Assembly (NCBI RefSeq): GCF_014202345.1
Contig: NZ_JACHGO010000005.1
Location: 62,001 to 126,000, forward strand
Length of the DNA stretch: 64,000 nt
Source: Desulfovibrio intestinalis
Lineage (GTDB): Bacteria > Desulfobacterota > Desulfovibrionia > Desulfovibrionales > Desulfovibrionaceae
Direction: 5' to 3'
Position 1 is the first letter of the stretch; every line of letters begins with the position of its first letter. This document shows, piece by piece, positions 1 to 64,000 of this stretch. The notes below the pieces were generated by a model. The model worked only from the letters and a program-made list of their open reading frames with translations, was not told where the DNA came from and did no database searches. The translations under genes and the position numbers were made by a program.

Positions 1-359
1 TGCACCGTCGTATGGACCGTATTCTTGGCCGCTCGGATGACATGTTCATCATCAAGGGCGTCAACGTTTATCCAATGCAGGTAGAGCAGGTCATCATGAC
101 CTTCCCCGAAGTGGGGCAAAGCTATCTTATTCTGCTGGAAAATGATGGCATTGGCGATGTCATGCGTGTGCAAGTTGAAGTGCGGGATGAATTCTTTGTT
201 GAAGACATGCGCGCATTGCAAAATCTGCAAAAAAGCATTGCCCAGCGGCTACGCGATGAAATCCTTATTACGCCAAAGGTTGAGCTTGTTCAGAGCAACA
301 GCCTGCCGCGTACCGAAGGCAAGGCTGTGCGACTGCAAGATCTGCGCGCTAAAAAATAG
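1..359 (+). CDS. paaK: phenylacetate-CoA ligase, C-terminal part (5' end outside window)
   Basis: The reading frame is open from the first base and codes for the last ~118 residues of an adenylate-forming CoA ligase of the PaaK type. The conserved C-terminal signature R-S-D-D-M-F-I-I-K-G-V-N-V-Y-P is near the start, and the rest fits the small mobile C-terminal domain (AMP-binding_C_2) that closes over the acyl-adenylate. Family knowledge: these enzymes make phenylacetyl-CoA or related aryl-CoA esters from acid, ATP and CoA; the substrate cannot be read from this fragment. A DUF456 gene follows after 9 nt, so the two may be co-transcribed. The ATG at 12 is internal to the gene and not its start. 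Confidence 0.88.
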   Translation, partial: HRRMDRILGRSDDMFIIKGVNVYPMQVEQVIMTFPEVGQSYLILLENDGIGDVMRVQVEVRDEFFVEDMRALQNLQKSIAQRLRDEILITPKVELVQSNSLPRTEGKAVRLQDLRAKK

Positions 360-368
360 GTCACCTAT

Positions 369-974
369 ATGGATTTTTTGCCTTTTCCCTTGGCAAGCCT
401 GCTGGCGGGCGCATTCATCACATTGCTGTGCTTTGTGCTTGTGCTCAATGTTTTTGGTCTGCCCGCCAACTGGGTAATGCTGGGGCTGGTGGCCTTATGG
501 AAAATGGCGCATCCTGCTTCAGAATCCATGAATATCTGGTTTTGGGTTATGATGGTGGGCTTGGCTCTTGTTGGTGAAGCTCTTGAGCTTGGCATGCAGA
601 TCATCAAGGCCAAGCGCTACGGGTCCAGTTCATCAGGAACTTTTGCAGGTATGATTGGGGCTATTGCTGGGGCCATTTTACTGGCGCCGCTCTTCTTTGG
701 CCTGGGGGCTCTTATAGGCGCAGTTGCTGGCGCATGGATAGGCTGCTTTATTATGGAAATGCTCAAAGGCCGCCCACTTCGTGAGTCGCTTGACGCTGCT
801 TTCGGGGCGATGGTTGGCCGTTTTTTGGGCACTGTGTGCAAATGCGGAATTGGAGGAGCCATGCTGGCTCTGGCTGCCAGCCGTATCTGGCCGAAAGCTC
901 CTGTTGAGATGCTGCCAGCAGCACCCGAAGGACCGCTTCAGCTGGTCATGGCCCTGGTGGGAGGTTTGTGCTGA
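369..974 (+). CDS. DUF456 family integral membrane protein
   Basis: A 201-residue, very hydrophobic protein with four to five likely membrane segments (about residues 8-30, 36-52, 57-78, 92-125 and 150-170). The glycine/alanine-rich helices and the G-L-P-A-N-W motif near residue 30 are typical of DUF456 proteins, whose function is unknown to me. It starts 9 nt after the CoA ligase, and the next start codon is 1 nt after its stop, so the three genes probably form one transcript. Inner-membrane location is inferred from hydropathy only. Confidence 0.75.
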   Translation: MDFLPFPLASLLAGAFITLLCFVLVLNVFGLPANWVMLGLVALWKMAHPASESMNIWFWVMMVGLALVGEALELGMQIIKAKRYGSSSSGTFAGMIGAIAGAILLAPLFFGLGALIGAVAGAWIGCFIMEMLKGRPLRESLDAAFGAMVGRFLGTVCKCGIGGAMLALAASRIWPKAPVEMLPAAPEGPLQLVMALVGGLC

Positions 975-975
975 C

Positions 976-1725
976 ATGGCTTTATTGCTTGATGGCCTTG
1001 ATGTTGTTCTGGTCAAAACACGTTTTCCTGAAAATATAGGCATGGCGGCCAGGGCTTGCGTCAATATGGGATGTTCATCCCTGCACCTCGTAGACCCCGA
1101 GCGGTGGGACAGGGAAAAAGCCCGGCCCCTCGCTACGCCCAAGGGACAAGATTTACTGGATAGCGTGAATGTCTGTGCCGATTTGTCGCAAGCTGTCGCG
1201 CCTACAGCCCTTGTTGTAGGAACCACTGCACGCGTAGGCGGGTGGCGGCAATCATTGCTGTCTCCTGGTCAGGCTGCTGAAGCAATTGCTGAAGTGTTGG
1301 CCCGTGGTGAAAGAGTCTCGCTGGTTTTTGGGCCGGAAGACAGGGGCTTGAACAATGAAGAAATCACGCATTGTCACAAGCTTGTAACCATCCCCACGGA
1401 TCCGGCGGCAAGCTCGCTTAACTTGGCTCAGGCCGTGCTGTTGCTTTTATACGAATGCGCTAATGCCGTGCGCAACTGCCAGAGAAAAGAAAAGGGGGCT
1501 TCGGGCGAAAACCGGAGTGGTGGCAAATTAGCCACAGCTGCAGAGCAAGAGCGCCTGATGGAGTCGCTGAAAGATATGTTGCTGCGGCTCGATTACTTAC
1601 ATGGCGATAACCCAGAGTATTTTCTTATGCCTTGGCGTCGTCTCTTTACCCGGGCTGAATTGAGAAGGCACGAGTACGACGCGCTGATGGGACTTTGCAG
1701 GCAGGTGCGCCACAAACTTGGCTGA
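976..1725 (+). CDS. trmJ: TrmJ-like SPOUT RNA methyltransferase
   Basis: A 249-residue SpoU/SPOUT-class methyltransferase. The N-terminal V-L-V-K-T-R-F-P-E-N-I-G-M-A-A-R-A block (residues 10-26) and the knot region F-G-P-E-D-R-G-L near residue 118, followed by I-P-T-D and S-L-N-L-A-Q-A-V, are characteristic of the TrmJ/TrmH group 1 family. E. coli TrmJ (246 residues) 2'-O-methylates nucleotide 32 of several tRNAs using S-adenosylmethionine; the tRNA substrate here is inferred. The ATG at 976 is chosen because it is preceded by GGGAGG at 959-964 and gives the family length; the frame is open upstream to 781, but that part is a shadow of the DUF456 gene. Confidence 0.85.
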   Translation: MALLLDGLDVVLVKTRFPENIGMAARACVNMGCSSLHLVDPERWDREKARPLATPKGQDLLDSVNVCADLSQAVAPTALVVGTTARVGGWRQSLLSPGQAAEAIAEVLARGERVSLVFGPEDRGLNNEEITHCHKLVTIPTDPAASSLNLAQAVLLLLYECANAVRNCQRKEKGASGENRSGGKLATAAEQERLMESLKDMLLRLDYLHGDNPEYFLMPWRRLFTRAELRRHEYDALMGLCRQVRHKLG

Positions 1726-1930
1726 TCTGCAACTTGCTGATAAATTTGAAAAGTTTGCATTTCAAAGTTGGCATTTTGCCAAAAGATGCAAATTTCGGCA
1801 AGATTCACGGTGCGTTGCGCCACGTTGCATGAACGTGCAGGATTAAAGCGTTTAGTTTTTCAATATTAAAACGCTCTAACTGACCAATTTTATATTCTAT
1901 TTTTTGTTTATTTTACTACACTTGTAGTTT

Positions 1931-1968
1931 ACCCACGATAGAGGAAATTCTTCCATCGTGGGTTTTTT
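1931..1968 (+). terminator. rho-independent terminator after trmJ-like gene
   Basis: A 9-bp perfect stem (1931-1939 with 1955-1963) with an inner GGAA/TTCC pairing, followed by a run of six T. It ends the plus-strand transcript of the first three genes. Confidence 0.85.
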
Positions 1969-2242
1969 GTATGTTTTTTTCTATCCTTTTGACTCTATTT
2001 CATATATTAAATACAGATCTCTATAATAAATTATCTCATGCCTCCGATATGGCATTAAAAGTCTACAGAATGAATGTCTGATAATGATGGCGTTCACATG
2101 AAATATTTGTTTTTGTTGTATTGATTTAGTCAATATAACAAGTCGGTTAAAAATATTTCATGAGATTACCCTGCCTTGTTTCGGGAGTTTTTTACAGTTG
2201 TAAGGAACACAAACAAACATGCAAAGGCATGAGGAGCGGCTA
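1969..2242. other. AT-rich leader region before the first chemoreceptor
   Basis: About 270 nt without a convincing gene, AT-rich compared with its neighbours. It should hold the promoter of the first chemoreceptor. A TAAA...GATAA pair at 2056-2084 recalls a flagellar sigma-28 promoter, but its spacing is 2 nt off the E. coli consensus, so I do not call it. Confidence 0.4.
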
Positions 2243-4270
2243 ATGCGTTTAACTCTGACTCATAAATATGTTGGTTCTCTTTTTGCGGCTCTTATAACCT
2301 GCTGCGTTGTCGTATTGTTTGTTTCAATATATTATATGAAGAAACCTATTGGCGAAGAGTTGAACAATAGCATCCGGCGGATGCAAAACGTGGTACAGTT
2401 GGCCAATGAACTAACTAGCAACCGCTATGCGCAAAATGCCGCCCTCATTGCTGCAGATGAAACACTCGCTCGGGCTATGGCCGATAATAATCACTCCATA
2501 GTATTCAGCCTTTCTGAAAAGGCTATGAAGATGGCCGGGTCGGACTTCATGTCTGTTACTGACGCCAAAGGAAAAGTCATTGCGCGCGGGCATGCCGAAA
2601 GCAAGTTTGGCGATAGCATTGCCAAGCAGGAGACTGTGGCCAAAGCCATGCAGGGCGTACCTGCTCAGGCTGTCGTCACGGGGCCTCTCAATCCGTTTAC
2701 CTTGCGTGCCTCACAGCCCGTGTTTTTTGAAGGTCGCCTGGTTGGCACAATTTCCATCGGTGTGTCCCTTACTACTCCGGTCTATCTGGATTGGCTGAGC
2801 AAACTTGCTGGAGCCGATGTGAGCATTTTTAAAGGCGATACACGAGTCATGACTACTATTATGACTGATGGCAAACGTGCGGCAGGCACTGTGCTGGATT
2901 CGCCACAAGTTCTCGATGCCGTGCTGGAAAAGGGTGAACTGGTATTCATACAAAATTCCATTCTTGGCGTTTCTTTTCAGTCTGCGTATTGGCCAGTAAA
3001 AGCTGCAGACGGTAAAATTGTGGGTATGTGGTTTGTAGGCTCGCCTATAGATGAATTGAAGCGGCTCGAGAACCAGGGCATTCGCATGGCTGCGGGCACG
3101 GCAGCTGCCTTGCTAGCCGTGCAGCTTTGTATTTCTGTTGTGGTAGGATTGCGCGTGAGTGCCCCAGTTCGCAAAATTACCCGGTATGCACTGGATGTTG
3201 CCGATGGTAAAAAAGATGCGACGCTTACGGTGCACAGCGCGGATGATATGGGTATGTTGGCTGACGCCCTGCGTTCTATGGAAAAGAACTTGCGGTCTCT
3301 GGTTCAGGAAGCAGGCGAAAAGGCAAAAGAAGCCGAAATACTTGGTAAAGAAGCGCAACAGGCCATGTCAGACGCGGAAGAGGCCCGATTAAAGGCGGAG
3401 CAGGCGCGGCATGACGGCATAGCCAGTGCTGCCGCGCGTATTGAAGATGTTGCTGAAAAACTCAATAGCTCTGCCACGGATATTGCCGAGCAGGTGGAAA
3501 ATACCGATGCTGCTCTAAGCCAGGCGGTGAAGCGCCTTGCTGAAACGGCTGCTGCTATGGAAGAAATGAGTTTCACAGTACTGGCTGTAGCAAAGAATGC
3601 GGGCGAGGCTGCTGATATTTCAGATGCTGCGCGTGAGAGGGCCGATACCGGGGCCCATGTTGTTTCACAGGCTGTGGCCAGCATACAGGAAGTGCAACAA
3701 CAGTCGTTGAGTCTGAAAAGCGGTATGGCAGAGCTTGATGAGCATGCCAAGGCAATTAGCCGTATTATGGCGGTTATTTCGGACATTGCGGACCAGACAA
3801 ACCTGTTGGCTCTTAACGCCGCCATTGAAGCCGCCCGCGCCGGAGATGCTGGCCGGGGATTTGCTGTGGTGGCTGATGAGGTTCGCAAACTTGCTGAAAA
3901 AACGATGGCTTCAACTACAGATGTTGGCAATGCCATTACAGCCATTCAAAAAAGCGCAGTTCAAAGTATGCAACAGGTGGATCAATCTGCGGCCAATATT
4001 TCCATCGCAACGGATTTTTCCAATAAATCTGGCCAGTCTCTTCAGGAAATTGTCAGTATGGTGGACAAGACCGCGAACGAAGTGCGCGCCATCGCTACCG
4101 CCAGTGAGCAGCAATCAGCAGTCACCACTGAAATCAGCAAATCCATCAATGACGTTAACTACATTGCCGGTAATACTTCGGAATCAATGAAGGTGGCACT
4201 GCGTGAACTTGATGAATTACGGCTTCAGACAGATCGCCTCGTGAAATTGGTGGAAACCATGAAAGATTGA
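2243..4270 (+). CDS. methyl-accepting chemotaxis protein with Cache-type sensor (copy 1)
   Basis: A 675-residue transmembrane chemoreceptor. TM1 is about residues 11-33, a periplasmic Cache-type ligand domain occupies about 35-280, TM2 about 282-304, then a HAMP linker, a long coiled coil and the MCP signalling hairpin. The hairpin tip (about 511-555, with [20 protein letters not shown]) is the CheA/CheW contact site. Start 2243 is preferred over 2219: it is preceded by GAGGAG at 2230-2235 and gives the same N-terminus and length as the paralogue downstream. There is no C-terminal CheR-binding pentapeptide. The ligand cannot be told from sequence; the frame is complete. Confidence 0.93.
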
Positions 4271-4306
4271 TGATTTTAGATCTGCTTTGACGCACCATAT
4301 AACATG

Positions 4307-4337
4307 CGGCGGCCTGAAATTTCGGGTCGCCGTTTTT
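4307..4337 (+). terminator. terminator after chemoreceptor copy 1
   Basis: CGGCG at 4307-4311 pairs with CGCCG at 4328-4332, with further pairing inside, and is followed by five T. This makes the second chemoreceptor a separate transcription unit. Confidence 0.8.
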
Positions 4338-4870
4338 CATAACGACTATCACGCAGCAACCAATGACAAATTTTGAGTGAAATAGCTGATGATAACGATA
4401 GGAATATTTGCGTGATAGTTGAAAAAATATTTTTTTCACAACTGGGCAGATTTGGAAATTTTACGTTAACTTACCGTAATTAAAAACTTTAATTGTCGAG
4501 TAATATGGATAAGTTCTAGTTGTCGAATATAAATAAATTTGTTTGTATTTTTAATATAATGATATAATTAACTAATTTAAAAATATGACACAGTAGATTT
4601 TTCGATTATGTGAAAACTTGATTTGCATTCCAACTCTATTTGATTTTAAATTCCTACCGAAGAGCACTACATAGCATTGATTTCGATGTGTCTGGGCTTG
4701 CCTGTATGGAGGCTGGCCACAGATTATCGGAATGGGGATGAAGCAGGCATAAGGCGGGGGCCATTATGTCGGTTTCCGGCTCTGTGAGGCTGTAACCTGT
4801 CGCGTGGCAGGAGGTACATATCAATGATGGTTATCTCGCTGAAATGTAACTTTTTGTTGAAGGAGGGAGC
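4338..4870. other. long AT-rich intergenic region between the chemoreceptors
   Basis: About 530 nt with no gene I can support. The part from about 4430 to 4680 is strikingly AT-rich. The minus-strand open frame that starts in copy 2 and reaches 4724 is antisense to a real gene and is not accepted. The region presumably carries the promoter and regulatory sites of copy 2. AGGAGG at 4861-4866 is the ribosome binding site of that gene. Confidence 0.5.
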
Positions 4871-6898
4871 ATGCGCATAACGCTCACACACAAGTATGTG
4901 GGTTCGCTGTTTGGAGCGTTGATTACCTGTTGTGGAGTAGTGCTCTTTGTTTCCATCTACTTCATGAAGGTGCCGATTGAAGACGAACTGGATAAGGGCA
5001 TACGCCGTATGCAGAACGTCATCATGGAAGCCAACGAGATGACTCGCAACCGTTTTGCGCAAAGCGCGGCTCTCATCGCTGATGAAGACAATTTCGTTCG
5101 TGCCATTGCCGACAAAAATCACGAATTGTCTATGGAGCTCGGCAAGAAAGCGATGAAAATGGCTGGCTCTGATTTTATGACCATCACGGACGAGACGGGT
5201 AAAGTCATAGCACGCGGCCATTCCGACAAATACAATGACAGTGTCACCAATCAGGAAACTGTGGTCATGGCCCTTAAAGGGCAGCCAGCCGCAGCTGTGG
5301 TGGCGGGCACTGTGGTGCCCTTTACCATCAGGGCAAGCCAGCCCGTGGTGTATGAAGGGCGGGTAGTTGGCAGCATATCTATTGGCACTTCTTTGGTTGC
5401 GCCAGCCTATCTTGACTGGCTCAAGCATATGTCTGGTCTGAATGTCACCATTTTCAAGGGTGATACGCGAATCATGACCACCATCATGAAGGATGGCCAG
5501 CGCGCGGTAGGCACCAAGCTTCAATCTCCTGAAATTATTGATGCCGTACTTAATAAGGGTGAAACCTGTTTTACCCACAATACTATTTTGGGTGTTGATT
5601 ATAACTCTGCGTATTGGCCAGTTAACGACGCACACGGTCAAGCTATTGGCATGTGGTTTGTGGGTATGCCCATAGACGTGTTGCAGCAGCTTGAGCGCGA
5701 AGCCATTAATAAGGCCATTATGGTTGGCTGTGCCTTGTTGTTTGTACAGCTTACCCTTTCGGTCATTCTTGGACTTCGGATCAGTGCTCCAGTGGGTAAG
5801 ATAACCCGCTATGCCTTGGGAGTGGCTGATGGCCAGAAGAATTTGACGCTTGATGTATATAGCAAGGACGACATGGGGCAGTTGGCTGATGCTCTGCGCC
5901 ATATGGAAGAAAATTTGCGCAAACTGGTTCAGGAATCAGCCGAACAGGCCGAACAGGCCCGCCTGATGGGCGAAGAAGCTCATAAGGCAATGGAAGAGGC
6001 CAAACAGGCTCAAGCCCAGGCTGAAATAGCCAAGCGAGATGGCATGGTAAGTGCCGCCGCCCAAATTGAAGGTGTGGTTGAAAGCCTTAACTCCTCCATC
6101 AACGACATTGCCGAGCAGGTAGACAATACTGGCGGCGCGTTAAGTCATGCTGTTTCCAGACTGGCTGAAACCGCTACTGCTATGGAAGAAATGAATTCTA
6201 CCGTGCTTGAGGTGGCTAAAAATGCAGGGGGAGCGGCAGACGTTTCTGCTTCTGCCAAGCTGAAGGCTCAGGCTGGCTCCGAAGTCGTATCCAAAGCCGT
6301 AAGCGGCATACAGGAAGTACAGCGGCAATCTCTGGCGCTTAAGGGTGGCATGACGCAGCTTGACGAGCATGCCAAGGCCATCAGCCAGATTATGAGCGTC
6401 ATTTCTGATATTGCTGACCAGACCAACCTGTTGGCGCTCAACGCGGCCATTGAAGCCGCCAGAGCTGGCGATGCAGGACGAGGCTTCGCCGTGGTAGCCG
6501 ACGAAGTACGCAAGTTGGCTGAAAAAACTATGACCTCAACCATTGATGTGGGCAACGCCATTGCCTCTATTCAGCAAAGCGCTTCACAGAGTATCAATGA
6601 GGTTGACCTTGCTGTGCGCAATATCGCCACGGCAACGGATTTTTCCAACAAATCCGGTGAAGCTCTTCAGGAAATAGTGGGTATGGTGGATCAAACCGCC
6701 GACGAAGTGCGGGCTATCGCAACTGCCAGTGAGCAGCAGTCTGCCACCAGCGAGGAAATCAATAGGTCCATCGCTGACGTGAATCATATTGCCGCCACCA
6801 CGGCAGAATCCATGCAGCTGGCCATGACTGAGCTGGAAGCTCTGCGCAAGCAGGCACATAGTCTGGTGGAGCTCATAGAGCATATGAAGAGAGCATAA
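4871..6898 (+). CDS. methyl-accepting chemotaxis protein with Cache-type sensor (copy 2)
   Basis: Also exactly 675 residues, with the same order as copy 1: TM1, Cache-type sensor, TM2 at about 280-304, HAMP, coiled coil and signalling hairpin. It is similar to copy 1 along its whole length, including the first residues ([14 protein letters not shown]), so the pair arose by tandem duplication. The sensor domains have diverged more than the hairpins, for instance in the residues around [10 protein letters not shown] against [10 protein letters not shown], which suggests related but different ligands (inference). Its strong ribosome site AGGAGG is 4 nt before the ATG. Confidence 0.93.
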
Positions 6899-6919
6899 AC
6901 TCAATACCCAAGTTGAACA

Positions 6920-6953
6920 AAAAGCCCTCTCGACTGTGTCGGGAGGGCTTTTC
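6920..6953 (+). terminator. terminator after chemoreceptor copy 2
   Basis: An 11-bp stem (6924-6934 with 6938-6948, one G-T pair) flanked by AAAA on the left and TTTT on the right, a standard intrinsic terminator for the chemoreceptor. Confidence 0.88.
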
Positions 6954-7040
6954 AATTCAAGTAACTGGAAGAGGCGCGGTCTTTGCTCGCAAGCCAGTAG
7001 GGCCTAAAGGGCATTTGCTAAAGCACTGTGTGCCCTGCAC

Positions 7041-7161
7041 AGGCAGAATGCCTGGATTTAGAGCATGTTAACTTAAAAAACTTAAAGCTCTAATGCTGCA
7101 CAAGAGTGCAGCACGCCGCAACACTGTGCGGATTACGCCGAAAATTGCGTTTTTCAGCGTA
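7041..7161. repeat. cluster of short palindromes between convergent genes
   Basis: A row of independent hairpins: AGGCA/TGCCT at 7041-7053, TTAGAGC/GCTCTAA at 7058-7093, an 8-bp perfect stem with AAGA loop at 7094-7113, CCGCA/TGCGG at about 7116-7130, and a TACGC-GAAAA stem at 7134-7161. None has a clear T run on either strand, so they are not typical terminators. They sit between the converging chemoreceptor and ychF and resemble REP-like spacer repeats. Confidence 0.5.
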
Positions 7162-7185
7162 ATGATAACTCAGAGTTGACCTGTT

Positions 7186-8289
7186 CTAGACGTTGAACAA
7201 GAAGTGTACGACGTCTCCGTCTTTGACCACATATTCCTTGCCTTCAACGCGCAACACTCCGCTGGCACGACATGCAGCTTCATTCTCGTGGCTCATATAG
7301 TCATTATAGGAGATGACTTCGGCACGAATGAATCCACGTTCAAAGTCGGTGTGAATAACTCCGGCTGCCTGAGGGGCCTTCCAGCCAACGTGGATGGTCC
7401 AGGCGCGCACTTCCTGGGGGCCTACCGTAAAGTAGCTGCACAAACCAAGAGTTTCGTAGCCAGTGCGGATGATGCGCACAAGGCCGCTTTCGTCAATACC
7501 GTAGGAAGACAGCATTTCTGCCTGCTCCGCATCGGAGAGGCCTTGCAATTCTTCTTCAAGTTTGGCGCAAATACAGGCAAAGCCCGCATGGCGTTCAGCG
7601 GCGAATGCTTTAAGTGTTTCTACAAACGCATTGCCATCGGCCACAGCAGTTTCATCCACGTTGGCACAATAAATAACGGGCTTGGCTGTCAGCAGGCCCA
7701 GTTCGCGCCAGGAAGTCATAAAGGCTTCGTTGCTGTCGGGCAGAGAAAAATTGCGTGCAGCGTTGCCGTCATTCAGATGGGCCAGCAGGGTCTGCATGAT
7801 TTCTGCCGTCGCCTTGGCATCCTTGTTGGTCTTGGCCATCTTTTGCAGGCGTTCCAAGCGTTTTTCAACGCTTTGCAGGTCTGACAGCAAAAGTTCGGTT
7901 TCGATGGTGTCTACATCGCGCAGGGGATCAACGTTGCCGTCCACATGAGTGATGTTTTCATCTTCAAAACAGCGCACCACATGCACAATGGCCGCACATT
8001 CGCGAATGTTGCCCAAAAACTGGTTGCCAAGTCCTTCGCCTTTGCTGGCGCCTCTGACAAGCCCGGCAATATCAATAAAATCCACGCTGGCATTGATGGT
8101 TTTTTGCGGTTTGGCCTTGTTGGTCAAGTCCTGCAAGCGCTTGTCGGGTACTGCTACCGTAGCCTTGTTGGGCTCGATGGTGCAGAACGGATAGTTGGCG
8201 GCCTGGGCGTTTTGGGCCTTGGTAAGGGCATTGAAAAGGGTGGACTTGCCCACGTTGGGCAGACCGACGATACCTATGCTAAGGGCCAT
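7186..8289 (-). CDS. ychF: redox-regulated ATPase YchF
   Basis: A 367-residue P-loop protein of the Obg-like YchF/OLA1 family. The N-terminus has G-L-P-N-V-G-K-S-T (residues 8-16, Walker A) and D-I-A-G-L-V at about 72 (Walker B/G3). The G4 position reads N-V-D-E rather than N-K-x-D, which is the known reason YchF prefers ATP to GTP. A helical insert follows and the C-terminus is a TGS domain. It binds ribosomes and affects translation under stress (family knowledge). AGGAG precedes the ATG. It faces the chemoreceptors and is separated from the next minus-strand operon by hairpins at 8343-8414. Confidence 0.96.
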   Translation of the reverse strand: MALSIGIVGLPNVGKSTLFNALTKAQNAQAANYPFCTIEPNKATVAVPDKRLQDLTNKAKPQKTINASVDFIDIAGLVRGASKGEGLGNQFLGNIRECAAIVHVVRCFEDENITHVDGNVDPLRDVDTIETELLLSDLQSVEKRLERLQKMAKTNKDAKATAEIMQTLLAHLNDGNAARNFSLPDSNEAFMTSWRELGLLTAKPVIYCANVDETAVADGNAFVETLKAFAAERHAGFACICAKLEEELQGLSDAEQAEMLSSYGIDESGLVRIIRTGYETLGLCSYFTVGPQEVRAWTIHVGWKAPQAAGVIHTDFERGFIRAEVISYNDYMSHENEAACRASGVLRVEGKEYVVKDGDVVHFLFNV

Positions 8290-8342
8290 GCTTTCTCCTG
8301 AATTGCGGCAAGCGCTCTTGCATTGAAAGGAATAACGAAGCC

Positions 8343-8414
8343 GCGCGGGCTGTTAGAGACCCGCGCAGCGAAATATTAAGGCTTGAAAGCCCGGCAGCGT
8401 GTACCAAGCCGGGC
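8343..8414 (-). terminator. two hairpins between the FlgO-like operon and ychF
   Basis: GCGCGGG/CCCGCGC at about 8343-8366 and GCCCGGC/GCCGGGC at 8389-8414. Read on the minus strand the second stem is followed only by TTTC, so it is a weak intrinsic terminator at best; it lies at the right place to end the three-gene operon. Confidence 0.4.
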
Positions 8415-8451
8415 CTGTTATAGACAGAAAGTGTAGCGGAAGCAAGAAAAC

Positions 8452-9066
8452 TTACTGCAATCGAGTGTTCACAGTAGGAGTGACTCCTCCCTTGCCGCCG
8501 GGGGACGGATCACGCAGGAGCGGCAAAAGATCATCGGTAATGGGCACTGTTCCCGAGCCCATAGCCAGAACTTCATTGCTGGTGGTGTGTATCAGCCGGA
8601 TGTTGAACCGTACCTGTTCGCCACTGACAACATAGGTGCCAGCCATAATTGCCTGACTGGTTCCCACTCTGCTGGCCAGACGGTTAACGTCGCGGGTGAG
8701 AATAAATTCACCCTTTTTTCTGTCAAAATAGATGTCACGGCCCTTGCGCAATTCCTGAAAACGATAGCCGGCATTGATGAGCCAGCGCGATACTTCTTCC
8801 ATCATCTGCCGCGCCAGGGGCGAAGCTTCATTCAGATCGTTAAGATTGGCAGGGGTGGTGCCCATAATCATTATATTGGCGCGAGCCACAGCCTGTTGTT
8901 CTTTTTTACTTACCTGTGGGTCAGTTCCGGCGTAGCGCATCATTAACTGCTCGTCCAGCTGGCGGGCTATTCTTGTGGCCGCAGTAGGCACGTTGCCAGC
9001 GGCTGCGGCAGTGAGTGGCAAAAGCAGTGCCACCAGAACGAGAAGAACGGTAATAAAACGGCTCAT
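8452..9066 (-). CDS. exported FlgO-domain protein (operon gene 3)
   Basis: A 204-residue protein with a clear Sec signal peptide (residues 1-24, ending A-A-A-A-G). The body matches the FlgO domain: an N-terminal helix with Q-L-D-E-Q-L-M-M-R, S-P-L-A-R-Q-M-M-E-E-V, then a beta-rich part with A-G-T-Y-V-V and R-L-I-H-T-T-S-N-E-V-L-A-M-G. In Vibrio, FlgO is an outer-membrane protein needed for stable flagella; here there are no flagellar genes nearby, so the role is open. The ATG at 9066 is preferred to the TTG at 9078 because GAGG lies 6 nt upstream and the signal peptide then starts correctly. Its start is 8 nt after the stop of the previous gene. Confidence 0.75.
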   Translation of the reverse strand: MSRFITVLLVLVALLLPLTAAAAGNVPTAATRIARQLDEQLMMRYAGTDPQVSKKEQQAVARANIMIMGTTPANLNDLNEASPLARQMMEEVSRWLINAGYRFQELRKGRDIYFDRKKGEFILTRDVNRLASRVGTSQAIMAGTYVVSGEQVRFNIRLIHTTSNEVLAMGSGTVPITDDLLPLLRDPSPGGKGGVTPTVNTRLQ

Positions 9067-9074
9067 GATGGTCC

Positions 9075-9431
9075 TCAACGCATGGTGCGCAGCAAAAGTT
9101 CAATGCCGCCCATTTCTTTTTCAATAACAGCCAGCTCCTCGGCAGAGCGGCAAGTGGAAAGAGCCTGAGCATAAGACTGGCGGGCCAGTTCGTAACGCCC
9201 CTGATCGCGGTACGCGCGGGCCTGTTTCAAATATTTCGCGCTGATATCCGGCCCTTGATTGGTCGATTTGGCCGTGCGCGTAGCTTGGGTTGGCGCACCG
9301 TCATACGAAGAAATATTCTGGGCAGTGGCCCGCAGTCCGTGTGAGCTTAAAGTCAGGGCAGGCCCTGCTGCCAAAGCAAGAAAAACAATTACTGTAAAGC
9401 GTAGGGTAGAGCACATGACTGCATCCGGCAT
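9075..9431 (-). CDS. small exported protein with one TPR-like helix pair (operon gene 2)
   Basis: 118 residues from the ATG at 9431, or 113 from a second ATG at 9416 that gives a more standard signal peptide (M-C-S-T-L-R-F-T-V-I-V-F-L-A-L). The C-terminal half contains Y-L-K-Q-A-R-A-Y-R-D-Q-G-R-Y-E-L-A-R-Q-S, one typical tetratricopeptide motif. The start overlaps the stop of the upstream lipoprotein gene (TAATG), so translation is probably coupled. Likely periplasmic; it may bind one of the two FlgO-like partners encoded on either side (inference). Confidence 0.65.
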   Translation of the reverse strand: MPDAVMCSTLRFTVIVFLALAAGPALTLSSHGLRATAQNISSYDGAPTQATRTAKSTNQGPDISAKYLKQARAYRDQGRYELARQSYAQALSTCRSAEELAVIEKEMGGIELLLRTMR

Positions 9432-10138
9432 TATTTGCCCTGTTTGATGTTAACGCTGCCGCTGGTGATGGAGTTGGCCGGGGTATAGAGCGAAGGATAG
9501 AGGCCTCCACGCTGCCCGGAGGGCTTTGCCGATGAAGCCGAAGCCACGCTTGAACTGGTATTCTGCACTGGGGCAGGTTTGGGCGCTGGCGGGTCTGTTT
9601 TGCCCATACGGGCCACAATGGGAGTATTCACCAACACAAGTTGCCCTGTGCGCATAACAAGCCCGTCCGTGGCACGAACCAGGCGGGCATTGACGAAGGT
9701 GGCATCCTTATCCACATAATATGTGCCCACTACCAAAGCGGCCCATTTCTGACCTGCTGGAATGACGGCATTTTCAATGAGGGCCAGGTCGTCACGTCCA
9801 CCCACCACGGTGATATTTCCTGTCAGGCGATACTCGCGTGAAGGAAACCCACGCTGATTGAATTCGTAAAACATCGCTTCGCCCATAAGTCTGCCCAACG
9901 GAGAAGATCGGGACGTATTGTTTTCATCCACAAAAGACGTGGGCATGGCAATAACACCCTGCAACGCGTCATTGGGCATGGTAGCGAGCATCTGGTCAGC
10001 CAGTTCACGAAATTTAAGCTTCAATTCCACGGCGTCAATATAGCCGGGATCATTAGCGGTAGCCGGTGCTTTAGAGCAGCCGGGCATCAGGGGCAACGCA
10101 AGGAAGCATATAAGTAGGAGACGCAATAACCCGTGCAT
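9431..10138 (-). CDS. FlgO-domain lipoprotein (operon gene 1)
   Basis: 235 residues. The N-terminus is a short hydrophobic signal ending L-M-P-G-C, an imperfect lipobox with the likely lipidated Cys at 21. The centre (about 35-165) is a FlgO domain like that of the gene at 8452: S-P-L-G-R-L-M-G-E-A, then a strand-rich region with V-V-G-T-Y-Y-V and R-L-V-R-A-T-D-G-L-V-M. The last ~70 residues are Pro/Ser/Ala-rich and low in complexity. GAGG precedes the ATG. Two FlgO paralogues around a small TPR protein suggest an envelope complex, probably at the outer membrane (inference). Confidence 0.75.
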   Translation of the reverse strand: MHGLLRLLLICFLALPLMPGCSKAPATANDPGYIDAVELKLKFRELADQMLATMPNDALQGVIAMPTSFVDENNTSRSSPLGRLMGEAMFYEFNQRGFPSREYRLTGNITVVGGRDDLALIENAVIPAGQKWAALVVGTYYVDKDATFVNARLVRATDGLVMRTGQLVLVNTPIVARMGKTDPPAPKPAPVQNTSSSVASASSAKPSGQRGGLYPSLYTPANSITSGSVNIKQGK

Positions 10139-10370
10139 AATAACCTCAGTAGTGTTCTGTTGTACTTATCGGCTTCTGAGCGATAAACTTCAGTACATGG
10201 ATAGAAAAAGAGCATTTATCTGCCCCTTGTCTTCCTGAAAAAATATGCAAAACACGTTCCAGCGGCATAATTGGCTGCATACTTGGCTTGTGATCGGAAA
10301 TAGCATACAAGACGCCCTTAACAGTATATGGCGACACAGCGCCGCCAAGCTTTATTTATTGGGAGAAGGC

Positions 10371-11441
10371 ATGCGCAAAAGCACCAGAGCGATACGCCTT
10401 GGCAGCGTGACTGTGGGCGGCGGTGCGCCCGTTGTGGTTCAGAGTATGACCAACACAGACACCCGCGATCCTGCGGCCACGCTGGAACAAATTGGCAGAC
10501 TGGCGGCGCGGGGTTGTGAAATGGTGCGGCTGGCCGTGCCTGATGAAGCTGCTGTGGCCGCTTTGCCTGCCATTCGCGCTGGTACGTCGTTGCCCCTTAT
10601 TGCTGATATTCACTTTGATCATCGCCTTGCAGTAGGCGCTCTGGAGGCAGGCTTCGAGGGCTTGCGCATCAACCCTGGGAATATTGGCCCCAAGGCCCAT
10701 GTAGACACGGTTGTAGACGCGGCCAAGGCGCATAGCGCGGTTATCCGCGTGGGGGTCAATTCCGGTTCAGTTGAAAAAGACCTGCTGCGCAAGTACGGCA
10801 ATCCTTGTCCCGAAGCTCTGGTGGAAAGCGCCCTCGGCCATGTGCGCCTGCTTGAGGCGCGCGGTTTTTACGATACGAAGATTTCGCTCAAATCTTCGTC
10901 TGTGATGGACACCATCACAGCCTACAGGTTGCTGGCCAAAGCCTGCGATTATCCTGCTCATATTGGCATTACCGAAGCTGGCGGACTTATGCGCGGCACG
11001 GTAAAATCCGCTGTGGGGCTGGGGATTCTGCTGCATGAAGGCATTGGCGATACGCTGCGCGTCTCCCTCACTGCTGATCCTGCCGAAGAAGTGACCGTGG
11101 CCTGGGAGATTTTGCGCGCCCTCGGTTTGCGCTCTCGCGGGCCGGAGATCATTTCCTGCCCGACCTGCGGAAGAACTGAAATAGACCTTTTTTCTCTGGC
11201 ACGTGCTGTTGAAGAGCGTTTGGCCACATCCACCGCCGATATAAAAATCGCCGTTATGGGCTGTGTGGTTAATGGGCCCGGCGAGGCCCGCGAAGCTGAT
11301 CTTGGCGTGGCCGGGGGCCGTGACAAGGGCATTATTTTCCGCAAGGGAGAAATCGTTCGCTCCGTTAAGGGGCAGAGCGCCTTGCTGGCTGCTTTTATGG
11401 AAGAATTGCAATCACTGCTTAACGAAAAGGAAAACATCTAA
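10371..11441 (+). CDS. ispG: 4-hydroxy-3-methylbut-2-enyl diphosphate synthase
   Basis: The penultimate MEP-pathway enzyme, which reduces the cyclodiphosphate MEcPP to HMBPP using a [4Fe-4S] cluster. The 356-residue protein starts with the conserved T-R-A-I-R-L-G-S-V and Q-S-M-T-N-T-D-T block and has the cluster ligands C-P-T-C-G-R and [10 protein letters not shown] in the C-terminal third. The start at 10371 has GGGAGAAGG just upstream; the 42 extra residues possible from 10245 lack family similarity. Its stop overlaps the proS start (TAATG), so ispG and proS are translationally coupled. With ispA and dxs downstream this forms an isoprenoid neighbourhood. Confidence 0.96.
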
Positions 11442-13165
11442 TGCGTTTCAGCTCCTGCTATATTCCTACGCTCAAGGAATCTCCGGCCGATGCGGAAGTG
11501 GTCAGCCACAAGCTCCTGTTGCGGGCGGGCATGGTTCGTCGGCTTACGTCAGGGCTGTATGTCTACTTGCCCCTCGGGCTGCGAGTGATTGAAAAAATTG
11601 GCCGTATTGTGCGCGAAGAAATGGAAAAAGCCGATTTTCGCGAACTGCTCATGCCGATGGTTCAGCCCGCCGACCTTTGGAAAGAAACAGGCCGCTGGGA
11701 ACACTACGGCAAGGAACTTTTGCGTTTTAAAGACCGTAACGAGCGCGAATACTGCCTTGGACCCACGCACGAAGAAGTCATTACCGACCTCGTGCGCGGT
11801 GAAGTGCGCTCCTACCGCCAATTGCCTGTGCGTCTGTACCAGGTGCAGACCAAGTTTCGTGATGAAATCCGTCCGCGCTTCGGCCTTATGCGTGGGCGTG
11901 AATTTGTCATGAAGGATGGTTATTCGTTTGACGCCAATACCGAAGGCGCGGAAAAAAGCTATAAGGCTATGTATGACGCCTATATGCGCATATTCCGCCG
12001 CCTTGGTCTGCGCTTCCGCGCGGTGGAAGCCGACACGGGCTCCATTGGCGGAAATTTTTCGCATGAATTTATGGTGCTTGCCGACACTGGCGAAGACACC
12101 ATTGCTTTCTGTCACGAGTGCGAATATGCCGCCAACGTTGAAAGAGCTGAAGTCGTGTGGAAGGGCCAACCCGCTACAGCGGCTTGCCCGGCTATGGAAG
12201 AAATCGCCACGCCGGGCGCGCACAGCGTAGAAGAAGTGGCGACCATGCTTGGTGTGCCCGCAAGCAGCATAGTCAAGACCATGCTTTTTAAGGCTGACGG
12301 CCAGACTGTGGCCGTGCTGGTGCGTGGCGACCGCGAAGTGAACGACATCAAGCTCAAAAACCTCATGAAAGTGCAGGAAGTTGAACTTGCCGATGCAGCC
12401 ACAGTGCAGGCCGTAACTGGTGCTCCTGTTGGCTTTGCCGGTCCCGTGAAGCTTGGCGTGCCCATTTATGCTGATGCCGAACTTCAGGGCGGCACGGCCT
12501 ATGTGGTTGGCGCCAATGCAGCCGATGCCCATATCAAGCATGTGGATCTCAAGCGTGATGCTGCAGTGACTGCCTGGGGCGACTTGCGCACCATTACCCC
12601 TGAGGATCAATGCCCCCGTTGCGGCGGCCGTATGGAGCTGACCAGAGGCATTGAGGTGGGGCATATCTTCATGCTGGGCGTGAAGTATAGCGAAGCAATG
12701 CACGCCGTGTTCCTTGACGAAAATGGCAAGGAACAGACGATGATTATGGGCTGCTACGGTATTGGCGTTTCCCGCGTGGCCGCAGCTGCCATTGAGCAGA
12801 ATCACGATGAAAACGGCATTGTCTTCCCGCCGCCAGTGGCTCCCTTTGAGTGCATTTTGCTTAACCTTGATCCCCGCAGTGAAGAAGTTAATGCAAAGGT
12901 TGAAGAAATGTATACCATGCTGCAAGGCAGGGGCGTGGAAGTGCTGATGGACGACCGTGAAGAGCGTCCCGGCGTCAAGTTCAAAGATGCCGACCTGCTT
13001 GGTATTCCCACACAGATTGTGGTGGGCGGCAAGGGGCTTGCCCGCGGTATCGTGGAATGCAAGGACCGCCGTACGGGTGAGAAGGGCGAACTTTCCGCTG
13101 ACAACCTTGAGCAGGACTTTGCAGCCTGGATTGAAAAAGTCCGGCAGGGTTGGGCTGACCGCTAA
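11441..13165 (+). CDS. proS: prolyl-tRNA synthetase (bacterial type)
   Basis: 574 residues, the normal length of bacterial-type ProS. Class II motifs are present: motif 2 region [17 protein letters not shown] and M-K-D-G-Y-S-F near 140-165. An inserted YbaK-like editing domain (about 220-400, with [11 protein letters not shown]) hydrolyses mischarged Ala-tRNA-Pro. The C-terminal anticodon-binding domain starts about residue 465. It charges tRNA-Pro; two tRNA-Pro(GGG) genes lie at 59.3 and 60.9 kb. The ATG shares one base with the ispG stop. A hairpin terminator follows at 13241. Confidence 0.97.
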
Positions 13166-13240
13166 TATGTTTTTGGTTTGAAGTGGCTGCTTGGTGCGGC
13201 TCTTTGTAATGTTCACGCCAAGCAGCATTGTGTAATGTCT

Positions 13241-13281
13241 GGGCGACTCAGGGCGGAGTTTGCCCCTGGGTCGCCTTTTTT
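13241..13281 (+). terminator. terminator after ispG-proS
   Basis: GGCGAC...GTCGCC outer stem with CAGGG/CCCTG inner pairs at 13242-13275, followed by six T. It separates proS from the xseA operon, which begins 28 nt later. Confidence 0.85.
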
Positions 13282-13308
13282 ATGACGCGCAAGAGGCTAT
13301 AGAGCACG

Positions 13309-14787
13309 ATGCAGGAAGCCATACTGACAGTTCGCGAGCTTACAGAGCAGCTGCGCAAGAGCCTTGAGGGGCGCTTTCCCTTTGTTTGGGTACGGGGCGA
13401 AGTGACCAATTTTTCCCGTCCCGGCTCAGGGCACGTCTATTTCAGCCTCAAGGATCAGGACGCACAGTTGCAGTGCGTCTGGTTCCGGCACATGCAGCGG
13501 CAGACTGACCAATCGTTCGACCCGCTCACGGGTGAGGTTTTTGACAAGCCACGGCCGTCTCCTCTTGAGCTTTTGCGCAATGGACTGGACGTTCTTTGCG
13601 CGGGGCGCATCAGCGTGTATGCGCCACGGGGGCAGTATCAGCTTGCCGTGGAACTGGTGCAGCCCGCTGGCGAAGGCTTGTTGGCTCAGGCATTTGAAGA
13701 AAGCAAACGCAAACTGGCCGGGTTGGGGTATTTCAGTCAGGAGAGAAAGCGGGCATTGCCCCGTGATCCACAGCGCATTGCCTTGATTACTTCACCCACC
13801 GGGGCGGCCATTCACGATTTTCTTGAATTGGCCCGCATGCGCGGCAGTGGTTCACGCATCCGTTTGTTTCCTACGCTGGTGCAAGGGGCAGAGGCTGCTC
13901 CGTCCATCACTCGCGCACTGGCAGAAGCCAATGCCCAAAATTGGGCGCAAGCCATTGTGCTCGTGCGCGGGGGCGGTTCCTTGGAAGACCTGTGGGCCTT
14001 CAACGAAGAAAGCGTGGCCCAAGCCGTATTTGAGTCCCGTTTGCCCGTGCTGGCAGGTATTGGGCACGAGGTTGACGTTACCCTGGCAGACATGACCGCC
14101 GATATGCGCGCCGCAACGCCAAGCCATGCCGCCCAATTGCTTTGGCCATTGCGTGCAGAGCTTCATCAGCGTGTGGATGAAACATGGTCAGCCTTGCGCC
14201 GTGCTATGGAGCGACGCCTTGAAATGGCAGGACAAGGTCTGCGTGAATGTGAAAAAGCTCTTGCCTGGTTTTCGCCGCAGCGCCACCACGAACGTCTTTA
14301 TGAGCGCCTTGCTTCGTTGGAGGCGGCCTTGGACAGGGCTGGCCGTCATTGGCTGGATGGCAAACTGCAAAAGGCAGATTCGCTTGAGCGCGCTCTGCGT
14401 AGTGCTTTGGGCTCAGAAAAGTTGGATATTTTCAATACAAGGCTGGAGCAGCTCACTGCCCGTCTGCAAGCAGCGCTTCCCCGGCTTGTTGCAGACAAAG
14501 AACGCGCGCTGCAACACGGTATTTTGCGTTGGCAAAGTACGGCCCGTACCTATGTGGCCGAGCAGTTGTGGCGTTTTGACGCCCTGAGCATGGCGCTGGA
14601 AGCGCGAGACCCGCTCATGCCCCTTACGCGTGGTTATGCGCTGGTCAGCACATCCGCTGGCCTTGTGCGTTCGGTGGACCAGACTTCACCTGGGGCGAAG
14701 ATTGAAGTACGTCTGGCTGATGGCAGCCTGGCTGCCATAGTAAGCAGCGTGCAATGCGCCAAGAATCGAAAGCGAGAAAAATCATGA
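13309..14787 (+). CDS. xseA: exodeoxyribonuclease VII large subunit
   Basis: 492 residues. The N-terminal OB-fold (1-105, with R-G-E-V-T-N-F and G-H-V-Y-F-S-L-K-D) binds single-stranded DNA; the catalytic domain follows (about 125-320, with I-A-L-I-T-S-P-T-G-A-A, R-G-G-G-S-L-E-D-L-W and G-I-G-H-E-V-D-V-T-L-A-D), then a long coiled coil that carries XseB subunits. The enzyme degrades single-stranded DNA in both directions in mismatch repair and related pathways. It starts a five-gene run (xseA, M23 peptidase, xseB, ispA, dxs); its TGA overlaps the ATG of the next gene. Confidence 0.96.
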   Translation: MQEAILTVRELTEQLRKSLEGRFPFVWVRGEVTNFSRPGSGHVYFSLKDQDAQLQCVWFRHMQRQTDQSFDPLTGEVFDKPRPSPLELLRNGLDVLCAGRISVYAPRGQYQLAVELVQPAGEGLLAQAFEESKRKLAGLGYFSQERKRALPRDPQRIALITSPTGAAIHDFLELARMRGSGSRIRLFPTLVQGAEAAPSITRALAEANAQNWAQAIVLVRGGGSLEDLWAFNEESVAQAVFESRLPVLAGIGHEVDVTLADMTADMRAATPSHAAQLLWPLRAELHQRVDETWSALRRAMERRLEMAGQGLRECEKALAWFSPQRHHERLYERLASLEAALDRAGRHWLDGKLQKADSLERALRSALGSEKLDIFNTRLEQLTARLQAALPRLVADKERALQHGILRWQSTARTYVAEQLWRFDALSMALEARDPLMPLTRGYALVSTSAGLVRSVDQTSPGAKIEVRLADGSLAAIVSSVQCAKNRKREKS

Positions 14788-15839
14788 TACATTTTTTAAG
14801 CAGAAAAAGGCTATGTCCTCATAGGATCAAGACAAATCGGGGGGGGATGCCAACTCTCATACTGCCCTTGATTCTGGCATGTTTTTCTCTGTTGCTTATG
14901 GCAGCACTGGGTGGAAGCCCGGCCTTTGCGGCTCCTCAGGTCAGCCTTGAAGCCCCTGCCACAGTAGCTCGCGGCGATGCATTTGTTGCTCTGGCAGTCA
15001 GTAACGAACCAGTGCAGAGCTTCAGCTTCAAATGGATGGGCAAAAATTACGCGGCCACTGCTTATGCTGGTGAAGCATCCACTGGTGCAGAAAAAAAATG
15101 GCAGGCCGTCATATTGTTACCCGTGCCTTTAGATGCCAAAGAAAATGACCTTACCCTTGCCGTAGCGCCCATAACTGGTCAAACGGGCGGCAAAAAGCCC
15201 GTGGCCGCAGGGCAGGCTGCTACGCAAAATATAGGTCTTTACAACAAGGACCGCCCGGTTCAGCAACTTACAGTGGACAAAAAGTATGTTGATCCTCCTG
15301 CGGCGCAGATGGAGCGCATAAAGGCCGACAGGGAGCTTGTACGCAAAACTCTTGCCCAGTATTCGCCTGAACGTCAGTGGACCCTGCCTTTTGAAAGGCC
15401 AGTGTCTGGCGACGTTTCTAGTCTCTTCGGACTCAAGCGGGTGTTTAACGGGCAACCTCGTGGCCTGCACAGAGGGTTGGACTTAAGGGGTGCAGAAGGA
15501 ACACCCATTTTGGCCTGTGCAGATGGCAAGGTGGCTTTGACAGGCAATTTGTACTTCTCGGGCAATGTGGTGTACATCAATCACGGCGAAGGGGTCTTTA
15601 CCGCCTACCTGCATATGTCTAAAGTTCTGGTTGAAAAAGACCAGGTTGTACGCAAGGGGGATGTGATTGGTCTGGTCGGGGCTACGGGCCGCGTCACCGG
15701 GCCACATTTGCATCTTTCACTTCTGGTGCAGGGGGTATCGGTTGATCCGCAGCCTTTTATTCCTGCTGCCGAAAGTAGCGAGAAAAAGGCTCCAAGCAGT
15801 GCGAATCAGCCTTCTAAAGCCCCCAAAAAGGGAAAGTAG
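14784..15839 (+). CDS. secreted M23 (LytM/NlpD-like) peptidase
   Basis: 351 residues from the ATG at 14784, which overlaps the xseA stop (ATGA); a second ATG at 14847, just after a run of eight G, would give a more usual signal peptide. The hydrophobic export signal lies at about 25-50 from the first start. An N-terminal Ig-like/beta domain precedes a C-terminal M23 domain with the zinc ligands H-R-G-L-D-L (about 229) and H-L-H-L (about 308). Such enzymes cut cross-links in peptidoglycan or activate amidases; with both ligand motifs intact it is probably active. The tail is Ser/Lys-rich. Its position between xseA and xseB is unusual. Confidence 0.88.
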
Positions 15840-15844
15840 ACAGC

Positions 15845-16129
15845 ATGAGCGCCAAAACAGAAAATCAATTTGAAAAAAAACTGGCCCGGCTTCAAGAAAT
15901 TGTAGCCGCGTTGGAATCTGGCGATCTGCCTTTGGAAAAAGGTATGGCCTTGTATAAGGAAGGAGCGGGGTGCGCGCGTTATTGCCGCCAGCAACTCGAC
16001 AAGGCGCGCCACGAGCTTGAAGTGTGGCAGGACGATCAGGCCCGCCCCATGCAGGGTCAAGGTATTCGGACTGATGAGGGTTTTAGTTCATATCCCGATG
16101 ATGAAGCTGAAGAAGCCGAGGAAGCGTAG
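15845..16129 (+). CDS. xseB: exodeoxyribonuclease VII small subunit
   Basis: 94 residues with the family core F-E-x-x-L-x-x-L-x-x-I-V-x-x-L-E-x-G-D-L-P-L-E at 9-33, predicted as a helical hairpin. Several XseB subunits bind along the XseA coiled coil and are required for activity. The acidic C-terminal tail ([10 protein letters not shown]) is longer than in E. coli XseB (80 residues). It starts 5 nt after the M23 peptidase gene, and the next gene follows after 12 nt. Confidence 0.93.
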
Positions 16130-16141
16130 GAGGCTCAACAG

Positions 16142-17038
16142 GTGATGATGCCAGTACCCCGGATGAAGGAACTTTTGCGCGAACGCGGGCAAATGGTGGA
16201 GTCCTATCTTGCCACCTGTTTTGACGGGCGTCCCATTCCACAACGTCTCAAGGATTCCATGCAGTACAGCCTTCAGGCTGGTGGCAAACGTTTGCGCCCT
16301 GTGCTCTGTTTGAGCACGGCGGCCATGTGCGGGCTGCCCCTGCAAGACACTCTGCCCTTTGCATCGGCCATTGAAATGATTCACACCTATTCTTTGGTGC
16401 ACGATGACCTTCCGGCTATGGACGATGACGATTTGCGGCGTGGCAAGCCTTCAAACCACAAGGCTTTTGACGAAGCTACTGCCATACTTGCCGGTGACGG
16501 TCTGCTGACAGATGCTTTTTTGATGATGTGCCGCAGCCCGTTGGCTCCGCCGCGTGTATTGCGTGCCGTTGGCGAGCTGGCGCTTGCTGCTGGCTCTTCA
16601 GGCATGGTGGGCGGGCAGGAATGGGACATGATATTTACCGGAAAAGCCGATATAGCCCTTGAAGAGCTGAAAGGCATCCACGCAATGAAGACTGGCGCGC
16701 TACTGCGGGCATCCTGCGTGTGCGGAGCCATGCTGGCCGGGGCTTCCGACGAAGAGCTGGCAGCTATCGGCTCTTACGGCGCAGCCTTGGGCGTTGCCTT
16801 CCAGATCGCCGACGATATTCTTGATGTGGTGGCGGATACCGCCACGCTTGGCAAGCCTGTGGGCAGCGATGTGGTTCAGGGCAAAAAGACCTATCCTGCT
16901 TTGCTGGGACTCGAGAAGAGCCGCGCCCTGGCGCAGGATCAAGCCGAAGTTGCCAAGGCCGCTCTTGCCGCGTTCAGCGGCCCGGAAGCGGAGTTTTTAC
17001 TTGCTCTGGCCGAGTATACGGTCAATAGGGCGGCCTGA
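16142..17038 (+). CDS. ispA: geranyl/farnesyl diphosphate synthase
   Basis: 298 residues of the trans-prenyl diphosphate synthase family. The first aspartate-rich motif is D-D-L-P-A-M-D-D-D-D-L-R-R-G (about 87-100) and the second is D-D-I-L-D (about 223); both bind the Mg-diphosphate groups. It condenses IPP with DMAPP and GPP to FPP, the precursor of undecaprenyl phosphate and quinones. The GTG at 16142 is 8 nt after AGGAGG (16128-16133); ATGs follow at 16145 and 16148, so the exact start is uncertain by two codons. dxs begins 1 nt after its stop. Confidence 0.95.
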   Translation: MMMPVPRMKELLRERGQMVESYLATCFDGRPIPQRLKDSMQYSLQAGGKRLRPVLCLSTAAMCGLPLQDTLPFASAIEMIHTYSLVHDDLPAMDDDDLRRGKPSNHKAFDEATAILAGDGLLTDAFLMMCRSPLAPPRVLRAVGELALAAGSSGMVGGQEWDMIFTGKADIALEELKGIHAMKTGALLRASCVCGAMLAGASDEELAAIGSYGAALGVAFQIADDILDVVADTATLGKPVGSDVVQGKKTYPALLGLEKSRALAQDQAEVAKAALAAFSGPEAEFLLALAEYTVNRAA

Positions 17039-17039
17039 T

Positions 17040-19052
17040 ATGTTTGATGCTCCCAAAATGCCAACGCCTGCTGATTTAGGCGCGGATGGGCAAAAACCGG
17101 ACAGGGCCGAAACAGCCCCTGTAGAGCAAGCTCTTTTGCAAGATGTTCTTCAAGCTGAACCTTATGTTTCGCTTTTGGACAGCATTGAGCGCCCTTCACA
17201 ATTGGGTGAAATGAGCGAGCCCCAGCTTGAGCTGTTGGCCGCAGAAGTGCGCCAGCGGATTATCGAGGTGGTTTCGCGTACTGGCGGGCACCTTGCCCCT
17301 TCGTTGGGGGTGGTGGAGCTGACGCTGGCTCTTCTTTCAACTTTCAATATTGAAAAAGACAAGCTCGTGTGGGATGTGGGGCATCAGGCATATGCCCACA
17401 AGCTTCTCACAGGCCGAGCTCGCCAGTTTGATACCTTGCGCACCTTTGGTGGGATTTCGGGCTTTCCGCGTATGGCTGAAAGCCCTTACGACCACTTTGG
17501 CGTAGGGCATTCCTCCACGTCCATATCCGCTGCTTTGGGCATGGCATTGGCCCGCGATCTTTCCGGGCTCAGGCATCATGTGATTGCCGTTATTGGTGAC
17601 GGCTCCCTGACTGCCGGTGAAGCCTTTGAAGGCCTCAATCTGGCCGGGCATATGGGGAGGCGGCTCATTGTGGTGCTCAACGACAATGAAATGTCCATTT
17701 CGCCAAACGTGGGAGCGCTTTCATTATTCCTGAGCCGCACCCTGTCGCGGCGCTGGGTACGGCAAACCCGCAAGGAAGTGCTCAACTTTTTGCGGTCCAT
17801 ACCCCGCATTGGTCAAAAACTGGCCGTTTACGCCATGCGCGGTGAGTGGAGCTTCAAGTCGTTTTTCACCCCCGGCATGTTGTTTGAAGCTTTTCGTTTC
17901 AACTACATCGGCCCTGTAGACGGGCACGATCTCGGGAGCTTGCGCCGTCATTTACAAATGGCTGCGGCTGTGGAAGACGGCCCGGTGCTGCTGCATGTAC
18001 GCACCCAAAAGGGTAAAGGCTACGCGCCTGCAGAAAAAAATCCAACGCTATATCACGGTGTTGGCCTATTCACCCCAGAAACGGGACAACCTGTTCAGTC
18101 TACAGCCAAGGTGCCGTCCTTTACAGGTATATTCAGTAAAACCCTTGTGGAACTGGCTGAAAAAGACAAGAGAATTATCGCCATCACTGCTGCCATGCCG
18201 GAAGGAACCGGAACCGACAGCTTTAGGGAGCGCTTTCCAGATCGGTTTGTGGACGTGGGCATCTGTGAGCAACATGCAGTAACGTTTGCAGCCGGCCTTG
18301 CCAGCCAGGGTTACCGTCCTGCTTTGGCCATTTATTCCACCTTCCTTCAGCGGTCTTACGATCAGGTGGTGCACGATGTCTGTATCCAGAATCTGCCTGT
18401 CACCCTTTGCGTGGACCGCGCCGGGCTTGTGGGAGAAGACGGGGCCACCCATCATGGCGCTTTTGACATCGCTTACTTGCGGCATATTCCACAGATAAGC
18501 CTGCTGTCTCCTCGTGATGAAGACATGTTGCGCCACTGTTTGTATACGTCGCTCAACCACGACGGCCCCTGCGCTTTGCGTTACCCGAGGGGAGCAGGAT
18601 TTGGCGTTCCGCTGGATGGCTTGCCGCGTCTTTTGACTCCCGGCAGAGGCGAAGTACTTCAAGACGGTGAGGGCATTGCAATTGTCGCTGTGGGCAGCCG
18701 GGTTCATCCTGCGCTTGAGGCAGCTGCGCAAGCTGAGCAGGTTCTTGGTATCCGCCCGCTGGTTTTTGATCCCATATGGCTCAAGCCTTTGCCTCAGGAA
18801 CAACTTGCCACCATTGCCCGCCGCTTTGACCGTATTCTTTTCGTGGAAGAAGGTGTGCTGGCCGGTGGCTTTGCTTCAGCAGTGCTGGAGTTCTATGCAG
18901 ATAACGGCCTCATGCACGGGCAGAAAATCAAACGCTTGGGATTGCCCGACAGCTTTGTGGAGCACGGCAGCCAGTTGCGCTTGCGCGAACTGGTTGGACT
19001 TCGCACCAAAAATATCGCCGAGGCCATCGTCGAACTGGCAAAGCAGAAATAG
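17040..19052 (+). CDS. dxs: 1-deoxy-D-xylulose-5-phosphate synthase
   Basis: The first MEP-pathway enzyme: pyruvate and glyceraldehyde 3-phosphate give DXP with thiamine diphosphate. The 670-residue protein is about 40 longer than usual because of an N-terminal extension from the ATG at 17040; the family part starts near S-L-L-D-S-I-E-R-P (about residue 42). The catalytic region G-H-Q-A-Y-A-H-K, the TPP motif G-D-G-S-L-T-A-G-E...N-D-N-E-M-S-I-S (about 185-218) and the Glu in C-E-Q-H-A-V (about 408) are all present. Last gene of the run, followed by a terminator at 19078. Confidence 0.96.
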   Translation: MFDAPKMPTPADLGADGQKPDRAETAPVEQALLQDVLQAEPYVSLLDSIERPSQLGEMSEPQLELLAAEVRQRIIEVVSRTGGHLAPSLGVVELTLALLSTFNIEKDKLVWDVGHQAYAHKLLTGRARQFDTLRTFGGISGFPRMAESPYDHFGVGHSSTSISAALGMALARDLSGLRHHVIAVIGDGSLTAGEAFEGLNLAGHMGRRLIVVLNDNEMSISPNVGALSLFLSRTLSRRWVRQTRKEVLNFLRSIPRIGQKLAVYAMRGEWSFKSFFTPGMLFEAFRFNYIGPVDGHDLGSLRRHLQMAAAVEDGPVLLHVRTQKGKGYAPAEKNPTLYHGVGLFTPETGQPVQSTAKVPSFTGIFSKTLVELAEKDKRIIAITAAMPEGTGTDSFRERFPDRFVDVGICEQHAVTFAAGLASQGYRPALAIYSTFLQRSYDQVVHDVCIQNLPVTLCVDRAGLVGEDGATHHGAFDIAYLRHIPQISLLSPRDEDMLRHCLYTSLNHDGPCALRYPRGAGFGVPLDGLPRLLTPGRGEVLQDGEGIAIVAVGSRVHPALEAAAQAEQVLGIRPLVFDPIWLKPLPQEQLATIARRFDRILFVEEGVLAGGFASAVLEFYADNGLMHGQKIKRLGLPDSFVEHGSQLRLRELVGLRTKNIAEAIVELAKQK

Positions 19053-19077
19053 AAAAGCTTCTGGATCATACTGATTA

Positions 19078-19118
19078 CGAGGAAAAGAGATCGAAGGTGG
19101 CCTCTTTTTCTCGTTTTT
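19078..19118 (+). terminator. terminator after dxs
   Basis: A 12-bp stem (19078-19089 with 19102-19113, one imperfect pair) with five T at 19114-19118. The converging tilS ends at 19239. Confidence 0.8.
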
Positions 19119-19238
19119 GATTGATAGGCGTTTTTTGATGTTAAAAATCAGAGCGGTGGCGTTGTGGATGTATGGCAGGATAGACAATGTAAAAGCAAAG
19201 CACTTGCAGGAAGCGGTAGGTGGCAGGCGTAGCGGATA

Positions 19239-20354
19239 CTATGAGACAGGTTGGCTAAAGGTAATAGCGCCTCCCTTGAGGTACGCTTCAAAACCGCCAG
19301 GCAGTTGAAAACGGCTATTACCGCGTCCTTGCATGAGTGCTTCATCCAAAGCCAGCAGGGTGCTTGCCCTGCCTTGGGAAGATGGCGCTGGTTGCGGCAA
19401 CGCTGAAGTTGCAGCATCAGCAGAAGGTAAACCGCCTGCACACAAATGTTGCACAGCTCGCATATAAAGACGTAGCCGGGCTGCCGGATGCAGAGCGCGC
19501 AATAGCGAACGGGGCAGGAGTATGGATTTACCAGTTGCAGGGCATTCCTTCTGTTCCTGTTTTATTTCCTGCCAGGGGTGAGCTAACAGCGCGTCATTAA
19601 GAAGTTTTTCCCAATAATCCCTGTCCATTCCGGCAAGTTGCCACATATGTCCCATGCTGCGGTCCAGCGCGGGATTTTCCGCCCGCAGCAGCGGTAAAAC
19701 CTGAAGCCGCAGCCTGTTCCGGCGATATTGCGTACTCTGGTTGCTTGCGTCTTCATGCCAGCTGAGTTCGCATTGCATCAGTAGCTGTTTCAGATCGTCT
19801 GGGCAGCAGGTCAATAGCGGGCGCAGAAGATGACGTTTATCATCTCTGGCGGGCATGCCCCCAAGAGAAGGCCAGCCAGCGCCACGAATCAAGCGTAACA
19901 GCACATCTTCGCTGAGATCTTCACGATGGTGCCCCAAGGCTATAAAGTGGGCATGCTGCGTGAGCCGTTCTTTTTCCAGCAAGGAGTAGCGAATGGAACG
20001 TCCTGCCTCTTCTTCACCCATATGATGTTTAGCCGCAAAGCCTTTTACATCTGCTTTGCGTACAGAGCACTGTATGCCCAAAGCATGGCAGACAGCTTGC
20101 GCGTGAGACGCATCATCTTCTGCTTCGGGCCTCAGGCCGTGGTTAATGCTGAGAGCTGAAAGGTGCAGATCCAACCGTGGAGCAAGCAGGGAAAGAATAA
20201 GGGCTAGAGCTGTAGAGTCAGCCCCCCCCGAGATCGCCACCACAAGATGTGAACCGCGCGTCAAGCCCAGCTGGCGCAGACAAAAGCGCTCAACTTCAAG
20301 ACAAAGAAGGGCAGAGGTTCTGGGAAGGTTTTGCAGACTTGGTATTTGTGTCAT
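19239..20354 (-). CDS. tilS: tRNA(Ile)-lysidine synthetase
   Basis: 371 residues from the ATG at 20354. It has the PP-loop S-G-G-A-D-S at 42-47 and N-H-G-L-R near 75. The middle domain has L-G-H-H-R-E-D and R-N-R-L-R. TilS puts lysidine on C34 of tRNA-Ile2(CAT) so that it reads AUA instead of AUG. The C-terminal domain is shorter than in E. coli (432 residues). The 32 residues upstream to 20450 lack similarity and were left out. The PP-loop is encoded through a run of eight G (C on the plus strand, 20222-20229). It may be the last gene of the hemA operon, with a 148-nt gap. Confidence 0.93.
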   Translation of the reverse strand: MTQIPSLQNLPRTSALLCLEVERFCLRQLGLTRGSHLVVAISGGADSTALALILSLLAPRLDLHLSALSINHGLRPEAEDDASHAQAVCHALGIQCSVRKADVKGFAAKHHMGEEEAGRSIRYSLLEKERLTQHAHFIALGHHREDLSEDVLLRLIRGAGWPSLGGMPARDDKRHLLRPLLTCCPDDLKQLLMQCELSWHEDASNQSTQYRRNRLRLQVLPLLRAENPALDRSMGHMWQLAGMDRDYWEKLLNDALLAHPWQEIKQEQKECPATGKSILLPRSLLRALHPAARLRLYMRAVQHLCAGGLPSADAATSALPQPAPSSQGRASTLLALDEALMQGRGNSRFQLPGGFEAYLKGGAITFSQPVS

Positions 20355-20502
20355 GCTGTGGCCCTGATTGTGTGCAGCGATGCGCCGTTCTGGCCGATGA
20401 GGGCAGAATACCGCCAATTCAATTCGGGCTGCTGATGAGGCTGACCACACGGTCTTGATAAGGGCCGCTTACGCGGGCATTTGAAAGTTGTCTGGGGCCG
20501 GA

Positions 20503-20838
20503 CTAGATGACAATGCCAAGGTCAGTCAGCATCTGTTCCAGCCAAGCGATCATGTGGGCACGTAACTCAGGGGTGGCATAATGCACGCAATCGCACCGCA
20601 TGCGGTTTTTGGCCCTGACCAGCAATTCCATTCGCAGGGAATCTTCTTCAATTTCGAGGCCGAACACGTGCGGACCGCAACTTTGCACATGCTCTTTCTG
20701 GATGGGAGACAGCATTTCCGCAGGTGCGGGCAGCCAATACAGGCCGTCCATTCCAGATTCAAGCCCCATATCCTTAAGCGCGGCCACTATTTTGGACATG
20801 TCCTCGGGGCTAAGATCATCAATGCCATACCAGCGCAT
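20503..20838 (-). CDS. conserved small protein downstream of hemA, function unknown
   Basis: 111 residues from the ATG at 20838, which shares a base with the hemA stop (TGATG) and has GGAGG 8 nt upstream; a longer open frame to 21132 is a hemA shadow. The protein is acidic and soluble, starting M-R-W-Y-G-I-D-D-L-S-P-E-D, with W-L-P-A-P-A-E-M-L near 35 and a Cys pair C-D-C near 82-84. I do not recognise a family. Coupling to hemA suggests a role in, or co-regulation with, tetrapyrrole synthesis (inference). Confidence 0.75.
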   Translation of the reverse strand: MRWYGIDDLSPEDMSKIVAALKDMGLESGMDGLYWLPAPAEMLSPIQKEHVQSCGPHVFGLEIEEDSLRMELLVRAKNRMRCDCVHYATPELRAHMIAWLEQMLTDLGIVI

Positions 20839-22130
20839 CAGCTTTCCTCCGAATAAATACAGCCTGTTTTGTCGAGGTTGAATATACGCCGCATGATACT
20901 GATACGCGGGCCGTTGCCTTCCTGCGACATGCCGCCGTGTTTTAGAAACATGATGGGGTCGTGGTTCAGCTTGCGTACCAAGGAGTTGGCCATAGCTTCC
21001 AGGGCCACGCGGGTATTTTCGTCCACCGGACCAAGCCGTTTGAGTGTCTTGGCCAGTTCTTCTTCTGCAATACTTTGGCTTTTTTTGATCAGATCCACGA
21101 TGGTGGGCTGCATGTCCAAACTGGCGAGCCACTTAGAAAAATATGTCACTTCCTCGTTAACGATTTCTGCGGCTTTAGCTGCTTCATCTCTGCGAGTGGC
21201 CAGATTTTCTTCAACAACTTCCCTGAGGTCATCAATGTCATAGAGATAGACGTTGTCCAAACCATTAACATCAGGGTCTATGTCGCGGGGCACTGCAATG
21301 TCGATAAAGAACATGGGCCTGTTTTTACGGGCTTTGAGCGCAGCGCGGATATCACGGGCACGAATAATGGGTTCCTGAGAGCCTGTGGAGGTGATGATGA
21401 TATCCACGTCCAGCAAATAATGCGGCATTTGCTCAAAGGGAATGGCGCGTCCATTAAACTGCTTGGCCAATTCTTGCCCCCGCACGAGGGTGCGGTTAGC
21501 CACAATGATTTCGTTAATGCCCGACTGAAGCAGGTGCATAGCCGCAAGTTCAGCCATTTCACCGGCTCCGACCAGCATAGCCTTGTGTTCGCGCATGTCG
21601 CCAAAAATGCGTTTGGCAAGCTCCACGGCGGCGTAACTGATGGAAACAGCACTGGACGCTACGGCAGTTTCAGTGCGCACCCTTTTGGCTACAGAGAAAG
21701 CCTTGTGCAGCAATCTGTTAAGGATGACTCCTGTAGCACGGCTTTTAACTGCGTTGCGATAGGCAGTTTTTAACTGCCCAAGGATTTGTGGTTCGCCCAG
21801 GACCATAGAATCCAGGCTTGAAGCCACTGAAAAAAGATGCCGTACCGCCTCAAGGTTTTTATGCACATAGACGTAAGGCTTGAGGTCTTCAATTGCTGTA
21901 CCCCTTGCCCGCGCCCAACTGCGCAACACCTGTTCAGCTACGTCGCCAGTTCCCGAGGCAAGAACCTCAACGCGATTACAGGTCGAGAGTATAACACTTT
22001 CGTTAACCGCGTCCGTACATGGAAACGCCCAATGTTCTTCATCGCAATGATTGGCCAGGGCGAAGCGTTCGCGTACGTCTACCCCGGCTGTGCGGTGATT
22101 CAGGCCAACAAGAAAAATATCACAGTCCAT
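20838..22130 (-). CDS. hemA: glutamyl-tRNA reductase
   Basis: 430 residues. It reduces Glu-tRNA to glutamate-1-semialdehyde with NADPH, the first committed step of the C5 tetrapyrrole pathway. The catalytic Cys is C51 in S-T-C-N-R-V-E, and the start V-G-L-N-H-R-T-A is family-typical. L-G-E-P-Q-I-L-G-Q-L-K is near 115, the NADPH Rossmann motif G-A-G-E-M-A-E-L-A near 190 and the helical dimerisation domain at the C-terminus. It lies in a minus-strand operon: Met8-like, HemX-like, hemA, 111-residue protein. Confidence 0.97.
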   Translation of the reverse strand: MDCDIFLVGLNHRTAGVDVRERFALANHCDEEHWAFPCTDAVNESVILSTCNRVEVLASGTGDVAEQVLRSWARARGTAIEDLKPYVYVHKNLEAVRHLFSVASSLDSMVLGEPQILGQLKTAYRNAVKSRATGVILNRLLHKAFSVAKRVRTETAVASSAVSISYAAVELAKRIFGDMREHKAMLVGAGEMAELAAMHLLQSGINEIIVANRTLVRGQELAKQFNGRAIPFEQMPHYLLDVDIIITSTGSQEPIIRARDIRAALKARKNRPMFFIDIAVPRDIDPDVNGLDNVYLYDIDDLREVVEENLATRRDEAAKAAEIVNEEVTYFSKWLASLDMQPTIVDLIKKSQSIAEEELAKTLKRLGPVDENTRVALEAMANSLVRKLNHDPIMFLKHGGMSQEGNGPRISIMRRIFNLDKTGCIYSEES

Positions 22131-22143
22131 AATTATGCCCGAG

Positions 22144-22971
22144 TCAGCGCCGGATGAATGCGTGGTGAGTTTCCATAAAGGTGTTCACCACAATGATTGA
22201 GAAAAGACAGAGTATAAATATGAAAACAGCCAATCGCGCGGGCTTTCGTCCACGCCAGCCCTTGGTGAGCCTGTTGTTGAACAACACAGAAAACATCAGC
22301 CAGATGACGATGCTGATAACTTCTTTGGGGTCACCTGTAACAGTGGCCCCAAAAACGGGTTTGGCCCATATAAGGCCAGACAGAATGCCTAGTGTATACA
22401 AGGGATAGGCAACTATCGTGGCAAAAGCATTGATTTTGTCAAGCATGGCAAGGGCAGGCATATCTTGCCAGAAACCTTTCATGTACTGCTTGCTCTTTAT
22501 GCGCGCCTCCAAAAAAATGAACAAGGCGCCCGCAGCAAAAGCCAATGCCATCAAGGCGAGGCTGAGAAAAAGCGTGCCAATATGCAAGGCGTAAAAAGAC
22601 GCTTTAAGATGGGGCGGCACCTGTACCACCGCCTGAAGGTAGGGAGCAGACATGGCAAAAAGCATAAGCCCCAGTGGGGACGCAAAAATAAGCGGGGCTT
22701 CCTGCCGAAACTTGGCCCAAGACGCAAGGCCGCACAAAACGACAAACCACGCCATAAGCTGCAGATAGGCCCCAAGGCTCAGACCGTTCGGCAGAGCTTT
22801 ATGAAAGCCTGTAGCAAGGCTGATGGTTTGAAAGACAAAGCCTGCGGCGGCAAGGCAGCAGCAAGTCCGCCGCCAGAACGGGCTGCGCGCCACCATGCCT
22901 GCAATACCAGACGCACTTGCCAGTCCGTAGAGCAGCAGCGTGACGCCAGTGGAAAATTCAGGGGAGATCAT
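22144..22971 (-). CDS. HemX/CcsA-like polytopic membrane protein
   Basis: 275 residues with about eight membrane segments. The C-terminal half resembles the cytochrome c assembly (CcsA/CcmC/HemX) family. Where CcsA and CcmC carry the tryptophan-rich haem-binding WWD motif, this protein reads I-W-A-K-P-V-F-G-A-T-V-T-G-D-P-K-E: the final D-P-K-E survives but the tryptophans after the first are lost. This fits a HemX-type protein, which in other bacteria sits beside hemA and affects HemA levels, better than a haem lyase. Its start overlaps the upstream gene by 14 nt. A cytochrome c role is possible but less likely. Confidence 0.8.
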   Translation of the reverse strand: MISPEFSTGVTLLLYGLASASGIAGMVARSPFWRRTCCCLAAAGFVFQTISLATGFHKALPNGLSLGAYLQLMAWFVVLCGLASWAKFRQEAPLIFASPLGLMLFAMSAPYLQAVVQVPPHLKASFYALHIGTLFLSLALMALAFAAGALFIFLEARIKSKQYMKGFWQDMPALAMLDKINAFATIVAYPLYTLGILSGLIWAKPVFGATVTGDPKEVISIVIWLMFSVLFNNRLTKGWRGRKPARLAVFIFILCLFSIIVVNTFMETHHAFIRR

Positions 22972-23662
22972 AAAGTAACTCCGCTATATGAGCGTGCAGT
23001 TCCGACGGCAGTTCCGCCAGCAACCACTGGCGGCAGTTTTCTAAATCTCCGTCCTCCAGCCATTGCTGCAGGGGCGAAGCTGTAAGCTTTCGGAACAACT
23101 TTGTATTGTGCACTGTCTCGGCATTCAAGGCAAGAACCATTGGGCGCAGTCTGCCCATAAGGGCGGCCATTCGGGCGCGTGGTACCAGCCATTGGGTCAA
23201 TTCATCCTTCCAGCGCCGGGCAAGAGCAGGGCTAGCGCCTCCAGTGGACAGGGCAGCGGCCAAAGGAGCGCAGCGCGCCACTGCTGGCACATGGAAGCTT
23301 CCATCGTCAGGGGCACTGGCGCAGTTGCACAGCACGCCCTGGCTGCGGCACAAGGCCGCTACACGCTGGTTTTCCGCGACGCTTCCTGTGGCAGCGAACA
23401 CAAGAGCTTTGCCGTCTATGTCGTCTGCCGTGCAAATGCGGTATTCAAGACGCACTCGTCCATCATCCAGCATGTTGAGCAAGGTCGGGTCCTGCTGCGT
23501 CGACGCATGCGGATCAAGCACCAGCACCGAAGCGGGATCACAGGCCAGAAGCCCGGCCAACTTGCGCTGCCCCACCTGACCCAGCCCCACCAGCAGACAA
23601 TGCAGCCCGGTGAGAGAAAGAAAGAGCGGGTACAGGGTAGTTTTAGGCGCGAAAGTTTCCAT
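22958..23662 (-). CDS. precorrin-2 dehydrogenase / sirohydrochlorin ferrochelatase-like (Met8/CysG-N)
   Basis: 234 residues, starting with the Rossmann motif C-L-L-V-G-L-G-Q-V-G-Q-R-K-L (about 22-35), followed by N-C-A-S-A-P-D-D-G-S-F-H-V-P and S-T-G-G-A-S-P-A-L-A, the Met8p/CysG N-terminal pattern. The family oxidises precorrin-2 with NAD and may insert iron to make sirohaem. In sulfate reducers sirohaem serves sulfite reductase and is also the precursor of haem by the Ahb route (established for Desulfovibrio). Whether it chelates iron or only dehydrogenates cannot be told. First gene of the hem operon; the divergent spacer 23663-23868 must hold its promoter. Confidence 0.88.
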   Translation of the reverse strand: METFAPKTTLYPLFLSLTGLHCLLVGLGQVGQRKLAGLLACDPASVLVLDPHASTQQDPTLLNMLDDGRVRLEYRICTADDIDGKALVFAATGSVAENQRVAALCRSQGVLCNCASAPDDGSFHVPAVARCAPLAAALSTGGASPALARRWKDELTQWLVPRARMAALMGRLRPMVLALNAETVHNTKLFRKLTASPLQQWLEDGDLENCRQWLLAELPSELHAHIAELLYDLP

Positions 23663-23868
23663 GTGGGAGTCCGGTATACATCATGATGCGGCTATATGAG
23701 ATGAGGTATTGTACAGAAGGCAGAAGGTTTTGCAAAGTCCCTTGCTCTTGCTTCCGCAAGTCTATTGCCGTACCTTCCAGTATCGATTGATATTGGCGAC
23801 GGGCGCGGCGATGCCGTAGTTGCTGTCAATGACAAGCGAAATGCCTACGGTAAAAACAGGGAAGGGAC

Positions 23869-25149
23869 ATGGCGGCTTTTTTGGTCATTCAGGCAGCCCG
23901 TTTTGGAGATGTGGTGCAAACCGGGCGGTTATTGCGCGGTCTTGCGCAACAGGGGCAGGTACATCTGGCTGTTGACGCGGGGCTGGCACGCCTTGCCCGC
24001 TTGATCTACCCTTTTGCCACTGTGCACAGCCTTGCTTTACACAACTGTCATGAACATGATGTTCTGGAAAAAAATATACGGGTATTGGCCGACTGGCGAA
24101 ACAGTGATTTTACTGCCGTCTATAACTGCAATTTTTCTGGTTTGACAGCGGCCTTGTGCCGCATGTTTGAACCAGAGATTGTAGTTGGCTACAGGCCTGT
24201 TACAAATGGCATATGGCGCTCACCCTGGGCCAGAATGGCCATGCAGCTGACCCGTCAGCGCGTACTTTCATCCCTTAATCTTGTGGATTTTTGGGCTCAT
24301 TTTGCTTCCGGCTCTTTGCCGCCAGCTGCAGTAAATCCTGTGGCTGCACCAGGTGGAGAGGGAATTGGCGTGGTTCTGGCCGGGCGTGAATCGCGGCGTT
24401 CCTTGCCGGTACCTGTGCTGGCCGAGGTTGTACGCACAGCTTTTGCAGCTATGGGGGGACCGCGTGTACGTCTGCTCGGCTCCAATGCAGAAAAGAACGT
24501 GGCCCATCGGCTTCAGCGGCTTCTGCCTGCAAAAATGCTGGACCGTGTGGAAGACCTGAGTGGCAAGACCGATTGGCCAGGACTTGTTGACGCCGTCAAA
24601 GGGCTGGATGCCCTGATTACTCCTGATACGGGAACAATGCATCTTGCTGCGCATCTTGGCGTGCCCGTACTGGCTTTTTTTCTCTCCTCAGCTTTTGCGC
24701 ATGAAACTGGCCCTTATGGGGAGGGGCATCTGATCTGGCAGGCTGAACGCCATTGCGTCCCTTGCCTGGAATCTGCTCCATGCCCCTATAACACGGCCTG
24801 TCTTGAGCCTTTTCGCAGTCAGGAGTTGCTGCGTTCCCTCACTCTTGCTCTCACAGAGGGAACGAAGCGGGTGAAGCTGCCTGATGGTTTGCAACTGTGG
24901 CGAAGTCATATTGATTCGCTGGGAGCAGTGTTGCGTCTTGAGGCCGGAACTGACATGCATGCGGCCAAGCGCACTCAGGTGCGAGAATTTTTGGCCTCTT
25001 ATTGTAACGTGTCCTCATTGGAACAGATGGACGATATTTTCAGTAAAATGAAATTTACCGATGACGACGGCTTAGGCAATACCTGGCTTTTTGACGAATG
25101 GTTGTGCCGCGACGTGGACTGGATGCTGCCGCCTGACAGATATTGTTGA
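23869..25149 (+). CDS. glycosyltransferase family 9 (heptosyltransferase-like)
   Basis: 426 residues. The first two thirds match GT9 heptosyltransferases: N-terminal V-I-Q-A-A-R-F-G-D-V-V-Q-T near residue 5, and the sugar-nucleotide site T-P-D-T-G-T-M-H-L-A-A-H-L-G-V-P near 247. A C-terminal extension of about 70-100 residues contains a cysteine-bearing C-V-P-C-L...C-P-Y-N-T-A-C segment common in GT9 proteins of this group. Probably cytoplasmic, acting on lipopolysaccharide core or another surface glycan; acceptor and sugar are unknown. GGGAAGGG precedes the ATG. The second glycosyltransferase follows after 16 nt. Confidence 0.85.
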   Translation: MAAFLVIQAARFGDVVQTGRLLRGLAQQGQVHLAVDAGLARLARLIYPFATVHSLALHNCHEHDVLEKNIRVLADWRNSDFTAVYNCNFSGLTAALCRMFEPEIVVGYRPVTNGIWRSPWARMAMQLTRQRVLSSLNLVDFWAHFASGSLPPAAVNPVAAPGGEGIGVVLAGRESRRSLPVPVLAEVVRTAFAAMGGPRVRLLGSNAEKNVAHRLQRLLPAKMLDRVEDLSGKTDWPGLVDAVKGLDALITPDTGTMHLAAHLGVPVLAFFLSSAFAHETGPYGEGHLIWQAERHCVPCLESAPCPYNTACLEPFRSQELLRSLTLALTEGTKRVKLPDGLQLWRSHIDSLGAVLRLEAGTDMHAAKRTQVREFLASYCNVSSLEQMDDIFSKMKFTDDDGLGNTWLFDEWLCRDVDWMLPPDRYC

Positions 25150-25165
25150 TGTGGAGAATATGCTG

Positions 25166-26500
25166 ATGCTTTCTGCCTCTTTGAGAATTCTCGTTGTTTT
25201 ACCGATGTATGGCGGTTCTTTGCCCATAGGAAGATACTGCGCTCGTGCCTTGGAAGAAATGGGGCACAGTGTGCGCACCTTTGAGGCTCCGCTCATGTTT
25301 CCGGCTTTTACGGGATTGCAGGGGCTTGGTTTACCCCCAGCGCAAACAGCGCAACTGGAAAATTCCTTTCTGCAAGTTGTGTCTCAGGCTGTATGGGCGC
25401 AAGTGCAGGCGCAGGAGCCGCATCTGGTGCTGGCTTTGGCGCAGGCTCCGATGGGCCGCAGCCTTCTTCAGCGGTTAAAGCGGGCCGGGGTGCGCACAGC
25501 CATGTGGTTTGTGGAAGACCACACGGTATTTCAATACTGGCGGGCTTACGCGCCTCTGTATGACGTTTTTGCCATTATTCAAAAGCAGCCTTTTATGAGC
25601 CAGTTGGCAGAAATTGGGCAAAACAATTTTCTCTACCTGCCGATGGCAGCCCATCCAGATTTTCATAAACCCACTGATCTCAGTTCCGAAGAACGGCGGG
25701 AATATGGGGCAGATATTGGATTTCTTGGGGCCGGGTATCCTAACCGCAGACTGGCTTTTCGTCCCTTGCTAGGCCGTAATTTCAAAATCTGGGGTTCGGA
25801 TTGGGAGGGCGAAAACTTGCTGGCTGCCCACGTACAACGAGGTGGCGCTCGCATCGATGCAGCAGAGAGCGTAAAAATTTATAATGCCACCAAGGTGAAC
25901 CTCAACCTGCATTCCAGTCTGCATACGACGGATTTGGTGAGCCGCGGTGATTTTGTTAATCCCCGTACATTTGAGCTGGCTGCAATGAACGCTTTTCAAC
26001 TTCTGGACGAGCGCAGTCTCTTGCCCGAGCTGTTTGCCCCGGGTGAATTGGCTACTTTTGGCACGATTGAAGAATTTTATGCCAAGATTGACTATTTTCT
26101 TGCGCACCCGGAAGAAAGAATCTCCTATGCCGCGCGGGCACAGGAGCGGGTATTGCGCGACCATACCTATACGCGCCGCATGCAAACCCTGCTTGAGTTT
26201 ATCGCCGAGCGTATGGGCCCCTGGCCTGAAGCTGGAGTGGGGGGGCAGGCGCACGATGAAAATGGAAGGGGTGCTATTGCAGCGGCTTCTTTGGCGCAAT
26301 CCTTACCGCCTGATCTGACGCCGGAACTGGCGGCAGACCTGGCCGCCACCATGTCGCGTACGGTTGAGCGCTTGGGCCTTGGCCCGAATGCAGATTTTGA
26401 TTCTGTGGTTACGGCCCTCAGGGCCAGGTCAGGAGTTCTTGACGAAATGGAGACCTGCCTGCTCTTTTTGGATGAATGGCGCAAGCAGTACACCAAGTAG
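25166..26500 (+). CDS. CgeB-like glycosyltransferase
   Basis: 444 residues from the ATG at 25166, where GGAG has 9-nt spacing; an ATG at 25160 is also possible. The N-terminal half (I-L-V-V-L-P-M-Y-G-G-S near residue 7, A-M-W-F-V-E-D-H-T-V-F near 113) and the C-terminal Glyco_trans_1_2-type domain (N-P-R-T-F-E-L-A-A-M-N-A-F-Q near 271, then G-T-I-E-E-F and a helix with R-V-L-R-D-H-T-Y) are typical of the CgeB family. The last 70 residues are Ala/Glu-rich. It is probably in one operon with the GT9 enzyme for a surface glycan; the donor sugar cannot be told. Confidence 0.8.
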   Translation: MLSASLRILVVLPMYGGSLPIGRYCARALEEMGHSVRTFEAPLMFPAFTGLQGLGLPPAQTAQLENSFLQVVSQAVWAQVQAQEPHLVLALAQAPMGRSLLQRLKRAGVRTAMWFVEDHTVFQYWRAYAPLYDVFAIIQKQPFMSQLAEIGQNNFLYLPMAAHPDFHKPTDLSSEERREYGADIGFLGAGYPNRRLAFRPLLGRNFKIWGSDWEGENLLAAHVQRGGARIDAAESVKIYNATKVNLNLHSSLHTTDLVSRGDFVNPRTFELAAMNAFQLLDERSLLPELFAPGELATFGTIEEFYAKIDYFLAHPEERISYAARAQERVLRDHTYTRRMQTLLEFIAERMGPWPEAGVGGQAHDENGRGAIAAASLAQSLPPDLTPELAADLAATMSRTVERLGLGPNADFDSVVTALRARSGVLDEMETCLLFLDEWRKQYTK

Positions 26501-26509
26501 TGTTCAAAT

Positions 26510-26540
26510 AAAAAGCCCGCATACAGCGGGCTTTTTATTG
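26510..26540 (+). terminator. terminator after the glycosyltransferase pair
   Basis: An 11-bp perfect stem (26510-26520 with 26526-26536) ending in five T. The left-end hairpin of the IS element begins 14 nt further on. Confidence 0.9.
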
Positions 26541-26607
26541 TATGTAGAAAACCCCCCGCTAGGCGGGGGGTTCCGTAAAGCTTAAAGCTATAAGTATGTC
26601 AGCAAAA

Positions 26608-26671
26608 CTCCTTTTGATTTGTTACAACAGCTTGCGGTCTGGCAACTGCAAGCGAGACAAATCAAAAGGAG
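26608..26671 (+). promoter_or_regulatory. RBS-sequestering hairpin in the transposase leader
   Basis: A perfect 15-bp stem pairs 26608-26622 with 26657-26671, capped by a second 6-bp stem (26630-26635 with 26648-26653). The right arm contains the AAAGGAGG ribosome site, so the start of tnpA at 26678 would be masked in the mRNA. IS200 elements are known to repress TnpA translation in this way. Confidence 0.8.
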
Positions 26672-26677
26672 GTCACA

Positions 26678-27136
26678 ATGGGTGACGCCAAAAGTTTAGC
26701 TCACACAAAGTGGAACTGTAAATATCACATAGTGTTTGCCCCCAAATACCGTAGGCAAGTATTTTATGGTGAGAAAAGGCGAGCGGTAGGGGATATTTTG
26801 CGGAAACTATGTGAGTGGAAAGACGTAAAAATACTAGAGGCAGAATGCTGCCCAGATCATATCCACATGCTGCTTGAGATACCCCCGAAAATAAGTGTAT
26901 CGAGTTTTATGGGGTATTTAAAAGGTAAAAGTAGCTTGATGCTCTATGAACAATTCGGTGATCTCAAATTCAAATACCGCAGCCGTGAGTTTTGGTGCCG
27001 CGGGTTTTATGTGGATACCGTAGGCAAGAATACTTCAAAAATTCATGACTATATAAAGAAGCAACTGGATAGAGACAAACTCGGCGATCAGTTGAGCCTT
27101 CCGTACCCAGGTAGCCCGTTTACGGGCCTCAAGTAA
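26678..27136 (+). CDS. tnpA: IS200 family Y1 (HUH) transposase
   Basis: 152 residues, full length for TnpA of IS200/IS605. The HUH motif is H-I-H-M-L near 66-70 and the catalytic tyrosine is expected in K-I-H-D-Y-I-K-K near 125-132. The start K-W-N-C-K-Y-H-I-V-F-A-P-K-Y-R-R is very typical. It cuts and rejoins single-stranded DNA at the end hairpins during replication. The frame is intact, so the element is probably still mobile. Confidence 0.95.
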   Translation: MGDAKSLAHTKWNCKYHIVFAPKYRRQVFYGEKRRAVGDILRKLCEWKDVKILEAECCPDHIHMLLEIPPKISVSSFMGYLKGKSSLMLYEQFGDLKFKYRSREFWCRGFYVDTVGKNTSKIHDYIKKQLDRDKLGDQLSLPYPGSPFTGLK

Positions 27137-27269
27137 CAAAAATGCAAATGTCAGATCGCGCATGCGCCTGCTAGGGCGCAGCTGGTAAGAGAGCCTTACA
27201 GGCGCATATGAAAAACCCCCGGCTATGCCGGGGGATATTTATTTTGCAAAAATAAGGCGTGGATTTTCA

Positions 27270-27347
27270 ATTTTGAAGTTTGCGCATGAAAAGCTGTCAC
27301 ATTGCTCCATTTTGAAGTTTGCGCATGAAAAGCTGTCACATTGCTCC
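27270..27347. repeat. two exact tandem copies of a 39-bp unit
   Basis: 27270-27308 is repeated exactly at 27309-27347, starting about 35 nt beyond the right hairpin of the IS element. The frame through it (27225-27515) has no ribosome site and no protein-like sequence, and it overlaps the end of the membrane-protein gene on the other strand, so the repeat is treated as non-coding. Confidence 0.9.
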
Positions 27348-27368
27348 ATTAACGAGCAGTGCCGTCAG

Positions 27369-28481
27369 CTAGTCAGCACTGCCTTTGGGGGAGGCTTGCG
27401 GTGCAGCCTGATGATCCGTTTCAGGCGTTGCCTGTGGATCAGCTTGCGGCAGAGGTTCAACAATAATTTCCTGCGCTGTCCTGGAAGACAAGGTAGAAAG
27501 ATTCGTTACCTGTGAATAGTAGGGAAGCATGAATGCCATTGCCGTCAGCAAGGCCAGCACCAGTGTAAATTTATGACGCATGGGCGCACTGCTGCGACCA
27601 ACGATGGTCCAAAGAACCAGAGGCACAAGCCATACCAGCACCTTTGCGCTTTCACGCAAGGCGTTTTCAATGGTGAAGATGCCTCCCTGCCACGCCTGTT
27701 GTATTTCTGCTACGGTGGAGGCGAGGAAAATCAGCCAGAAGATGGTCCAGGTATTGCGTGCCCACACGGCGCACCAGGGCACCATAGTATTATAGTGGTC
27801 GCGCCCAAAGTCATCACGCTGGCGACGCATGGTCAGCCATAAAGCGCCGCTGCCAGCCGACATGGCCACAATCAGCGGCAGGGTCCAGTACAACGAGCAC
27901 CAGAAGGGCGAAAACCAGCCTGGAAAAAAGATGTCGCCCAAGGTGATAATAGTTGCGTCGGGCCGCACATAGGCGCTGATCATTCGGGCGGAGCCCAGCG
28001 TAACCACTACGGCTATACAACCCTGGATGCCGCTGATTATGCCCATGACAATATGCAGGATCGGAACTTTTACAAGAAACTTCCACAAGGCGTAGTAAAG
28101 ACTGCTGATAAGCACGGCCAGGCCCAGCAAAATCCAGCTCAACTCGACCATGAAATCTGGCAAAGAGTCTGGCGTATAGGAACCCTGCACAAAAAACAGC
28201 CATACGCGGCCCGCAACAAGCAAAATCCAGCCCAGAATCATTGCCAGCTGTGCCAATTGCCGCGCACATTTATCGTAGGAAGAGCGCCTGCGCGTTATGG
28301 ATAAGATTCTTGCCGTGGCCGATATAAAACCAAGCCCCGCAAAGGCCAGCAGGGTAGCCAAGGCCAGGGTTACGCACAGATTATCAAGGCCTGTCTGCAA
28401 AAAAGGATAGGCTTGCATCCATTGGCGTGGCAGCTCCATCCAGGCGGACAGTTGGCCCAATACATCCTTAAAGAAGTTCAT
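27369..28481 (-). CDS. polytopic membrane protein of unknown function
   Basis: 370 residues with about eight membrane segments (roughly residues 35-58, 77-98, 105-128, 132-158, 195-215, 240-262, 280-302 and 310-330) and a Pro/Gln/Ala-rich cytoplasmic or periplasmic tail (T-P-E-T-D-H-Q-A-A-P-Q-A-S-P). I do not recognise a family. The many tryptophans at segment ends and the conserved-looking F-F-P-G-W-F-S-P-F-W-C-S-L-Y-W could form a ligand or cofactor site, but no His pair typical of a cytochrome was found. It is monocistronic, and the IS element and the 39-bp repeat lie just behind its 3' end. Confidence 0.75.
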   Translation of the reverse strand: MNFFKDVLGQLSAWMELPRQWMQAYPFLQTGLDNLCVTLALATLLAFAGLGFISATARILSITRRRSSYDKCARQLAQLAMILGWILLVAGRVWLFFVQGSYTPDSLPDFMVELSWILLGLAVLISSLYYALWKFLVKVPILHIVMGIISGIQGCIAVVVTLGSARMISAYVRPDATIITLGDIFFPGWFSPFWCSLYWTLPLIVAMSAGSGALWLTMRRQRDDFGRDHYNTMVPWCAVWARNTWTIFWLIFLASTVAEIQQAWQGGIFTIENALRESAKVLVWLVPLVLWTIVGRSSAPMRHKFTLVLALLTAMAFMLPYYSQVTNLSTLSSRTAQEIIVEPLPQADPQATPETDHQAAPQASPKGSAD

Positions 28482-28677
28482 CGGGCACCGCCTGTGGTAT
28501 GGCGTGGCTTCAGAACGGAAACACTCATGGTTGCTCCTTATAATCTTGCGCTAGCTTGGGATGATACGCTATGGTCTAGAAAATGTGGACAAGCCTGTAT
28601 TTGCCTTAAAAATGCCGGGGCCGCAAGGGTTCTTGAAATATGGCCGGGCTTGGGGCAAAGTTGCAGGGGGAGACGTT

Positions 28678-30138
28678 ATGAAAAAACTTTTTGCTGTTTC
28701 TTTGGCTTGCGTTGTTTTAGCTGCAGGCTGTGCATCGTCTGCGCAGATGCGACATGTAGAAGATAAAGAAACTGCCAGCCAAAGAACCTTGCGCGAAACC
28801 GATCAGCGGTTACGCACTTTGGAGCAGAGTGTGGCCACTCTGGACAGCCAGATGGCCCAGCTCAAGAACAGAACTTTTGAAGTGCGCACCCGTGGCGGCC
28901 AGAAGACCAGCATGACTGTTGTACCCATTTTACCACCGGCCCCATTGACCGTGCCGCCTACGGCAGGAGTCTCTTCGGCGGGGCAGAATGGAGCAGGCAC
29001 TGCTGAAGCATCTTCTGCAGGTTCGTACCAGCGCGAAGTAGCCCTGGGGCAAAACGGACCATCTGTGATTACAGCTCCCGCGTCTGGCACTGGAACGCCA
29101 GTAGCTCCCATGTCTTCATCAGTCCCGGCCGCAAAGCAATCGCAGCCCGCTGCTGCACCTGCAAACAATGGAGCGCAGGCTGTTACCCCAGCGCCTGCTC
29201 CAGCAGGTGCACCCAAGGGAAAAATTATTGATCCTGCAACGCAGCCAACCTCCTTTCCGCCTGCTGCCCCGGCCACAGCGTCACAAACTGCGGCTGCACC
29301 ATCAGCTTCCGCCAGTTCTCCCGCTGGCCGGACAGTTACGGCTGGCCCCAGCGGACAAGTGGGAGTTCCCGGCAAAAATACTGCTTCTGTTAGCGGAGCA
29401 GGAGCCGCGGTTGGTTTGCCCCCAGTGGCGGCTCCTGAACCAGTTGTACCCCCTGCCGTAAATCCGACCAATTTTTCCGCACAAGCCGCCAATCAATCTG
29501 TTGTTCCGGCCAGTTCGGGCAAGGGCGATCCCGCTGGCGGCAATACTGCTGTGCCTATTCCTGCCTTGCCGCCTTCAGCGCTGGCGCTGCCCCCCGAGCA
29601 TCCCGGTTTGCCTCCCGTGGAAGCAGCAAGCCCAGCCGCGACGCCCCTTGCGACTGCAGCGCAGGCCACTTCCCAGCCAGTGGCTCCTGCGGAAGTAAAA
29701 CCCGCAGCGACAGTTAATACGGCTACACCGGCCAATCAGACCCCACAACAGGCCGCCAAACCAACCAAAAATGAAAAAGCCGCGTACGAGGCAGCCCTCA
29801 AGGTCATGACGGCCGGACGTTCTGCCGAAGGAATATCCCGGTTTGAAACCTTTTTGCAGGAATACCCTCATGGGGGATATGCGGCCAACGCAGAATACTG
29901 GATAGGCGAGGGGCTGTACGCTCAAGGCAAGTATCAGGATGCCCTGAACCAGTTCCGTAAAGTGGATGCGTCGTATCCGCAGCACCACAAAAATGCGGAT
30001 GCCCTGCTCAAAACAGGTATGTGCCTGAGCCGTCTCGGTGATAAGGATGCAGCCACGCAGGCGTACAAGCAATTATTAACGCGCTTTCCCAATTCCGAAG
30101 CCGCCCGGATAGCCCGTTCACGCGGGCTGGCACGTTAA
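28678..30138 (+). CDS. CpoB/YbgF-like lipoprotein with long Pro/Ala linker
   Basis: 486 residues from the ATG at 28678, preceded by GGGGGAG. The lipobox V-L-A-A-G-C puts the lipid on C18. Residues 25-70 form a short coiled coil (E-T-D-Q-R-L-R-T-L-E-Q-S-V-A-T-L), about 80-360 is a low-complexity Pro/Ala/Ser linker, and the C-terminal ~120 residues hold the YbgF tetratricopeptide repeats (A-Y-E-A-A-L-K...Y-W-I-G-E-G-L-Y...P-N-S-E-A). E. coli CpoB links peptidoglycan synthesis to Tol-Pal; the linker here is far longer than in E. coli. No tol-pal genes are nearby. dprA starts 2 nt after its stop. Confidence 0.82.
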   Translation: MKKLFAVSLACVVLAAGCASSAQMRHVEDKETASQRTLRETDQRLRTLEQSVATLDSQMAQLKNRTFEVRTRGGQKTSMTVVPILPPAPLTVPPTAGVSSAGQNGAGTAEASSAGSYQREVALGQNGPSVITAPASGTGTPVAPMSSSVPAAKQSQPAAAPANNGAQAVTPAPAPAGAPKGKIIDPATQPTSFPPAAPATASQTAAAPSASASSPAGRTVTAGPSGQVGVPGKNTASVSGAGAAVGLPPVAAPEPVVPPAVNPTNFSAQAANQSVVPASSGKGDPAGGNTAVPIPALPPSALALPPEHPGLPPVEAASPAATPLATAAQATSQPVAPAEVKPAATVNTATPANQTPQQAAKPTKNEKAAYEAALKVMTAGRSAEGISRFETFLQEYPHGGYAANAEYWIGEGLYAQGKYQDALNQFRKVDASYPQHHKNADALLKTGMCLSRLGDKDAATQAYKQLLTRFPNSEAARIARSRGLAR

Positions 30139-30140
30139 AT

Positions 30141-31451
30141 ATGTCCGAAGGTTTTTCGTGGGCGGAGCTGGATGAAGAGGCCCGTACGGAATATTGGGCC
30201 AGTCTGGCCTTGCGTCATTGTGCTGGTCTTGGGGCGCGCTCATGCTCCCGTCTTTTGCGCACCTTCGGATCAGCGTATGCTGCCGTTCAGTCGCGGCAGC
30301 GTTGGCGTGAAGCAGGCCTGAATCAAAAACAGGCCGCTGAGATGGCCACGGGCTCATGGCGAGTTACTGCCCGGCAAGAATGGGATAGGGCGCATGATCT
30401 CGATGCCGACATCCTGCTTTGGACGAATCCCTTATATCCGTCACTGCTGCGTCAATTGCCCGATGCGCCAGTGCTGCTGTATTGCCAGGGCGATATGTCG
30501 CTTTTTCAAGCGCCAGCCTTTGCAATAGTAGGATCTCGGAGGTCCACGGACCATGGCAGAACTGTAGCCGCCCACATGGCGCGGTGTCTGTCATCCTGCG
30601 GCGTTACTATAATTTCAGGTATGGCGCTCGGCATTGACCGCGTTGCACACGAAAATGCTTTGACGCGTATTGGACGCAGTATTGGCGTTTTGGGCACGGG
30701 CATTGACGTGATGTACCCGCCGGGAAACAAAACCGTTTTTGACAATATGCATCGGTATGGCTTGCTGGTTTCGGAGTTTATGCCAGGGGCACAGCCCTTG
30801 CCTGAGCATTTTCCCATCCGTAACCGTATTATCAGTGGTCTTGCTCTTGGGGTTCTGGTAGTGGAGGCCGCCAGCCGCTCTGGAAGTCTTATTACCGCCC
30901 GACTGGCTCTGGAGCAAAACCGCGAGGTCTACGCCGTGCCCGGCCCGGCGCTGGATTCCCACTGTATGGGCTGCCAGGAGCTGGTGCGGCAGGGCGCGCG
31001 CCCGGTTTTCAGTGCTGAAGACGTCTTGCACGATTTGGCTGAACAGTTGCGGCCCTTTGGCATCAGTAAGGCCAGTTTGAGTGAAGATGAAAAAAGCGCG
31101 CAGAAAGATACTGTCGCTATGCAAGGAAAAGAAGCCGAAGGCGAAACTGCCAGTTCTGCTTCATCCCAAAAAGGATCTCGCCGTAAAAGCTGTAAAGATG
31201 ACGGCAATGCTGTGCATGTTGCTCCTGCCGTTCAGGAGCAACCTCGTCTCGATGCTGCGGAACAGCTCGCTCCGGCAGAACGCAGGGCATGTTTGCTGGA
31301 TTGTTTACACCAGCGGGGGCCCATGCAGGCTGACGATCTGGCGTGTGTTTTAGATATGGCAGTATCAGAACTTAATGCCATGCTGGTGGGGCTTGAAATG
31401 CTGGGGCAGGTGCGAAGGCTGCCGGGAGCCCGGTATGAGGCCGGAAAATGA
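30141..31451 (+). CDS. dprA: DNA-processing protein DprA
   Basis: 436 residues. An N-terminal SAM-like helical domain is followed by the Rossmann-like core with I-V-G-S-R-R (about 130), S-G-M-A-L-G-I-D (about 160), F-P-I-R-N-R-I-I-S-G-L (about 225) and S-G-S-L-I-T-A-R-L-A-L-E (about 250). The C-terminal winged helix (about 375-436) is joined by a charged linker of some 70 residues. DprA loads RecA on incoming single-stranded DNA in transformation and occurs widely in bacteria not known to be competent. Its stop overlaps the recombinase start (ATGA), a typical dprA-xer pairing. Confidence 0.94.
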   Translation: MSEGFSWAELDEEARTEYWASLALRHCAGLGARSCSRLLRTFGSAYAAVQSRQRWREAGLNQKQAAEMATGSWRVTARQEWDRAHDLDADILLWTNPLYPSLLRQLPDAPVLLYCQGDMSLFQAPAFAIVGSRRSTDHGRTVAAHMARCLSSCGVTIISGMALGIDRVAHENALTRIGRSIGVLGTGIDVMYPPGNKTVFDNMHRYGLLVSEFMPGAQPLPEHFPIRNRIISGLALGVLVVEAASRSGSLITARLALEQNREVYAVPGPALDSHCMGCQELVRQGARPVFSAEDVLHDLAEQLRPFGISKASLSEDEKSAQKDTVAMQGKEAEGETASSASSQKGSRRKSCKDDGNAVHVAPAVQEQPRLDAAEQLAPAERRACLLDCLHQRGPMQADDLACVLDMAVSELNAMLVGLEMLGQVRRLPGARYEAGK

Positions 31452-32590
31452 ACGGAAAAAAACTGAAACAAGGCAAAGGCGCGTGCCGGGTAAGAAATAT
31501 CTCTGATCCGGCTATTGGTTCTCGCTCGGCAGTGGATGTAGCAGAATTGCCTCCTGCCGGACATACAAAGGGGCCCGCGTCTGGGACTCCATCCGAGCTT
31601 TTATCCAGTGCGGCAGGCATTGCTGAAAGTGATGACAAGGCCAAGCCTGACCGTAGTGCGCTGTTTATTGAGGCTTTTTTAACCTGGATGGCTGTGCAGA
31701 AGGGGGCTTCAGAGGCTACGCTGAAAGCCTATGGCGTTGACCTGGCCCAACTGGCTGATTTTTTACGTGACCAGGGCGTTAATCTTGGGCAGCCGCAAAC
31801 CGTAACACGCCGACATATCCAGGCTTTTTTGGCGTGGCTGTTTCGTAAGGGCGAAGCCAAAAGCTCTATGGCACGTAAGCTGGCAGCGACCCGTTCCTTC
31901 TTTCGTTTTCAGCAGCGCGGTGGTAGAGTAACGGAAAACGTGGCAGCCCAGGTACGAAATCCACGTCAGGAAAAGCGCCATCCACGCGCTCTTAATGTGG
32001 ATGAAACGTTTGCCTTGCTGGATGCCTCGTCAGGACCTGCTGGCGCAAAAGGCCCAGTTTCTGGAAGTGCTGAAGAAGAGCGCACTCTTTGTAGGGACCT
32101 TGCCCTCGCTGAGCTGCTGTATGGTTCTGGCTTGCGCATATCCGAAGCTTTGAGTCTGGATGTTGACGACGTGCAGTTGTCGTCGCGCGTGTTGCGGGTT
32201 ATGGGTAAAGGATCAAAAGAGAGGCTTTCGCCCCTGTCGGACACATCCTACACAAGTCTCAAGCAGTGGCTTGAAGAACGCCCTTTTTTGGCGCAATCAG
32301 AAGAAAACGCTTTGTTTGTGGGCACGCGTGGCGCTCGACTTAACAGGAGGGAGGCCGCCCGTATTGTGGAACGTTTGTGCCATCGCGCCGGGCTGTCGTT
32401 CACCGTTTCGCCCCACAGCTTGCGGCACTCCTTTGCAACCCACTTGCTTGAAGCCGGGGCAGACATGCGTAGTGTTCAAGAATTGTTGGGACATCAGCGC
32501 CTTACAACCACGCAGCGATATACGCAGTTAAGCCTTGAACGCCTTATGCAAACCTACGATCAGGCGCACCCCAGGGCTGCAAAAAAATAA
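31448..32590 (+). CDS. xerC: tyrosine recombinase, XerC/XerD type
   Basis: 380 residues. All catalytic residues are present: Arg in G-S-G-L-R-I-S-E (about 230), Lys in G-K-G-S-K-E-R (about 256), H-S-L-R-H (about 323-327), His in L-G-H (about 347) and Tyr in Q-R-Y-T-Q (about 358). The N-terminal SAM-like core-binding domain starts near residue 73; the first ~70 residues are a non-conserved, probably disordered extension relative to the ~300-residue Xer family, and the true start might be internal. The role is presumably chromosome dimer resolution. XerC versus XerD cannot be settled from one gene. Confidence 0.88.
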   Translation: MNGKKLKQGKGACRVRNISDPAIGSRSAVDVAELPPAGHTKGPASGTPSELLSSAAGIAESDDKAKPDRSALFIEAFLTWMAVQKGASEATLKAYGVDLAQLADFLRDQGVNLGQPQTVTRRHIQAFLAWLFRKGEAKSSMARKLAATRSFFRFQQRGGRVTENVAAQVRNPRQEKRHPRALNVDETFALLDASSGPAGAKGPVSGSAEEERTLCRDLALAELLYGSGLRISEALSLDVDDVQLSSRVLRVMGKGSKERLSPLSDTSYTSLKQWLEERPFLAQSEENALFVGTRGARLNRREAARIVERLCHRAGLSFTVSPHSLRHSFATHLLEAGADMRSVQELLGHQRLTTTQRYTQLSLERLMQTYDQAHPRAAKK

Positions 32591-32614
32591 AAAAATCACG
32601 AGCTATTTTTTAGT

Positions 32615-32642
32615 TTGTAATTTCAGTATATTATCGTATAGT
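32615..32642 (+). promoter_or_regulatory. possible promoter of ppaC
   Basis: TTGTAA (32615-32620) and TATAGT (32637-32642) separated by 16 nt in an AT-rich stretch, about 130 nt upstream of the ppaC ATG. Prediction from consensus only. Confidence 0.35.
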
Positions 32643-32776
32643 TCGCCATGTGCTTACGGTGCCTGTGTCAGGAAAATTTCCCGGAGGCGCTTGGCATGGA
32701 CAGCACTTTGTGCTAAAGAGAACAAATCGGTCAAATTAAACCGCATACCTGAACCATACCGGAAGGAGAGACAGTC

Positions 32777-33694
32777 ATGTCTGCATTAGTTCTTGGTCAC
32801 ATGAATCCTGATACCGATAGCATTGTTTCCGCCATTGTCGCCGCTGATCTGTACAGCAAGCGCGGTATGGACGTCACCCCGGTTGCCCAGGGCGCGCCCA
32901 CTCCCGAAACCGAATTCGTTCTGAAGAAGTTCGGCCTCACTGCTCCGCAGGTTATCTCCGATGTGGCTGGCAAAGATGTTTATCTGGTTGACTACTCCGA
33001 TCTGGCCCAGGCCCCCAAGGGCATGGATTCCGCCACTGTGCTCGGCGTTGTCGACCACCACAAGCTTGGTGACGTGACCACCTCTGCGCCGCTGGAAGCC
33101 TGGATTTGGCCCGTTGGCTGCACCAACACTGTTCTTAAGAACATGTACGACTTCTACGGCATCGAAATTCCCAAGAACCTTGCTGGCGCCATGCTTTGCG
33201 CCATCCTGTCCGACACGGTTATTTTCAAGTCGCCCACCTGTACCCCTGCCGACAAAAAGGCCGTTGAAGAACTGGCCAAGATCGCAGGCGTGAGCGATGT
33301 GGTGTCTTTGGGCATGGAAATGTTCAAGGTCAAGAGTGCCGTTGACGGCACCCCCATGAAGGATCTCGTCTTCCGCGACTATAAAGATTTTGACATGAAT
33401 GGCAGCAAAGTCGGCATTGGCCAGCTTGAAGTTGTCGACCTGTCCATCCTTGAGCCCGTAAAGGCTGGCCTGCAGGCCGAAATTGAAAAGGTTAAAGCTG
33501 AAGGCCGCCACAGCGTGTTCCTGCTGCTGACCGACATCATGAAAGAAGGTTCGGAAATGCTTATCGTATCCGATGATCCTTCCGTGGTGGAAAAGGCTTT
33601 TGGCGTAAAGGCTGAAGGCAGTACCGTTTGGCTGCCCGGCGTGATGAGCCGTAAAAAGCAGGTCGTGCCCAACTTTGAAAAGGCCTTCAAATAA
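32777..33694 (+). CDS. ppaC: manganese-dependent inorganic pyrophosphatase
   Basis: 305 residues of the DHH-family (class II) pyrophosphatases, which hydrolyse PPi to phosphate. Metal ligands are seen in G-H-M-N-P-D-T-D-S (7-15), V-D-Y-S-D (about 71) and V-D-H-H-K (about 92), and the C-terminal S-R-K-K-Q motif that binds substrate is near 292. In sulfate reducers PPi removal pulls ATP sulfurylase towards APS (established), which explains a dedicated, strongly expressed enzyme. The codon choice looks more biased to C-ending codons than that of neighbours, consistent with high expression. GGAAGGAGAG precedes the ATG. Single gene with a strong terminator. Confidence 0.97.
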   Translation: MSALVLGHMNPDTDSIVSAIVAADLYSKRGMDVTPVAQGAPTPETEFVLKKFGLTAPQVISDVAGKDVYLVDYSDLAQAPKGMDSATVLGVVDHHKLGDVTTSAPLEAWIWPVGCTNTVLKNMYDFYGIEIPKNLAGAMLCAILSDTVIFKSPTCTPADKKAVEELAKIAGVSDVVSLGMEMFKVKSAVDGTPMKDLVFRDYKDFDMNGSKVGIGQLEVVDLSILEPVKAGLQAEIEKVKAEGRHSVFLLLTDIMKEGSEMLIVSDDPSVVEKAFGVKAEGSTVWLPGVMSRKKQVVPNFEKAFK

Positions 33695-33708
33695 GCTATT
33701 GGATGAAA

Positions 33709-33751
33709 TACTAAAAAGCCCCCGGCGTTCTGCGCCGGGGGCTTTTTAGTA
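33709..33751. terminator. strong bidirectional terminator after ppaC
   Basis: A 19-bp near-perfect stem (33709-33727 with 33733-33751) with A and T runs on both sides, so it can also end the minus-strand PTS transcript. Confidence 0.9.
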
Positions 33752-33935
33752 TGGATTTAGCCAGTAGCGCGCAAACAAGAAAATCATTCGCAGTGAGGAG
33801 GGTGCTGATGAGGCCCACACAAGCAGTTTGTCCGCATGGCCAGATAATTTTATTTATGAATTCCCAAGACCGTATTGCTTGGAAGGTGCTTATTTGAAAG
33901 GAAGGCTTTGGTTGCTACGGTCAAATAAAAAAGAA

Positions 33936-34612
33936 TTAGTGTTCAATCCAGATAAGCATCGCCACCAGTGCCAAGCAACCAGTGAGCACCATATAGGCTT
34001 GTCTTGTACGAAGAGAAAGTACAGCTCCCAATAAGGCAGCTACATAGAGGGCAGACCATGTTACCGCACGCAGAGCAGGCAGGGATTGGGTGTTTTGCAG
34101 GGTACGCAACAGACTGAAGATTACCACGAAGCAGAGGCAGTAGAGCGTGATCTGCCATAGGCTTCTATGCAAAGACGAGAAAAAAAGAGCCGCACCCGGG
34201 GCAAGTCCGCCGGGTTTACCCGCACACCATGTCTCAACCTTGTCTACCATTGGGTTTTGGCTGATGCGCTGGCGGTGTTCGCCATAGGCAGCGGCATAAG
34301 CCGCAAGCATGCAAAAAATAAGAGGGATAAGCAGATTGCCCGGTTCAGTCAGCCCAAAGTGTCTGCATAGAGGAAAAAGTAGTAAAAAGCTCAGGCTGCC
34401 ATATGGAGGAACGACGCTGCCCAATTCTAGGGCGTCCAGCCATAGTAGCTCAAAGATGATGCCTAATGGGAGGGCCAGACTCCAGTCTGAAGTAATGGCT
34501 CCTGCTATGAGGGCCAGACAAATGGGGCGGTCAATGATGCCAATTATGCAGGAAGAGCGGGCCGCGCCTGCCAGGGCAAAAAAAAAGCGTAAGGTGCCCC
34601 AACTAACGTCAT
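33936..34612 (-). pseudogene. PTS mannose-type EIIC, frameshifted at a T9 tract
   Basis: The frame ending at 33936 is a membrane protein whose translation upstream of 34424 continues without stop to 34614 but has no start codon. It reads I-I-D-R-P-I-C-L-A-L-I-A-G-A-I, then G-I-I-F-E-L-L-W-L-D-A-L-E-L-G and V-V-P-P-Y-G, which is the N-terminal pattern of mannose/sorbose EIIC. The natural ATG at 34612 (2 nt from the EIIB stop) is in a different frame and stops after 22 codons at 34544. The switch point is a run of nine T in the coding strand (plus-strand A, 34578-34586): ten T would join the frames into about 225 residues. It is either a decayed, phase-variable or slippage-decoded gene, or a sequence error. 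Confidence 0.8.
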
Positions 34613-34613
34613 T

Positions 34614-35072
34614 TCATATAAGTTGTTCATGGGGACCCCTTACGGTTTCTGTGGGAACACTGCGGAAATCCAGTTGTACAAGGTGCTGCTGGATAGAGTG
34701 CAGGTCTTCCCTGTCCTGGGCTGACAACGCCACATGGGGAAGAATTTGTATTTTTTCCGGGCCGTAATGCAGGTTGCCAATATTGAGAGTTTCCATAATG
34801 ACGCCCGCTCCGCTGGCGCGTCGAGCATCCTGGCAATTGCCAAAAAGAACAAAGCTGTCTTCGCCGCAGGCGTCAAGCGTTCTGGCCAGGTCGTGTACCG
34901 GAATGAAATGGGTGATAATACGTTGTGGCACGGCAAGTTCAATTATCTGCTGGCGCAGTTCGTCTGCAGCAAGCTCGTCGTTGGCAACCACCAGGTGCCT
35001 GGCACCAGTATAGGGTAACCACGCCTCTATGACCTGCCCGTGCACCAAACGATTATCAACGCGGAACCACAT
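34614..35072 (-). CDS. PTS mannose-type EIIB
   Basis: 152 residues from the ATG at 35072. The phosphorylated histidine is expected at H11 in R-V-D-N-R-L-V-H-G-Q-V. The family motifs I-E-A-W and V-V-A-N-D-E are present, and the length is normal for a separate EIIB. It accepts phosphate from EIIA and passes it on to sugar bound in EIIC/EIID. Its ATG is 4 nt after the EIIA stop. Since EIID is absent and EIIC is out of frame, a regulatory role is as likely as sugar uptake (inference). Confidence 0.9.
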   Translation of the reverse strand: MWFRVDNRLVHGQVIEAWLPYTGARHLVVANDELAADELRQQIIELAVPQRIITHFIPVHDLARTLDACGEDSFVLFGNCQDARRASGAGVIMETLNIGNLHYGPEKIQILPHVALSAQDREDLHSIQQHLVQLDFRSVPTETVRGPHEQLI

Positions 35073-35076
35073 ATAG

Positions 35077-35520
35077 CTAGCCGTCGTTTTTGGCTCGGGC
35101 CTTATTACGCAACATATTTCCGGCAACCACGATGCCCTTTGCCCCCGCTTCGCCTGCCAGTTGCGCCAGTTCTTCCAAAGGTTTTTCGCGTGTTGAGAAA
35201 ACTTTGAGAAGCATAGGGAGATTCACTCCCGTTACAACCTCAACCTTGTGCGTGGTCAAAAGTGAAAGAGCCAAGTTGGTTGGGGTGCCGCCGAACATGT
35301 CAGTAAGAATAATGACCCCAGCCCCCTTGTCCAGCCTTTGGGCTGCGTCAGTAAGGCGTCGTACGGTTTCAGACACTTCGTGGGCAACGTCCACACTAAT
35401 GGAGCTACAGTCGCTTTGCGGCCCCAGAATGAATTCAGCAGTCCGCAACATTGCCGAACCATAGTCGGCATGCGAAACGATGATGATACCCACCTGTGTC
35501 TTCTTGTTTTCGTCCGTCAT
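35077..35520 (-). CDS. PTS mannose-type EIIA
   Basis: 147 residues of the EIIA-Man fold. The active histidine is H17 in I-I-I-V-S-H-A-D-Y-G, and T-D-M-F-G-G-T-P-T-N-L-A near 72 is the conserved second motif. It takes phosphate from HPr and gives it to EIIB; HPr and EI are not in this window. The gene lies 34 nt behind rapZ, in the place where other bacteria have nitrogen-PTS genes. Confidence 0.93.
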   Translation of the reverse strand: MTDENKKTQVGIIIVSHADYGSAMLRTAEFILGPQSDCSSISVDVAHEVSETVRRLTDAAQRLDKGAGVIILTDMFGGTPTNLALSLLTTHKVEVVTGVNLPMLLKVFSTREKPLEELAQLAGEAGAKGIVVAGNMLRNKARAKNDG

Positions 35521-35554
35521 GGCATTCCTCTCGACTCAAAGCCTGCCAGCTTTT

Positions 35555-36484
35555 TTAGCCAAGTTCAAGATGTCGGTGTTCCAGAGTTGTTGGATAGTCA
35601 GCCTGTTTTAATGCCTGCAAAATTTCTTCGGCCATGGCCACTGAACGGTGGCGTCCCCCAGTGCATCCAACAGCAATGGTGACGCGGTAACGGCCTTCAG
35701 CTTCCATAAGCGGCAGCATGAACAAAAGCAAATCCATAAGCTTGGCGCGAAATTCGCGTGCGTGCGGCTGATTGAAAACGTATTGCGCAACAGCCTTGTC
35801 TTTGCCGCATTGCGGGCGCAGTTCTTCTACAAAGTACGGATTGCTGAGAAAGCGCAGGTCAAATACAAAGTCGGCTTCGCGCGGGACACCGTATTTGAAA
35901 CCAAAAGAAATTACGTTGACCTTGATGGCGCGGAGCTTGCTTTTGCTGTCGCTCCAGCGCTTCTGAATGGCACGCCGCAGGTCGTGAATGGAAAAGCGTG
36001 ATGTGTCAACGACAAGGTCGGCCATCTCCCGCAGAGGGCGCAAGCTGTTGCGCTCGGAAAGCAGGGCGGTTTCAAGGCCCAGCCCCTCACGTTCAAGCGG
36101 GTGAGGGCGGCGGGTTGTCGCGTAGCGCCGCAGAAGCTCCTGAACGTCGCATTCCAGAAAAAGAAGCATGGGACGGACATTTTTGGCCGTAAGGTCAGAC
36201 AATGCCTCGTTAATCTCATCCAGAAAATTGCTCTGCCGCAGATCCATGCCAAGGGCAATGCCCTTGAAGTGGCTCATGGAGGGGCGAGCCATCATGGCGA
36301 CCATTTCAGGAGCCAAGCTCGCTGGCAACCCATCCACCACAAAATGGCCCATATCTTCAAAAACTTTTAGAGCCGTGCTTTTACCCGCTCCGGAAAGGCC
36401 GGTTACTATGCACACGGCCACGGGCTGCTCAGCTGCACAGATTTCAGCTGCAGACTCTTCGGGCTGTTGTTTTGTGGTGTTCAT
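35555..36484 (-). CDS. rapZ: RNase adapter RapZ (YvcJ family nucleotide-binding protein)
   Basis: 309 residues. The Walker A motif G-L-S-G-A-G-K-S-T is at about 29-37, and the C-terminal domain ends with C-T-G-G-R-H-R-S-V, the conserved site for glucosamine-6-phosphate in the E. coli protein. In E. coli RapZ brings the small RNA GlmZ to RNase E; outside enterobacteria the target is less clear. The first ~20 residues are extra and low in similarity. It lies between hpf (54-nt gap) and the PTS genes; ptsN, usual at this place, is missing. Confidence 0.94.
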
Positions 36485-36538
36485 GAATCCCCCGCTAATT
36501 TCCCGGCTGCCTGATTGGCAGCCGGGAATCAGGAGTAG

Positions 36539-37078
36539 TTATAAGACGGGGTCAATCAGCGCGTAGCTGCTTGTGCGCGTGCGGTATACCACATTGATGC
36601 GGCCATTTTCTGCGTTAAAGAAGACCAGAAACTCGCTGCCAATGGAGTCAAGCTGCATAAGCGCCTCATCAAGGTGCAGCGGCTTGGTTGCCAGACGATC
36701 TGTGCCTTCCACAGGCAGTGCAACATCAGTTTCTGCGTCAATGTTGTAGGTGAAGACATCCACATCAGCACTGCGTGCCTTGCGGCGCTGCGTCTTCACT
36801 CGCGAAACCTGACGCTTGATCTGCGCTTCAACCTTGTCGGTCACAAGGTCAATAGCGGCATACATGTCTGAGGTTTGTTCTGTGGCATTGATATGCAGTC
36901 CTTCACCGACGACAGTAACCTCGCAACGGTGGCGGAATTTGTCCACAGTCAACACAACACTTACTTCAAGACCGGAAGATTTGCCAAAAAACCGCCCCAG
37001 CTTTTCAATGCGGCGGCGGGCATATTTCTTAAGGTGGTCGGAGGCTTCAAAGTTTTTGAAGGCGAAAGAGATGTTCAT
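36539..37078 (-). CDS. hpf: ribosome hibernation-promoting factor, long form
   Basis: 179 residues from the ATG at 37078, which has AGGAGG at 37084-37089; the open frame continues to 37174 but without similarity. The N-terminal S30AE domain (1-100) starts M-N-I-S-F-A-F-K-N-F and binds in the 30S decoding channel. The C-terminal domain (about 120-179, with D-E-A-L-M-Q-L-D-S-I-G-S-E-F-L-V-F) is the dimerisation module of long HPF that joins two ribosomes to 100S particles. It lies between rpoN and rapZ in the order usual for the rpoN locus. Confidence 0.95.
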   Translation of the reverse strand: MNISFAFKNFEASDHLKKYARRRIEKLGRFFGKSSGLEVSVVLTVDKFRHRCEVTVVGEGLHINATEQTSDMYAAIDLVTDKVEAQIKRQVSRVKTQRRKARSADVDVFTYNIDAETDVALPVEGTDRLATKPLHLDEALMQLDSIGSEFLVFFNAENGRINVVYRTRTSSYALIDPVL

Positions 37079-37232
37079 ATAATCCTCCTTATTATGGCAG
37101 TTCTCCATGCGGAGAACCAGGAACCCGCCCTTGAGGGACGGTGAAAATCCGGCAAAAGGCCCGGTTTTTCGCAATTTTTGTCTTTCCTTCGTGGGCAGTC
37201 TGATTCAGCTTCTGCCACAGGCGATCAAAAAA

Positions 37233-38657
37233 CTAAAAATGTTCCTTTCGTCTGGAAGAGGACGGAATATCAAGAGCGGTGCGGTACTTTGCCACAGTAC
37301 GCCGTGCGATGTTGACCTTGAGGTGGTCCTTCAGCATTTCGCCAATGCGTTCATCGCTCAGGGGAGACTTGGTGTCTTCATCGGCGATGAATTTTTTTAT
37401 AAGCGCCTTGACACTTTCGGAACCCACCTGACTTCCGTCATCCAGCTCCAAACCGCTATTGAAGAAAAATTTCAGCTCAAAAATACCGTGGGGCGTGGCC
37501 ACATATTTGTTGGTCGTAATTCTGCTGACAGTCGACTCATGCATACTGATGTCGTCTGCAATGTCCTTGAGGATGAGAGGAGCAAGGCGCGATACACCAA
37601 CTTCAAAAAAAGCTTGCTGATGCCTGACAATGCTTTCCATTACCTTGTACAGAGTGCGTTGGCGCTGATAAAGACTCTTGATGAGCCAGCTGGCCGAGCG
37701 CATCTTTTCCGTACAGTATTCCTTTTCTTTGTCTGAGGCTCCCTTCATGTCCATTTGGTTCATGTTGGAAAGCTGCAGTTGTGGCAAGCCATCTTCGTTG
37801 AGCAGTATGACAAATTCGTCACCCATCTTGTACACAAAGACGTCTGGGCTGACGTAGGTTGGCTCTCCGCCTCCAAAGCTGGCCCCTGGAAGGGGGTCAA
37901 GACTTTGAATAATATCCAGATACTCCTTGAGTTCCTCCATATCCAGTTTGAATTTACGCAGCAACGGCTTATAGCGCTTGCCTTCAAGGTCTTCCAGGTG
38001 AGAGCGTATCAGTTCAAGCAGTATGGGATCGCGGTCGTATTTCAGGCTTTTTATTTGCACCAGCAGGCATTCACGCGCGTCACGCGCTGCAACGCCCACG
38101 GGATCAAACAGCTGCACTTTTTCAAGCACTGTCAAAACGTCAGAAGGGTCCGACTCGGTCATCTGTGCAATTTCATCTATGCTGGCGTGCAGATAGCCTG
38201 CGGAAGAAAGATTGCCAATAATGACTTCGCCAATATCTTTTTGCGCGTCAGAGAGCGAAGAAAGGCGCAGTTGCCAAAGCAGGTGCCCTTCAAGGGTCGG
38301 TTTGGCTGAGTAGCGCGCCTCTAGAGGAGAAATGTCTTCAGCAACTTCAAATTCACGAGGCTGCACAAGGCGGGGAGTGCTGGCGAATTCGCCAAGATAG
38401 TCTTCCCAGTCGGCGTCCTTGGCCAAATCCTGGTCGTATACTTCTTCAGTGGCCTTTTCCCGTCGGTCTTCAGCTGGTTCAGCTGAGCCGTCATCGCCCT
38501 GGGATTCTTCCAGAAATGGGTTGTCCAGCATTTCTTGCTGCACAGTCTCCAGAAGCTCCATGCGCGAGAGCTGGAGCAGCTTGATGGCTTGCTGCAATTG
38601 CGGGGTCATCACCAGCTGCTGAGCCAGTTTGAGTTGCTGTCGAAGTTCCAGTGCCAT
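37233..38657 (-). CDS. rpoN: RNA polymerase sigma-54 factor
   Basis: 474 residues. Region I is the glutamine-rich start (Q-Q-L-K-L-A-Q-Q-L-V-M-T-P-Q-L-Q-Q-A), followed by an acidic region II (about 45-85) and the core-binding domain. The DNA-binding part has S-R-I-T-T-N-K-Y near 380, and the RpoN box A-R-R-T-V-A-K-Y-R is at about 452, which contacts the -24 element. It needs AAA+ activators for open complex formation. It begins the operon rpoN-hpf-rapZ-EIIA-EIIB-EIIC. Confidence 0.97.
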   Translation of the reverse strand: MALELRQQLKLAQQLVMTPQLQQAIKLLQLSRMELLETVQQEMLDNPFLEESQGDDGSAEPAEDRREKATEEVYDQDLAKDADWEDYLGEFASTPRLVQPREFEVAEDISPLEARYSAKPTLEGHLLWQLRLSSLSDAQKDIGEVIIGNLSSAGYLHASIDEIAQMTESDPSDVLTVLEKVQLFDPVGVAARDARECLLVQIKSLKYDRDPILLELIRSHLEDLEGKRYKPLLRKFKLDMEELKEYLDIIQSLDPLPGASFGGGEPTYVSPDVFVYKMGDEFVILLNEDGLPQLQLSNMNQMDMKGASDKEKEYCTEKMRSASWLIKSLYQRQRTLYKVMESIVRHQQAFFEVGVSRLAPLILKDIADDISMHESTVSRITTNKYVATPHGIFELKFFFNSGLELDDGSQVGSESVKALIKKFIADEDTKSPLSDERIGEMLKDHLKVNIARRTVAKYRTALDIPSSSRRKEHF

Positions 38658-38837
38658 GAGCCAGTTCCGCCTTGAATGTCCTCAGGAAAGTTTTTTATTT
38701 ACAAGTAGTGTGCCATAGTGGCAAAAATTATGCAATAGCCAGAGGTTGCGAGAGCAAAAACATGGTTTGAAGTGCCTTGAAACAAGCTTTGCCCCATTGT
38801 TTTCAGGGTGTTGGCTTCACGGATGCCAATCGGGGCA

Positions 38838-38877
38838 AAAAATGAAAAAGGGAGGTTGGCCCTCCCTTTTTCATTTT
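38838..38877 (-). terminator. terminator after pyrG
   Basis: A long stem (about 38841-38857 with 38862-38877) joined by a TTGGC-type loop, with an A run on the left that reads as T on the minus strand. It ends the pyrG message ahead of rpoN. Confidence 0.88.
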
Positions 38878-38905
38878 CTATGAGATGTCTTTAAACCCTC
38901 AGGCG

Positions 38906-40597
<1,692 letters not shown>

Positions 40598-40626
40598 TTA
40601 GCCTAAAATCATTTTTTTGGCTAGCA

Positions 40627-40655
40627 TTGACTATCGAAAACAAGGTAAGTAGTGT
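40627..40655 (+). promoter_or_regulatory. likely promoter of the PurQ-like gene
   Basis: TTGACT (40627-40632), 17-nt spacer, TAGTGT (40650-40655) in the pyrG/purQ divergent spacer, leaving an untranslated leader of about 150 nt. The leader contains a GTGCGG...CCGCAC stem (40712-40742); no known riboswitch is recognised. Confidence 0.45.
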
Positions 40656-40810
40656 GTTATTCCCTCTCCAGCATGCGCAGGTACAGCTTGGCTTTGCCTG
40701 CGGCTCGTGAGGTGCGGGCTGACTTCGGCCCAAAGGCCGCACTGTGCACGTCTGCCAGCATCAGCACGGCTCGAAAAGATCTGCTAGCAAGCCAAGGAGG
40801 CTTTACCCGC

Positions 40811-41623
40811 ATGGGCATGGTCAATACGCTGGTTATCACCGGTTATGGAACAAATTCTCATCTGGAAACCGCCCATGCAGCCCGCTTGGCCGGTGCAGAC
40901 AGGGCGGACGTAGTCCACTTTTCAGACATTGTGGCGGCCAAAGTTCGGTTGGCCGACTATCACTTTTTGGTCTTCCCCGGCGGATTTCTAGACGGTGACG
41001 ACTTGGGCGCTGCCCAGGCCGCTGTTATGCGCTGGCGTTACCTCAAGGATGCGCAAGGCGTTCCTTTGCTGCAAAGTTTGCGCGACTTTCTGGATCAGGG
41101 CAAGCTCATTCTCGGCATATGCAACGGCTTTCAGTTGCTGGTTAAACTGGGGGTGTTGCCAGCCTTGGGCGGCGTGCGTTTTGAACGCCAGGTTTCTCTT
41201 GGGCACAACGATTCCGCCCGCTACGAAGATCGCTGGGTGCACTTGCTTCCCAACGCCAAGAGCCCCTGTGTCTTCACCAAGGATATGCCCTTGCTGAGTA
41301 TGCCTGTGCGTCACGGAGAAGGCAAACTTGTGCCGCGCGACGAAGAGTGTCTGCGCCGCCTTGTGTCGGAAAATCTTATCGCGCTTCAATATGCTGATCC
41401 TGAAACAAAGCAGCCCACGCAGGAATATCCTTTAAATCCCAACGGTGCTGCCTTGGCCATTGCCGGACTTACCGATCCGACGGGCCGCGTTCTTGGTCTT
41501 ATGCCGCACCCTGAAGCGTTCCATCATGTGACCAACCATCCGGCCTGGACTCGTGGTGAACTGGATCCTCCAGGAACACTTCTGTTCGTCAATGCCGTGC
41601 GCTACCTGCGCGGACAGCAGTAG
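40811..41623 (+). CDS. purQ: PurQ-like glutamine amidotransferase subunit of FGAM synthase
   Basis: 270 residues from the ATG at 40811, 10 nt after AGGAGG. It is a class I amidotransferase: the nucleophile Cys is in L-G-I-C-N-G-F-Q (about 104), the oxyanion region is F-P-G-G-F near 56, and the His/Glu pair is in P-H-P-E-A-F-H-H near 236. This PurQ type supplies ammonia to PurL for formylglycinamidine ribonucleotide synthesis. No other pur gene is in the window. At 270 residues it is longer than the ~225-residue PurQ of Bacillus, resembling the amidotransferase part of large PurL. Confidence 0.85.
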   Translation: MGMVNTLVITGYGTNSHLETAHAARLAGADRADVVHFSDIVAAKVRLADYHFLVFPGGFLDGDDLGAAQAAVMRWRYLKDAQGVPLLQSLRDFLDQGKLILGICNGFQLLVKLGVLPALGGVRFERQVSLGHNDSARYEDRWVHLLPNAKSPCVFTKDMPLLSMPVRHGEGKLVPRDEECLRRLVSENLIALQYADPETKQPTQEYPLNPNGAALAIAGLTDPTGRVLGLMPHPEAFHHVTNHPAWTRGELDPPGTLLFVNAVRYLRGQQ

Positions 41624-41643
41624 TTTTATAAATTTTGATAATA

Positions 41644-41680
41644 AAAAGAGCCGGGCATGTGACGATGCCCGGCTCTTTTC
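41644..41680. terminator. bidirectional terminator between convergent genes
   Basis: A 15-bp perfect stem (41644-41658 with 41665-41679) with A and T runs on both sides, serving both the PurQ-like gene and the flavoprotein gene on the minus strand. Confidence 0.9.
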
Positions 41681-41703
41681 GTTACGATTTGTTTTTCTGG
41701 CAG

Positions 41704-42846
41704 CTAGCTCTTGTTGCCATTGAACATGCTCTGCACGCTTTTGCTCAACGAGGCCATAGCGTCATCGAATTCGTGCTGCAGGCTGTCCATAAGTTCGCGG
41801 ACAGAGGTGATCTTGTTTACGCGTGACACATTGGCGCCGCAGAAGGCGAATCCGCGTTCAAGGTTTCCCTTCATGGCGTTGATAAGCGCCTGAGCAATGC
41901 AGTAGGGCGTCTTTTCCTGTTCGCAGGTATGCACGCAGTGGAAAACGCATTTGAAGGGCTTTTTGTTGCCTTCGCGTGCTGCGTGAATAAAACTGTTGTC
42001 CAGGGCGCGTCCGGGCATGCCCACCGGGCTTTTGATGATGGTGACGTCTTCAGCCTTGGCGGCAAGGTAAGACTGCTTGAAGCGTTCGTCGGCATCGCAT
42101 TCGTGCGTGGCAACAAAGCGGGTTCCCATCTGCACGCCGGAAGCGCCAAGGTCGAGAAATTTTTTGATGTCTGCACCGGAGTACACACCACCGGCGGCAA
42201 TAATAGGCACAGCTTTGCCGTATTTGTCTTCCAGAGGCTTCACAACTTCAACCACCTGAGGAACCAGCACTTCCAGCGCATGCGCCGGATCATAGAGTTC
42301 TTCAGCCTTGAAACCGAGATGCCCGCCAGCTTTGGGGCCTTCAACCACAAAGGCGTCAGGCACGTAGTTGAAGCGGGAAATCCATTTTTTGGCGATGACA
42401 GAAGCCGCGCGTGCCGAAGAAACTATGGGCACAAGCTTGGTTTTGAAGTCTTCCTTTTTTTCTTCGCACGCTTGAAAAAGGTGCTTGGGCATATCAAGCG
42501 GCAGGCCAGCGCCAGAAAAAATGATGTCCGCTTTGTGCTCAATAGCAGTACGCACCATCTGGCTGAATGTGGTCAGGGCTACCATAAGGTTAACGCCAAC
42601 AATGCCGTTTGTCAGCTGGCGGGCTTTTTCAATTTCATTGCGCAGGGCACGCAGGTTGGCTGTAAGAGGATCCTTGGCAACGTCAGGTTCCTTCATGCCG
42701 ATCATAGCTCCGGCGATGACGCCGATGCCGCCCTGATTGGCCACAGCAGAAGCAAGGCCTGAAAGCGATATTCCAACCCCCATGCCACCCTGAACAACAG
42801 GGATTCTGGCAGTGAGGTTTCCGATTTTAAGTGCGGGAAATGACAT
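41704..42846 (-). CDS. nitronate monooxygenase / enoyl reductase-like FMN protein
   Basis: 380 residues from the ATG at 42846 with GGAGG upstream. TIM-barrel flavoprotein of the 2-nitropropane dioxygenase (NPD/FabK) family: V-V-Q-G-G-M-G-V-G-I-S near residue 15 and A-A-G-G-V-Y-S-G-A-D-I near 224 form the FMN phosphate site, and G-A-S-G-V-Q-M-G-T-R-F-V-A-T follows. The C-terminal part holds several Cys (C-V-F-H-C-V-H-T-C-E), not usual in the short FabK type. Substrate is unknown; annotation as nitronate monooxygenase is by family only. It stands alone. Confidence 0.82.
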   Translation of the reverse strand: MSFPALKIGNLTARIPVVQGGMGVGISLSGLASAVANQGGIGVIAGAMIGMKEPDVAKDPLTANLRALRNEIEKARQLTNGIVGVNLMVALTTFSQMVRTAIEHKADIIFSGAGLPLDMPKHLFQACEEKKEDFKTKLVPIVSSARAASVIAKKWISRFNYVPDAFVVEGPKAGGHLGFKAEELYDPAHALEVLVPQVVEVVKPLEDKYGKAVPIIAAGGVYSGADIKKFLDLGASGVQMGTRFVATHECDADERFKQSYLAAKAEDVTIIKSPVGMPGRALDNSFIHAAREGNKKPFKCVFHCVHTCEQEKTPYCIAQALINAMKGNLERGFAFCGANVSRVNKITSVRELMDSLQHEFDDAMASLSKSVQSMFNGNKS

Positions 42847-43009
42847 TGCAAGACCTCCGTCCTGACTTATATGGAACAAGCTCAACAGCTCCCGTGGGCG
42901 CTACCGAGAGTATCCCCCATATGGAAATTAGGCGCAACAGTAGCTGTAATTTTTATAAGATGCAACAATAGCGTGCACTCTTTTGCGAATAGCGTCAACA
43001 GCCCGGCAT

Positions 43010-45982
43010 TTATAAAGAACAAAGGCCAGAATATGGGCACCACTGACAATGCTTGTCGGGGCGGGCAGTGAACGTTGGGGAATATTCCATATGTAACAGG
43101 GTCAGGGTAAGGGCCGTGCGGCAAAACCCTAGAGCAGCATTCAGATCTTCTTCTACCAGTCCTCCGAAAAGAGGATGCTCTTTCCCCTCATCGCGCAGTT
43201 CCACCAGGGCAGCGTCGCCCAACTGGGCCATACCACAAGCGCCAGCCATCGACAGATAGCACGGCAACTGCAGGCTGGGCAGGCGTGTTCGTAGTTCGTC
43301 AAAGAGGTTTTCAAGGTTTTCCAATTGTTCCGTATCGGCTTCCGTAGCTGGCGTCAGGGCCGCGCACAGACGATCAGCCCGGGTAAAGTACGCCAGGTCA
43401 GTCCACAGGCTGCCGTCATGTTTTTTGATGGTTCCTGTTTTGTAATCAAGCACGTGAAGCAGACCGTCGCGGCGGTCCACGCGGTCCACCGTACCAACAA
43501 AAGCATAGTCGCGTTCGGCCAGCCGCAATGTGGCGCTGATTTCTTTTTCCAGAGCCATAATCATGATGTTGTCTGGTTGGCCTGATAAAAAATGCATGAG
43601 CCGCATGGGGGCTGCCTCTTCCAGCATCAAGCAGCTGTCTGCGGGTAACAGGCGTCGCAGGTCGGCAGCTTCAAGCTGCTCCAAAAAACGCGCACGCACG
43701 GTTTCAGCGGAAATATCACCGGGGCGTATGACCTTGTGCAGATAGGGTTCGTAAAGAGCCTTGAGCGTGTTGTGAATGCAGGTACCGACCGCAGCGGGAT
43801 CATCACCTTCATTGATCTCTTTTGGTGGGCGCAGGTCGCACAAGTATTGCCAGGCGAAGCGCAGGGGGCACTGAAGGTAGACATCCAGCCTGGTGGCGGA
43901 AAGCGGTTTACGCAGCAAATGCGTCAGGGCTGTGTTTAGTTCAACCCCGCGCGTCAGAATTTTTGTTTCAGAAGCGGCAGCCTGTACTTCGCAAGCGGCG
44001 GTTTCAAGAGGCGGTTCACCGGGGGTGAGCAAAGCTCCTCGCCGTTGTTCTTCCTGCCAGAGCAGTTGCTCCACAAAACGGCTGCGGCTTTTTTTACCGT
44101 CAAAGAGTGCAGAACGGCTGATGCCTTCCTGCCAGAAAAAGGAGACTTCATCCGCCCCGGCGCAAAGGCGGTACAAGCTATGCGCAGCGGCCCTTTCACG
44201 ACGGCGTGAATCGGGCAGGCCAAGAGTTTGCCGCAAAGAATCCGGCAGCAGCGGGTCCTGTGCAGGGTTGCCGGGCAGTTTGTCATCAGTGGCATCCACA
44301 ATGAACACCCGGTTAAAATGCAGCAAGCGTGTTTCAAGCATGCCAAGTACTTGCAGGCCTGTAAGCGGCTCGGCCTCAAAGGGCACCCGCTCTTGCCCCA
44401 GCACTTCGCGCACCATTCCGTGCAGCGTTGTGAGGGGAAAATCCGTGTCTGCCAGAAGGTTTTCACGCAAGACGGGCACAGCTTGCCGGATGAGGCGGTA
44501 CATGGCCTCTGCATCCAGGGGAAAGTGTTTCCACAGGTCGCCGCCACGGTTGAGCAAAAAAGAGCACAAGTTTTGCAACACGTCGGCCATGCCCCTTGTG
44601 GTGCTGGCAGTGGATGGCGCATGAACAAGCACATGTAGTGTTTCTTCCAGCAGTTGAGACAAGGGTTCAGGCAGCTGGCTTCGGCAAGAGTTCGCCACTT
44701 CGGCCAGGTCAACGAAGCGTGTGCCTTCGCGTATGTGTTTTTCCAGGGGACGCAGGGCGTCACGAAGCAGCAGGGGCTGCCCGTTGCTATCCTGAGTGCG
44801 CAGCATGGTCACATAGGGGTGACGCAAACATTGCAACACTTGCCGCCAGTAGTACCGCCCCTCGTCGCTTCTGTTTGCCTGAAGCCGCAACAATGCGTCC
44901 AACAACCTATTGAGGGGTGAACGGTCCAGGGGATAACCCATGGAGATGTTAACATCCTTGTTCGGCAAATGATGGAGCACTGGCATGAGCAAGGAGCTGT
45001 CTGTTAGCACTACGGCTGTGGAGGCAGAAGAATCAGCATCATTTGTTTCTACCTGATCGCTTTTGCACTCAGGCTCAAGGTCTCGGCGCAGGGCTGCAAG
45101 CTGCGAATGGCAGTCGTAGCCTGCAAAAAAGTGGAATCGAGGTTGGTGAGATTTTTCTTTCTCGTCAAGCTGCATGGCTGGAAGTGCCTGCGCTTTCCAG
45201 CGGCGCAGCCATGCGGCCTGTTCATCACAAGCCCAATGAATGCCGCTTTCTCTTTCTGCCAAGGCCGGATCACCGTGCAGGCAAAGTTGGGCTCCAGCTT
45301 GCCAAAGACGTTTTAAAAGATGGTCCTCGCCGCCCGTAAGCAGGGAAAAACCAGCCACCACCACGGGACGATCATACTGCGGCTCCAACAGGTAAGGCAC
45401 AGGAGAATCGCTGTGTGCCAAAGCGAAAATATCAAGGCCCGGCGTTGTCCAGTTGTTTTCCAGCAACGCTGTTTCATAGGCTTTGCTGATGCGTCCCAAA
45501 GCGCCCAATAGCGCGGCTGCAGGAGCGGCAACCTCATTTTCCAGATGGGTAAGGTCCGTCGCCTCCACCAGTTGCCCGTACATTTCCTCCAGAAGTGCAG
45601 CCAGCCGCAGACCCCAGGGTAAAAAAAGCGCCATATCCATACGGGCGAAACGGGACGCAAGGCTGCTGTCATCCTGCGCCAGAGCGTTAACGCACTGGTA
45701 CAGTAATGCCACGCGGTCCAGCGTGTTGGCTGTATGCAGCGGAGCGGCACTGTCAAAGGCGCGCCATGAGGCTATCGTGTCGGACAACGTCATGACCTTG
45801 GGCAAAAGCCCTGTGTAGCCTTCAGATGCGTATAGCTGCACAAGATAGCGCCAAGGGCGATTGTGCGGCACAAGCAGCAGGGCCGAGCCAGGGTGCCCGT
45901 GGGTGAGTTGGTTCAAGTAGTCCTTGAGGGCTGGCAAAAAAGGGCGCTGCCAGGGAAAAATCAAAAAGGGCGAGGCATTCAT
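43010..45982 (-). CDS. addB: AddB-type helicase/nuclease subunit
   Basis: 990 residues. The N-terminal part is an UvrD-like fold without a clear Walker A motif, as in many AddB/RexB proteins that lack ATPase activity. The C-terminal PD-(D/E)XK nuclease has L-D-Y-K-T-G near 845. The iron-sulfur staple that frames it is visible: one Cys in Y-L-Q-C-P-L-R-F (about 705) and three in C-Q-W-C-P-Y-S-G-L-C at the C-terminus. With AddA it resects double-strand breaks for RecA in place of RecBCD. Its ATG overlaps the addA stop (ATGA). Confidence 0.9.
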   Translation of the reverse strand: MNASPFLIFPWQRPFLPALKDYLNQLTHGHPGSALLLVPHNRPWRYLVQLYASEGYTGLLPKVMTLSDTIASWRAFDSAAPLHTANTLDRVALLYQCVNALAQDDSSLASRFARMDMALFLPWGLRLAALLEEMYGQLVEATDLTHLENEVAAPAAALLGALGRISKAYETALLENNWTTPGLDIFALAHSDSPVPYLLEPQYDRPVVVAGFSLLTGGEDHLLKRLWQAGAQLCLHGDPALAERESGIHWACDEQAAWLRRWKAQALPAMQLDEKEKSHQPRFHFFAGYDCHSQLAALRRDLEPECKSDQVETNDADSSASTAVVLTDSSLLMPVLHHLPNKDVNISMGYPLDRSPLNRLLDALLRLQANRSDEGRYYWRQVLQCLRHPYVTMLRTQDSNGQPLLLRDALRPLEKHIREGTRFVDLAEVANSCRSQLPEPLSQLLEETLHVLVHAPSTASTTRGMADVLQNLCSFLLNRGGDLWKHFPLDAEAMYRLIRQAVPVLRENLLADTDFPLTTLHGMVREVLGQERVPFEAEPLTGLQVLGMLETRLLHFNRVFIVDATDDKLPGNPAQDPLLPDSLRQTLGLPDSRRRERAAAHSLYRLCAGADEVSFFWQEGISRSALFDGKKSRSRFVEQLLWQEEQRRGALLTPGEPPLETAACEVQAAASETKILTRGVELNTALTHLLRKPLSATRLDVYLQCPLRFAWQYLCDLRPPKEINEGDDPAAVGTCIHNTLKALYEPYLHKVIRPGDISAETVRARFLEQLEAADLRRLLPADSCLMLEEAAPMRLMHFLSGQPDNIMIMALEKEISATLRLAERDYAFVGTVDRVDRRDGLLHVLDYKTGTIKKHDGSLWTDLAYFTRADRLCAALTPATEADTEQLENLENLFDELRTRLPSLQLPCYLSMAGACGMAQLGDAALVELRDEGKEHPLFGGLVEEDLNAALGFCRTALTLTLLHMEYSPTFTARPDKHCQWCPYSGLCSL

Positions 45983-48900
45983 GACAGATCTTCTTTGATG
46001 GGCAGCAGGTCATGACAGTGTGGAACGAGCTCTGAAGCACTGTCCTGTGTCACAAGGCGAAAGCGCCGCTGGTCAAGGTATACCAGCAAACCCCTGGCAG
46101 GCGTTTGCTCTTCATCATTCCCCTGGTTCAGGCAGGTAAGGTATTTTCTGACCTGATCCACATGTTCGTCTTCAGGTTGGCCGCTTTTGTAATCAAGAAC
46201 CAGCAGACCCCAGCTTTCCCGTACTAACAGGTCCATGCGCAAAAGTTGGCCGTCTTCGGTCATGATAGAATGTTCGGGCCAGCCTTTTTCAAGCCAGCGA
46301 GTTGTCTGTGGCTGGGTTGCCAGCCAGTGCAATGCCTCTGTTACGCCCTGGCGCAGATCTGCGTCATCGGGGACGGGCAGAGGATAATGACGCAAACCGA
46401 AATGCAGGGCTGCCTGTACGTCTTCTTGCGGATTGCCCGTGAGGCGCAAATGTTCCAGGCAAAAATGCAGTAAATTACCTCTGTCTTCAGGCCTGAAAGA
46501 AAACGCCGCCAGCGGGTTGCGGAAAATTTTCAAACGAGGCAGCCACTGCATGGGTCGCCAGTCTTCAGGAATGGTATGGTCCAGATTTGAGGCAGGCATG
46601 GAAATTATTACAGGTTCCATCTTTGCCTGTGCTGTTCCCTTGGCAGCGTCGGACTGTACCGCCATATTTTTTTCAGGTGCGCGCACGACAGATGCCTGTG
46701 CTGCCAGCCCGGCGGGCTCAATGGCTTCTGGAGCAGAAGCCAGACTGCCAAGGGTATAGGGAGGCTGCCAGCCCGTGCGCTCCCACAGAATGTCCAGGCC
46801 CGCAAGGACGGGCGACTGCCGTTTGGCCGAGGTGCGAAAGACATACAGGGCGTCTCTGGCGCGCGTAAAAGCCACATAGAGCAGGTTGAGGCTTTCACGG
46901 GCCTGCCGGGCCAAATCTTCATAATATGGACGTCCAAGGGCTTTCTGATTGCGCACCATCATGCTCAACCCCTGGCGTTCATCACGTACCGGCTTGTCTG
47001 AAACGGAGAGACTCAGGCCAGTAAAAGGAACAAAAACCACAGGAGCTTCTAACCCCTTTGACTTGTGCACGGTCATGATGCGCACGGCATCCATATTCTC
47101 CGGCATAGGAACTTTTTCTTCGTTACTTTTTTCACTCCAGTGCTCAAGAAAGGTAGAGAGAGTGGCAAGTCCTTTTTCTTCAGCACTGTGCAACACTTCC
47201 ATAAAGCGGCGTAAAAAAGTGGTTGCTTCAGGAAAACGCTGTTCAACCTGAAGGCGCGCGTACCATTCAAGCACCGTGTCATACGGCGTCATGAGGCCCG
47301 ACTGGCTGAAGAAAGGAGCCAGCAATGTCTGCCATACATGAGGCCAGCGCTGCCGAAAATTTTGATACAAAAAGCCTTTTTTTTGTAAGGCGCACCAGCC
47401 GTCCAAATTTGTATGGGCAAGGTCGGCTGCATCTGCATGGTCATGAAAAATATTGCCCGTAATAAGGGTCAGAAAAGCGATGTTATCATCCGGGCTGTCC
47501 AAAAACGCCAGAAAGGCCACAGTTTGGATAACCAGAGGGTGGGCAGAAAGAAGAAGACTGTTTTCAGTAATGACCGGGATGCCCTGACGTACAAGATGGT
47601 CGGCCAGAAGCGCTGCCCCGTTATTGCTGCGCACCAGAACCAGAACATCGGCCCAGGGACGGTGCGGAGCAATATCTTCGTGCAGGATGTCGCTCAAGCG
47701 CGTGAAAACTGCGTCATTCAAAAGTTCGGCAGAGTCAGCTGATATGTCTTCAATCTGAACAAAACCACTGTCAGGCGTGTGTTCCGGGCATTGCTGCCTT
47801 GTACCAGCAAAGGCGCTTACAAGAGCATTGACAGATGACGTCATAATTTCTTCGCGCAGATCTAACGGCATTTCGTTGGGCAAGAGGGCGCTCATGACGG
47901 CGCGTGCTGTCTCTGGCTGCTCCAGAGGCGAAAAAAGGGCATTATTATGCTCCACCACCTGTCGACTGCTGCGCCAGTTGAAGGGCAGGCTGTCACGGCT
48001 GGTAGTTGCGGCAATAGCCGTGAGGCCCCTGTCGTCCAAAATGCCGTCGAAAAGTTCAGGGTCGCCGTCACGCCAGCCGTAGATTGATTGCTTAACGTCG
48101 CCCACCCAGGTCAGTGAACCGCCGTGGGCAAGGGCTTCTTCCACCAATGGACGCAGAGCGCGCCATTGCTCCTGGCTCGTATCCTGAAATTCATCTACAA
48201 GAAAATGACTGAGGCGGCTGCCCAGACGGCAAAGAGTGTCGGGCACGCCATGATCGCTTTCCAGCACCTGTCGCGCCATATAGGGCACAAGCAAGCCCGG
48301 CAGGGTGCCTTCCTGTTCCTGATTGTGCGAAAAGGCCGCAGCAAGAATGCGGGCCATCCGGATGGAAGGTTCAAGGCGCAAGGCTTGCCGCAAGATGAGC
48401 CCGTCAGTTGTGTACGCCTGGGCTGCCTGGGAAAAAGCTGCGTAAGCGTGCTCCACCTCGTTGTCGATTTTAGCCCCTTTTTTGAAAACCTGAGCTGCTT
48501 CGTCCTTGCACAGATAGGCTGATGTCTTACGCTCGCCATTGGACCAGGCTGTAACGGCTTTCAAGGCATTGGCTTGCCAGGGCAGTTCCCTGCTGGCTGC
48601 CAGTTGTAACAAGTGAACTGCGGTTTCGTGTGCGGTCTTGTTGAGGGCCGTCAGGCGTTCATCAAGCTCGTCATATGAAGAAAGTTCGCCAAAATCACCC
48701 AGAAGCGCGCTATTCAGCAAGGGGCGTAACTGATGGAGCAGTTTTTCTCCAGCCAAAAAGCCCTTGCTGCCTCCGTACCAGACCATAGCCCGGCAAACTT
48801 GCCGCAAGAGGTCGCGCATAGCTTCGTCACCCTGCCACGCTTTTTCCATCAAAAGATCAAGGTAAGGCGTCAGGGCTTCTTCAGTTGCAAAAACAGGCTG

Positions 48901-49302
48901 AAAGTCTGGGTGTAGCTTGAGTTCCAGAGCCGCAGCACGAACTATGAGGTGCAGCAGACTGTCAATGGTACGTATATTCAGGGCGCTCATGTCACGCATG
49001 ATGGCGTCAACCCAGCGTCCAGCTGCTACGGAGTCAAGGGCGATCCCTTGCATTGGGCAGCCCAAGGCCGCGCTTTTCAGTTGCCTGATGACGCGCTCTC
49101 GCATTTCGGTGGCTGCGGCATTAGTGAAGGTTACAGCCAGAATATCGCCCCAGCCGCAGGGACCGCCTGAACCAAGGGCGCAAGCAGGGGAGGCTGCTCT
49201 GCCCGGTGCGCCGCAACTCACAAGGCGCTGCAAAAAACAGCGCGTCAGTTCATAGGTTTTTCCCGACCCGGCAGATGCCTTAACTTGGCGTAAGTGCTGC
49301 AT
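45979..49302 (-). CDS. addA: AddA-type UvrD helicase with C-terminal nuclease
   Basis: 1107 residues. The UvrD superfamily 1 helicase has the Walker A motif A-S-A-G-S-G-K-T at about 9-16 and motif II V-D-E-F-Q-D-T-S-Q near 368. The later motifs M-T-V-H-K-S-K-G-L-E and L-L-Y-V-A-F-T-R-A-R-D are near 745 and 815. The C-terminal nuclease has L-D-Y-K-S-G-Q near 1037. It is the motor and one nuclease of the AddAB break-repair complex. Gene order addA-addB with a 4-nt overlap indicates stoichiometric coupled translation. The pfkA-like gene ends the upstream unit 5 nt before. Confidence 0.92.
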   Translation of the reverse strand: MQHLRQVKASAGSGKTYELTRCFLQRLVSCGAPGRAASPACALGSGGPCGWGDILAVTFTNAAATEMRERVIRQLKSAALGCPMQGIALDSVAAGRWVDAIMRDMSALNIRTIDSLLHLIVRAAALELKLHPDFQPVFATEEALTPYLDLLMEKAWQGDEAMRDLLRQVCRAMVWYGGSKGFLAGEKLLHQLRPLLNSALLGDFGELSSYDELDERLTALNKTAHETAVHLLQLAASRELPWQANALKAVTAWSNGERKTSAYLCKDEAAQVFKKGAKIDNEVEHAYAAFSQAAQAYTTDGLILRQALRLEPSIRMARILAAAFSHNQEQEGTLPGLLVPYMARQVLESDHGVPDTLCRLGSRLSHFLVDEFQDTSQEQWRALRPLVEEALAHGGSLTWVGDVKQSIYGWRDGDPELFDGILDDRGLTAIAATTSRDSLPFNWRSSRQVVEHNNALFSPLEQPETARAVMSALLPNEMPLDLREEIMTSSVNALVSAFAGTRQQCPEHTPDSGFVQIEDISADSAELLNDAVFTRLSDILHEDIAPHRPWADVLVLVRSNNGAALLADHLVRQGIPVITENSLLLSAHPLVIQTVAFLAFLDSPDDNIAFLTLITGNIFHDHADAADLAHTNLDGWCALQKKGFLYQNFRQRWPHVWQTLLAPFFSQSGLMTPYDTVLEWYARLQVEQRFPEATTFLRRFMEVLHSAEEKGLATLSTFLEHWSEKSNEEKVPMPENMDAVRIMTVHKSKGLEAPVVFVPFTGLSLSVSDKPVRDERQGLSMMVRNQKALGRPYYEDLARQARESLNLLYVAFTRARDALYVFRTSAKRQSPVLAGLDILWERTGWQPPYTLGSLASAPEAIEPAGLAAQASVVRAPEKNMAVQSDAAKGTAQAKMEPVIISMPASNLDHTIPEDWRPMQWLPRLKIFRNPLAAFSFRPEDRGNLLHFCLEHLRLTGNPQEDVQAALHFGLRHYPLPVPDDADLRQGVTEALHWLATQPQTTRWLEKGWPEHSIMTEDGQLLRMDLLVRESWGLLVLDYKSGQPEDEHVDQVRKYLTCLNQGNDEEQTPARGLLVYLDQRRFRLVTQDSASELVPHCHDLLPIKEDLS

Positions 49303-49307
49303 GGAAA

Positions 49308-50615
49308 CTAAATAGGCGGCAGCATGCCCTTGAGCATGCCTTGACCTGTTGATTCAAGTACTGCCCGCCAAAGATCCGAGTAAATGTTGAGCTTACGGCG
49401 TTTGCGCGTGACCAATTCCAGAGGCAGGTGCACATAGCGGTCTTGGATTTTGCCCACCACCATGTCTGTGCGGCCAGCCATAGCGGCATGCACGGCGTAT
49501 TGCCCCAAAAAGCCGCAATAGACCTTATCGTTGGCATTGGCCGGAATGGAACGGATAATATAGCTCGGATCTATGTACTTTATGGAGTGGGCCATGCCGC
49601 GTGCATCAAGGTAGGTGTTAACAGATTGGCGCAGCAGTTCGGATATGTCTCCCAGCACAGGATTGCCCGAGGCATCCGTGCCGCTCTGTTCTGCCAGCAG
49701 ATGCTGGCCAGCGCCTTCGGCTGCCACAATAACGGCGTGTCCGCGTGCTTTCAGGCGTTCTTCAAGTGCGGGCAGCAGTCCTCCTTCACCGTCAAGGGTA
49801 AACGGCGCTTCGGGAATGAGCACAAAATTCACTTCTTTCAACGCCAGGGCGGCGCGCGCGGCAATAAATCCCGATTCGCGTCCCATAAGTTTTACGATGC
49901 CAATGCCGTTGGGTACGCCACAGGCCTCGGTATGAGCGCATTCAATGGCTTCAGTGGCCTTGAAGACAGCGGTTTCAAAACCAAAGGACTGGGGAATGAA
50001 GTTAATGTCATTATCAATGGTTTTGGGAATGCCGAGAACGGAAATTTTTAGGTTACGAGCCTGTACTTCATTGCTGATGGCCCGTGCGGCCTTCATTGTG
50101 CCGTCACCGCCAATGACAAAGAGTGCATTGACGTTGCTGCGTTCCAGCGTATCCACAATTTCTTCGGCAGACTGCGGTCCCCGTGAAGAACCAAGCATGG
50201 TGCCGCCAAAGCGGTGAATGTCTGCCACGCCCTTGGGAGTCAACTCTTGAAGTGTGTGCCCGTATTTGGGAATAAAACCTTCAAGGCCGTATGGAATACC
50301 CAAGATGGAAGGCACATTATAGGCATGAAAGGCTTCCATAACAATGGCACGGATAACGTCATTGATGCCCGGGCAGAGTCCGCCGCAGGTGACAATGGCG
50401 CATTTGGCCCGAGTAGTGTCAAAGTACAGCTTGCGGCGCGGCCCTGCGGCCTCAAAACATACACTGAACGGCTGACCCGCATCTTCAGTCAACTCTTCAT
50501 CCACGAATATTTGTATGGATTTGTCATCGGCCCATGTGCGGTAGGGCAGATTTGAGTCCAACTTGCAGGGGCCAAGGGTGCGGATGTCCGTTTGCATTGT
50601 GCATTCGTTATTCAT
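49308..50615 (-). CDS. pfkA: 6-phosphofructokinase (group with G-K signature)
   Basis: 435 residues, longer than the 320 of E. coli PfkA because of an N-terminal extension of about 70 residues. C-G-G-L-C-P-G-I-N-D begins the nucleotide site. The donor-deciding loop is G-G-D-G-T (about 169), with Gly where PPi-dependent enzymes have Asp, so ATP is the expected donor. The second position is P-K-T-I-D-N-D (Lys, against Gly in classical ATP enzymes), the pattern of the long ATP-PFK clade found in plants, trypanosomes and several bacteria. It phosphorylates fructose 6-phosphate in glycolysis. Confidence 0.88.
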   Translation of the reverse strand: MNNECTMQTDIRTLGPCKLDSNLPYRTWADDKSIQIFVDEELTEDAGQPFSVCFEAAGPRRKLYFDTTRAKCAIVTCGGLCPGINDVIRAIVMEAFHAYNVPSILGIPYGLEGFIPKYGHTLQELTPKGVADIHRFGGTMLGSSRGPQSAEEIVDTLERSNVNALFVIGGDGTMKAARAISNEVQARNLKISVLGIPKTIDNDINFIPQSFGFETAVFKATEAIECAHTEACGVPNGIGIVKLMGRESGFIAARAALALKEVNFVLIPEAPFTLDGEGGLLPALEERLKARGHAVIVAAEGAGQHLLAEQSGTDASGNPVLGDISELLRQSVNTYLDARGMAHSIKYIDPSYIIRSIPANANDKVYCGFLGQYAVHAAMAGRTDMVVGKIQDRYVHLPLELVTRKRRKLNIYSDLWRAVLESTGQGMLKGMLPPI

Positions 50616-50632
50616 GAGGCCCTCGCGTTCTG

Positions 50633-51190
50633 TTATTTGCTCAATCCAAGTTCTTCGGCATAGGCGCGCATGGCTTCAATGGACAAAGCCAGAAATTCGT
50701 CAAGCTCCAACCCTGCCTCGGCACACTGGCGTATATTTTCACGGCTGACACTGGCTGCAAAGGCCTTGTCTTTCATCTTTTTTTTGATGCTCTTCACTTC
50801 CATACCATCAATGCCAGTAGGCCGCATGAGAGCCGCAGCACTGATAAGGCCTGTAACGCTTTCACCACAGCGCAAGGCGTAATCAAAGCGGCTTTCGGGC
50901 TGGGCACCGTTCATCTCGGCAGCATGAGCACGAATGGCGGCAAGAGCGGCTTCAGGCAACTTGCCAGACAGTTGCTCTGCACTGTCCAGTCCGTGCCTCT
51001 GCGGATTTTCTGACGTGGTAGGGTAGTCGAGATCGTGGAGCAAACCCGTAAGGGCCCATACGTTTTCGTCTTCGTTCAGACGATGCGCCAAATCGCGCAT
51101 AATGGCTTCGGTAGCCAGTGCATGCTGCATGAGCGAGGGCGGAGTTTCGTGGTCAGCCAAAAGTTTTAAAGCTTCGTCTCTTTGTATCAT
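50633..51190 (-). CDS. HD-domain hydrolase-like protein
   Basis: 185 residues. The HD core has H23 in L-M-Q-H-A-L-A-T-E-A, the doublet in L-L-H-D-L-D-Y (about 50) and I-R-A-H-A-A-E near 85, the layout of small metal-dependent phosphohydrolases. The substrate is unknown. The C-terminal half is helical, with K-S-I-K-K-K-M-K-D-K. It lies 17 nt upstream of pfkA on the same strand, so it may be the first gene of the unit HD-pfkA-addA-addB. Confidence 0.8.
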   Translation of the reverse strand: MIQRDEALKLLADHETPPSLMQHALATEAIMRDLAHRLNEDENVWALTGLLHDLDYPTTSENPQRHGLDSAEQLSGKLPEAALAAIRAHAAEMNGAQPESRFDYALRCGESVTGLISAAALMRPTGIDGMEVKSIKKKMKDKAFAASVSRENIRQCAEAGLELDEFLALSIEAMRAYAEELGLSK

Positions 51191-51531
51191 GGTATTGGCT
51201 CCTATATCTTCATCAAAGTAAATCAGAGCACGGGTGAAGGCAAGTCAGGTTGGGGCTACCCCATGATTGGGTGCGCTGCGCGAATCGTTTTATTCCTTCT
51301 GCCCTTGTGCTTCTGCCCCTTTGGGGCATAAGTTTGTTAAGGCCGTGACAAGCTGCATTAAGATGTTTGCACGACAATGAGCCGTTATTTTATTGTTGCT
51401 TTATGGCAAATCTCAGGCTTCAAGCGCCCACAATCGGCCTTATTCGGGCTTGAGCTGTTGACAGCAGGCTTTTTATGGCCGAAAAGAATTTTTTCAGAAA
51501 TCGTCTCACAAGGTTTTGCACTGTGACCTCT
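51191..51531. other. divergent spacer without a gene
   Basis: About 340 nt between the HD protein and the PSP1 gene. It contains a TGCCCC-TTT-GGGGCA hairpin (51317-51331) and a TTGACA at 51458 without a matching -10 at the expected distance. An open frame on the minus strand here is not protein-like. It should hold both promoters. Confidence 0.45.
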
Positions 51532-52641
51532 ATGCCCATATATGGCCTGCGTTTTCGCGCGCTTGGCCAGACAAGCTATTATAGTGGCCCTCCTGGTCTT
51601 GAACCTGGGCAGCATGTGCTTATCGAAGCTGAACAGGGGCATGCCCTGGCTCTTATTGTTTCTGGCCCGGCCCATAATCTGCCGGGGCAGGAGAGTGAAC
51701 CGCTGCCTTCAATCCTGCGGCTGGCAAGCCCCGACGACGTTACGCGCGGCGAGGCTAACGAGCAGTTGAGCAAAGAAGCTCAGGTGTTTTGCCGGCAGTG
51801 CATCCGCCAGCGTGATCTGGACATGAAGCTTGTGGATGTGGAAGTTTTTTTTGACCGCAGCAAACTCATTTTTTACTTCACAGCGCCCTCGCGCATAGAT
51901 TTTCGCGATCTTGTCAAAGATCTGGTGCGTGAATACCGCGCCCGCATTGAGCTGCGCCAGATTGGTGTGCGTCACGAAACGCAGATGGTCGGCGCTGTGG
52001 GCAACTGCGGCATGGTTTGCTGCTGCCGTAGGTACCTGCGCAAATTTGCGCCTGTGACCATTCGTATGGCCAAGGAGCAAAACCTTTTCCTGAACCCGGC
52101 CAAAATTTCCGGCATCTGCGGTCGCCTGCTGTGCTGCCTTTCGTATGAGCAGGACAACTACGACCATTTCCATAAGAATTGTCCTCGGCTTGGCAAAAAA
52201 TACCAGACCGACAGAGGCCCAATGAAGGTGCTGCGGGCCAATATGTTCCGCAACTCGCTGGCTGTGCTCACCGAAACAAATGAAGAAGTTGAACTGACAC
52301 TCGAAGAGTGGCAGGCACTTTCGCCACATCGGCCAGAATCCGTGCAGTGCGTTCAAAACCAGCCGCGGCAAGCGCCCAAGCCGCAGATTGGCGACGGCTT
52401 GCTGGTGGTTTCTGCCGCGCCTGACACCCTTGATCATCTTGATACGATGGATGAACTTTTTTCGCCGGATGCCCCCGCGAATGCTGATAATAGTCGGCAA
52501 GAAGGCAACGGTCGTGCCCATAGCCACAACGCTGACCACGGCGACAGTGGTGAAGCGCACGGCCCCGACGGGCAGGGCGAATCAGGCAAGCCCCGGCGCA
52601 AAAGGCGTCGGAAACCGCATAGTAAACCAGAGAATCAATAG
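51532..52641 (+). CDS. PSP1-domain (RicT/YaaT-like) protein
   Basis: 369 residues from the ATG at 51532; an upstream ATG at 51475 is possible, and neither has a strong ribosome site. The PSP1 domain contains the conserved cysteine set G-N-C-G-M-V-C-C-C-R-R and G-I-C-G-R-L-L-C-C-L (about 160-205). In Bacillus the related RicT (YaaT) binds [4Fe-4S] through such cysteines and works with RicA/RicF to direct RNase Y. The last ~90 residues are acidic, then basic, and disordered. It is 25 nt upstream of metG and probably in the same operon. The role here is inferred. Confidence 0.82.
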   Translation: MPIYGLRFRALGQTSYYSGPPGLEPGQHVLIEAEQGHALALIVSGPAHNLPGQESEPLPSILRLASPDDVTRGEANEQLSKEAQVFCRQCIRQRDLDMKLVDVEVFFDRSKLIFYFTAPSRIDFRDLVKDLVREYRARIELRQIGVRHETQMVGAVGNCGMVCCCRRYLRKFAPVTIRMAKEQNLFLNPAKISGICGRLLCCLSYEQDNYDHFHKNCPRLGKKYQTDRGPMKVLRANMFRNSLAVLTETNEEVELTLEEWQALSPHRPESVQCVQNQPRQAPKPQIGDGLLVVSAAPDTLDHLDTMDELFSPDAPANADNSRQEGNGRAHSHNADHGDSGEAHGPDGQGESGKPRRKRRRKPHSKPENQ

Positions 52642-52666
52642 CCAAATCAAGATTACGGAGCCTTGA

Positions 52667-54670
52667 GTGAACACCTTTTTCATCACAACGCCTATTTACT
52701 ACGTCAATGCCAAGCCGCATCTTGGACATGCCTATACCACTGTTGTAGCTGATGCTATGGCCCGTTTTCACAAGCTGATGGGTCAGGACACGCTCTTTCT
52801 CACAGGTACGGACGAACACGGCGACAAGATCGTGCAGGCTGCCGAAAAAGAAGGTAAATCGCCCAAGGAATTTGTGGATGACATCAGCGCCCGGTTTCAG
52901 TCGCTGTGGCCCAAGCTGGATGTTGCCAATGACCGTTTCGTGCGCACTACCGATGAGGCGCACAAAGCTTCGGTGCAGGCTTTTTTACAGAAAGTTTATG
53001 ATGCCGGAGACATCTACTTTGGCGAGTTCGGCGGCCACTACTGCTACGGTTGTGAACGGTTCTACACTGAAAAAGAGCTGGAAAACGGCCTTTGTCCCCA
53101 GCATATGGTCAAGCCGGAATTCATCAGCGAAAAGAACTATTTCTTCCGCATGTCCAAGTATCTGCCGTGGCTCAAGGAGCATATCGAGCAGAACCCGTCA
53201 TTCATCAGGCCGGAACGCTACCGCTCGGAAGTTCTGGCCATGCTGGAATCCGGTGCTCTGGACGACCTGTGCATATCCCGTCCCAAATCGCGCCTGACCT
53301 GGGGCATTGAGCTGCCTTTTGACAAAGACTATGTGTGCTATGTCTGGTTTGACGCCCTCATCAACTATATTAGCGCGCTCAACTGGCCTGATGGCAAAGA
53401 CTTTGAACACTTCTGGCCGGGCGAGCATCTGGTAGCCAAGGATATTCTCAAGCCCCACGCCGTGTTCTGGCCCACCATGCTCAAGGCTGCGGGCCTGCCC
53501 CAGTACAAGCATCTCAATGTTCACGGCTACTGGCTTGTGCGCGACACCAAGATGTCAAAATCGCTGGGTAACGTTGTTGAACCTGAAGCCACAAGCCAGC
53601 GCTACGGGGCGGATGCTTTCCGTTACTTCCTGCTGCGTGAAATGCATTTCGGTTCTGACGCCAGCTTTAGTGACGACTCGATGGTTGGCCGCATCAATGC
53701 CGACCTTGCCAATGACCTTGGCAACCTGTTCAGCCGCGTACTTTCAATGACTGCCAAATATTTCGGCAGCCGTATTCCGGCTCCCAAAAGCTTTAATGAA
53801 GCGGATGAGGCCATCATTGAGTTGACCTCAACGGCCATGCGTAACTTCAGCCAGCTTTTCGGCAACGTGCAGTTTGCGCAGGGGCTTGAATCCTTGTGGG
53901 AACTGGTGCGCGCCCTGAACAAGTATGTGGACAGCCAGGCCCCCTGGTCCTTGCACAAGCAGGGCGATATGGAACGGCTTGCTACCGTTATGTATGTGCT
54001 TTTATCTGCCATGCGCAAAACGGCCCTGTGCCTGTGGCCTGTCATGCCCGTAGCCTGCAGCAAGATGCTGGAACAGCTTGGGCAGTCTGTTGAAGCCAAC
54101 ATGCCTCCTGTAAAGGCTCTGGAAGCTGAAATGGACCATTTTGACGGACTCGTGCCTGGCACGATGGTAGCTGAAGCCTCAAACCTGTTCCCGCGCATTG
54201 AAGTAAAAAAAGATTCGGATGAAGCGGAAAAAGCCAAGGCCGCCAAGGCAGAAAAGAAAGCTGCCAAGCAGCAGGCTGCGGCAAAAAGTCCGGCTCAGAC
54301 TGCCCCCGCGGGCGCAGAGCCTGCAGACACCGCGGCGGGCAAGCCGAACATAGACTTTGATCACTTCAAGGCGGTAGATATGCGCGTAGGCACTGTGCTG
54401 ATTGCTGAAAAGCATCCCAATGCCGACCGCATTTTGCGTCTGGAAATTGATTTTGGCGAAGGGCAGCCCCGCCAGATTCTTTCTGGCCTGGCCGAACATT
54501 ATACCCCGGAGGCTATGGTGGGTAAACGCGTTTGCGCCGTGCTCAACCTTGAGCCACGCAAAATTCGCGGTCTCATGTCGCACGGTATGGTGCTCACAGC
54601 TGGAAACGATTCGGCTCTGACCCTGCTTGGCCTGGACGCAGAAGTGCCGAACGGCAGCGAAATAGCCTAG
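52667..54670 (+). CDS. metG: methionyl-tRNA synthetase with C-terminal Trbp111-like domain
   Basis: 667 residues from a GTG start at 52667, with CGGAG 6 nt upstream. The class I signature is P-H-L-G-H (17-21) and the second is K-M-S-K-S (about 296). A zinc knuckle C-Y-G-C...C-P-Q-H lies near 127-147. An anticodon-binding helical domain follows, then a Lys/Ala-rich linker (about 520-560) and an OB-fold tRNA-binding domain (F-K-A-V-D-M-R-V-G-T-V) that dimerises the enzyme. It charges tRNA-Met; a CAT tRNA is at 56.1 kb. A terminator follows at 54680. Confidence 0.97.
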   Translation: MNTFFITTPIYYVNAKPHLGHAYTTVVADAMARFHKLMGQDTLFLTGTDEHGDKIVQAAEKEGKSPKEFVDDISARFQSLWPKLDVANDRFVRTTDEAHKASVQAFLQKVYDAGDIYFGEFGGHYCYGCERFYTEKELENGLCPQHMVKPEFISEKNYFFRMSKYLPWLKEHIEQNPSFIRPERYRSEVLAMLESGALDDLCISRPKSRLTWGIELPFDKDYVCYVWFDALINYISALNWPDGKDFEHFWPGEHLVAKDILKPHAVFWPTMLKAAGLPQYKHLNVHGYWLVRDTKMSKSLGNVVEPEATSQRYGADAFRYFLLREMHFGSDASFSDDSMVGRINADLANDLGNLFSRVLSMTAKYFGSRIPAPKSFNEADEAIIELTSTAMRNFSQLFGNVQFAQGLESLWELVRALNKYVDSQAPWSLHKQGDMERLATVMYVLLSAMRKTALCLWPVMPVACSKMLEQLGQSVEANMPPVKALEAEMDHFDGLVPGTMVAEASNLFPRIEVKKDSDEAEKAKAAKAEKKAAKQQAAAKSPAQTAPAGAEPADTAAGKPNIDFDHFKAVDMRVGTVLIAEKHPNADRILRLEIDFGEGQPRQILSGLAEHYTPEAMVGKRVCAVLNLEPRKIRGLMSHGMVLTAGNDSALTLLGLDAEVPNGSEIA

Positions 54671-54679
54671 TAAATTGAC

Positions 54680-54718
54680 ACGGCGGCGGGTTGGTTAGTC
54701 CGCCTTGCCGCCGTTTTT
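54680..54718 (+). terminator. terminator after metG
   Basis: ACGGCGGC (54680-54687) pairs with GCCGCCGT (54707-54714), followed by T. It overlaps the last codons of the small minus-strand gene that ends at 54695. Confidence 0.85.
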
Positions 54719-54886
54719 CTGGAACAGACGCTCCAGAGACATAGCATCCAGTGGTGTGAGATTGAAGCGCATGCCTGTTTCATCCAGCAGGGTAGCCAGG
54801 CTTTTACCGGAATTTCGGTTCAGCTCTTCTGTCAGATAGGCAGCAGCTTTGCGCACCAGCTCACTTTGCGGCATGATGGTATTCAT
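54695..54886 (-). CDS. small protein of unknown function, convergent with metG
   Basis: 63 residues from the ATG at 54886, with AAAGGA 8 nt upstream. It reads as a real protein: two amphipathic helices around E-L-V-R-K-A-A-A-Y-L-T-E-E-L and L-D-A-M-S-L-E-R-L-F. No signal, membrane segment or known motif was recognised. Its 3' end is formed by the metG terminator sequence read on the other strand, so the two genes share DNA. The extra 21 residues possible upstream to 54949 are less convincing. Confidence 0.6.
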   Translation of the reverse strand: MNTIMPQSELVRKAAAYLTEELNRNSGKSLATLLDETGMRFNLTPLDAMSLERLFQKNGGKAD

Positions 54887-55032
54887 TGGATACGTCCTTT
54901 TTTTCACCAATAGCTGTTTGACCGTTTTTTGGCAATAACGGAACATCAATACGCGAATATACCGCGCCAGTTTCGGGCATCACGCTCAAGACAGAGCCTC
55001 GCCTTATGGCGCGCACATAGAGGCCATTTTAT

Positions 55033-55830
55033 ATGGATAACTTGCTCACTGCCCTGATTCTGAGCATTGTTGAGGGACTGACAGAATTTTTGCCGGTATC
55101 TTCATCCGGGCACCTTATTCTTGTTGGCGACCTGCTCGGCTTTGTAGGTGAAAAGGCAGCCACGTTTGACGTTGTTATTCAGCTTGGGGCCATTCTTGCC
55201 GTTGTGGTGCTTTACTGGAAGCGTTTTTGGGGCCTTGTGCGGCCTCAGCCTTATGTGCGCTTTGCTGGCATGCGCGGCATTACGCTGCTTATTCTTACGT
55301 CGCTGCCAGCCTGCGTACTTGGCTTGCTGCTGCACTCCTACATCAAGGAATACCTGTTCCGCCCGTCCACCGTGCTTATTGCCCTGGTCGTGGGTGCCCT
55401 GTGCATGATTTTTGTTGAAAAGCGCAAGTTCAAGACCACCTGCATCAGCCTTGACGACATGACGCCCAAACTGGCGTTGGGTATAGGCTGCTTCCAGTGC
55501 CTTGCCCTCTGGCCCGGATTTTCGCGCTCTGCGGCGACCATTATGGGCGGTATGCTTTTGGGAGCCAAAAGACCTTTGGCGGCGGAGTATTCCTTTATCG
55601 CGGCTGTGCCCATTATGGTGGCGGCCACAGGCTACGACCTGCTGAAAAATCTGAGCATGTTCACCTCCGCCGACATTCCTTTCTTTCTGGTGGGCATGAT
55701 TGGTTCTTTTGTGTCGGCTTTGCTGGCTGTTAAGATTTTTGTGGCTCTGGTGGGGCGTATGACTCTGGTTCCCTTTGCCATTTATCGGCTGCTGATCGCG
55801 CCCTTTGTGTATTATTTTATGGTGAACTGA
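55033..55830 (+). CDS. uppP: undecaprenyl-diphosphatase (BacA type)
   Basis: 265 residues with about eight membrane segments. The conserved motifs E-G-L-T-E-F-L-P-V-S-S-S-G-H (about 14-27) and G-F-S-R-S-A-A-T-I-M-G-G (about 162-173) form the active site of UppP. It removes the terminal phosphate of undecaprenyl diphosphate for recycling of the carrier in peptidoglycan and glycan export, and gives some bacitracin tolerance. It uses the product chain begun by dxs, ispG and ispA in this window. Single gene. Confidence 0.95.
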   Translation: MDNLLTALILSIVEGLTEFLPVSSSGHLILVGDLLGFVGEKAATFDVVIQLGAILAVVVLYWKRFWGLVRPQPYVRFAGMRGITLLILTSLPACVLGLLLHSYIKEYLFRPSTVLIALVVGALCMIFVEKRKFKTTCISLDDMTPKLALGIGCFQCLALWPGFSRSAATIMGGMLLGAKRPLAAEYSFIAAVPIMVAATGYDLLKNLSMFTSADIPFFLVGMIGSFVSALLAVKIFVALVGRMTLVPFAIYRLLIAPFVYYFMVN

Positions 55831-56053
55831 GCCTCGCAGCAGGAGGCCATCATTGCGATGGAATACCCTGGCGGGTACGAGTTTAAGCGCCCGCATGTCG
55901 CTCATAATAGTTTAAATTTATTAGCACTATTTAGAATATGAGCGGCGCGCGCCTTAGATTTTTTGGATGCATCTTCTCAACGATAATCTGCTCTGGCTGT
56001 CGCCTTGCGCAGCATGAAAATTGATAGGGTGCAGGGTGTTGGAAAAATTTTAC

Positions 56054-56080
56054 TTGCCAAGCTTGTGCAAATCTTATATT
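56054..56080 (+). promoter_or_regulatory. possible promoter of tRNA-Met
   Basis: TTGCCA (56054-56059) and TATATT (56075-56080) with a 15-nt spacer, some 30 nt before the tRNA. Short spacing keeps this tentative. Confidence 0.35.
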
Positions 56081-56111
56081 TAGATCGTCGCGCTGCCTGA
56101 GGGCAGTACAC

Positions 56112-56188
56112 GGCAAGGTAGCTCAGTTGGTTAGAGCATGCGGTTCATACCCGCAGTGTCGGGGGTTCAAATCCCTCCCTTGCTACCA
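56112..56188 (+). tRNA. tRNA-Met (CAT)
   Basis: A 77-nt cloverleaf with a 7-bp acceptor stem (GGCAAGG/CCTTGCT, one G-T), D arm GCTC/GAGC, anticodon stem TGCGG/CCGCA around TTCATAC, T arm GGGGG-TTCAAAT-CCCTC with pairing that is not perfect, and encoded CCA. The anticodon is CAT. The paired first position and the lack of three G-C pairs in the anticodon stem exclude the initiator. Elongator tRNA-Met is most likely; a lysidine-modified tRNA-Ile2 cannot be fully excluded by eye. Confidence 0.93.
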
Positions 56189-56226
56189 AGTAGTATAGGC
56201 GCTTGAAAATGAGTGCCAAAAATAAA

Positions 56227-56287
56227 AGGCGCTTATGCATCGATGTGTACTGAAAAGTGCGCAGAAGGCATAAGCGCCTCGTTTTTT
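56227..56287 (+). terminator. terminator after tRNA-Met
   Basis: A perfect 12-bp stem (56227-56238 with 56268-56279) with a 29-nt loop, followed by CG and six T. Confidence 0.75.
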
Positions 56288-56424
56288 ATTCCTGCTCGGC
56301 AGTTCAGTTATCCAACGATGCTATTTCCCCATGGGTAAGACTGGCCGCTCAATTGCGGCTCCTGCCACAGGATCAGGATTCTTAGCCGTACGGTTTGACT
56401 CATAAGGCCACAGAGGAGAATTTA

Positions 56425-57417
56425 ATGGATAGTTCCGTTTCAAGGCGCACCTTCATTAAAGCGGGCGCGGTCACGCTCTGGACAGTGGCCATGACAGGCA
56501 CAGGAATTTTTGCCAATGCGCAGGAAGGCTCTACCGTATATTTTACCAAGGATATCAGCTCAAGCGGGCTGACAAAAATTTATGAGCATCTTATGCAGGG
56601 CCGCGCATTGCCGGGCAAGGTAGCGGTGAAGCTGCATTCCGGCGAGCCGGGGGGGCACAATTATCCTGCGCCTGCGTTGATTAAAGACCTTGTGCAGTCT
56701 GTGGATGGAACGATTGTAGAGTGCAATACCGCCTATTCTGGCAAGCGCTTTAACACTGCCGACCACCTTGTGGCCCTAAAGGATCACGGCTTTATGGATA
56801 TTGCCCCGGTAGACGTTATGGACGAAAATGGCTCCATCAGTCTGCCGTTTTCACGAGGCAAAAATATTACGGAAAATTTCGTTGGCGCAAACTTTGCTAA
56901 GTATGATTCCTTTCTGATTTTGTCGCACTTCAAGGGGCATGCGATGGGCGGCTTTGGCGGCGCTATTAAAAATGTGTCCATCGGCATTGCTTCCGGCGAA
57001 GGAAAAATGTGGATCCACACTGCTGGAGGCAGCCGAACGCTTGGTAACTTCAGCCGCTGTTACAAGACGAAGAAAGAGCTATTTTTGGAGTCAATGGCAG
57101 AAGCGGCGGGTTCAGTGATTGAAAAGCTGGGCACAGACAGAATCGTGTATGTCAGTCTGATGAACAATCTGTCTATTGATTGCGATTGCGACAGCCACCC
57201 GCCCCCCCCAGAATTGGACGATATTGGCATTCTGGCGTCCTTTGACCCTGTGGCCTTGGACCGGGCCTGCGTTGACCTCATTTACGCCGCAGACAGCGAA
57301 AAGAGCGCCTCATTGCGCAAACGTATTGAATCCCGCAATGGGGTGCATGCGCTCGATCATGCCGAATCGCTTGGGATTGGCCGTCAGCAATATACGCTTG
57401 TGGGCATTGACGCCTAG
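56425..57417 (+). CDS. Tat-exported DUF362 family protein
   Basis: 330 residues from the ATG at 56425, 6 nt after GAGGAG. The twin-arginine signal is V-S-R-R-T-F-I-K near 5-12, with a hydrophobic stretch and a probable cleavage after A-N-A, so a folded, perhaps cofactor-bearing protein is exported. The mature part has the DUF362 motifs K-L-H-S-G-E-P-G-G, S-H-F-K-G-H-A-M-G-G-F-G-G and a C-D-C-D motif near 262 followed by five prolines encoded across eight C. DUF362 proteins are often linked to iron-sulfur or redox proteins; the function is unknown. First gene after tRNA-Met. Confidence 0.85.
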   Translation: MDSSVSRRTFIKAGAVTLWTVAMTGTGIFANAQEGSTVYFTKDISSSGLTKIYEHLMQGRALPGKVAVKLHSGEPGGHNYPAPALIKDLVQSVDGTIVECNTAYSGKRFNTADHLVALKDHGFMDIAPVDVMDENGSISLPFSRGKNITENFVGANFAKYDSFLILSHFKGHAMGGFGGAIKNVSIGIASGEGKMWIHTAGGSRTLGNFSRCYKTKKELFLESMAEAAGSVIEKLGTDRIVYVSLMNNLSIDCDCDSHPPPPELDDIGILASFDPVALDRACVDLIYAADSEKSASLRKRIESRNGVHALDHAESLGIGRQQYTLVGIDA

Positions 57418-57861
57418 ACGCGCCTTCGGCCTCTGCCCAGCGCGGTAAGGCTGAATGCTAGGCGCGACACGCTATATGTGGCGCGGTGATGGGCGGGCAG
57501 GGTGTTTTTCTGCTGCCTTTTGCGCAGACGCGGTGTTCATAAAGGCCGCCAGGCCAAAATACATGCGCTGCTATGGGGTGAGCGCAACTGCTGATTGTTG
57601 ATCTTGCACGATCAGCTTTTAGCTGTGCGCACTATAGTATTTAATTGGGGGCAATCGCGCACTGGATTATTCACAAGTAATAAACCTGCGATAGTGTCAG
57701 TGGCCTAAGAAATTGCTGAATTTTATATAGAATATATCTGATACAGAAAAAATTGTTCTACTATCAGATGCAATAATAAGCATTTTTTATATTTGCATAT
57801 TTAGACTTAATCCTTTTTTCATGATACACCCCACGGCTAAATGAAATAAGGAGAGACAAAC
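57418..57861. other. 444-nt intergenic region, AT-rich in its second half
   Basis: No gene could be supported. The first ~200 nt are GC-rich like the neighbours; from about 57640 the sequence becomes AT-rich and leads to the lipoprotein gene, with AAGGAGAG 10-16 nt before its ATG. No clear terminator for the DUF362 gene was found here. Confidence 0.5.
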
Positions 57862-58326
57862 ATGCGTTCACTTGTTTTTACTTTTGCTTTGGCAACAGCG
57901 TTAATTACCACAGGCTGCCTAAAAAATTCACCTATTAATGATTTGCTTGGCCCCAGCTCAGACAAGGTGGCGGCAGCCCCAATGGCCCAGGTTTCGGACT
58001 TTGTTACGACCTATAAAGAAAACAGCGTCAAGGCCAACAAGGAATACGCTGGAAGATGGGTCAAAATTACCGGAAAAGTCGCTGCCATAAGCAAAATAAA
58101 AGGAATAATCGACGGTCGTATCTACTATCTTGTCGATCTGAATGACAAGGACGGCAAAGTTTCAGAAAGAATTGTCTGCCGGTTTAACTTCAACAAGCAG
58201 GATGAAGTGGCCGAGCTTAAACAGGGCTCCATTGTTGTCTTTTATGGGCGTATTGACGACCTGAGCAACATTACCCACAAGGATCAGCATTTGCCGATGA
58301 TAATCGATAGCCAGATTGTGCATTGA
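57862..58326 (+). CDS. OB-fold (tRNA_anti-like) lipoprotein
   Basis: 154 residues. Signal peptide with lipobox I-T-T-G-C, lipid on C19. The mature part from about 45 to 154 (Y-A-G-R-W-V-K-I-T-G-K-V-A-A-I, then Y-Y-L-V-D-L, V-C-R-F, G-S-I-V-V-F-Y-G-R-I) follows the pattern of the tRNA_anti-like OB domains found in exported proteins. Ligand unknown. It stands alone with its own terminator. Codon usage is richer in AT than in the housekeeping genes. Confidence 0.8.
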   Translation: MRSLVFTFALATALITTGCLKNSPINDLLGPSSDKVAAAPMAQVSDFVTTYKENSVKANKEYAGRWVKITGKVAAISKIKGIIDGRIYYLVDLNDKDGKVSERIVCRFNFNKQDEVAELKQGSIVVFYGRIDDLSNITHKDQHLPMIIDSQIVH

Positions 58327-58350
58327 TTATAATTCAAAATAGATAGTAAG

Positions 58351-58379
58351 AAGAGGCCTCAAGCGGGCCTCTTTTTTTT
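58351..58379 (+). terminator. terminator after the OB-fold lipoprotein
   Basis: AAGAGGCC (58351-58358) pairs with GGCCTCTT (58366-58373), followed by a run of T to 58379. Confidence 0.85.
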
Positions 58380-58541
58380 GAAGATTTTTCAGGGGTTCAC
58401 TAAAAGTATTTTGTGGTGGCATGCAGAGGAAACAAGCCGTGCGCCCGCCAGCAGAGCAGGGGCCATTGAGGAGTAGTAAATACCAGTGAGCGCCCAATTT
58501 TATACTATTGATGGCGAAGCGCTTGTGCGCTGTCGCCTGCT

Positions 58542-58925
58542 TTACGATATGGAAATTCTGCGCACCAGCTCTTCTGCAAGCATTCGGGTTGGGAGTTGCC
58601 GCAACACCTTTTCTTTGGCTTTGTAATCTGCCTCTTCATCCTCCGTTTTATACAGCGGCCGTATGGGAGAAAAAGAAACAAAAAGCGGGCCGTTGCCAGT
58701 TAATATCCATTCCGGGTTGGCACAGTTAAGCCGCATGAGAACAATCAGCCAATTGGCCGGGATACTTCCGCGCCGCTTCGCATCAGAAATGGAAGACTGT
58801 TTGACGCCTAGCAGGTCAGCCAGCTCTACCTGGGTTCTTTTGCCAGTAATAAGCTTTATGCGCCCCATTTGTTCGTCAAAATTTTGATTATCCACCCGCC
58901 CCTCACAATATTTGATTATCATCAC
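58542..58925 (-). CDS. phage CI-repressor-like helix-turn-helix protein
   Basis: 127 residues from the ATG at 58925; a GTG at 58895 or an ATG at 58868 are alternative starts. The helix-turn-helix spans about 30-55: T-Q-V-E-L-A-D-L-L-G-V-K-Q-S-S-I-S-D-A-K. It is followed by W-L-I-V-L-M-R-L-N-C-A-N-P-E-W-I-L-T-G-N-G-P, the hallmark of the Bac_CI repressor domain. No C-terminal S24 peptidase-like domain is present, so it is not a full LexA-type repressor and would not be self-cleaved. It is divergent from another regulator, with palindromes between, like a phage switch remnant. Confidence 0.82.
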   Translation of the reverse strand: MMIIKYCEGRVDNQNFDEQMGRIKLITGKRTQVELADLLGVKQSSISDAKRRGSIPANWLIVLMRLNCANPEWILTGNGPLFVSFSPIRPLYKTEDEEADYKAKEKVLRQLPTRMLAEELVRRISIS

Positions 58926-58933
58926 GACCTACC

Positions 58934-58960
58934 ATTGATAGTCAATCGAACTACAATAGT
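58934..58960. promoter_or_regulatory. two palindromes in the divergent regulator spacer (candidate operators)
   Basis: ATTGA-TAG-TCAAT (58934-58946) and ACTA-CAA-TAGT (58950-58960) lie next to each other in the 72-nt spacer between two divergent regulators. Both have the 3-nt centre expected of a dimer site. Confidence 0.5.
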
Positions 58961-58997
58961 GGGTCAATTTTGTAAAGGGGCGCTGTATCCAGATGGC

Positions 58998-59261
58998 ATG
59001 AAGAAGAACTTTGATGAAGATAAATTGGCGAAAACTTTCATGCCTGCGGTAATTCGAAGGTATCGTGATGCTGCTGGCTTGTCACAGCAAGAACTTGCAG
59101 ATCAGGTCGGCATTTCCAAGAGCTACATATCCTCACTGGAACTCGGCTACAGAGCGCCCAACCTGAATCTGCTGGTGAAAATTGCCCAAAGTTTAGGCGT
59201 AGCGCCAGGAGAAATGGTTGACGCAATGGTTGCTGATGCAGAAAAATCTTGTGATTATTGA
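58998..59261 (+). CDS. XRE family transcriptional regulator
   Basis: 87 residues from the ATG at 58998; no good ribosome site is near (AAAGGGG is 17 nt away), so the start could differ. The helix-turn-helix is about residues 18-55 (Y-R-D-A-A-G-L-S-Q-Q-E-L-A-D-Q-V-G-I-S-K, then Y-I-S-S-L-E-L-G-Y-R-A-P-N), a classic XRE/Cro-like domain with nothing else attached. It faces the CI-like gene, and an inverted repeat and the left tRNA-Pro arm follow downstream. It is probably left over from a mobile element. Confidence 0.82.
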   Translation: MKKNFDEDKLAKTFMPAVIRRYRDAAGLSQQELADQVGISKSYISSLELGYRAPNLNLLVKIAQSLGVAPGEMVDAMVADAEKSCDY

Positions 59262-59265
59262 TAAA

Positions 59266-59285
59266 AAATCAGTTGCGACTGATTT
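59266..59285. repeat. inverted repeat behind the XRE gene
   Basis: AAATCAGT (59266-59273) and ACTGATTT (59278-59285) form a perfect 8-bp palindrome with a 4-nt centre, immediately before the promoter of the left tRNA-Pro. It could be an operator or a hairpin; there is no T run. Confidence 0.5.
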
Positions 59286-59290
59286 ATAGG

Positions 59291-59319
59291 TTTACAGACG
59301 GGGCAGTTCAGGGTAGTTA
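59291..59319 (+). promoter_or_regulatory. promoter of left tRNA-Pro
   Basis: TTTACA (59291-59296), 17-nt spacer, TAGTTA (59314-59319), 12 nt before the tRNA. The right copy has the same -10 region and spacing with TTGACA as -35, which supports both. Confidence 0.5.
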
Positions 59320-59331
59320 TCTCTTTCGTGT

Positions 59332-59408
59332 CGGGATGTAGCGCAGCCTGGGAGCGCACTTGAATGGGGTTCAAGGGGTCGAAGGTTCAAATCCTTTCAT
59401 CCCGACCA
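59332..59408 (+). tRNA. tRNA-Pro (GGG), left copy
   Basis: 77 nt: acceptor CGGGATG/CATCCCG, D arm GCGC/GCGC, anticodon stem CTTGA/TCAAG around ATGGGGT (anticodon GGG, reads CCC), T arm GAAGG-TTCAAAT-CCTTT and encoded ACCA. All stems pair, so it should be functional. It is identical to the copy at 60860-60936 on the other strand. Confidence 0.96.
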
Positions 59409-59416
59409 GAGATTTG

Positions 59417-59450
59417 AAGGGAATTCATGGAAACATGAATTCCCTTTTTT
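59417..59450 (+). terminator. terminator of left tRNA-Pro
   Basis: A perfect 13-bp stem (59417-59429 with 59434-59446) closed by a GAAA tetraloop and followed by T to 59450. Confidence 0.92.
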
Positions 59451-59466
59451 CACTATAACTCTGAAA

Positions 59467-59520
59467 CACGCTTGAATGGCATTCAAGAGGTCAAGACTTC
59501 AATTCTCTTCAGCTCCGCCA
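59467..59520 (+). pseudogene. tRNA 3'-half relic, left arm
   Basis: The sequence looks like the second half of a tRNA: anticodon stem CTTGA/TCAAG (59471-59475, 59483-59487) around ATGGCAT, a T arm with TTCAATT, an acceptor 3' strand CAGCTCC and GCCA at 59517-59520. No matching 5' acceptor strand (GGAGCTG) or D arm lies upstream. The apparent anticodon would be GGC. It aligns well with the 3' half of the neighbouring tRNA-Pro, but the acceptor differs. Confidence 0.7.
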
Positions 59521-59531
59521 TGTAGGTAATT

Positions 59532-59568
59532 AAAACCCCCGACCATTTTTCAATGATCGGGGGTTTTT
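59532..59568. terminator. second hairpin terminator in left arm
   Basis: AAAACCCCCGA (59532-59542) pairs with TCGGGGGTTTT (59557-59567), with T and A runs on both sides. Confidence 0.85.
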
Positions 59569-59636
59569 GGTGTGCCTTGGTTGGGGATTGCCCACAGCAG
59601 AGAAGATCAAGTGAGTTTGAGATTGAAATAATATCC

Positions 59637-59642
59637 TATAAT
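59637..59642 (+). promoter_or_regulatory. consensus -10 box before the enclosed gene
   Basis: A perfect TATAAT lies 47 nt before the ATG at 59689, inside the AT-rich stretch between the arm and the gene. A -35 is not clear (TTGAGA is 14 nt away). The gene therefore seems to bring its own promoter inside the repeat arms. Confidence 0.4.
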
Positions 59643-59688
59643 TATTAATAGCAGAACATTAAAAGCTAAATTTAGCACGGAGTACACC

Positions 59689-60666
59689 ATGCACCTACTT
59701 AATACCGTCTCATTACTGACACCAGATGGATATTTTTATAAGGCTGAAAACTGTCACGGTGGACTTTTGCCTGGTAGCGCTGTGAACATAGCCCCTCCAA
59801 AACTTAAGCCCTATGAATCAGCCAGAATCAATGAAGCAAAAAATGATTGGATTATTGAGGAAGACCTTAACGGATTACATGCTCCTGCCTTTGATTTTAA
59901 TGAAGTGGATCAGGAGTCTTTTATTTTTGATGATAGGTTTTATACGCATATTCCAGACGTTAAATACTCCTTAGCAACACTTAGAGCATTGTCACGACAT
60001 GCTGTTCACAGAGTTCGAACAAAAAATGGTGATAGATTTTTCAATTTTCGCGGAATGGAAACACAAAATCGCTTGATTTATCTTAATAATAACCTAAATA
60101 TAATTGCCAAAGAAACTGTTGCTGCATATAATTTTTTATATAATTCCACTGGAGTACCATGCGATAATTATCTGAATATTCTTTCGAAAACAAAGTTTGG
60201 AATAGAACAGTCAATATATTGCATGAAATTGTCTTTTGATTACCTTATCCAAATAGCATCTTATTTCCTTTTCAAAAAACGAAAATTAGATTCACTAGGC
60301 GCATTTTTGAAACTTTTGGGGAAAAACAACGATAATGCCCTAAAAGTAAAAGAATTAATATTCAGCCGCTATACAGATAAGAATTTTAATTTTTTAAAAT
60401 TTTTGAATGGCATTGCAAACTGCTACAAGCATTCATACCTCCAAGCATTTGCAGATTGCCTTCATGGGAAAGGAGTTCCTAGCGTTATAACTGTCCACTT
60501 GGAAAAAAACGACGTTATAACTGTTTCAAATGGTCAATATCTGCAACTTATCTATGGTTTTCATGTTAGTATGGCTGAATCTATGAGTTCAATAAAAGAT
60601 ACGCTATCAGAGGACATACGCTGTTACTTTGAACAGAGGGAAAATGACCCAATGGGTTTTATCTAA
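59689..60666 (+). CDS. unknown AT-rich gene enclosed by inverted tRNA-Pro arms
   Basis: 325 residues with GGAG 6 nt before the ATG, clearly AT-rich by eye compared with the housekeeping genes around it. I do not recognise a family. The N-terminal ~65 residues (P-P-K-L-K-P-Y-E-S-A-R-I-N-E-A, then D-W-I-I-E-E-D-L-N-G) recall small phage tail-fibre segments. The rest is mostly helical, with Y-L-F-K-like aromatic helices and F-L-N-G-I-A-N-C-Y-K-H-S near 238-249, which weakly recalls the N/R-x-x-K-H ends of HEPN-type proteins; neither resemblance is firm. No signal peptide or membrane anchor is seen. It is complete, has its own -10 box, and ends 4 nt before the right arm, whose hairpin at 60712-60748 can terminate it. 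Confidence 0.8.
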   Translation: MHLLNTVSLLTPDGYFYKAENCHGGLLPGSAVNIAPPKLKPYESARINEAKNDWIIEEDLNGLHAPAFDFNEVDQESFIFDDRFYTHIPDVKYSLATLRALSRHAVHRVRTKNGDRFFNFRGMETQNRLIYLNNNLNIIAKETVAAYNFLYNSTGVPCDNYLNILSKTKFGIEQSIYCMKLSFDYLIQIASYFLFKKRKLDSLGAFLKLLGKNNDNALKVKELIFSRYTDKNFNFLKFLNGIANCYKHSYLQAFADCLHGKGVPSVITVHLEKNDVITVSNGQYLQLIYGFHVSMAESMSSIKDTLSEDIRCYFEQRENDPMGFI

Positions 60667-60711
60667 TTTCCTTGATCTTTTCTGCTGTGGGCAATCCCCA
60701 ACTAAGCACCC

Positions 60712-60748
60712 AAAACCCCCGAACTCTATGTGATGATCGGGGGGTTTT
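60712..60748. terminator. second hairpin terminator in right arm
   Basis: AAAACCCCCGA (60712-60722) pairs with TCGGGGGGTTTT (60737-60748). It can end the enclosed gene on the plus strand and the tRNA relic on the minus strand. Confidence 0.85.
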
Positions 60749-60756
60749 AAACTTTC

Positions 60757-60815
60757 TGGTGGAGCTGGACAGGATTGAACTGACGGCCTCTTCAATGACA
60801 TTTAAGTGCGCTAAA
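60757..60815 (-). pseudogene. tRNA 3'-half relic, right arm
   Basis: On the minus strand it ends in CAGCTCCACCA (60767-60757), preceded by a TTCAATC loop with a T stem of one mismatch, and by a decayed anticodon arm around ATGTCAT (apparent anticodon GTC). No 5' half is present. It is the counterpart of the relic at 59467 but differs at many positions, so both have been drifting. Confidence 0.65.
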
Positions 60816-60817
60816 CG

Positions 60818-60851
60818 AGAAAAGGGAATTCATGTTTCCATGAATTCCCTT
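60818..60851 (-). terminator. terminator of right tRNA-Pro
   Basis: The same 13-bp stem and GAAA loop as in the left arm (60851-60839 with 60834-60822 on the minus strand), followed by four T instead of six. Confidence 0.9.
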
Positions 60852-60859
60852 CAAATCTC

Positions 60860-60936
60860 TGGTCGGGATGAAAGGATTTGAACCTTCGACCCCTTGAACC
60901 CCATTCAAGTGCGCTCCCAGGCTGCGCTACATCCCG
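60860..60936 (-). tRNA. tRNA-Pro (GGG), right copy
   Basis: Identical over all 77 nt to the tRNA at 59332-59408, on the opposite strand, with anticodon GGG and encoded ACCA. Confidence 0.96.
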
Positions 60937-60948
60937 ACGCGAGAGAGA

Positions 60949-60977
60949 TAACTACGCTGAACCACCTGGTGTGTCAA
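60949..60977 (-). promoter_or_regulatory. promoter of right tRNA-Pro
   Basis: On the minus strand TTGACA (60977-60972) and TAGTTA (60954-60949) are 17 nt apart. The -35 lies outside the arm and differs from the left copy (TTTACA), while the -10 region is shared. Confidence 0.55.
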
Positions 60978-60990
60978 CACATTTTCTAAA

Positions 60991-63024
60991 CTATTTTTTG
61001 CGAATCAAGGCTAACCCCACCAATGGCGGCAGATACAGCCTAATATCGCCTTCCTGCCGATCTGGCAGCGGGGTTGTAAAATGCTCCGTTACCTGGGCCT
61101 CTGCATCAAGGTTGCCGTGCCCGCCAAAGCGTTTTTCGTCAGAACTCATCATCTCCACGTACTTGCCGGGGGTTACGGCAAACGTCAGGGCTTTTTGCGC
61201 TTCAAGTTCATGAAAATTAAATACAAAAAGTAATTGCCCGCGTTCAAAGGCCAGCAGGCGTTTTTCTTCATGAATAAAACGAAAAACTGGCTTCTGGCAA
61301 AAGCTCTCAAGGTGAGGGCGAACAAGCTCAAGCATCTGCGTTTTGTCCCAGGCGGCCAGCAGGCTGTACCTGAGTTCGGGGGCATCAGCCAAATGCCACT
61401 GCCTGTGGGCGTAAGCCTCTGCGTCCAGCCATTCGGGATGCCCGAACTCATTACCCATAAAGTTCAGATACCCCGCATCTGCCGTTGCCAGCGTGATGAA
61501 CCGCATGAGCCGATAAAAAGCAAGCCCACGCGACACATGCCAATTATCAGTAGCAACAGACATGTGGCTGTACATGCGATTACCAAGCAGCCGCCATATC
61601 ATTGCATCCTCGCCATTGATGCACTGGTCGTGGCACTCCACATAGCTGATGGTGCGGTCATACGGGCGGTAATTCGTCATTTCGTACCACAGGCTGCCCA
61701 TGTCGCGTGGTTCTTCAATGCATTTGGCCCAATAGTCCGGTATGCCCATAGCAAAGCGGTAGTCAAAACCCAGCCCGCCGTCTTCCGGCTGGCAGGTCAG
61801 GCCGGGCATGCCTGAAAATTCCTCGGCAATGGAAAGGGCAGAGGGGTAAAGCTCGTGGATAAGCGTGTTAGCCATGCACAGGTACAACTCGCCCTTCTCA
61901 TTGGTGCGCGGCAGGCCCACTTTGTCATAAAAGCAATGACTGACATGAATGAAATCGTCATCCTTGCCGTGATCGCGATACAGAATGTTGCCCACAGCAT
62001 CAAAGCGGAACCCATCAACCCTGAACTCTTCAAGCCAGTAGCGGCAGTTGGAAAGCAGAAAGCGGCGTGCCATTTCTTGACAGAAATCAAAAGAGGGCGT
62101 TCCCCACTGATTAAACTGATCGGTGAAAAAATAACTGCTTCCGTCATACTGCGCCAAACCCTGCTCTGTATTGGGGCAGGCGTGCCCATGTGGAATGTCG
62201 AGCACAACCGCAAGGCCAAGTCCGTGCGCTGCGTCAACCAGAGCCTTGAATTCGTCTGGCGTGCCGTAGCGTGAAGACGGGGCAAAGTAACTGCTGACCT
62301 GATACCCGAAGGAGCGGTACAGGGGATGCTCAAGAATGCCCATAAGCTGCACCACTGTGTAGCCGCGTTCACGGATGAGGGGCAGAATATGGTGAGTAAA
62401 ATTGGCGTAACTGCCCACACTGTCTGCGCTGTGGTGCAGGGCTGGCTGCGCCATGCCCACATGCACCTCATAAATGCGTGGAAAGGACTCCACACGAGGC
62501 CTGCGGTGCTTGAAACGGAATGGCTCTTCCGGCTGCCAGAGGCGGGCGCACCATTGCCCAGGCATGGTCTGGTCCTGCTCAACCCAACGGGCGAAGGCGG
62601 GTACTCTGCGCAAGGCACGGCCCTGGGCGTCGTCGCCCGTGACTGCATCGGCCTGAACTCGCAGCTCCATATATGTGCCGTGCTGCAAGGCATCGTGCGG
62701 TAAGGTGAGTTCAAAAAAACCGTCATTGTCGCGTTGGTATTGATAGCGTGCATGACGCTGAAAATTGAGTTTGTCTGTGGTCAGCCATACCGCGCTTGCA
62801 TTGGGCATGTATTCACGCAGACGCCATACGGGCTTTCCTGAGGCGTCTTTGGCCTCATGTACCCCAAGGGTGGCGTGCAGATCGGCATACGACCGCAAAG
62901 ATCCATAGAGGCCATTTATACGCTCTATTTCAGCTTTGAATCTGTCGCTTCTTGCGAGCAGGAAGGAACGGTAGGACTCCAGCTCTGGGTCCTGCAAGGG
63001 ATTTTGTGGAATTTGTTGGGTCAT
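60991..63024 (-). CDS. glgB: 1,4-alpha-glucan branching enzyme, eukaryote-like GH13
   Basis: 677 residues from the ATG at 63024, 5 nt after GGAGG. A CBM48-type N-terminal domain with W-R-L-R-E-Y-M-P-N-A precedes the GH13 barrel: nucleophile Asp in V-D-G-F-R-F-D-A-V-G, acid/base Glu in I-A-E-E-F-S-G, and E-C-H-D-Q with the transition-state Asp. The sequence around E-C-H-D-Q (G-E-D-A-M-I-W-R-L-L, then M-Y-S-H-M) follows the eukaryotic glycogen branching enzymes rather than the E. coli type. It introduces alpha-1,6 branches in glycogen. No other glg gene is in the window. Confidence 0.9.
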   Translation of the reverse strand: MTQQIPQNPLQDPELESYRSFLLARSDRFKAEIERINGLYGSLRSYADLHATLGVHEAKDASGKPVWRLREYMPNASAVWLTTDKLNFQRHARYQYQRDNDGFFELTLPHDALQHGTYMELRVQADAVTGDDAQGRALRRVPAFARWVEQDQTMPGQWCARLWQPEEPFRFKHRRPRVESFPRIYEVHVGMAQPALHHSADSVGSYANFTHHILPLIRERGYTVVQLMGILEHPLYRSFGYQVSSYFAPSSRYGTPDEFKALVDAAHGLGLAVVLDIPHGHACPNTEQGLAQYDGSSYFFTDQFNQWGTPSFDFCQEMARRFLLSNCRYWLEEFRVDGFRFDAVGNILYRDHGKDDDFIHVSHCFYDKVGLPRTNEKGELYLCMANTLIHELYPSALSIAEEFSGMPGLTCQPEDGGLGFDYRFAMGIPDYWAKCIEEPRDMGSLWYEMTNYRPYDRTISYVECHDQCINGEDAMIWRLLGNRMYSHMSVATDNWHVSRGLAFYRLMRFITLATADAGYLNFMGNEFGHPEWLDAEAYAHRQWHLADAPELRYSLLAAWDKTQMLELVRPHLESFCQKPVFRFIHEEKRLLAFERGQLLFVFNFHELEAQKALTFAVTPGKYVEMMSSDEKRFGGHGNLDAEAQVTEHFTTPLPDRQEGDIRLYLPPLVGLALIRKK

Positions 63025-63085
63025 GGCGGCCTCCACGGACTGGTTCGCCCAGGGAGAGGGGGCGCAGGCGCGTCATGCAAGCGAA

Positions 63086-63119
63086 ACCGCCCGGCAGACA
63101 AGGCTGCCGGGCGGAAAAA
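63086..63119 (-). terminator. hairpin after the beta-hydroxyacid dehydrogenase
   Basis: CCGCCCGGCAG (63087-63097) pairs with CTGCCGGGCGG (63104-63114); read on the minus strand it is followed by TTTCGC, a short T run. Confidence 0.7.
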
Positions 63120-63125
63120 GGTATT

Positions 63126-64000
63126 CTAGCTGTGTGCGTGCCACTGCTTGCCAGAAAGGGTGGCAAGGCAGTCTATAAGGGCCTGAGTGCCCTGGTCACC
63201 CTGGCCTCTGGCCTGCATGCTGCGGTACAACTGTTCAGCCAAGCCTATGCCGGGCAGCACAATCTGCATGCGGCGGCATTCATCGAGGCAAAGGCCGAGG
63301 TCTTTAATGAAGTGATTGATGAAAAAGCCAGGGTCAAAGTCCTGCTTGAGAATGCGGCGGCCAAGGGTATCCATCGCCTTGCTGCCAGCAGCGCCCTGCA
63401 CCACCAGCTCCAGCCATTTGGCTACATCCAGACCTGCTTCCTGCGCAAAAAAGCAGGATTCGCATACGCTGAACATGACGCCAGAAATGGCTACCTGATT
63501 GGCGAGTTTGGCTTTCTGGCCAAAACCAGCCGCACCGCAGTGCAAAATGCTTTTGCCCATTACGTTGAAGCAGGGCTCAAGCTTTTCATAGCCTTCTTTA
63601 TCGCCACCAACAAAAATAGAAAGGGTGGCGTTACGGGCGCCGATGTCGCCGCCAGTAACCGGGGCGTCCATAGCAACGCAGCCCTGCTGAAGGGCGGCAA
63701 CGGCAATGCGCTCGGCAAGAACTGGGCTGGAGGTGCTCATGTCGCAAACAAGACCGCCGGAAGCCAGACCCTGCAATACGCCATTTTCACCAAGAATCAC
63801 GCTTTCCACATCGCGGGGGTAGCTCACAATGGTAAAGACCACATCAGAATTGGCCGCTACTTCACGCGGGGTATCAGCCCACTGAGCACCCTTGGCAAGC
63901 AGTGGGTCGGCCTTGGCGCGGGTGCGGTTGTATACGGTCAGGGGATAGCCTGCGGCCTGCAGGTGACCCGCCATCGACAATCCCATAACGCCTGTGCCAA
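63126..64000 (-). CDS. beta-hydroxyacid dehydrogenase (GarR/HIBADH family), 5' end outside window
   Basis: The frame is open to the right edge and lacks only the first few residues. G-T-G-V-M-G-L-S-M-A-G-H-L is the NAD(P)-binding motif, with R in Y-N-R-T pointing to NADP. D-A-P-V-T-G-G-D-I-G-A is the substrate motif and the catalytic Lys is in G-F-G-Q-K-A-K-L-A-N-Q. The family includes tartronate semialdehyde reductase and 3-hydroxyisobutyrate dehydrogenase; the substrate cannot be decided. It ends 102 nt before the glgB start, with a hairpin between. Confidence 0.88.
   Translation of the reverse strand, partial: GTGVMGLSMAGHLQAAGYPLTVYNRTRAKADPLLAKGAQWADTPREVAANSDVVFTIVSYPRDVESVILGENGVLQGLASGGLVCDMSTSSPVLAERIAVAALQQGCVAMDAPVTGGDIGARNATLSIFVGGDKEGYEKLEPCFNVMGKSILHCGAAGFGQKAKLANQVAISGVMFSVCESCFFAQEAGLDVAKWLELVVQGAAGSKAMDTLGRRILKQDFDPGFFINHFIKDLGLCLDECRRMQIVLPGIGLAEQLYRSMQARGQGDQGTQALIDCLATLSGKQWHAHS

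Follow-up and report, generated by a model that had tools for sequence, protein, structure and literature searches.

Facing tRNA-Pro genes and the gene between them

The window (the whole 64,000-nt stretch of Desulfovibrio intestinalis DNA that was analysed) contained two facing and identical tRNA-Pro(GGG) genes of 77 nt each. ARAGORN placed them at 59332-59408 (+) and 60860-60936 (-), and the Rfam tRNA score was 59.6 bits for each. The right gene adjoins glgB, a neighbourhood conserved in relatives, and the left one is a second, non-glgB copy. Both lie in outer inverted arms (59290-59451 and 60817-60978; 162 nt, 94% complementary), with inner inverted blocks further in at 59576-59620 (+) and 60662-60706 (-) (45 nt, 87% complementary). 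The arm similarity was far above chance: the ungapped match score was 134, and none of 30 shuffles scored above 10. The initial annotation, made from the sequence alone, had described a gene enclosed by inverted arms with a tRNA-Pro gene in each, and this was confirmed by ARAGORN and Rfam, the repeat search and the shuffles.

From outside to inside, the sequence and the arm alignment showed in each arm a diverged promoter, tRNA-Pro, a terminator hairpin (T1), a tRNA-Ala(GGC) 3' half, a second terminator hairpin (T2) and the inner block, which is the order of -10, tRNA, GAAA-loop hairpin, tRNA 3' half, second hairpin and inner block that had been noted before. The promoters, read from the sequence and homologous in the arm alignment, lie at 59291-59319 (+; -35 TTTACA 59291-59296, 17-nt spacer, -10 TAGTTA 59314-59319) and at 60949-60977 (-; -10 TAGTTA 60949-60954, -35 TTGACA 60972-60977). 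The earlier placing of each -35 outside the arm did not wholly hold, since a diverged similarity extends to both. From the anticodon loop onward, the tRNA-Pro 3' halves (59364-59408, + and 60860-60904, -) were assigned in the junction table as the left and right outer ends of the cassette. The hairpins, delimited by repeat search and sequence, were T1 at 59417-59446 (+, with a GAAA loop) and 60822-60851 (-), and T2 at 59532-59568 (+) and 60712-60747 (-).

The 3' halves inside the arms had been taken for tRNA-Pro relics, and this proved wrong. They derive from another tRNA and match the anticodon-to-CCA half of the same genome's intact tRNA-Ala(GGC) (C6), and they are inverted relative to each other. 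The left half (59476-59520, +; repeat search, relic comparison, junction table) belongs to a foreign lineage and resembles that of G026 L045, with which it shares the CCATGTAGGTAATTAAAA tail, while the right half (60758-60801, -; sequence, relic comparison, junction table) is decayed and of the host's own type. The two Ala halves are thus of two lineages, clearly diverged from each other, and the tRNA-Pro parts are identical. The right Ala core is preceded by AGCGCACTTAA, which nearly matches the last bases of the tRNA-Pro 5' half. This is a hint of an earlier crossover between tRNA-Pro and tRNA-Ala, although the sequence could instead imitate an anticodon stem.

The sole cargo between the arms is a single AT-rich gene (325 aa) at 59689-60666 (+), with a GC content of 0.345 against 0.527 for the window and a GC3 of 0.285 against 0.609 for glgB. 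A promoter-like sequence and a ribosome site of its own lie within the arms. The gene was the one ORF found there, it had no family match, and no integrase or transposase-like ORF was found beside it. Searches of the genomes of 100 relatives, of genome contigs, plasmids, phages and viral contigs, and of Pfam, PADLOC and NCBIfam found no relative of the protein. There was no match to a defence family, the one match in the PDB (E 0.53) was not credible, and AlphaFold prediction from the single sequence had a mean pLDDT of 34 and was unusable. By these searches the gene is an orphan, and the company of sister cassettes makes an anti-phage role, or some other accessory one, probable. Two divergent genes, for a CI-type repressor and an Xre protein, border the left tRNA-Pro immediately on its outer side (window 58542-59261) and are possibly what is left of a phage-like element.

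The tRNA-Pro locus in related genomes

The tRNA-Pro gene on the glgB side was conserved beside glgB in many genomes of the genus and is, on the evidence of this neighbourhood, the ancestral copy. A second, inverted tRNA-Pro gene was found about 1.5-18 kb away in G104, G101, G102, G052, G017 and G110, as in the window. In G017, G110 and the genome of the window (G000), the facing pair lies between the bacA/DUF362 side and glgB. The outer sides of G017 and G110 match those of the window (bacA, tRNA-Met and DUF362 on one side, glgB on the other), and the DNA between is unrelated. It had been suggested that tRNA, gene and tRNA might form a composite unit, an idea to be dropped if relatives showed the facing tRNA-Pro pair without the gene as the ancestral state and the gene elsewhere without arms. 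Facing pairs were found in G017 and G110 with other cargo, and the searches above gave no relative of the gene. Because the facing pair recurs with unrelated cargo, the pair and the 325-aa gene are not one unit and the gene is exchangeable cargo. The facing pair is, from the sequence comparison, older than its cargo.

Flank homology, both between the window and G017 at tRNA-Pro and in the tRNA-Ala sets, runs through the tRNA and its terminator and then ends, and arm identity stops at T1 at most tRNA-Pro loci of the relatives. The search in relatives for an empty site and for both orientations was answered in part. No clean empty facing pair was found, the relatives with a single tRNA (L085, L130, L240) having other DNA beside it, and flips of other blocks were seen between species. 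One of these, the OMP+cl8 block at this tRNA-Pro locus, was inverted between G104 and G052. The second tRNA-Pro of G052 (tRNA-Pro2) holds an ordinary element with half sites in direct orientation, that is, a one-of-each segment.

Several minor observations were made around this locus. A block of 15 kb enclosed by the inverted tRNA-Pro genes had opposite orientations in G017 and G110 (L095 3292-17841, glgB first, and L096 2705-18361), with collinear outer flanks, and in G110 it is bounded by IS3-like orfA remnants that form an inverted repeat of 212 bp. This flip was considered as proof of tRNA-driven inversion and was dropped, the IS3-like remnants at both ends being the better cause. Other species of the genus (L086-L093) had tRNA-Pro(GGG) genes grouped in twos or threes, in the same direction or inverted, with varied genes between them. 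An Opa/OmpA-like outer-membrane beta-barrel gene beside tRNA-Pro had opposite orientations depending on the species (L080 5390-6070, L081-L084). In G055 (L130 5844-8108), a 710-aa frame with an integrase-like fragment comes after the tRNA-Met gene next to bacA and perhaps marks another integration site near this locus.

Defence cassettes at tRNA-Ala genes and a small recombinase

Searching with the window arm revealed inverted pairs of the Ala 3' half and terminator elsewhere, and 13 tRNA-Ala(GGC) cassettes were delimited in the window's own genome, G017, G110, G102, G052, G104, G042 and G021. Two further, damaged ones were found in G029 and G026 and are not included in the 13. Each of the 13 starts at the anticodon loop (ATGGCAT) and finishes with an inverted copy, so that a 3' half and terminator stand at both ends. 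The arms are 86-372 bp long and 91-100% identical, and most extend beyond the terminator into cassette-specific sequence.

No cargo DNA was common to any two of the cassettes, and most carried known or candidate defence-family genes. The cargo consisted of HamA and HamB (Hachiman) and an ApeA-like protein in G017, putAbiC and an M78 peptidase in the window's own genome, a Dam-type methylase and PDC-S19 in G110, PDC-M40B in G052, and Xre and M78 in G021. The G042 cassettes carried a type II methylase and nuclease, a reverse transcriptase with Xre, and LmuA/B/C (Lamassu). Ten control proteins gave no comparable defence match; the HD domain of one weakly matched Cas3 models. The G042 array (G042:C1:3100000-3133000, L133 and L134) spans 33 kb between facing tRNA-Ala genes and comprises three cassettes of defence genes and some five copies or fragments of the recombinase gene. 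Its second cassette (L133/L134 junction, array 16284-17430) is retron-like, with a reverse transcriptase (RVT_1) and an Xre regulator. One module of the array, encoding an integrase and a primase-like DUF5906 protein, resembles a replicating satellite.

The order LigB-tRNA-B ... tRNA-A-aminotransferase was kept in G102, G052, G104, G042, G017 and G110, and the middle contained one cassette (G102, G110), two cassettes and a module (G052, G104, G017) or three cassettes (G042). Fixed flanks enclosed completely different cargo in G102, G052 and G042 and in G017 and G110 at tRNA-Ala, and in the window and G017 at tRNA-Pro. G052 and G104 have the central tRNA-Ala module in opposite orientations and the flanks on both sides unchanged. 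Such flips between species do not alone prove a recombinase, and homologous recombination between the arms could suffice.

When the 3' halves were read backwards in the junction table, homology stopped at the anticodon loop, and what stood before the loop was the tRNA 5' half (giving an intact tRNA), a sequence here called the P arm, or another short flank resembling an anticodon stem. In the relatives, the junctions started at the anticodon loop, a known tRNA subsite, with several different P arms. Repeats of the ATATACAAAATGTAT type occur in the P arm, and in G021, G042, G019, G017, G104 and G029 this arm follows immediately downstream of the gene, or a gene remnant, of a small tyrosine recombinase. 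The recombinase has 197 aa, and the copy of the relatives matches Pfam Phage_integrase. The P-type junction pattern gave 14 matches in 7 of the 79 genus genomes and none in a reversed control. Some of the modules between cassettes were P-ended on both sides, the two TR+P ends in G042 agreeing over 1,746 bp at 99.7%, and ordinary one-of-each segments were found as well inside the G042 and G052 arrays. A candidate "palindromic circle" from L043 12533, with 3' half joined to 3' half, was rejected, since it looks like a deletion scar retaining the CTTT of the P arm. The Ala halves of the window sit behind the tRNA-Pro terminators and are without clear P arms. In G000 the small recombinase had no relative above about 30% identity, the matches being distant full-length integrases (24-30%).

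A proposed cassette exchange and its alternatives

As had been pointed out, an inverted pair is not the outcome of plain integration into a tRNA gene and needs another explanation. The locus is read here, with a probability of roughly 0.6, as one resolved state of a recombinase-driven platform on which cassettes are exchanged between two facing tRNA gene copies. In favour of this reading are the tRNA-Ala cassette arms that begin at the anticodon loop and include cassette-specific sequence, the defence cargo, the P arms beside recombinase genes, the P-type junctions, the fixed flanks with swapped cargo, the states with one to three cassettes and the blocks flipped between species. The recombinase would cross over in the 7-bp anticodon loop, and a circle made up of a P-ended recombinase module and one cassette would integrate at either of the facing tRNAs, which would then enclose the incoming cassette, the module and the old cassette in that order. 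A later crossover between two sites or junctions of the same direction would remove the module together with the other cassette, and the result would be an exchanged cassette between two intact tRNA genes. This scheme would account for the states with one, two and three cassettes, and because both ends of a cassette supply a 3' half and a terminator, either orientation would keep and insulate both tRNAs. The 325-aa gene of the window would belong to an older cassette of tRNA-Ala type nested inside tRNA-Pro-type ends. Being single, with decayed Ala halves and no matching recombinase, this cassette is probably now stranded. Certain findings count against the scheme: the comparison of genomes on which it is based showed no circle, excision product or inversion within a culture, the like-ended segments (P-P modules and cassettes with a 3' half at both ends) go beyond simple site-specific integration, the Ala halves of the window lie behind tRNA-Pro terminators with neither clear P arms nor a remaining recombinase gene, the 325-aa protein has no defence match, and at most tRNA-Pro loci of the relatives the arm identity ends at T1. 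The wider proposal is of a natural, recombinase-mediated exchange of defence cassettes in Desulfovibrio, in which two-site elements (a P-ended module plus a cassette ending in 3' halves) dock at facing tRNAs and replace the resident cassette in either orientation with the tRNAs left whole. It is offered tentatively, at somewhat less than even odds.

The arms could also have arisen if one ordinary tRNA element entered both facing tRNAs and an internal deletion left the gene with a truncated inverted copy of the end, in which case the cassette would be a scar and not a two-ended unit. The arms do hold cassette-specific sequence of variable length, one arm of the Hachiman cassette is the real hamA start and the other a damaged inverted copy of it, and an ordinary element with direct half sites exists at tRNA-Pro2 of G052. 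However, this double integration and deletion would have had to happen separately for some fourteen cassettes, and the second cassette of G042 has P arms, not a tRNA, at both ends, and yet perfect arms of 118 bp. Such a history is considered unlikely, though deserving of weight. It is quite improbable that the locus is a plain hotspot, where the facing tRNAs are ancestral and constrained, the genes between them change by homologous recombination in the flanks, and the inverted 3' halves are leftovers of unrelated integrations. The flank homology that stops after tRNA and terminator, the arms that end at the terminator at most tRNA-Pro loci, and the identical tRNA-Pro copies, as expected from conversion or constraint, would all suit a hotspot, but the junctions lie at the anticodon loop beside recombinase genes, and the cassette-specific sequence in the arms is not a product of flank recombination.

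The initial annotation had also raised a switch in which recombination between the arms flips the gene; working in the living strain, it would turn the gene on or off. Inverted sites do flank the gene, and blocks between facing tRNAs were flipped between relatives, so this much of the suggestion stood. The live switch itself found no support: the genome contains no homologue of the recombinase (no relative above about 30% identity), the Ala parts of the arms have diverged, the promoter-like sequence and ribosome site of the gene lie inside the arms, the terminators at the ends would insulate either orientation, and the flip between G017 and G110 is bounded by IS3-like remnants in G110. A working on/off switch in the window today is therefore unsupported by the sequence, and a switch of this kind is regarded as very improbable.

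The proposed exchange of cassettes shares features with several known systems. Integrons exchange small, recombinase-less cargo cassettes at a fixed chromosomal platform, as is proposed here, but here each end of a cassette is a site formed by half of a living tRNA gene and its terminator, and the two ends are inverted. In the yeast 2-micron plasmid, two inverted sites for the FLP recombinase split the element into two flippable segments. Two inverted sites and two flippable segments are likewise present in the proposed scheme, which differs in being integrative, tRNA-targeted and bacterial, with a circular form that is only inferred. The Islander method defines a tRNA island by a tRNA fragment of the same orientation and an integrase, and cases of opposite orientation are rejected and used to estimate false positives (PMC4383910). 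The cassettes resemble such islands in the tRNA target, the anticodon-loop subsite, the 3' half supplied by incoming DNA and the tyrosine recombinase in relatives. They differ in that the fragments are inverted with respect to the tRNA, both ends carry a 3' half, and an integrase is absent. Since Islander requires a same-orientation fragment and an integrase, cassettes of this type would be discarded. The Thermococcus tyrosine integrase Int-pTN3 can invert DNA between opposed tRNA genes (PMC5495485); it likewise combines a tyrosine recombinase with oppositely oriented tRNA genes, but unlike here the result is large archaeal chromosomal inversions, with no defence cassettes and no segments ending in half tRNAs. 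A literature search of open-licence papers returned no description of defence cassettes ended by tRNA halves.

If the proposal is true, it would describe a type of mobile element outside integrons, ordinary tRNA islands and transposons, and would explain the turnover of defence genes at fixed chromosomal sites without damage to the host tRNA genes. Inverted 3' tRNA halves with terminators, beginning at the anticodon loop, would serve as a search rule for defence genes not yet recognised, with the 325-aa orphan as a candidate example. This very arrangement is rejected by at least one standard island finder, and such elements may therefore be missed elsewhere.

Outside the genus, no tRNA halves or matching inverted arms were found beside genes of the small recombinase family. 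Small tyrosine recombinases (about 180-200 aa) related to the 197-aa one were widespread in Desulfobacterota and Bacilli (L155-L234), and several Desulfovibrionales had a full-length integrase gene directly after the small recombinase gene.
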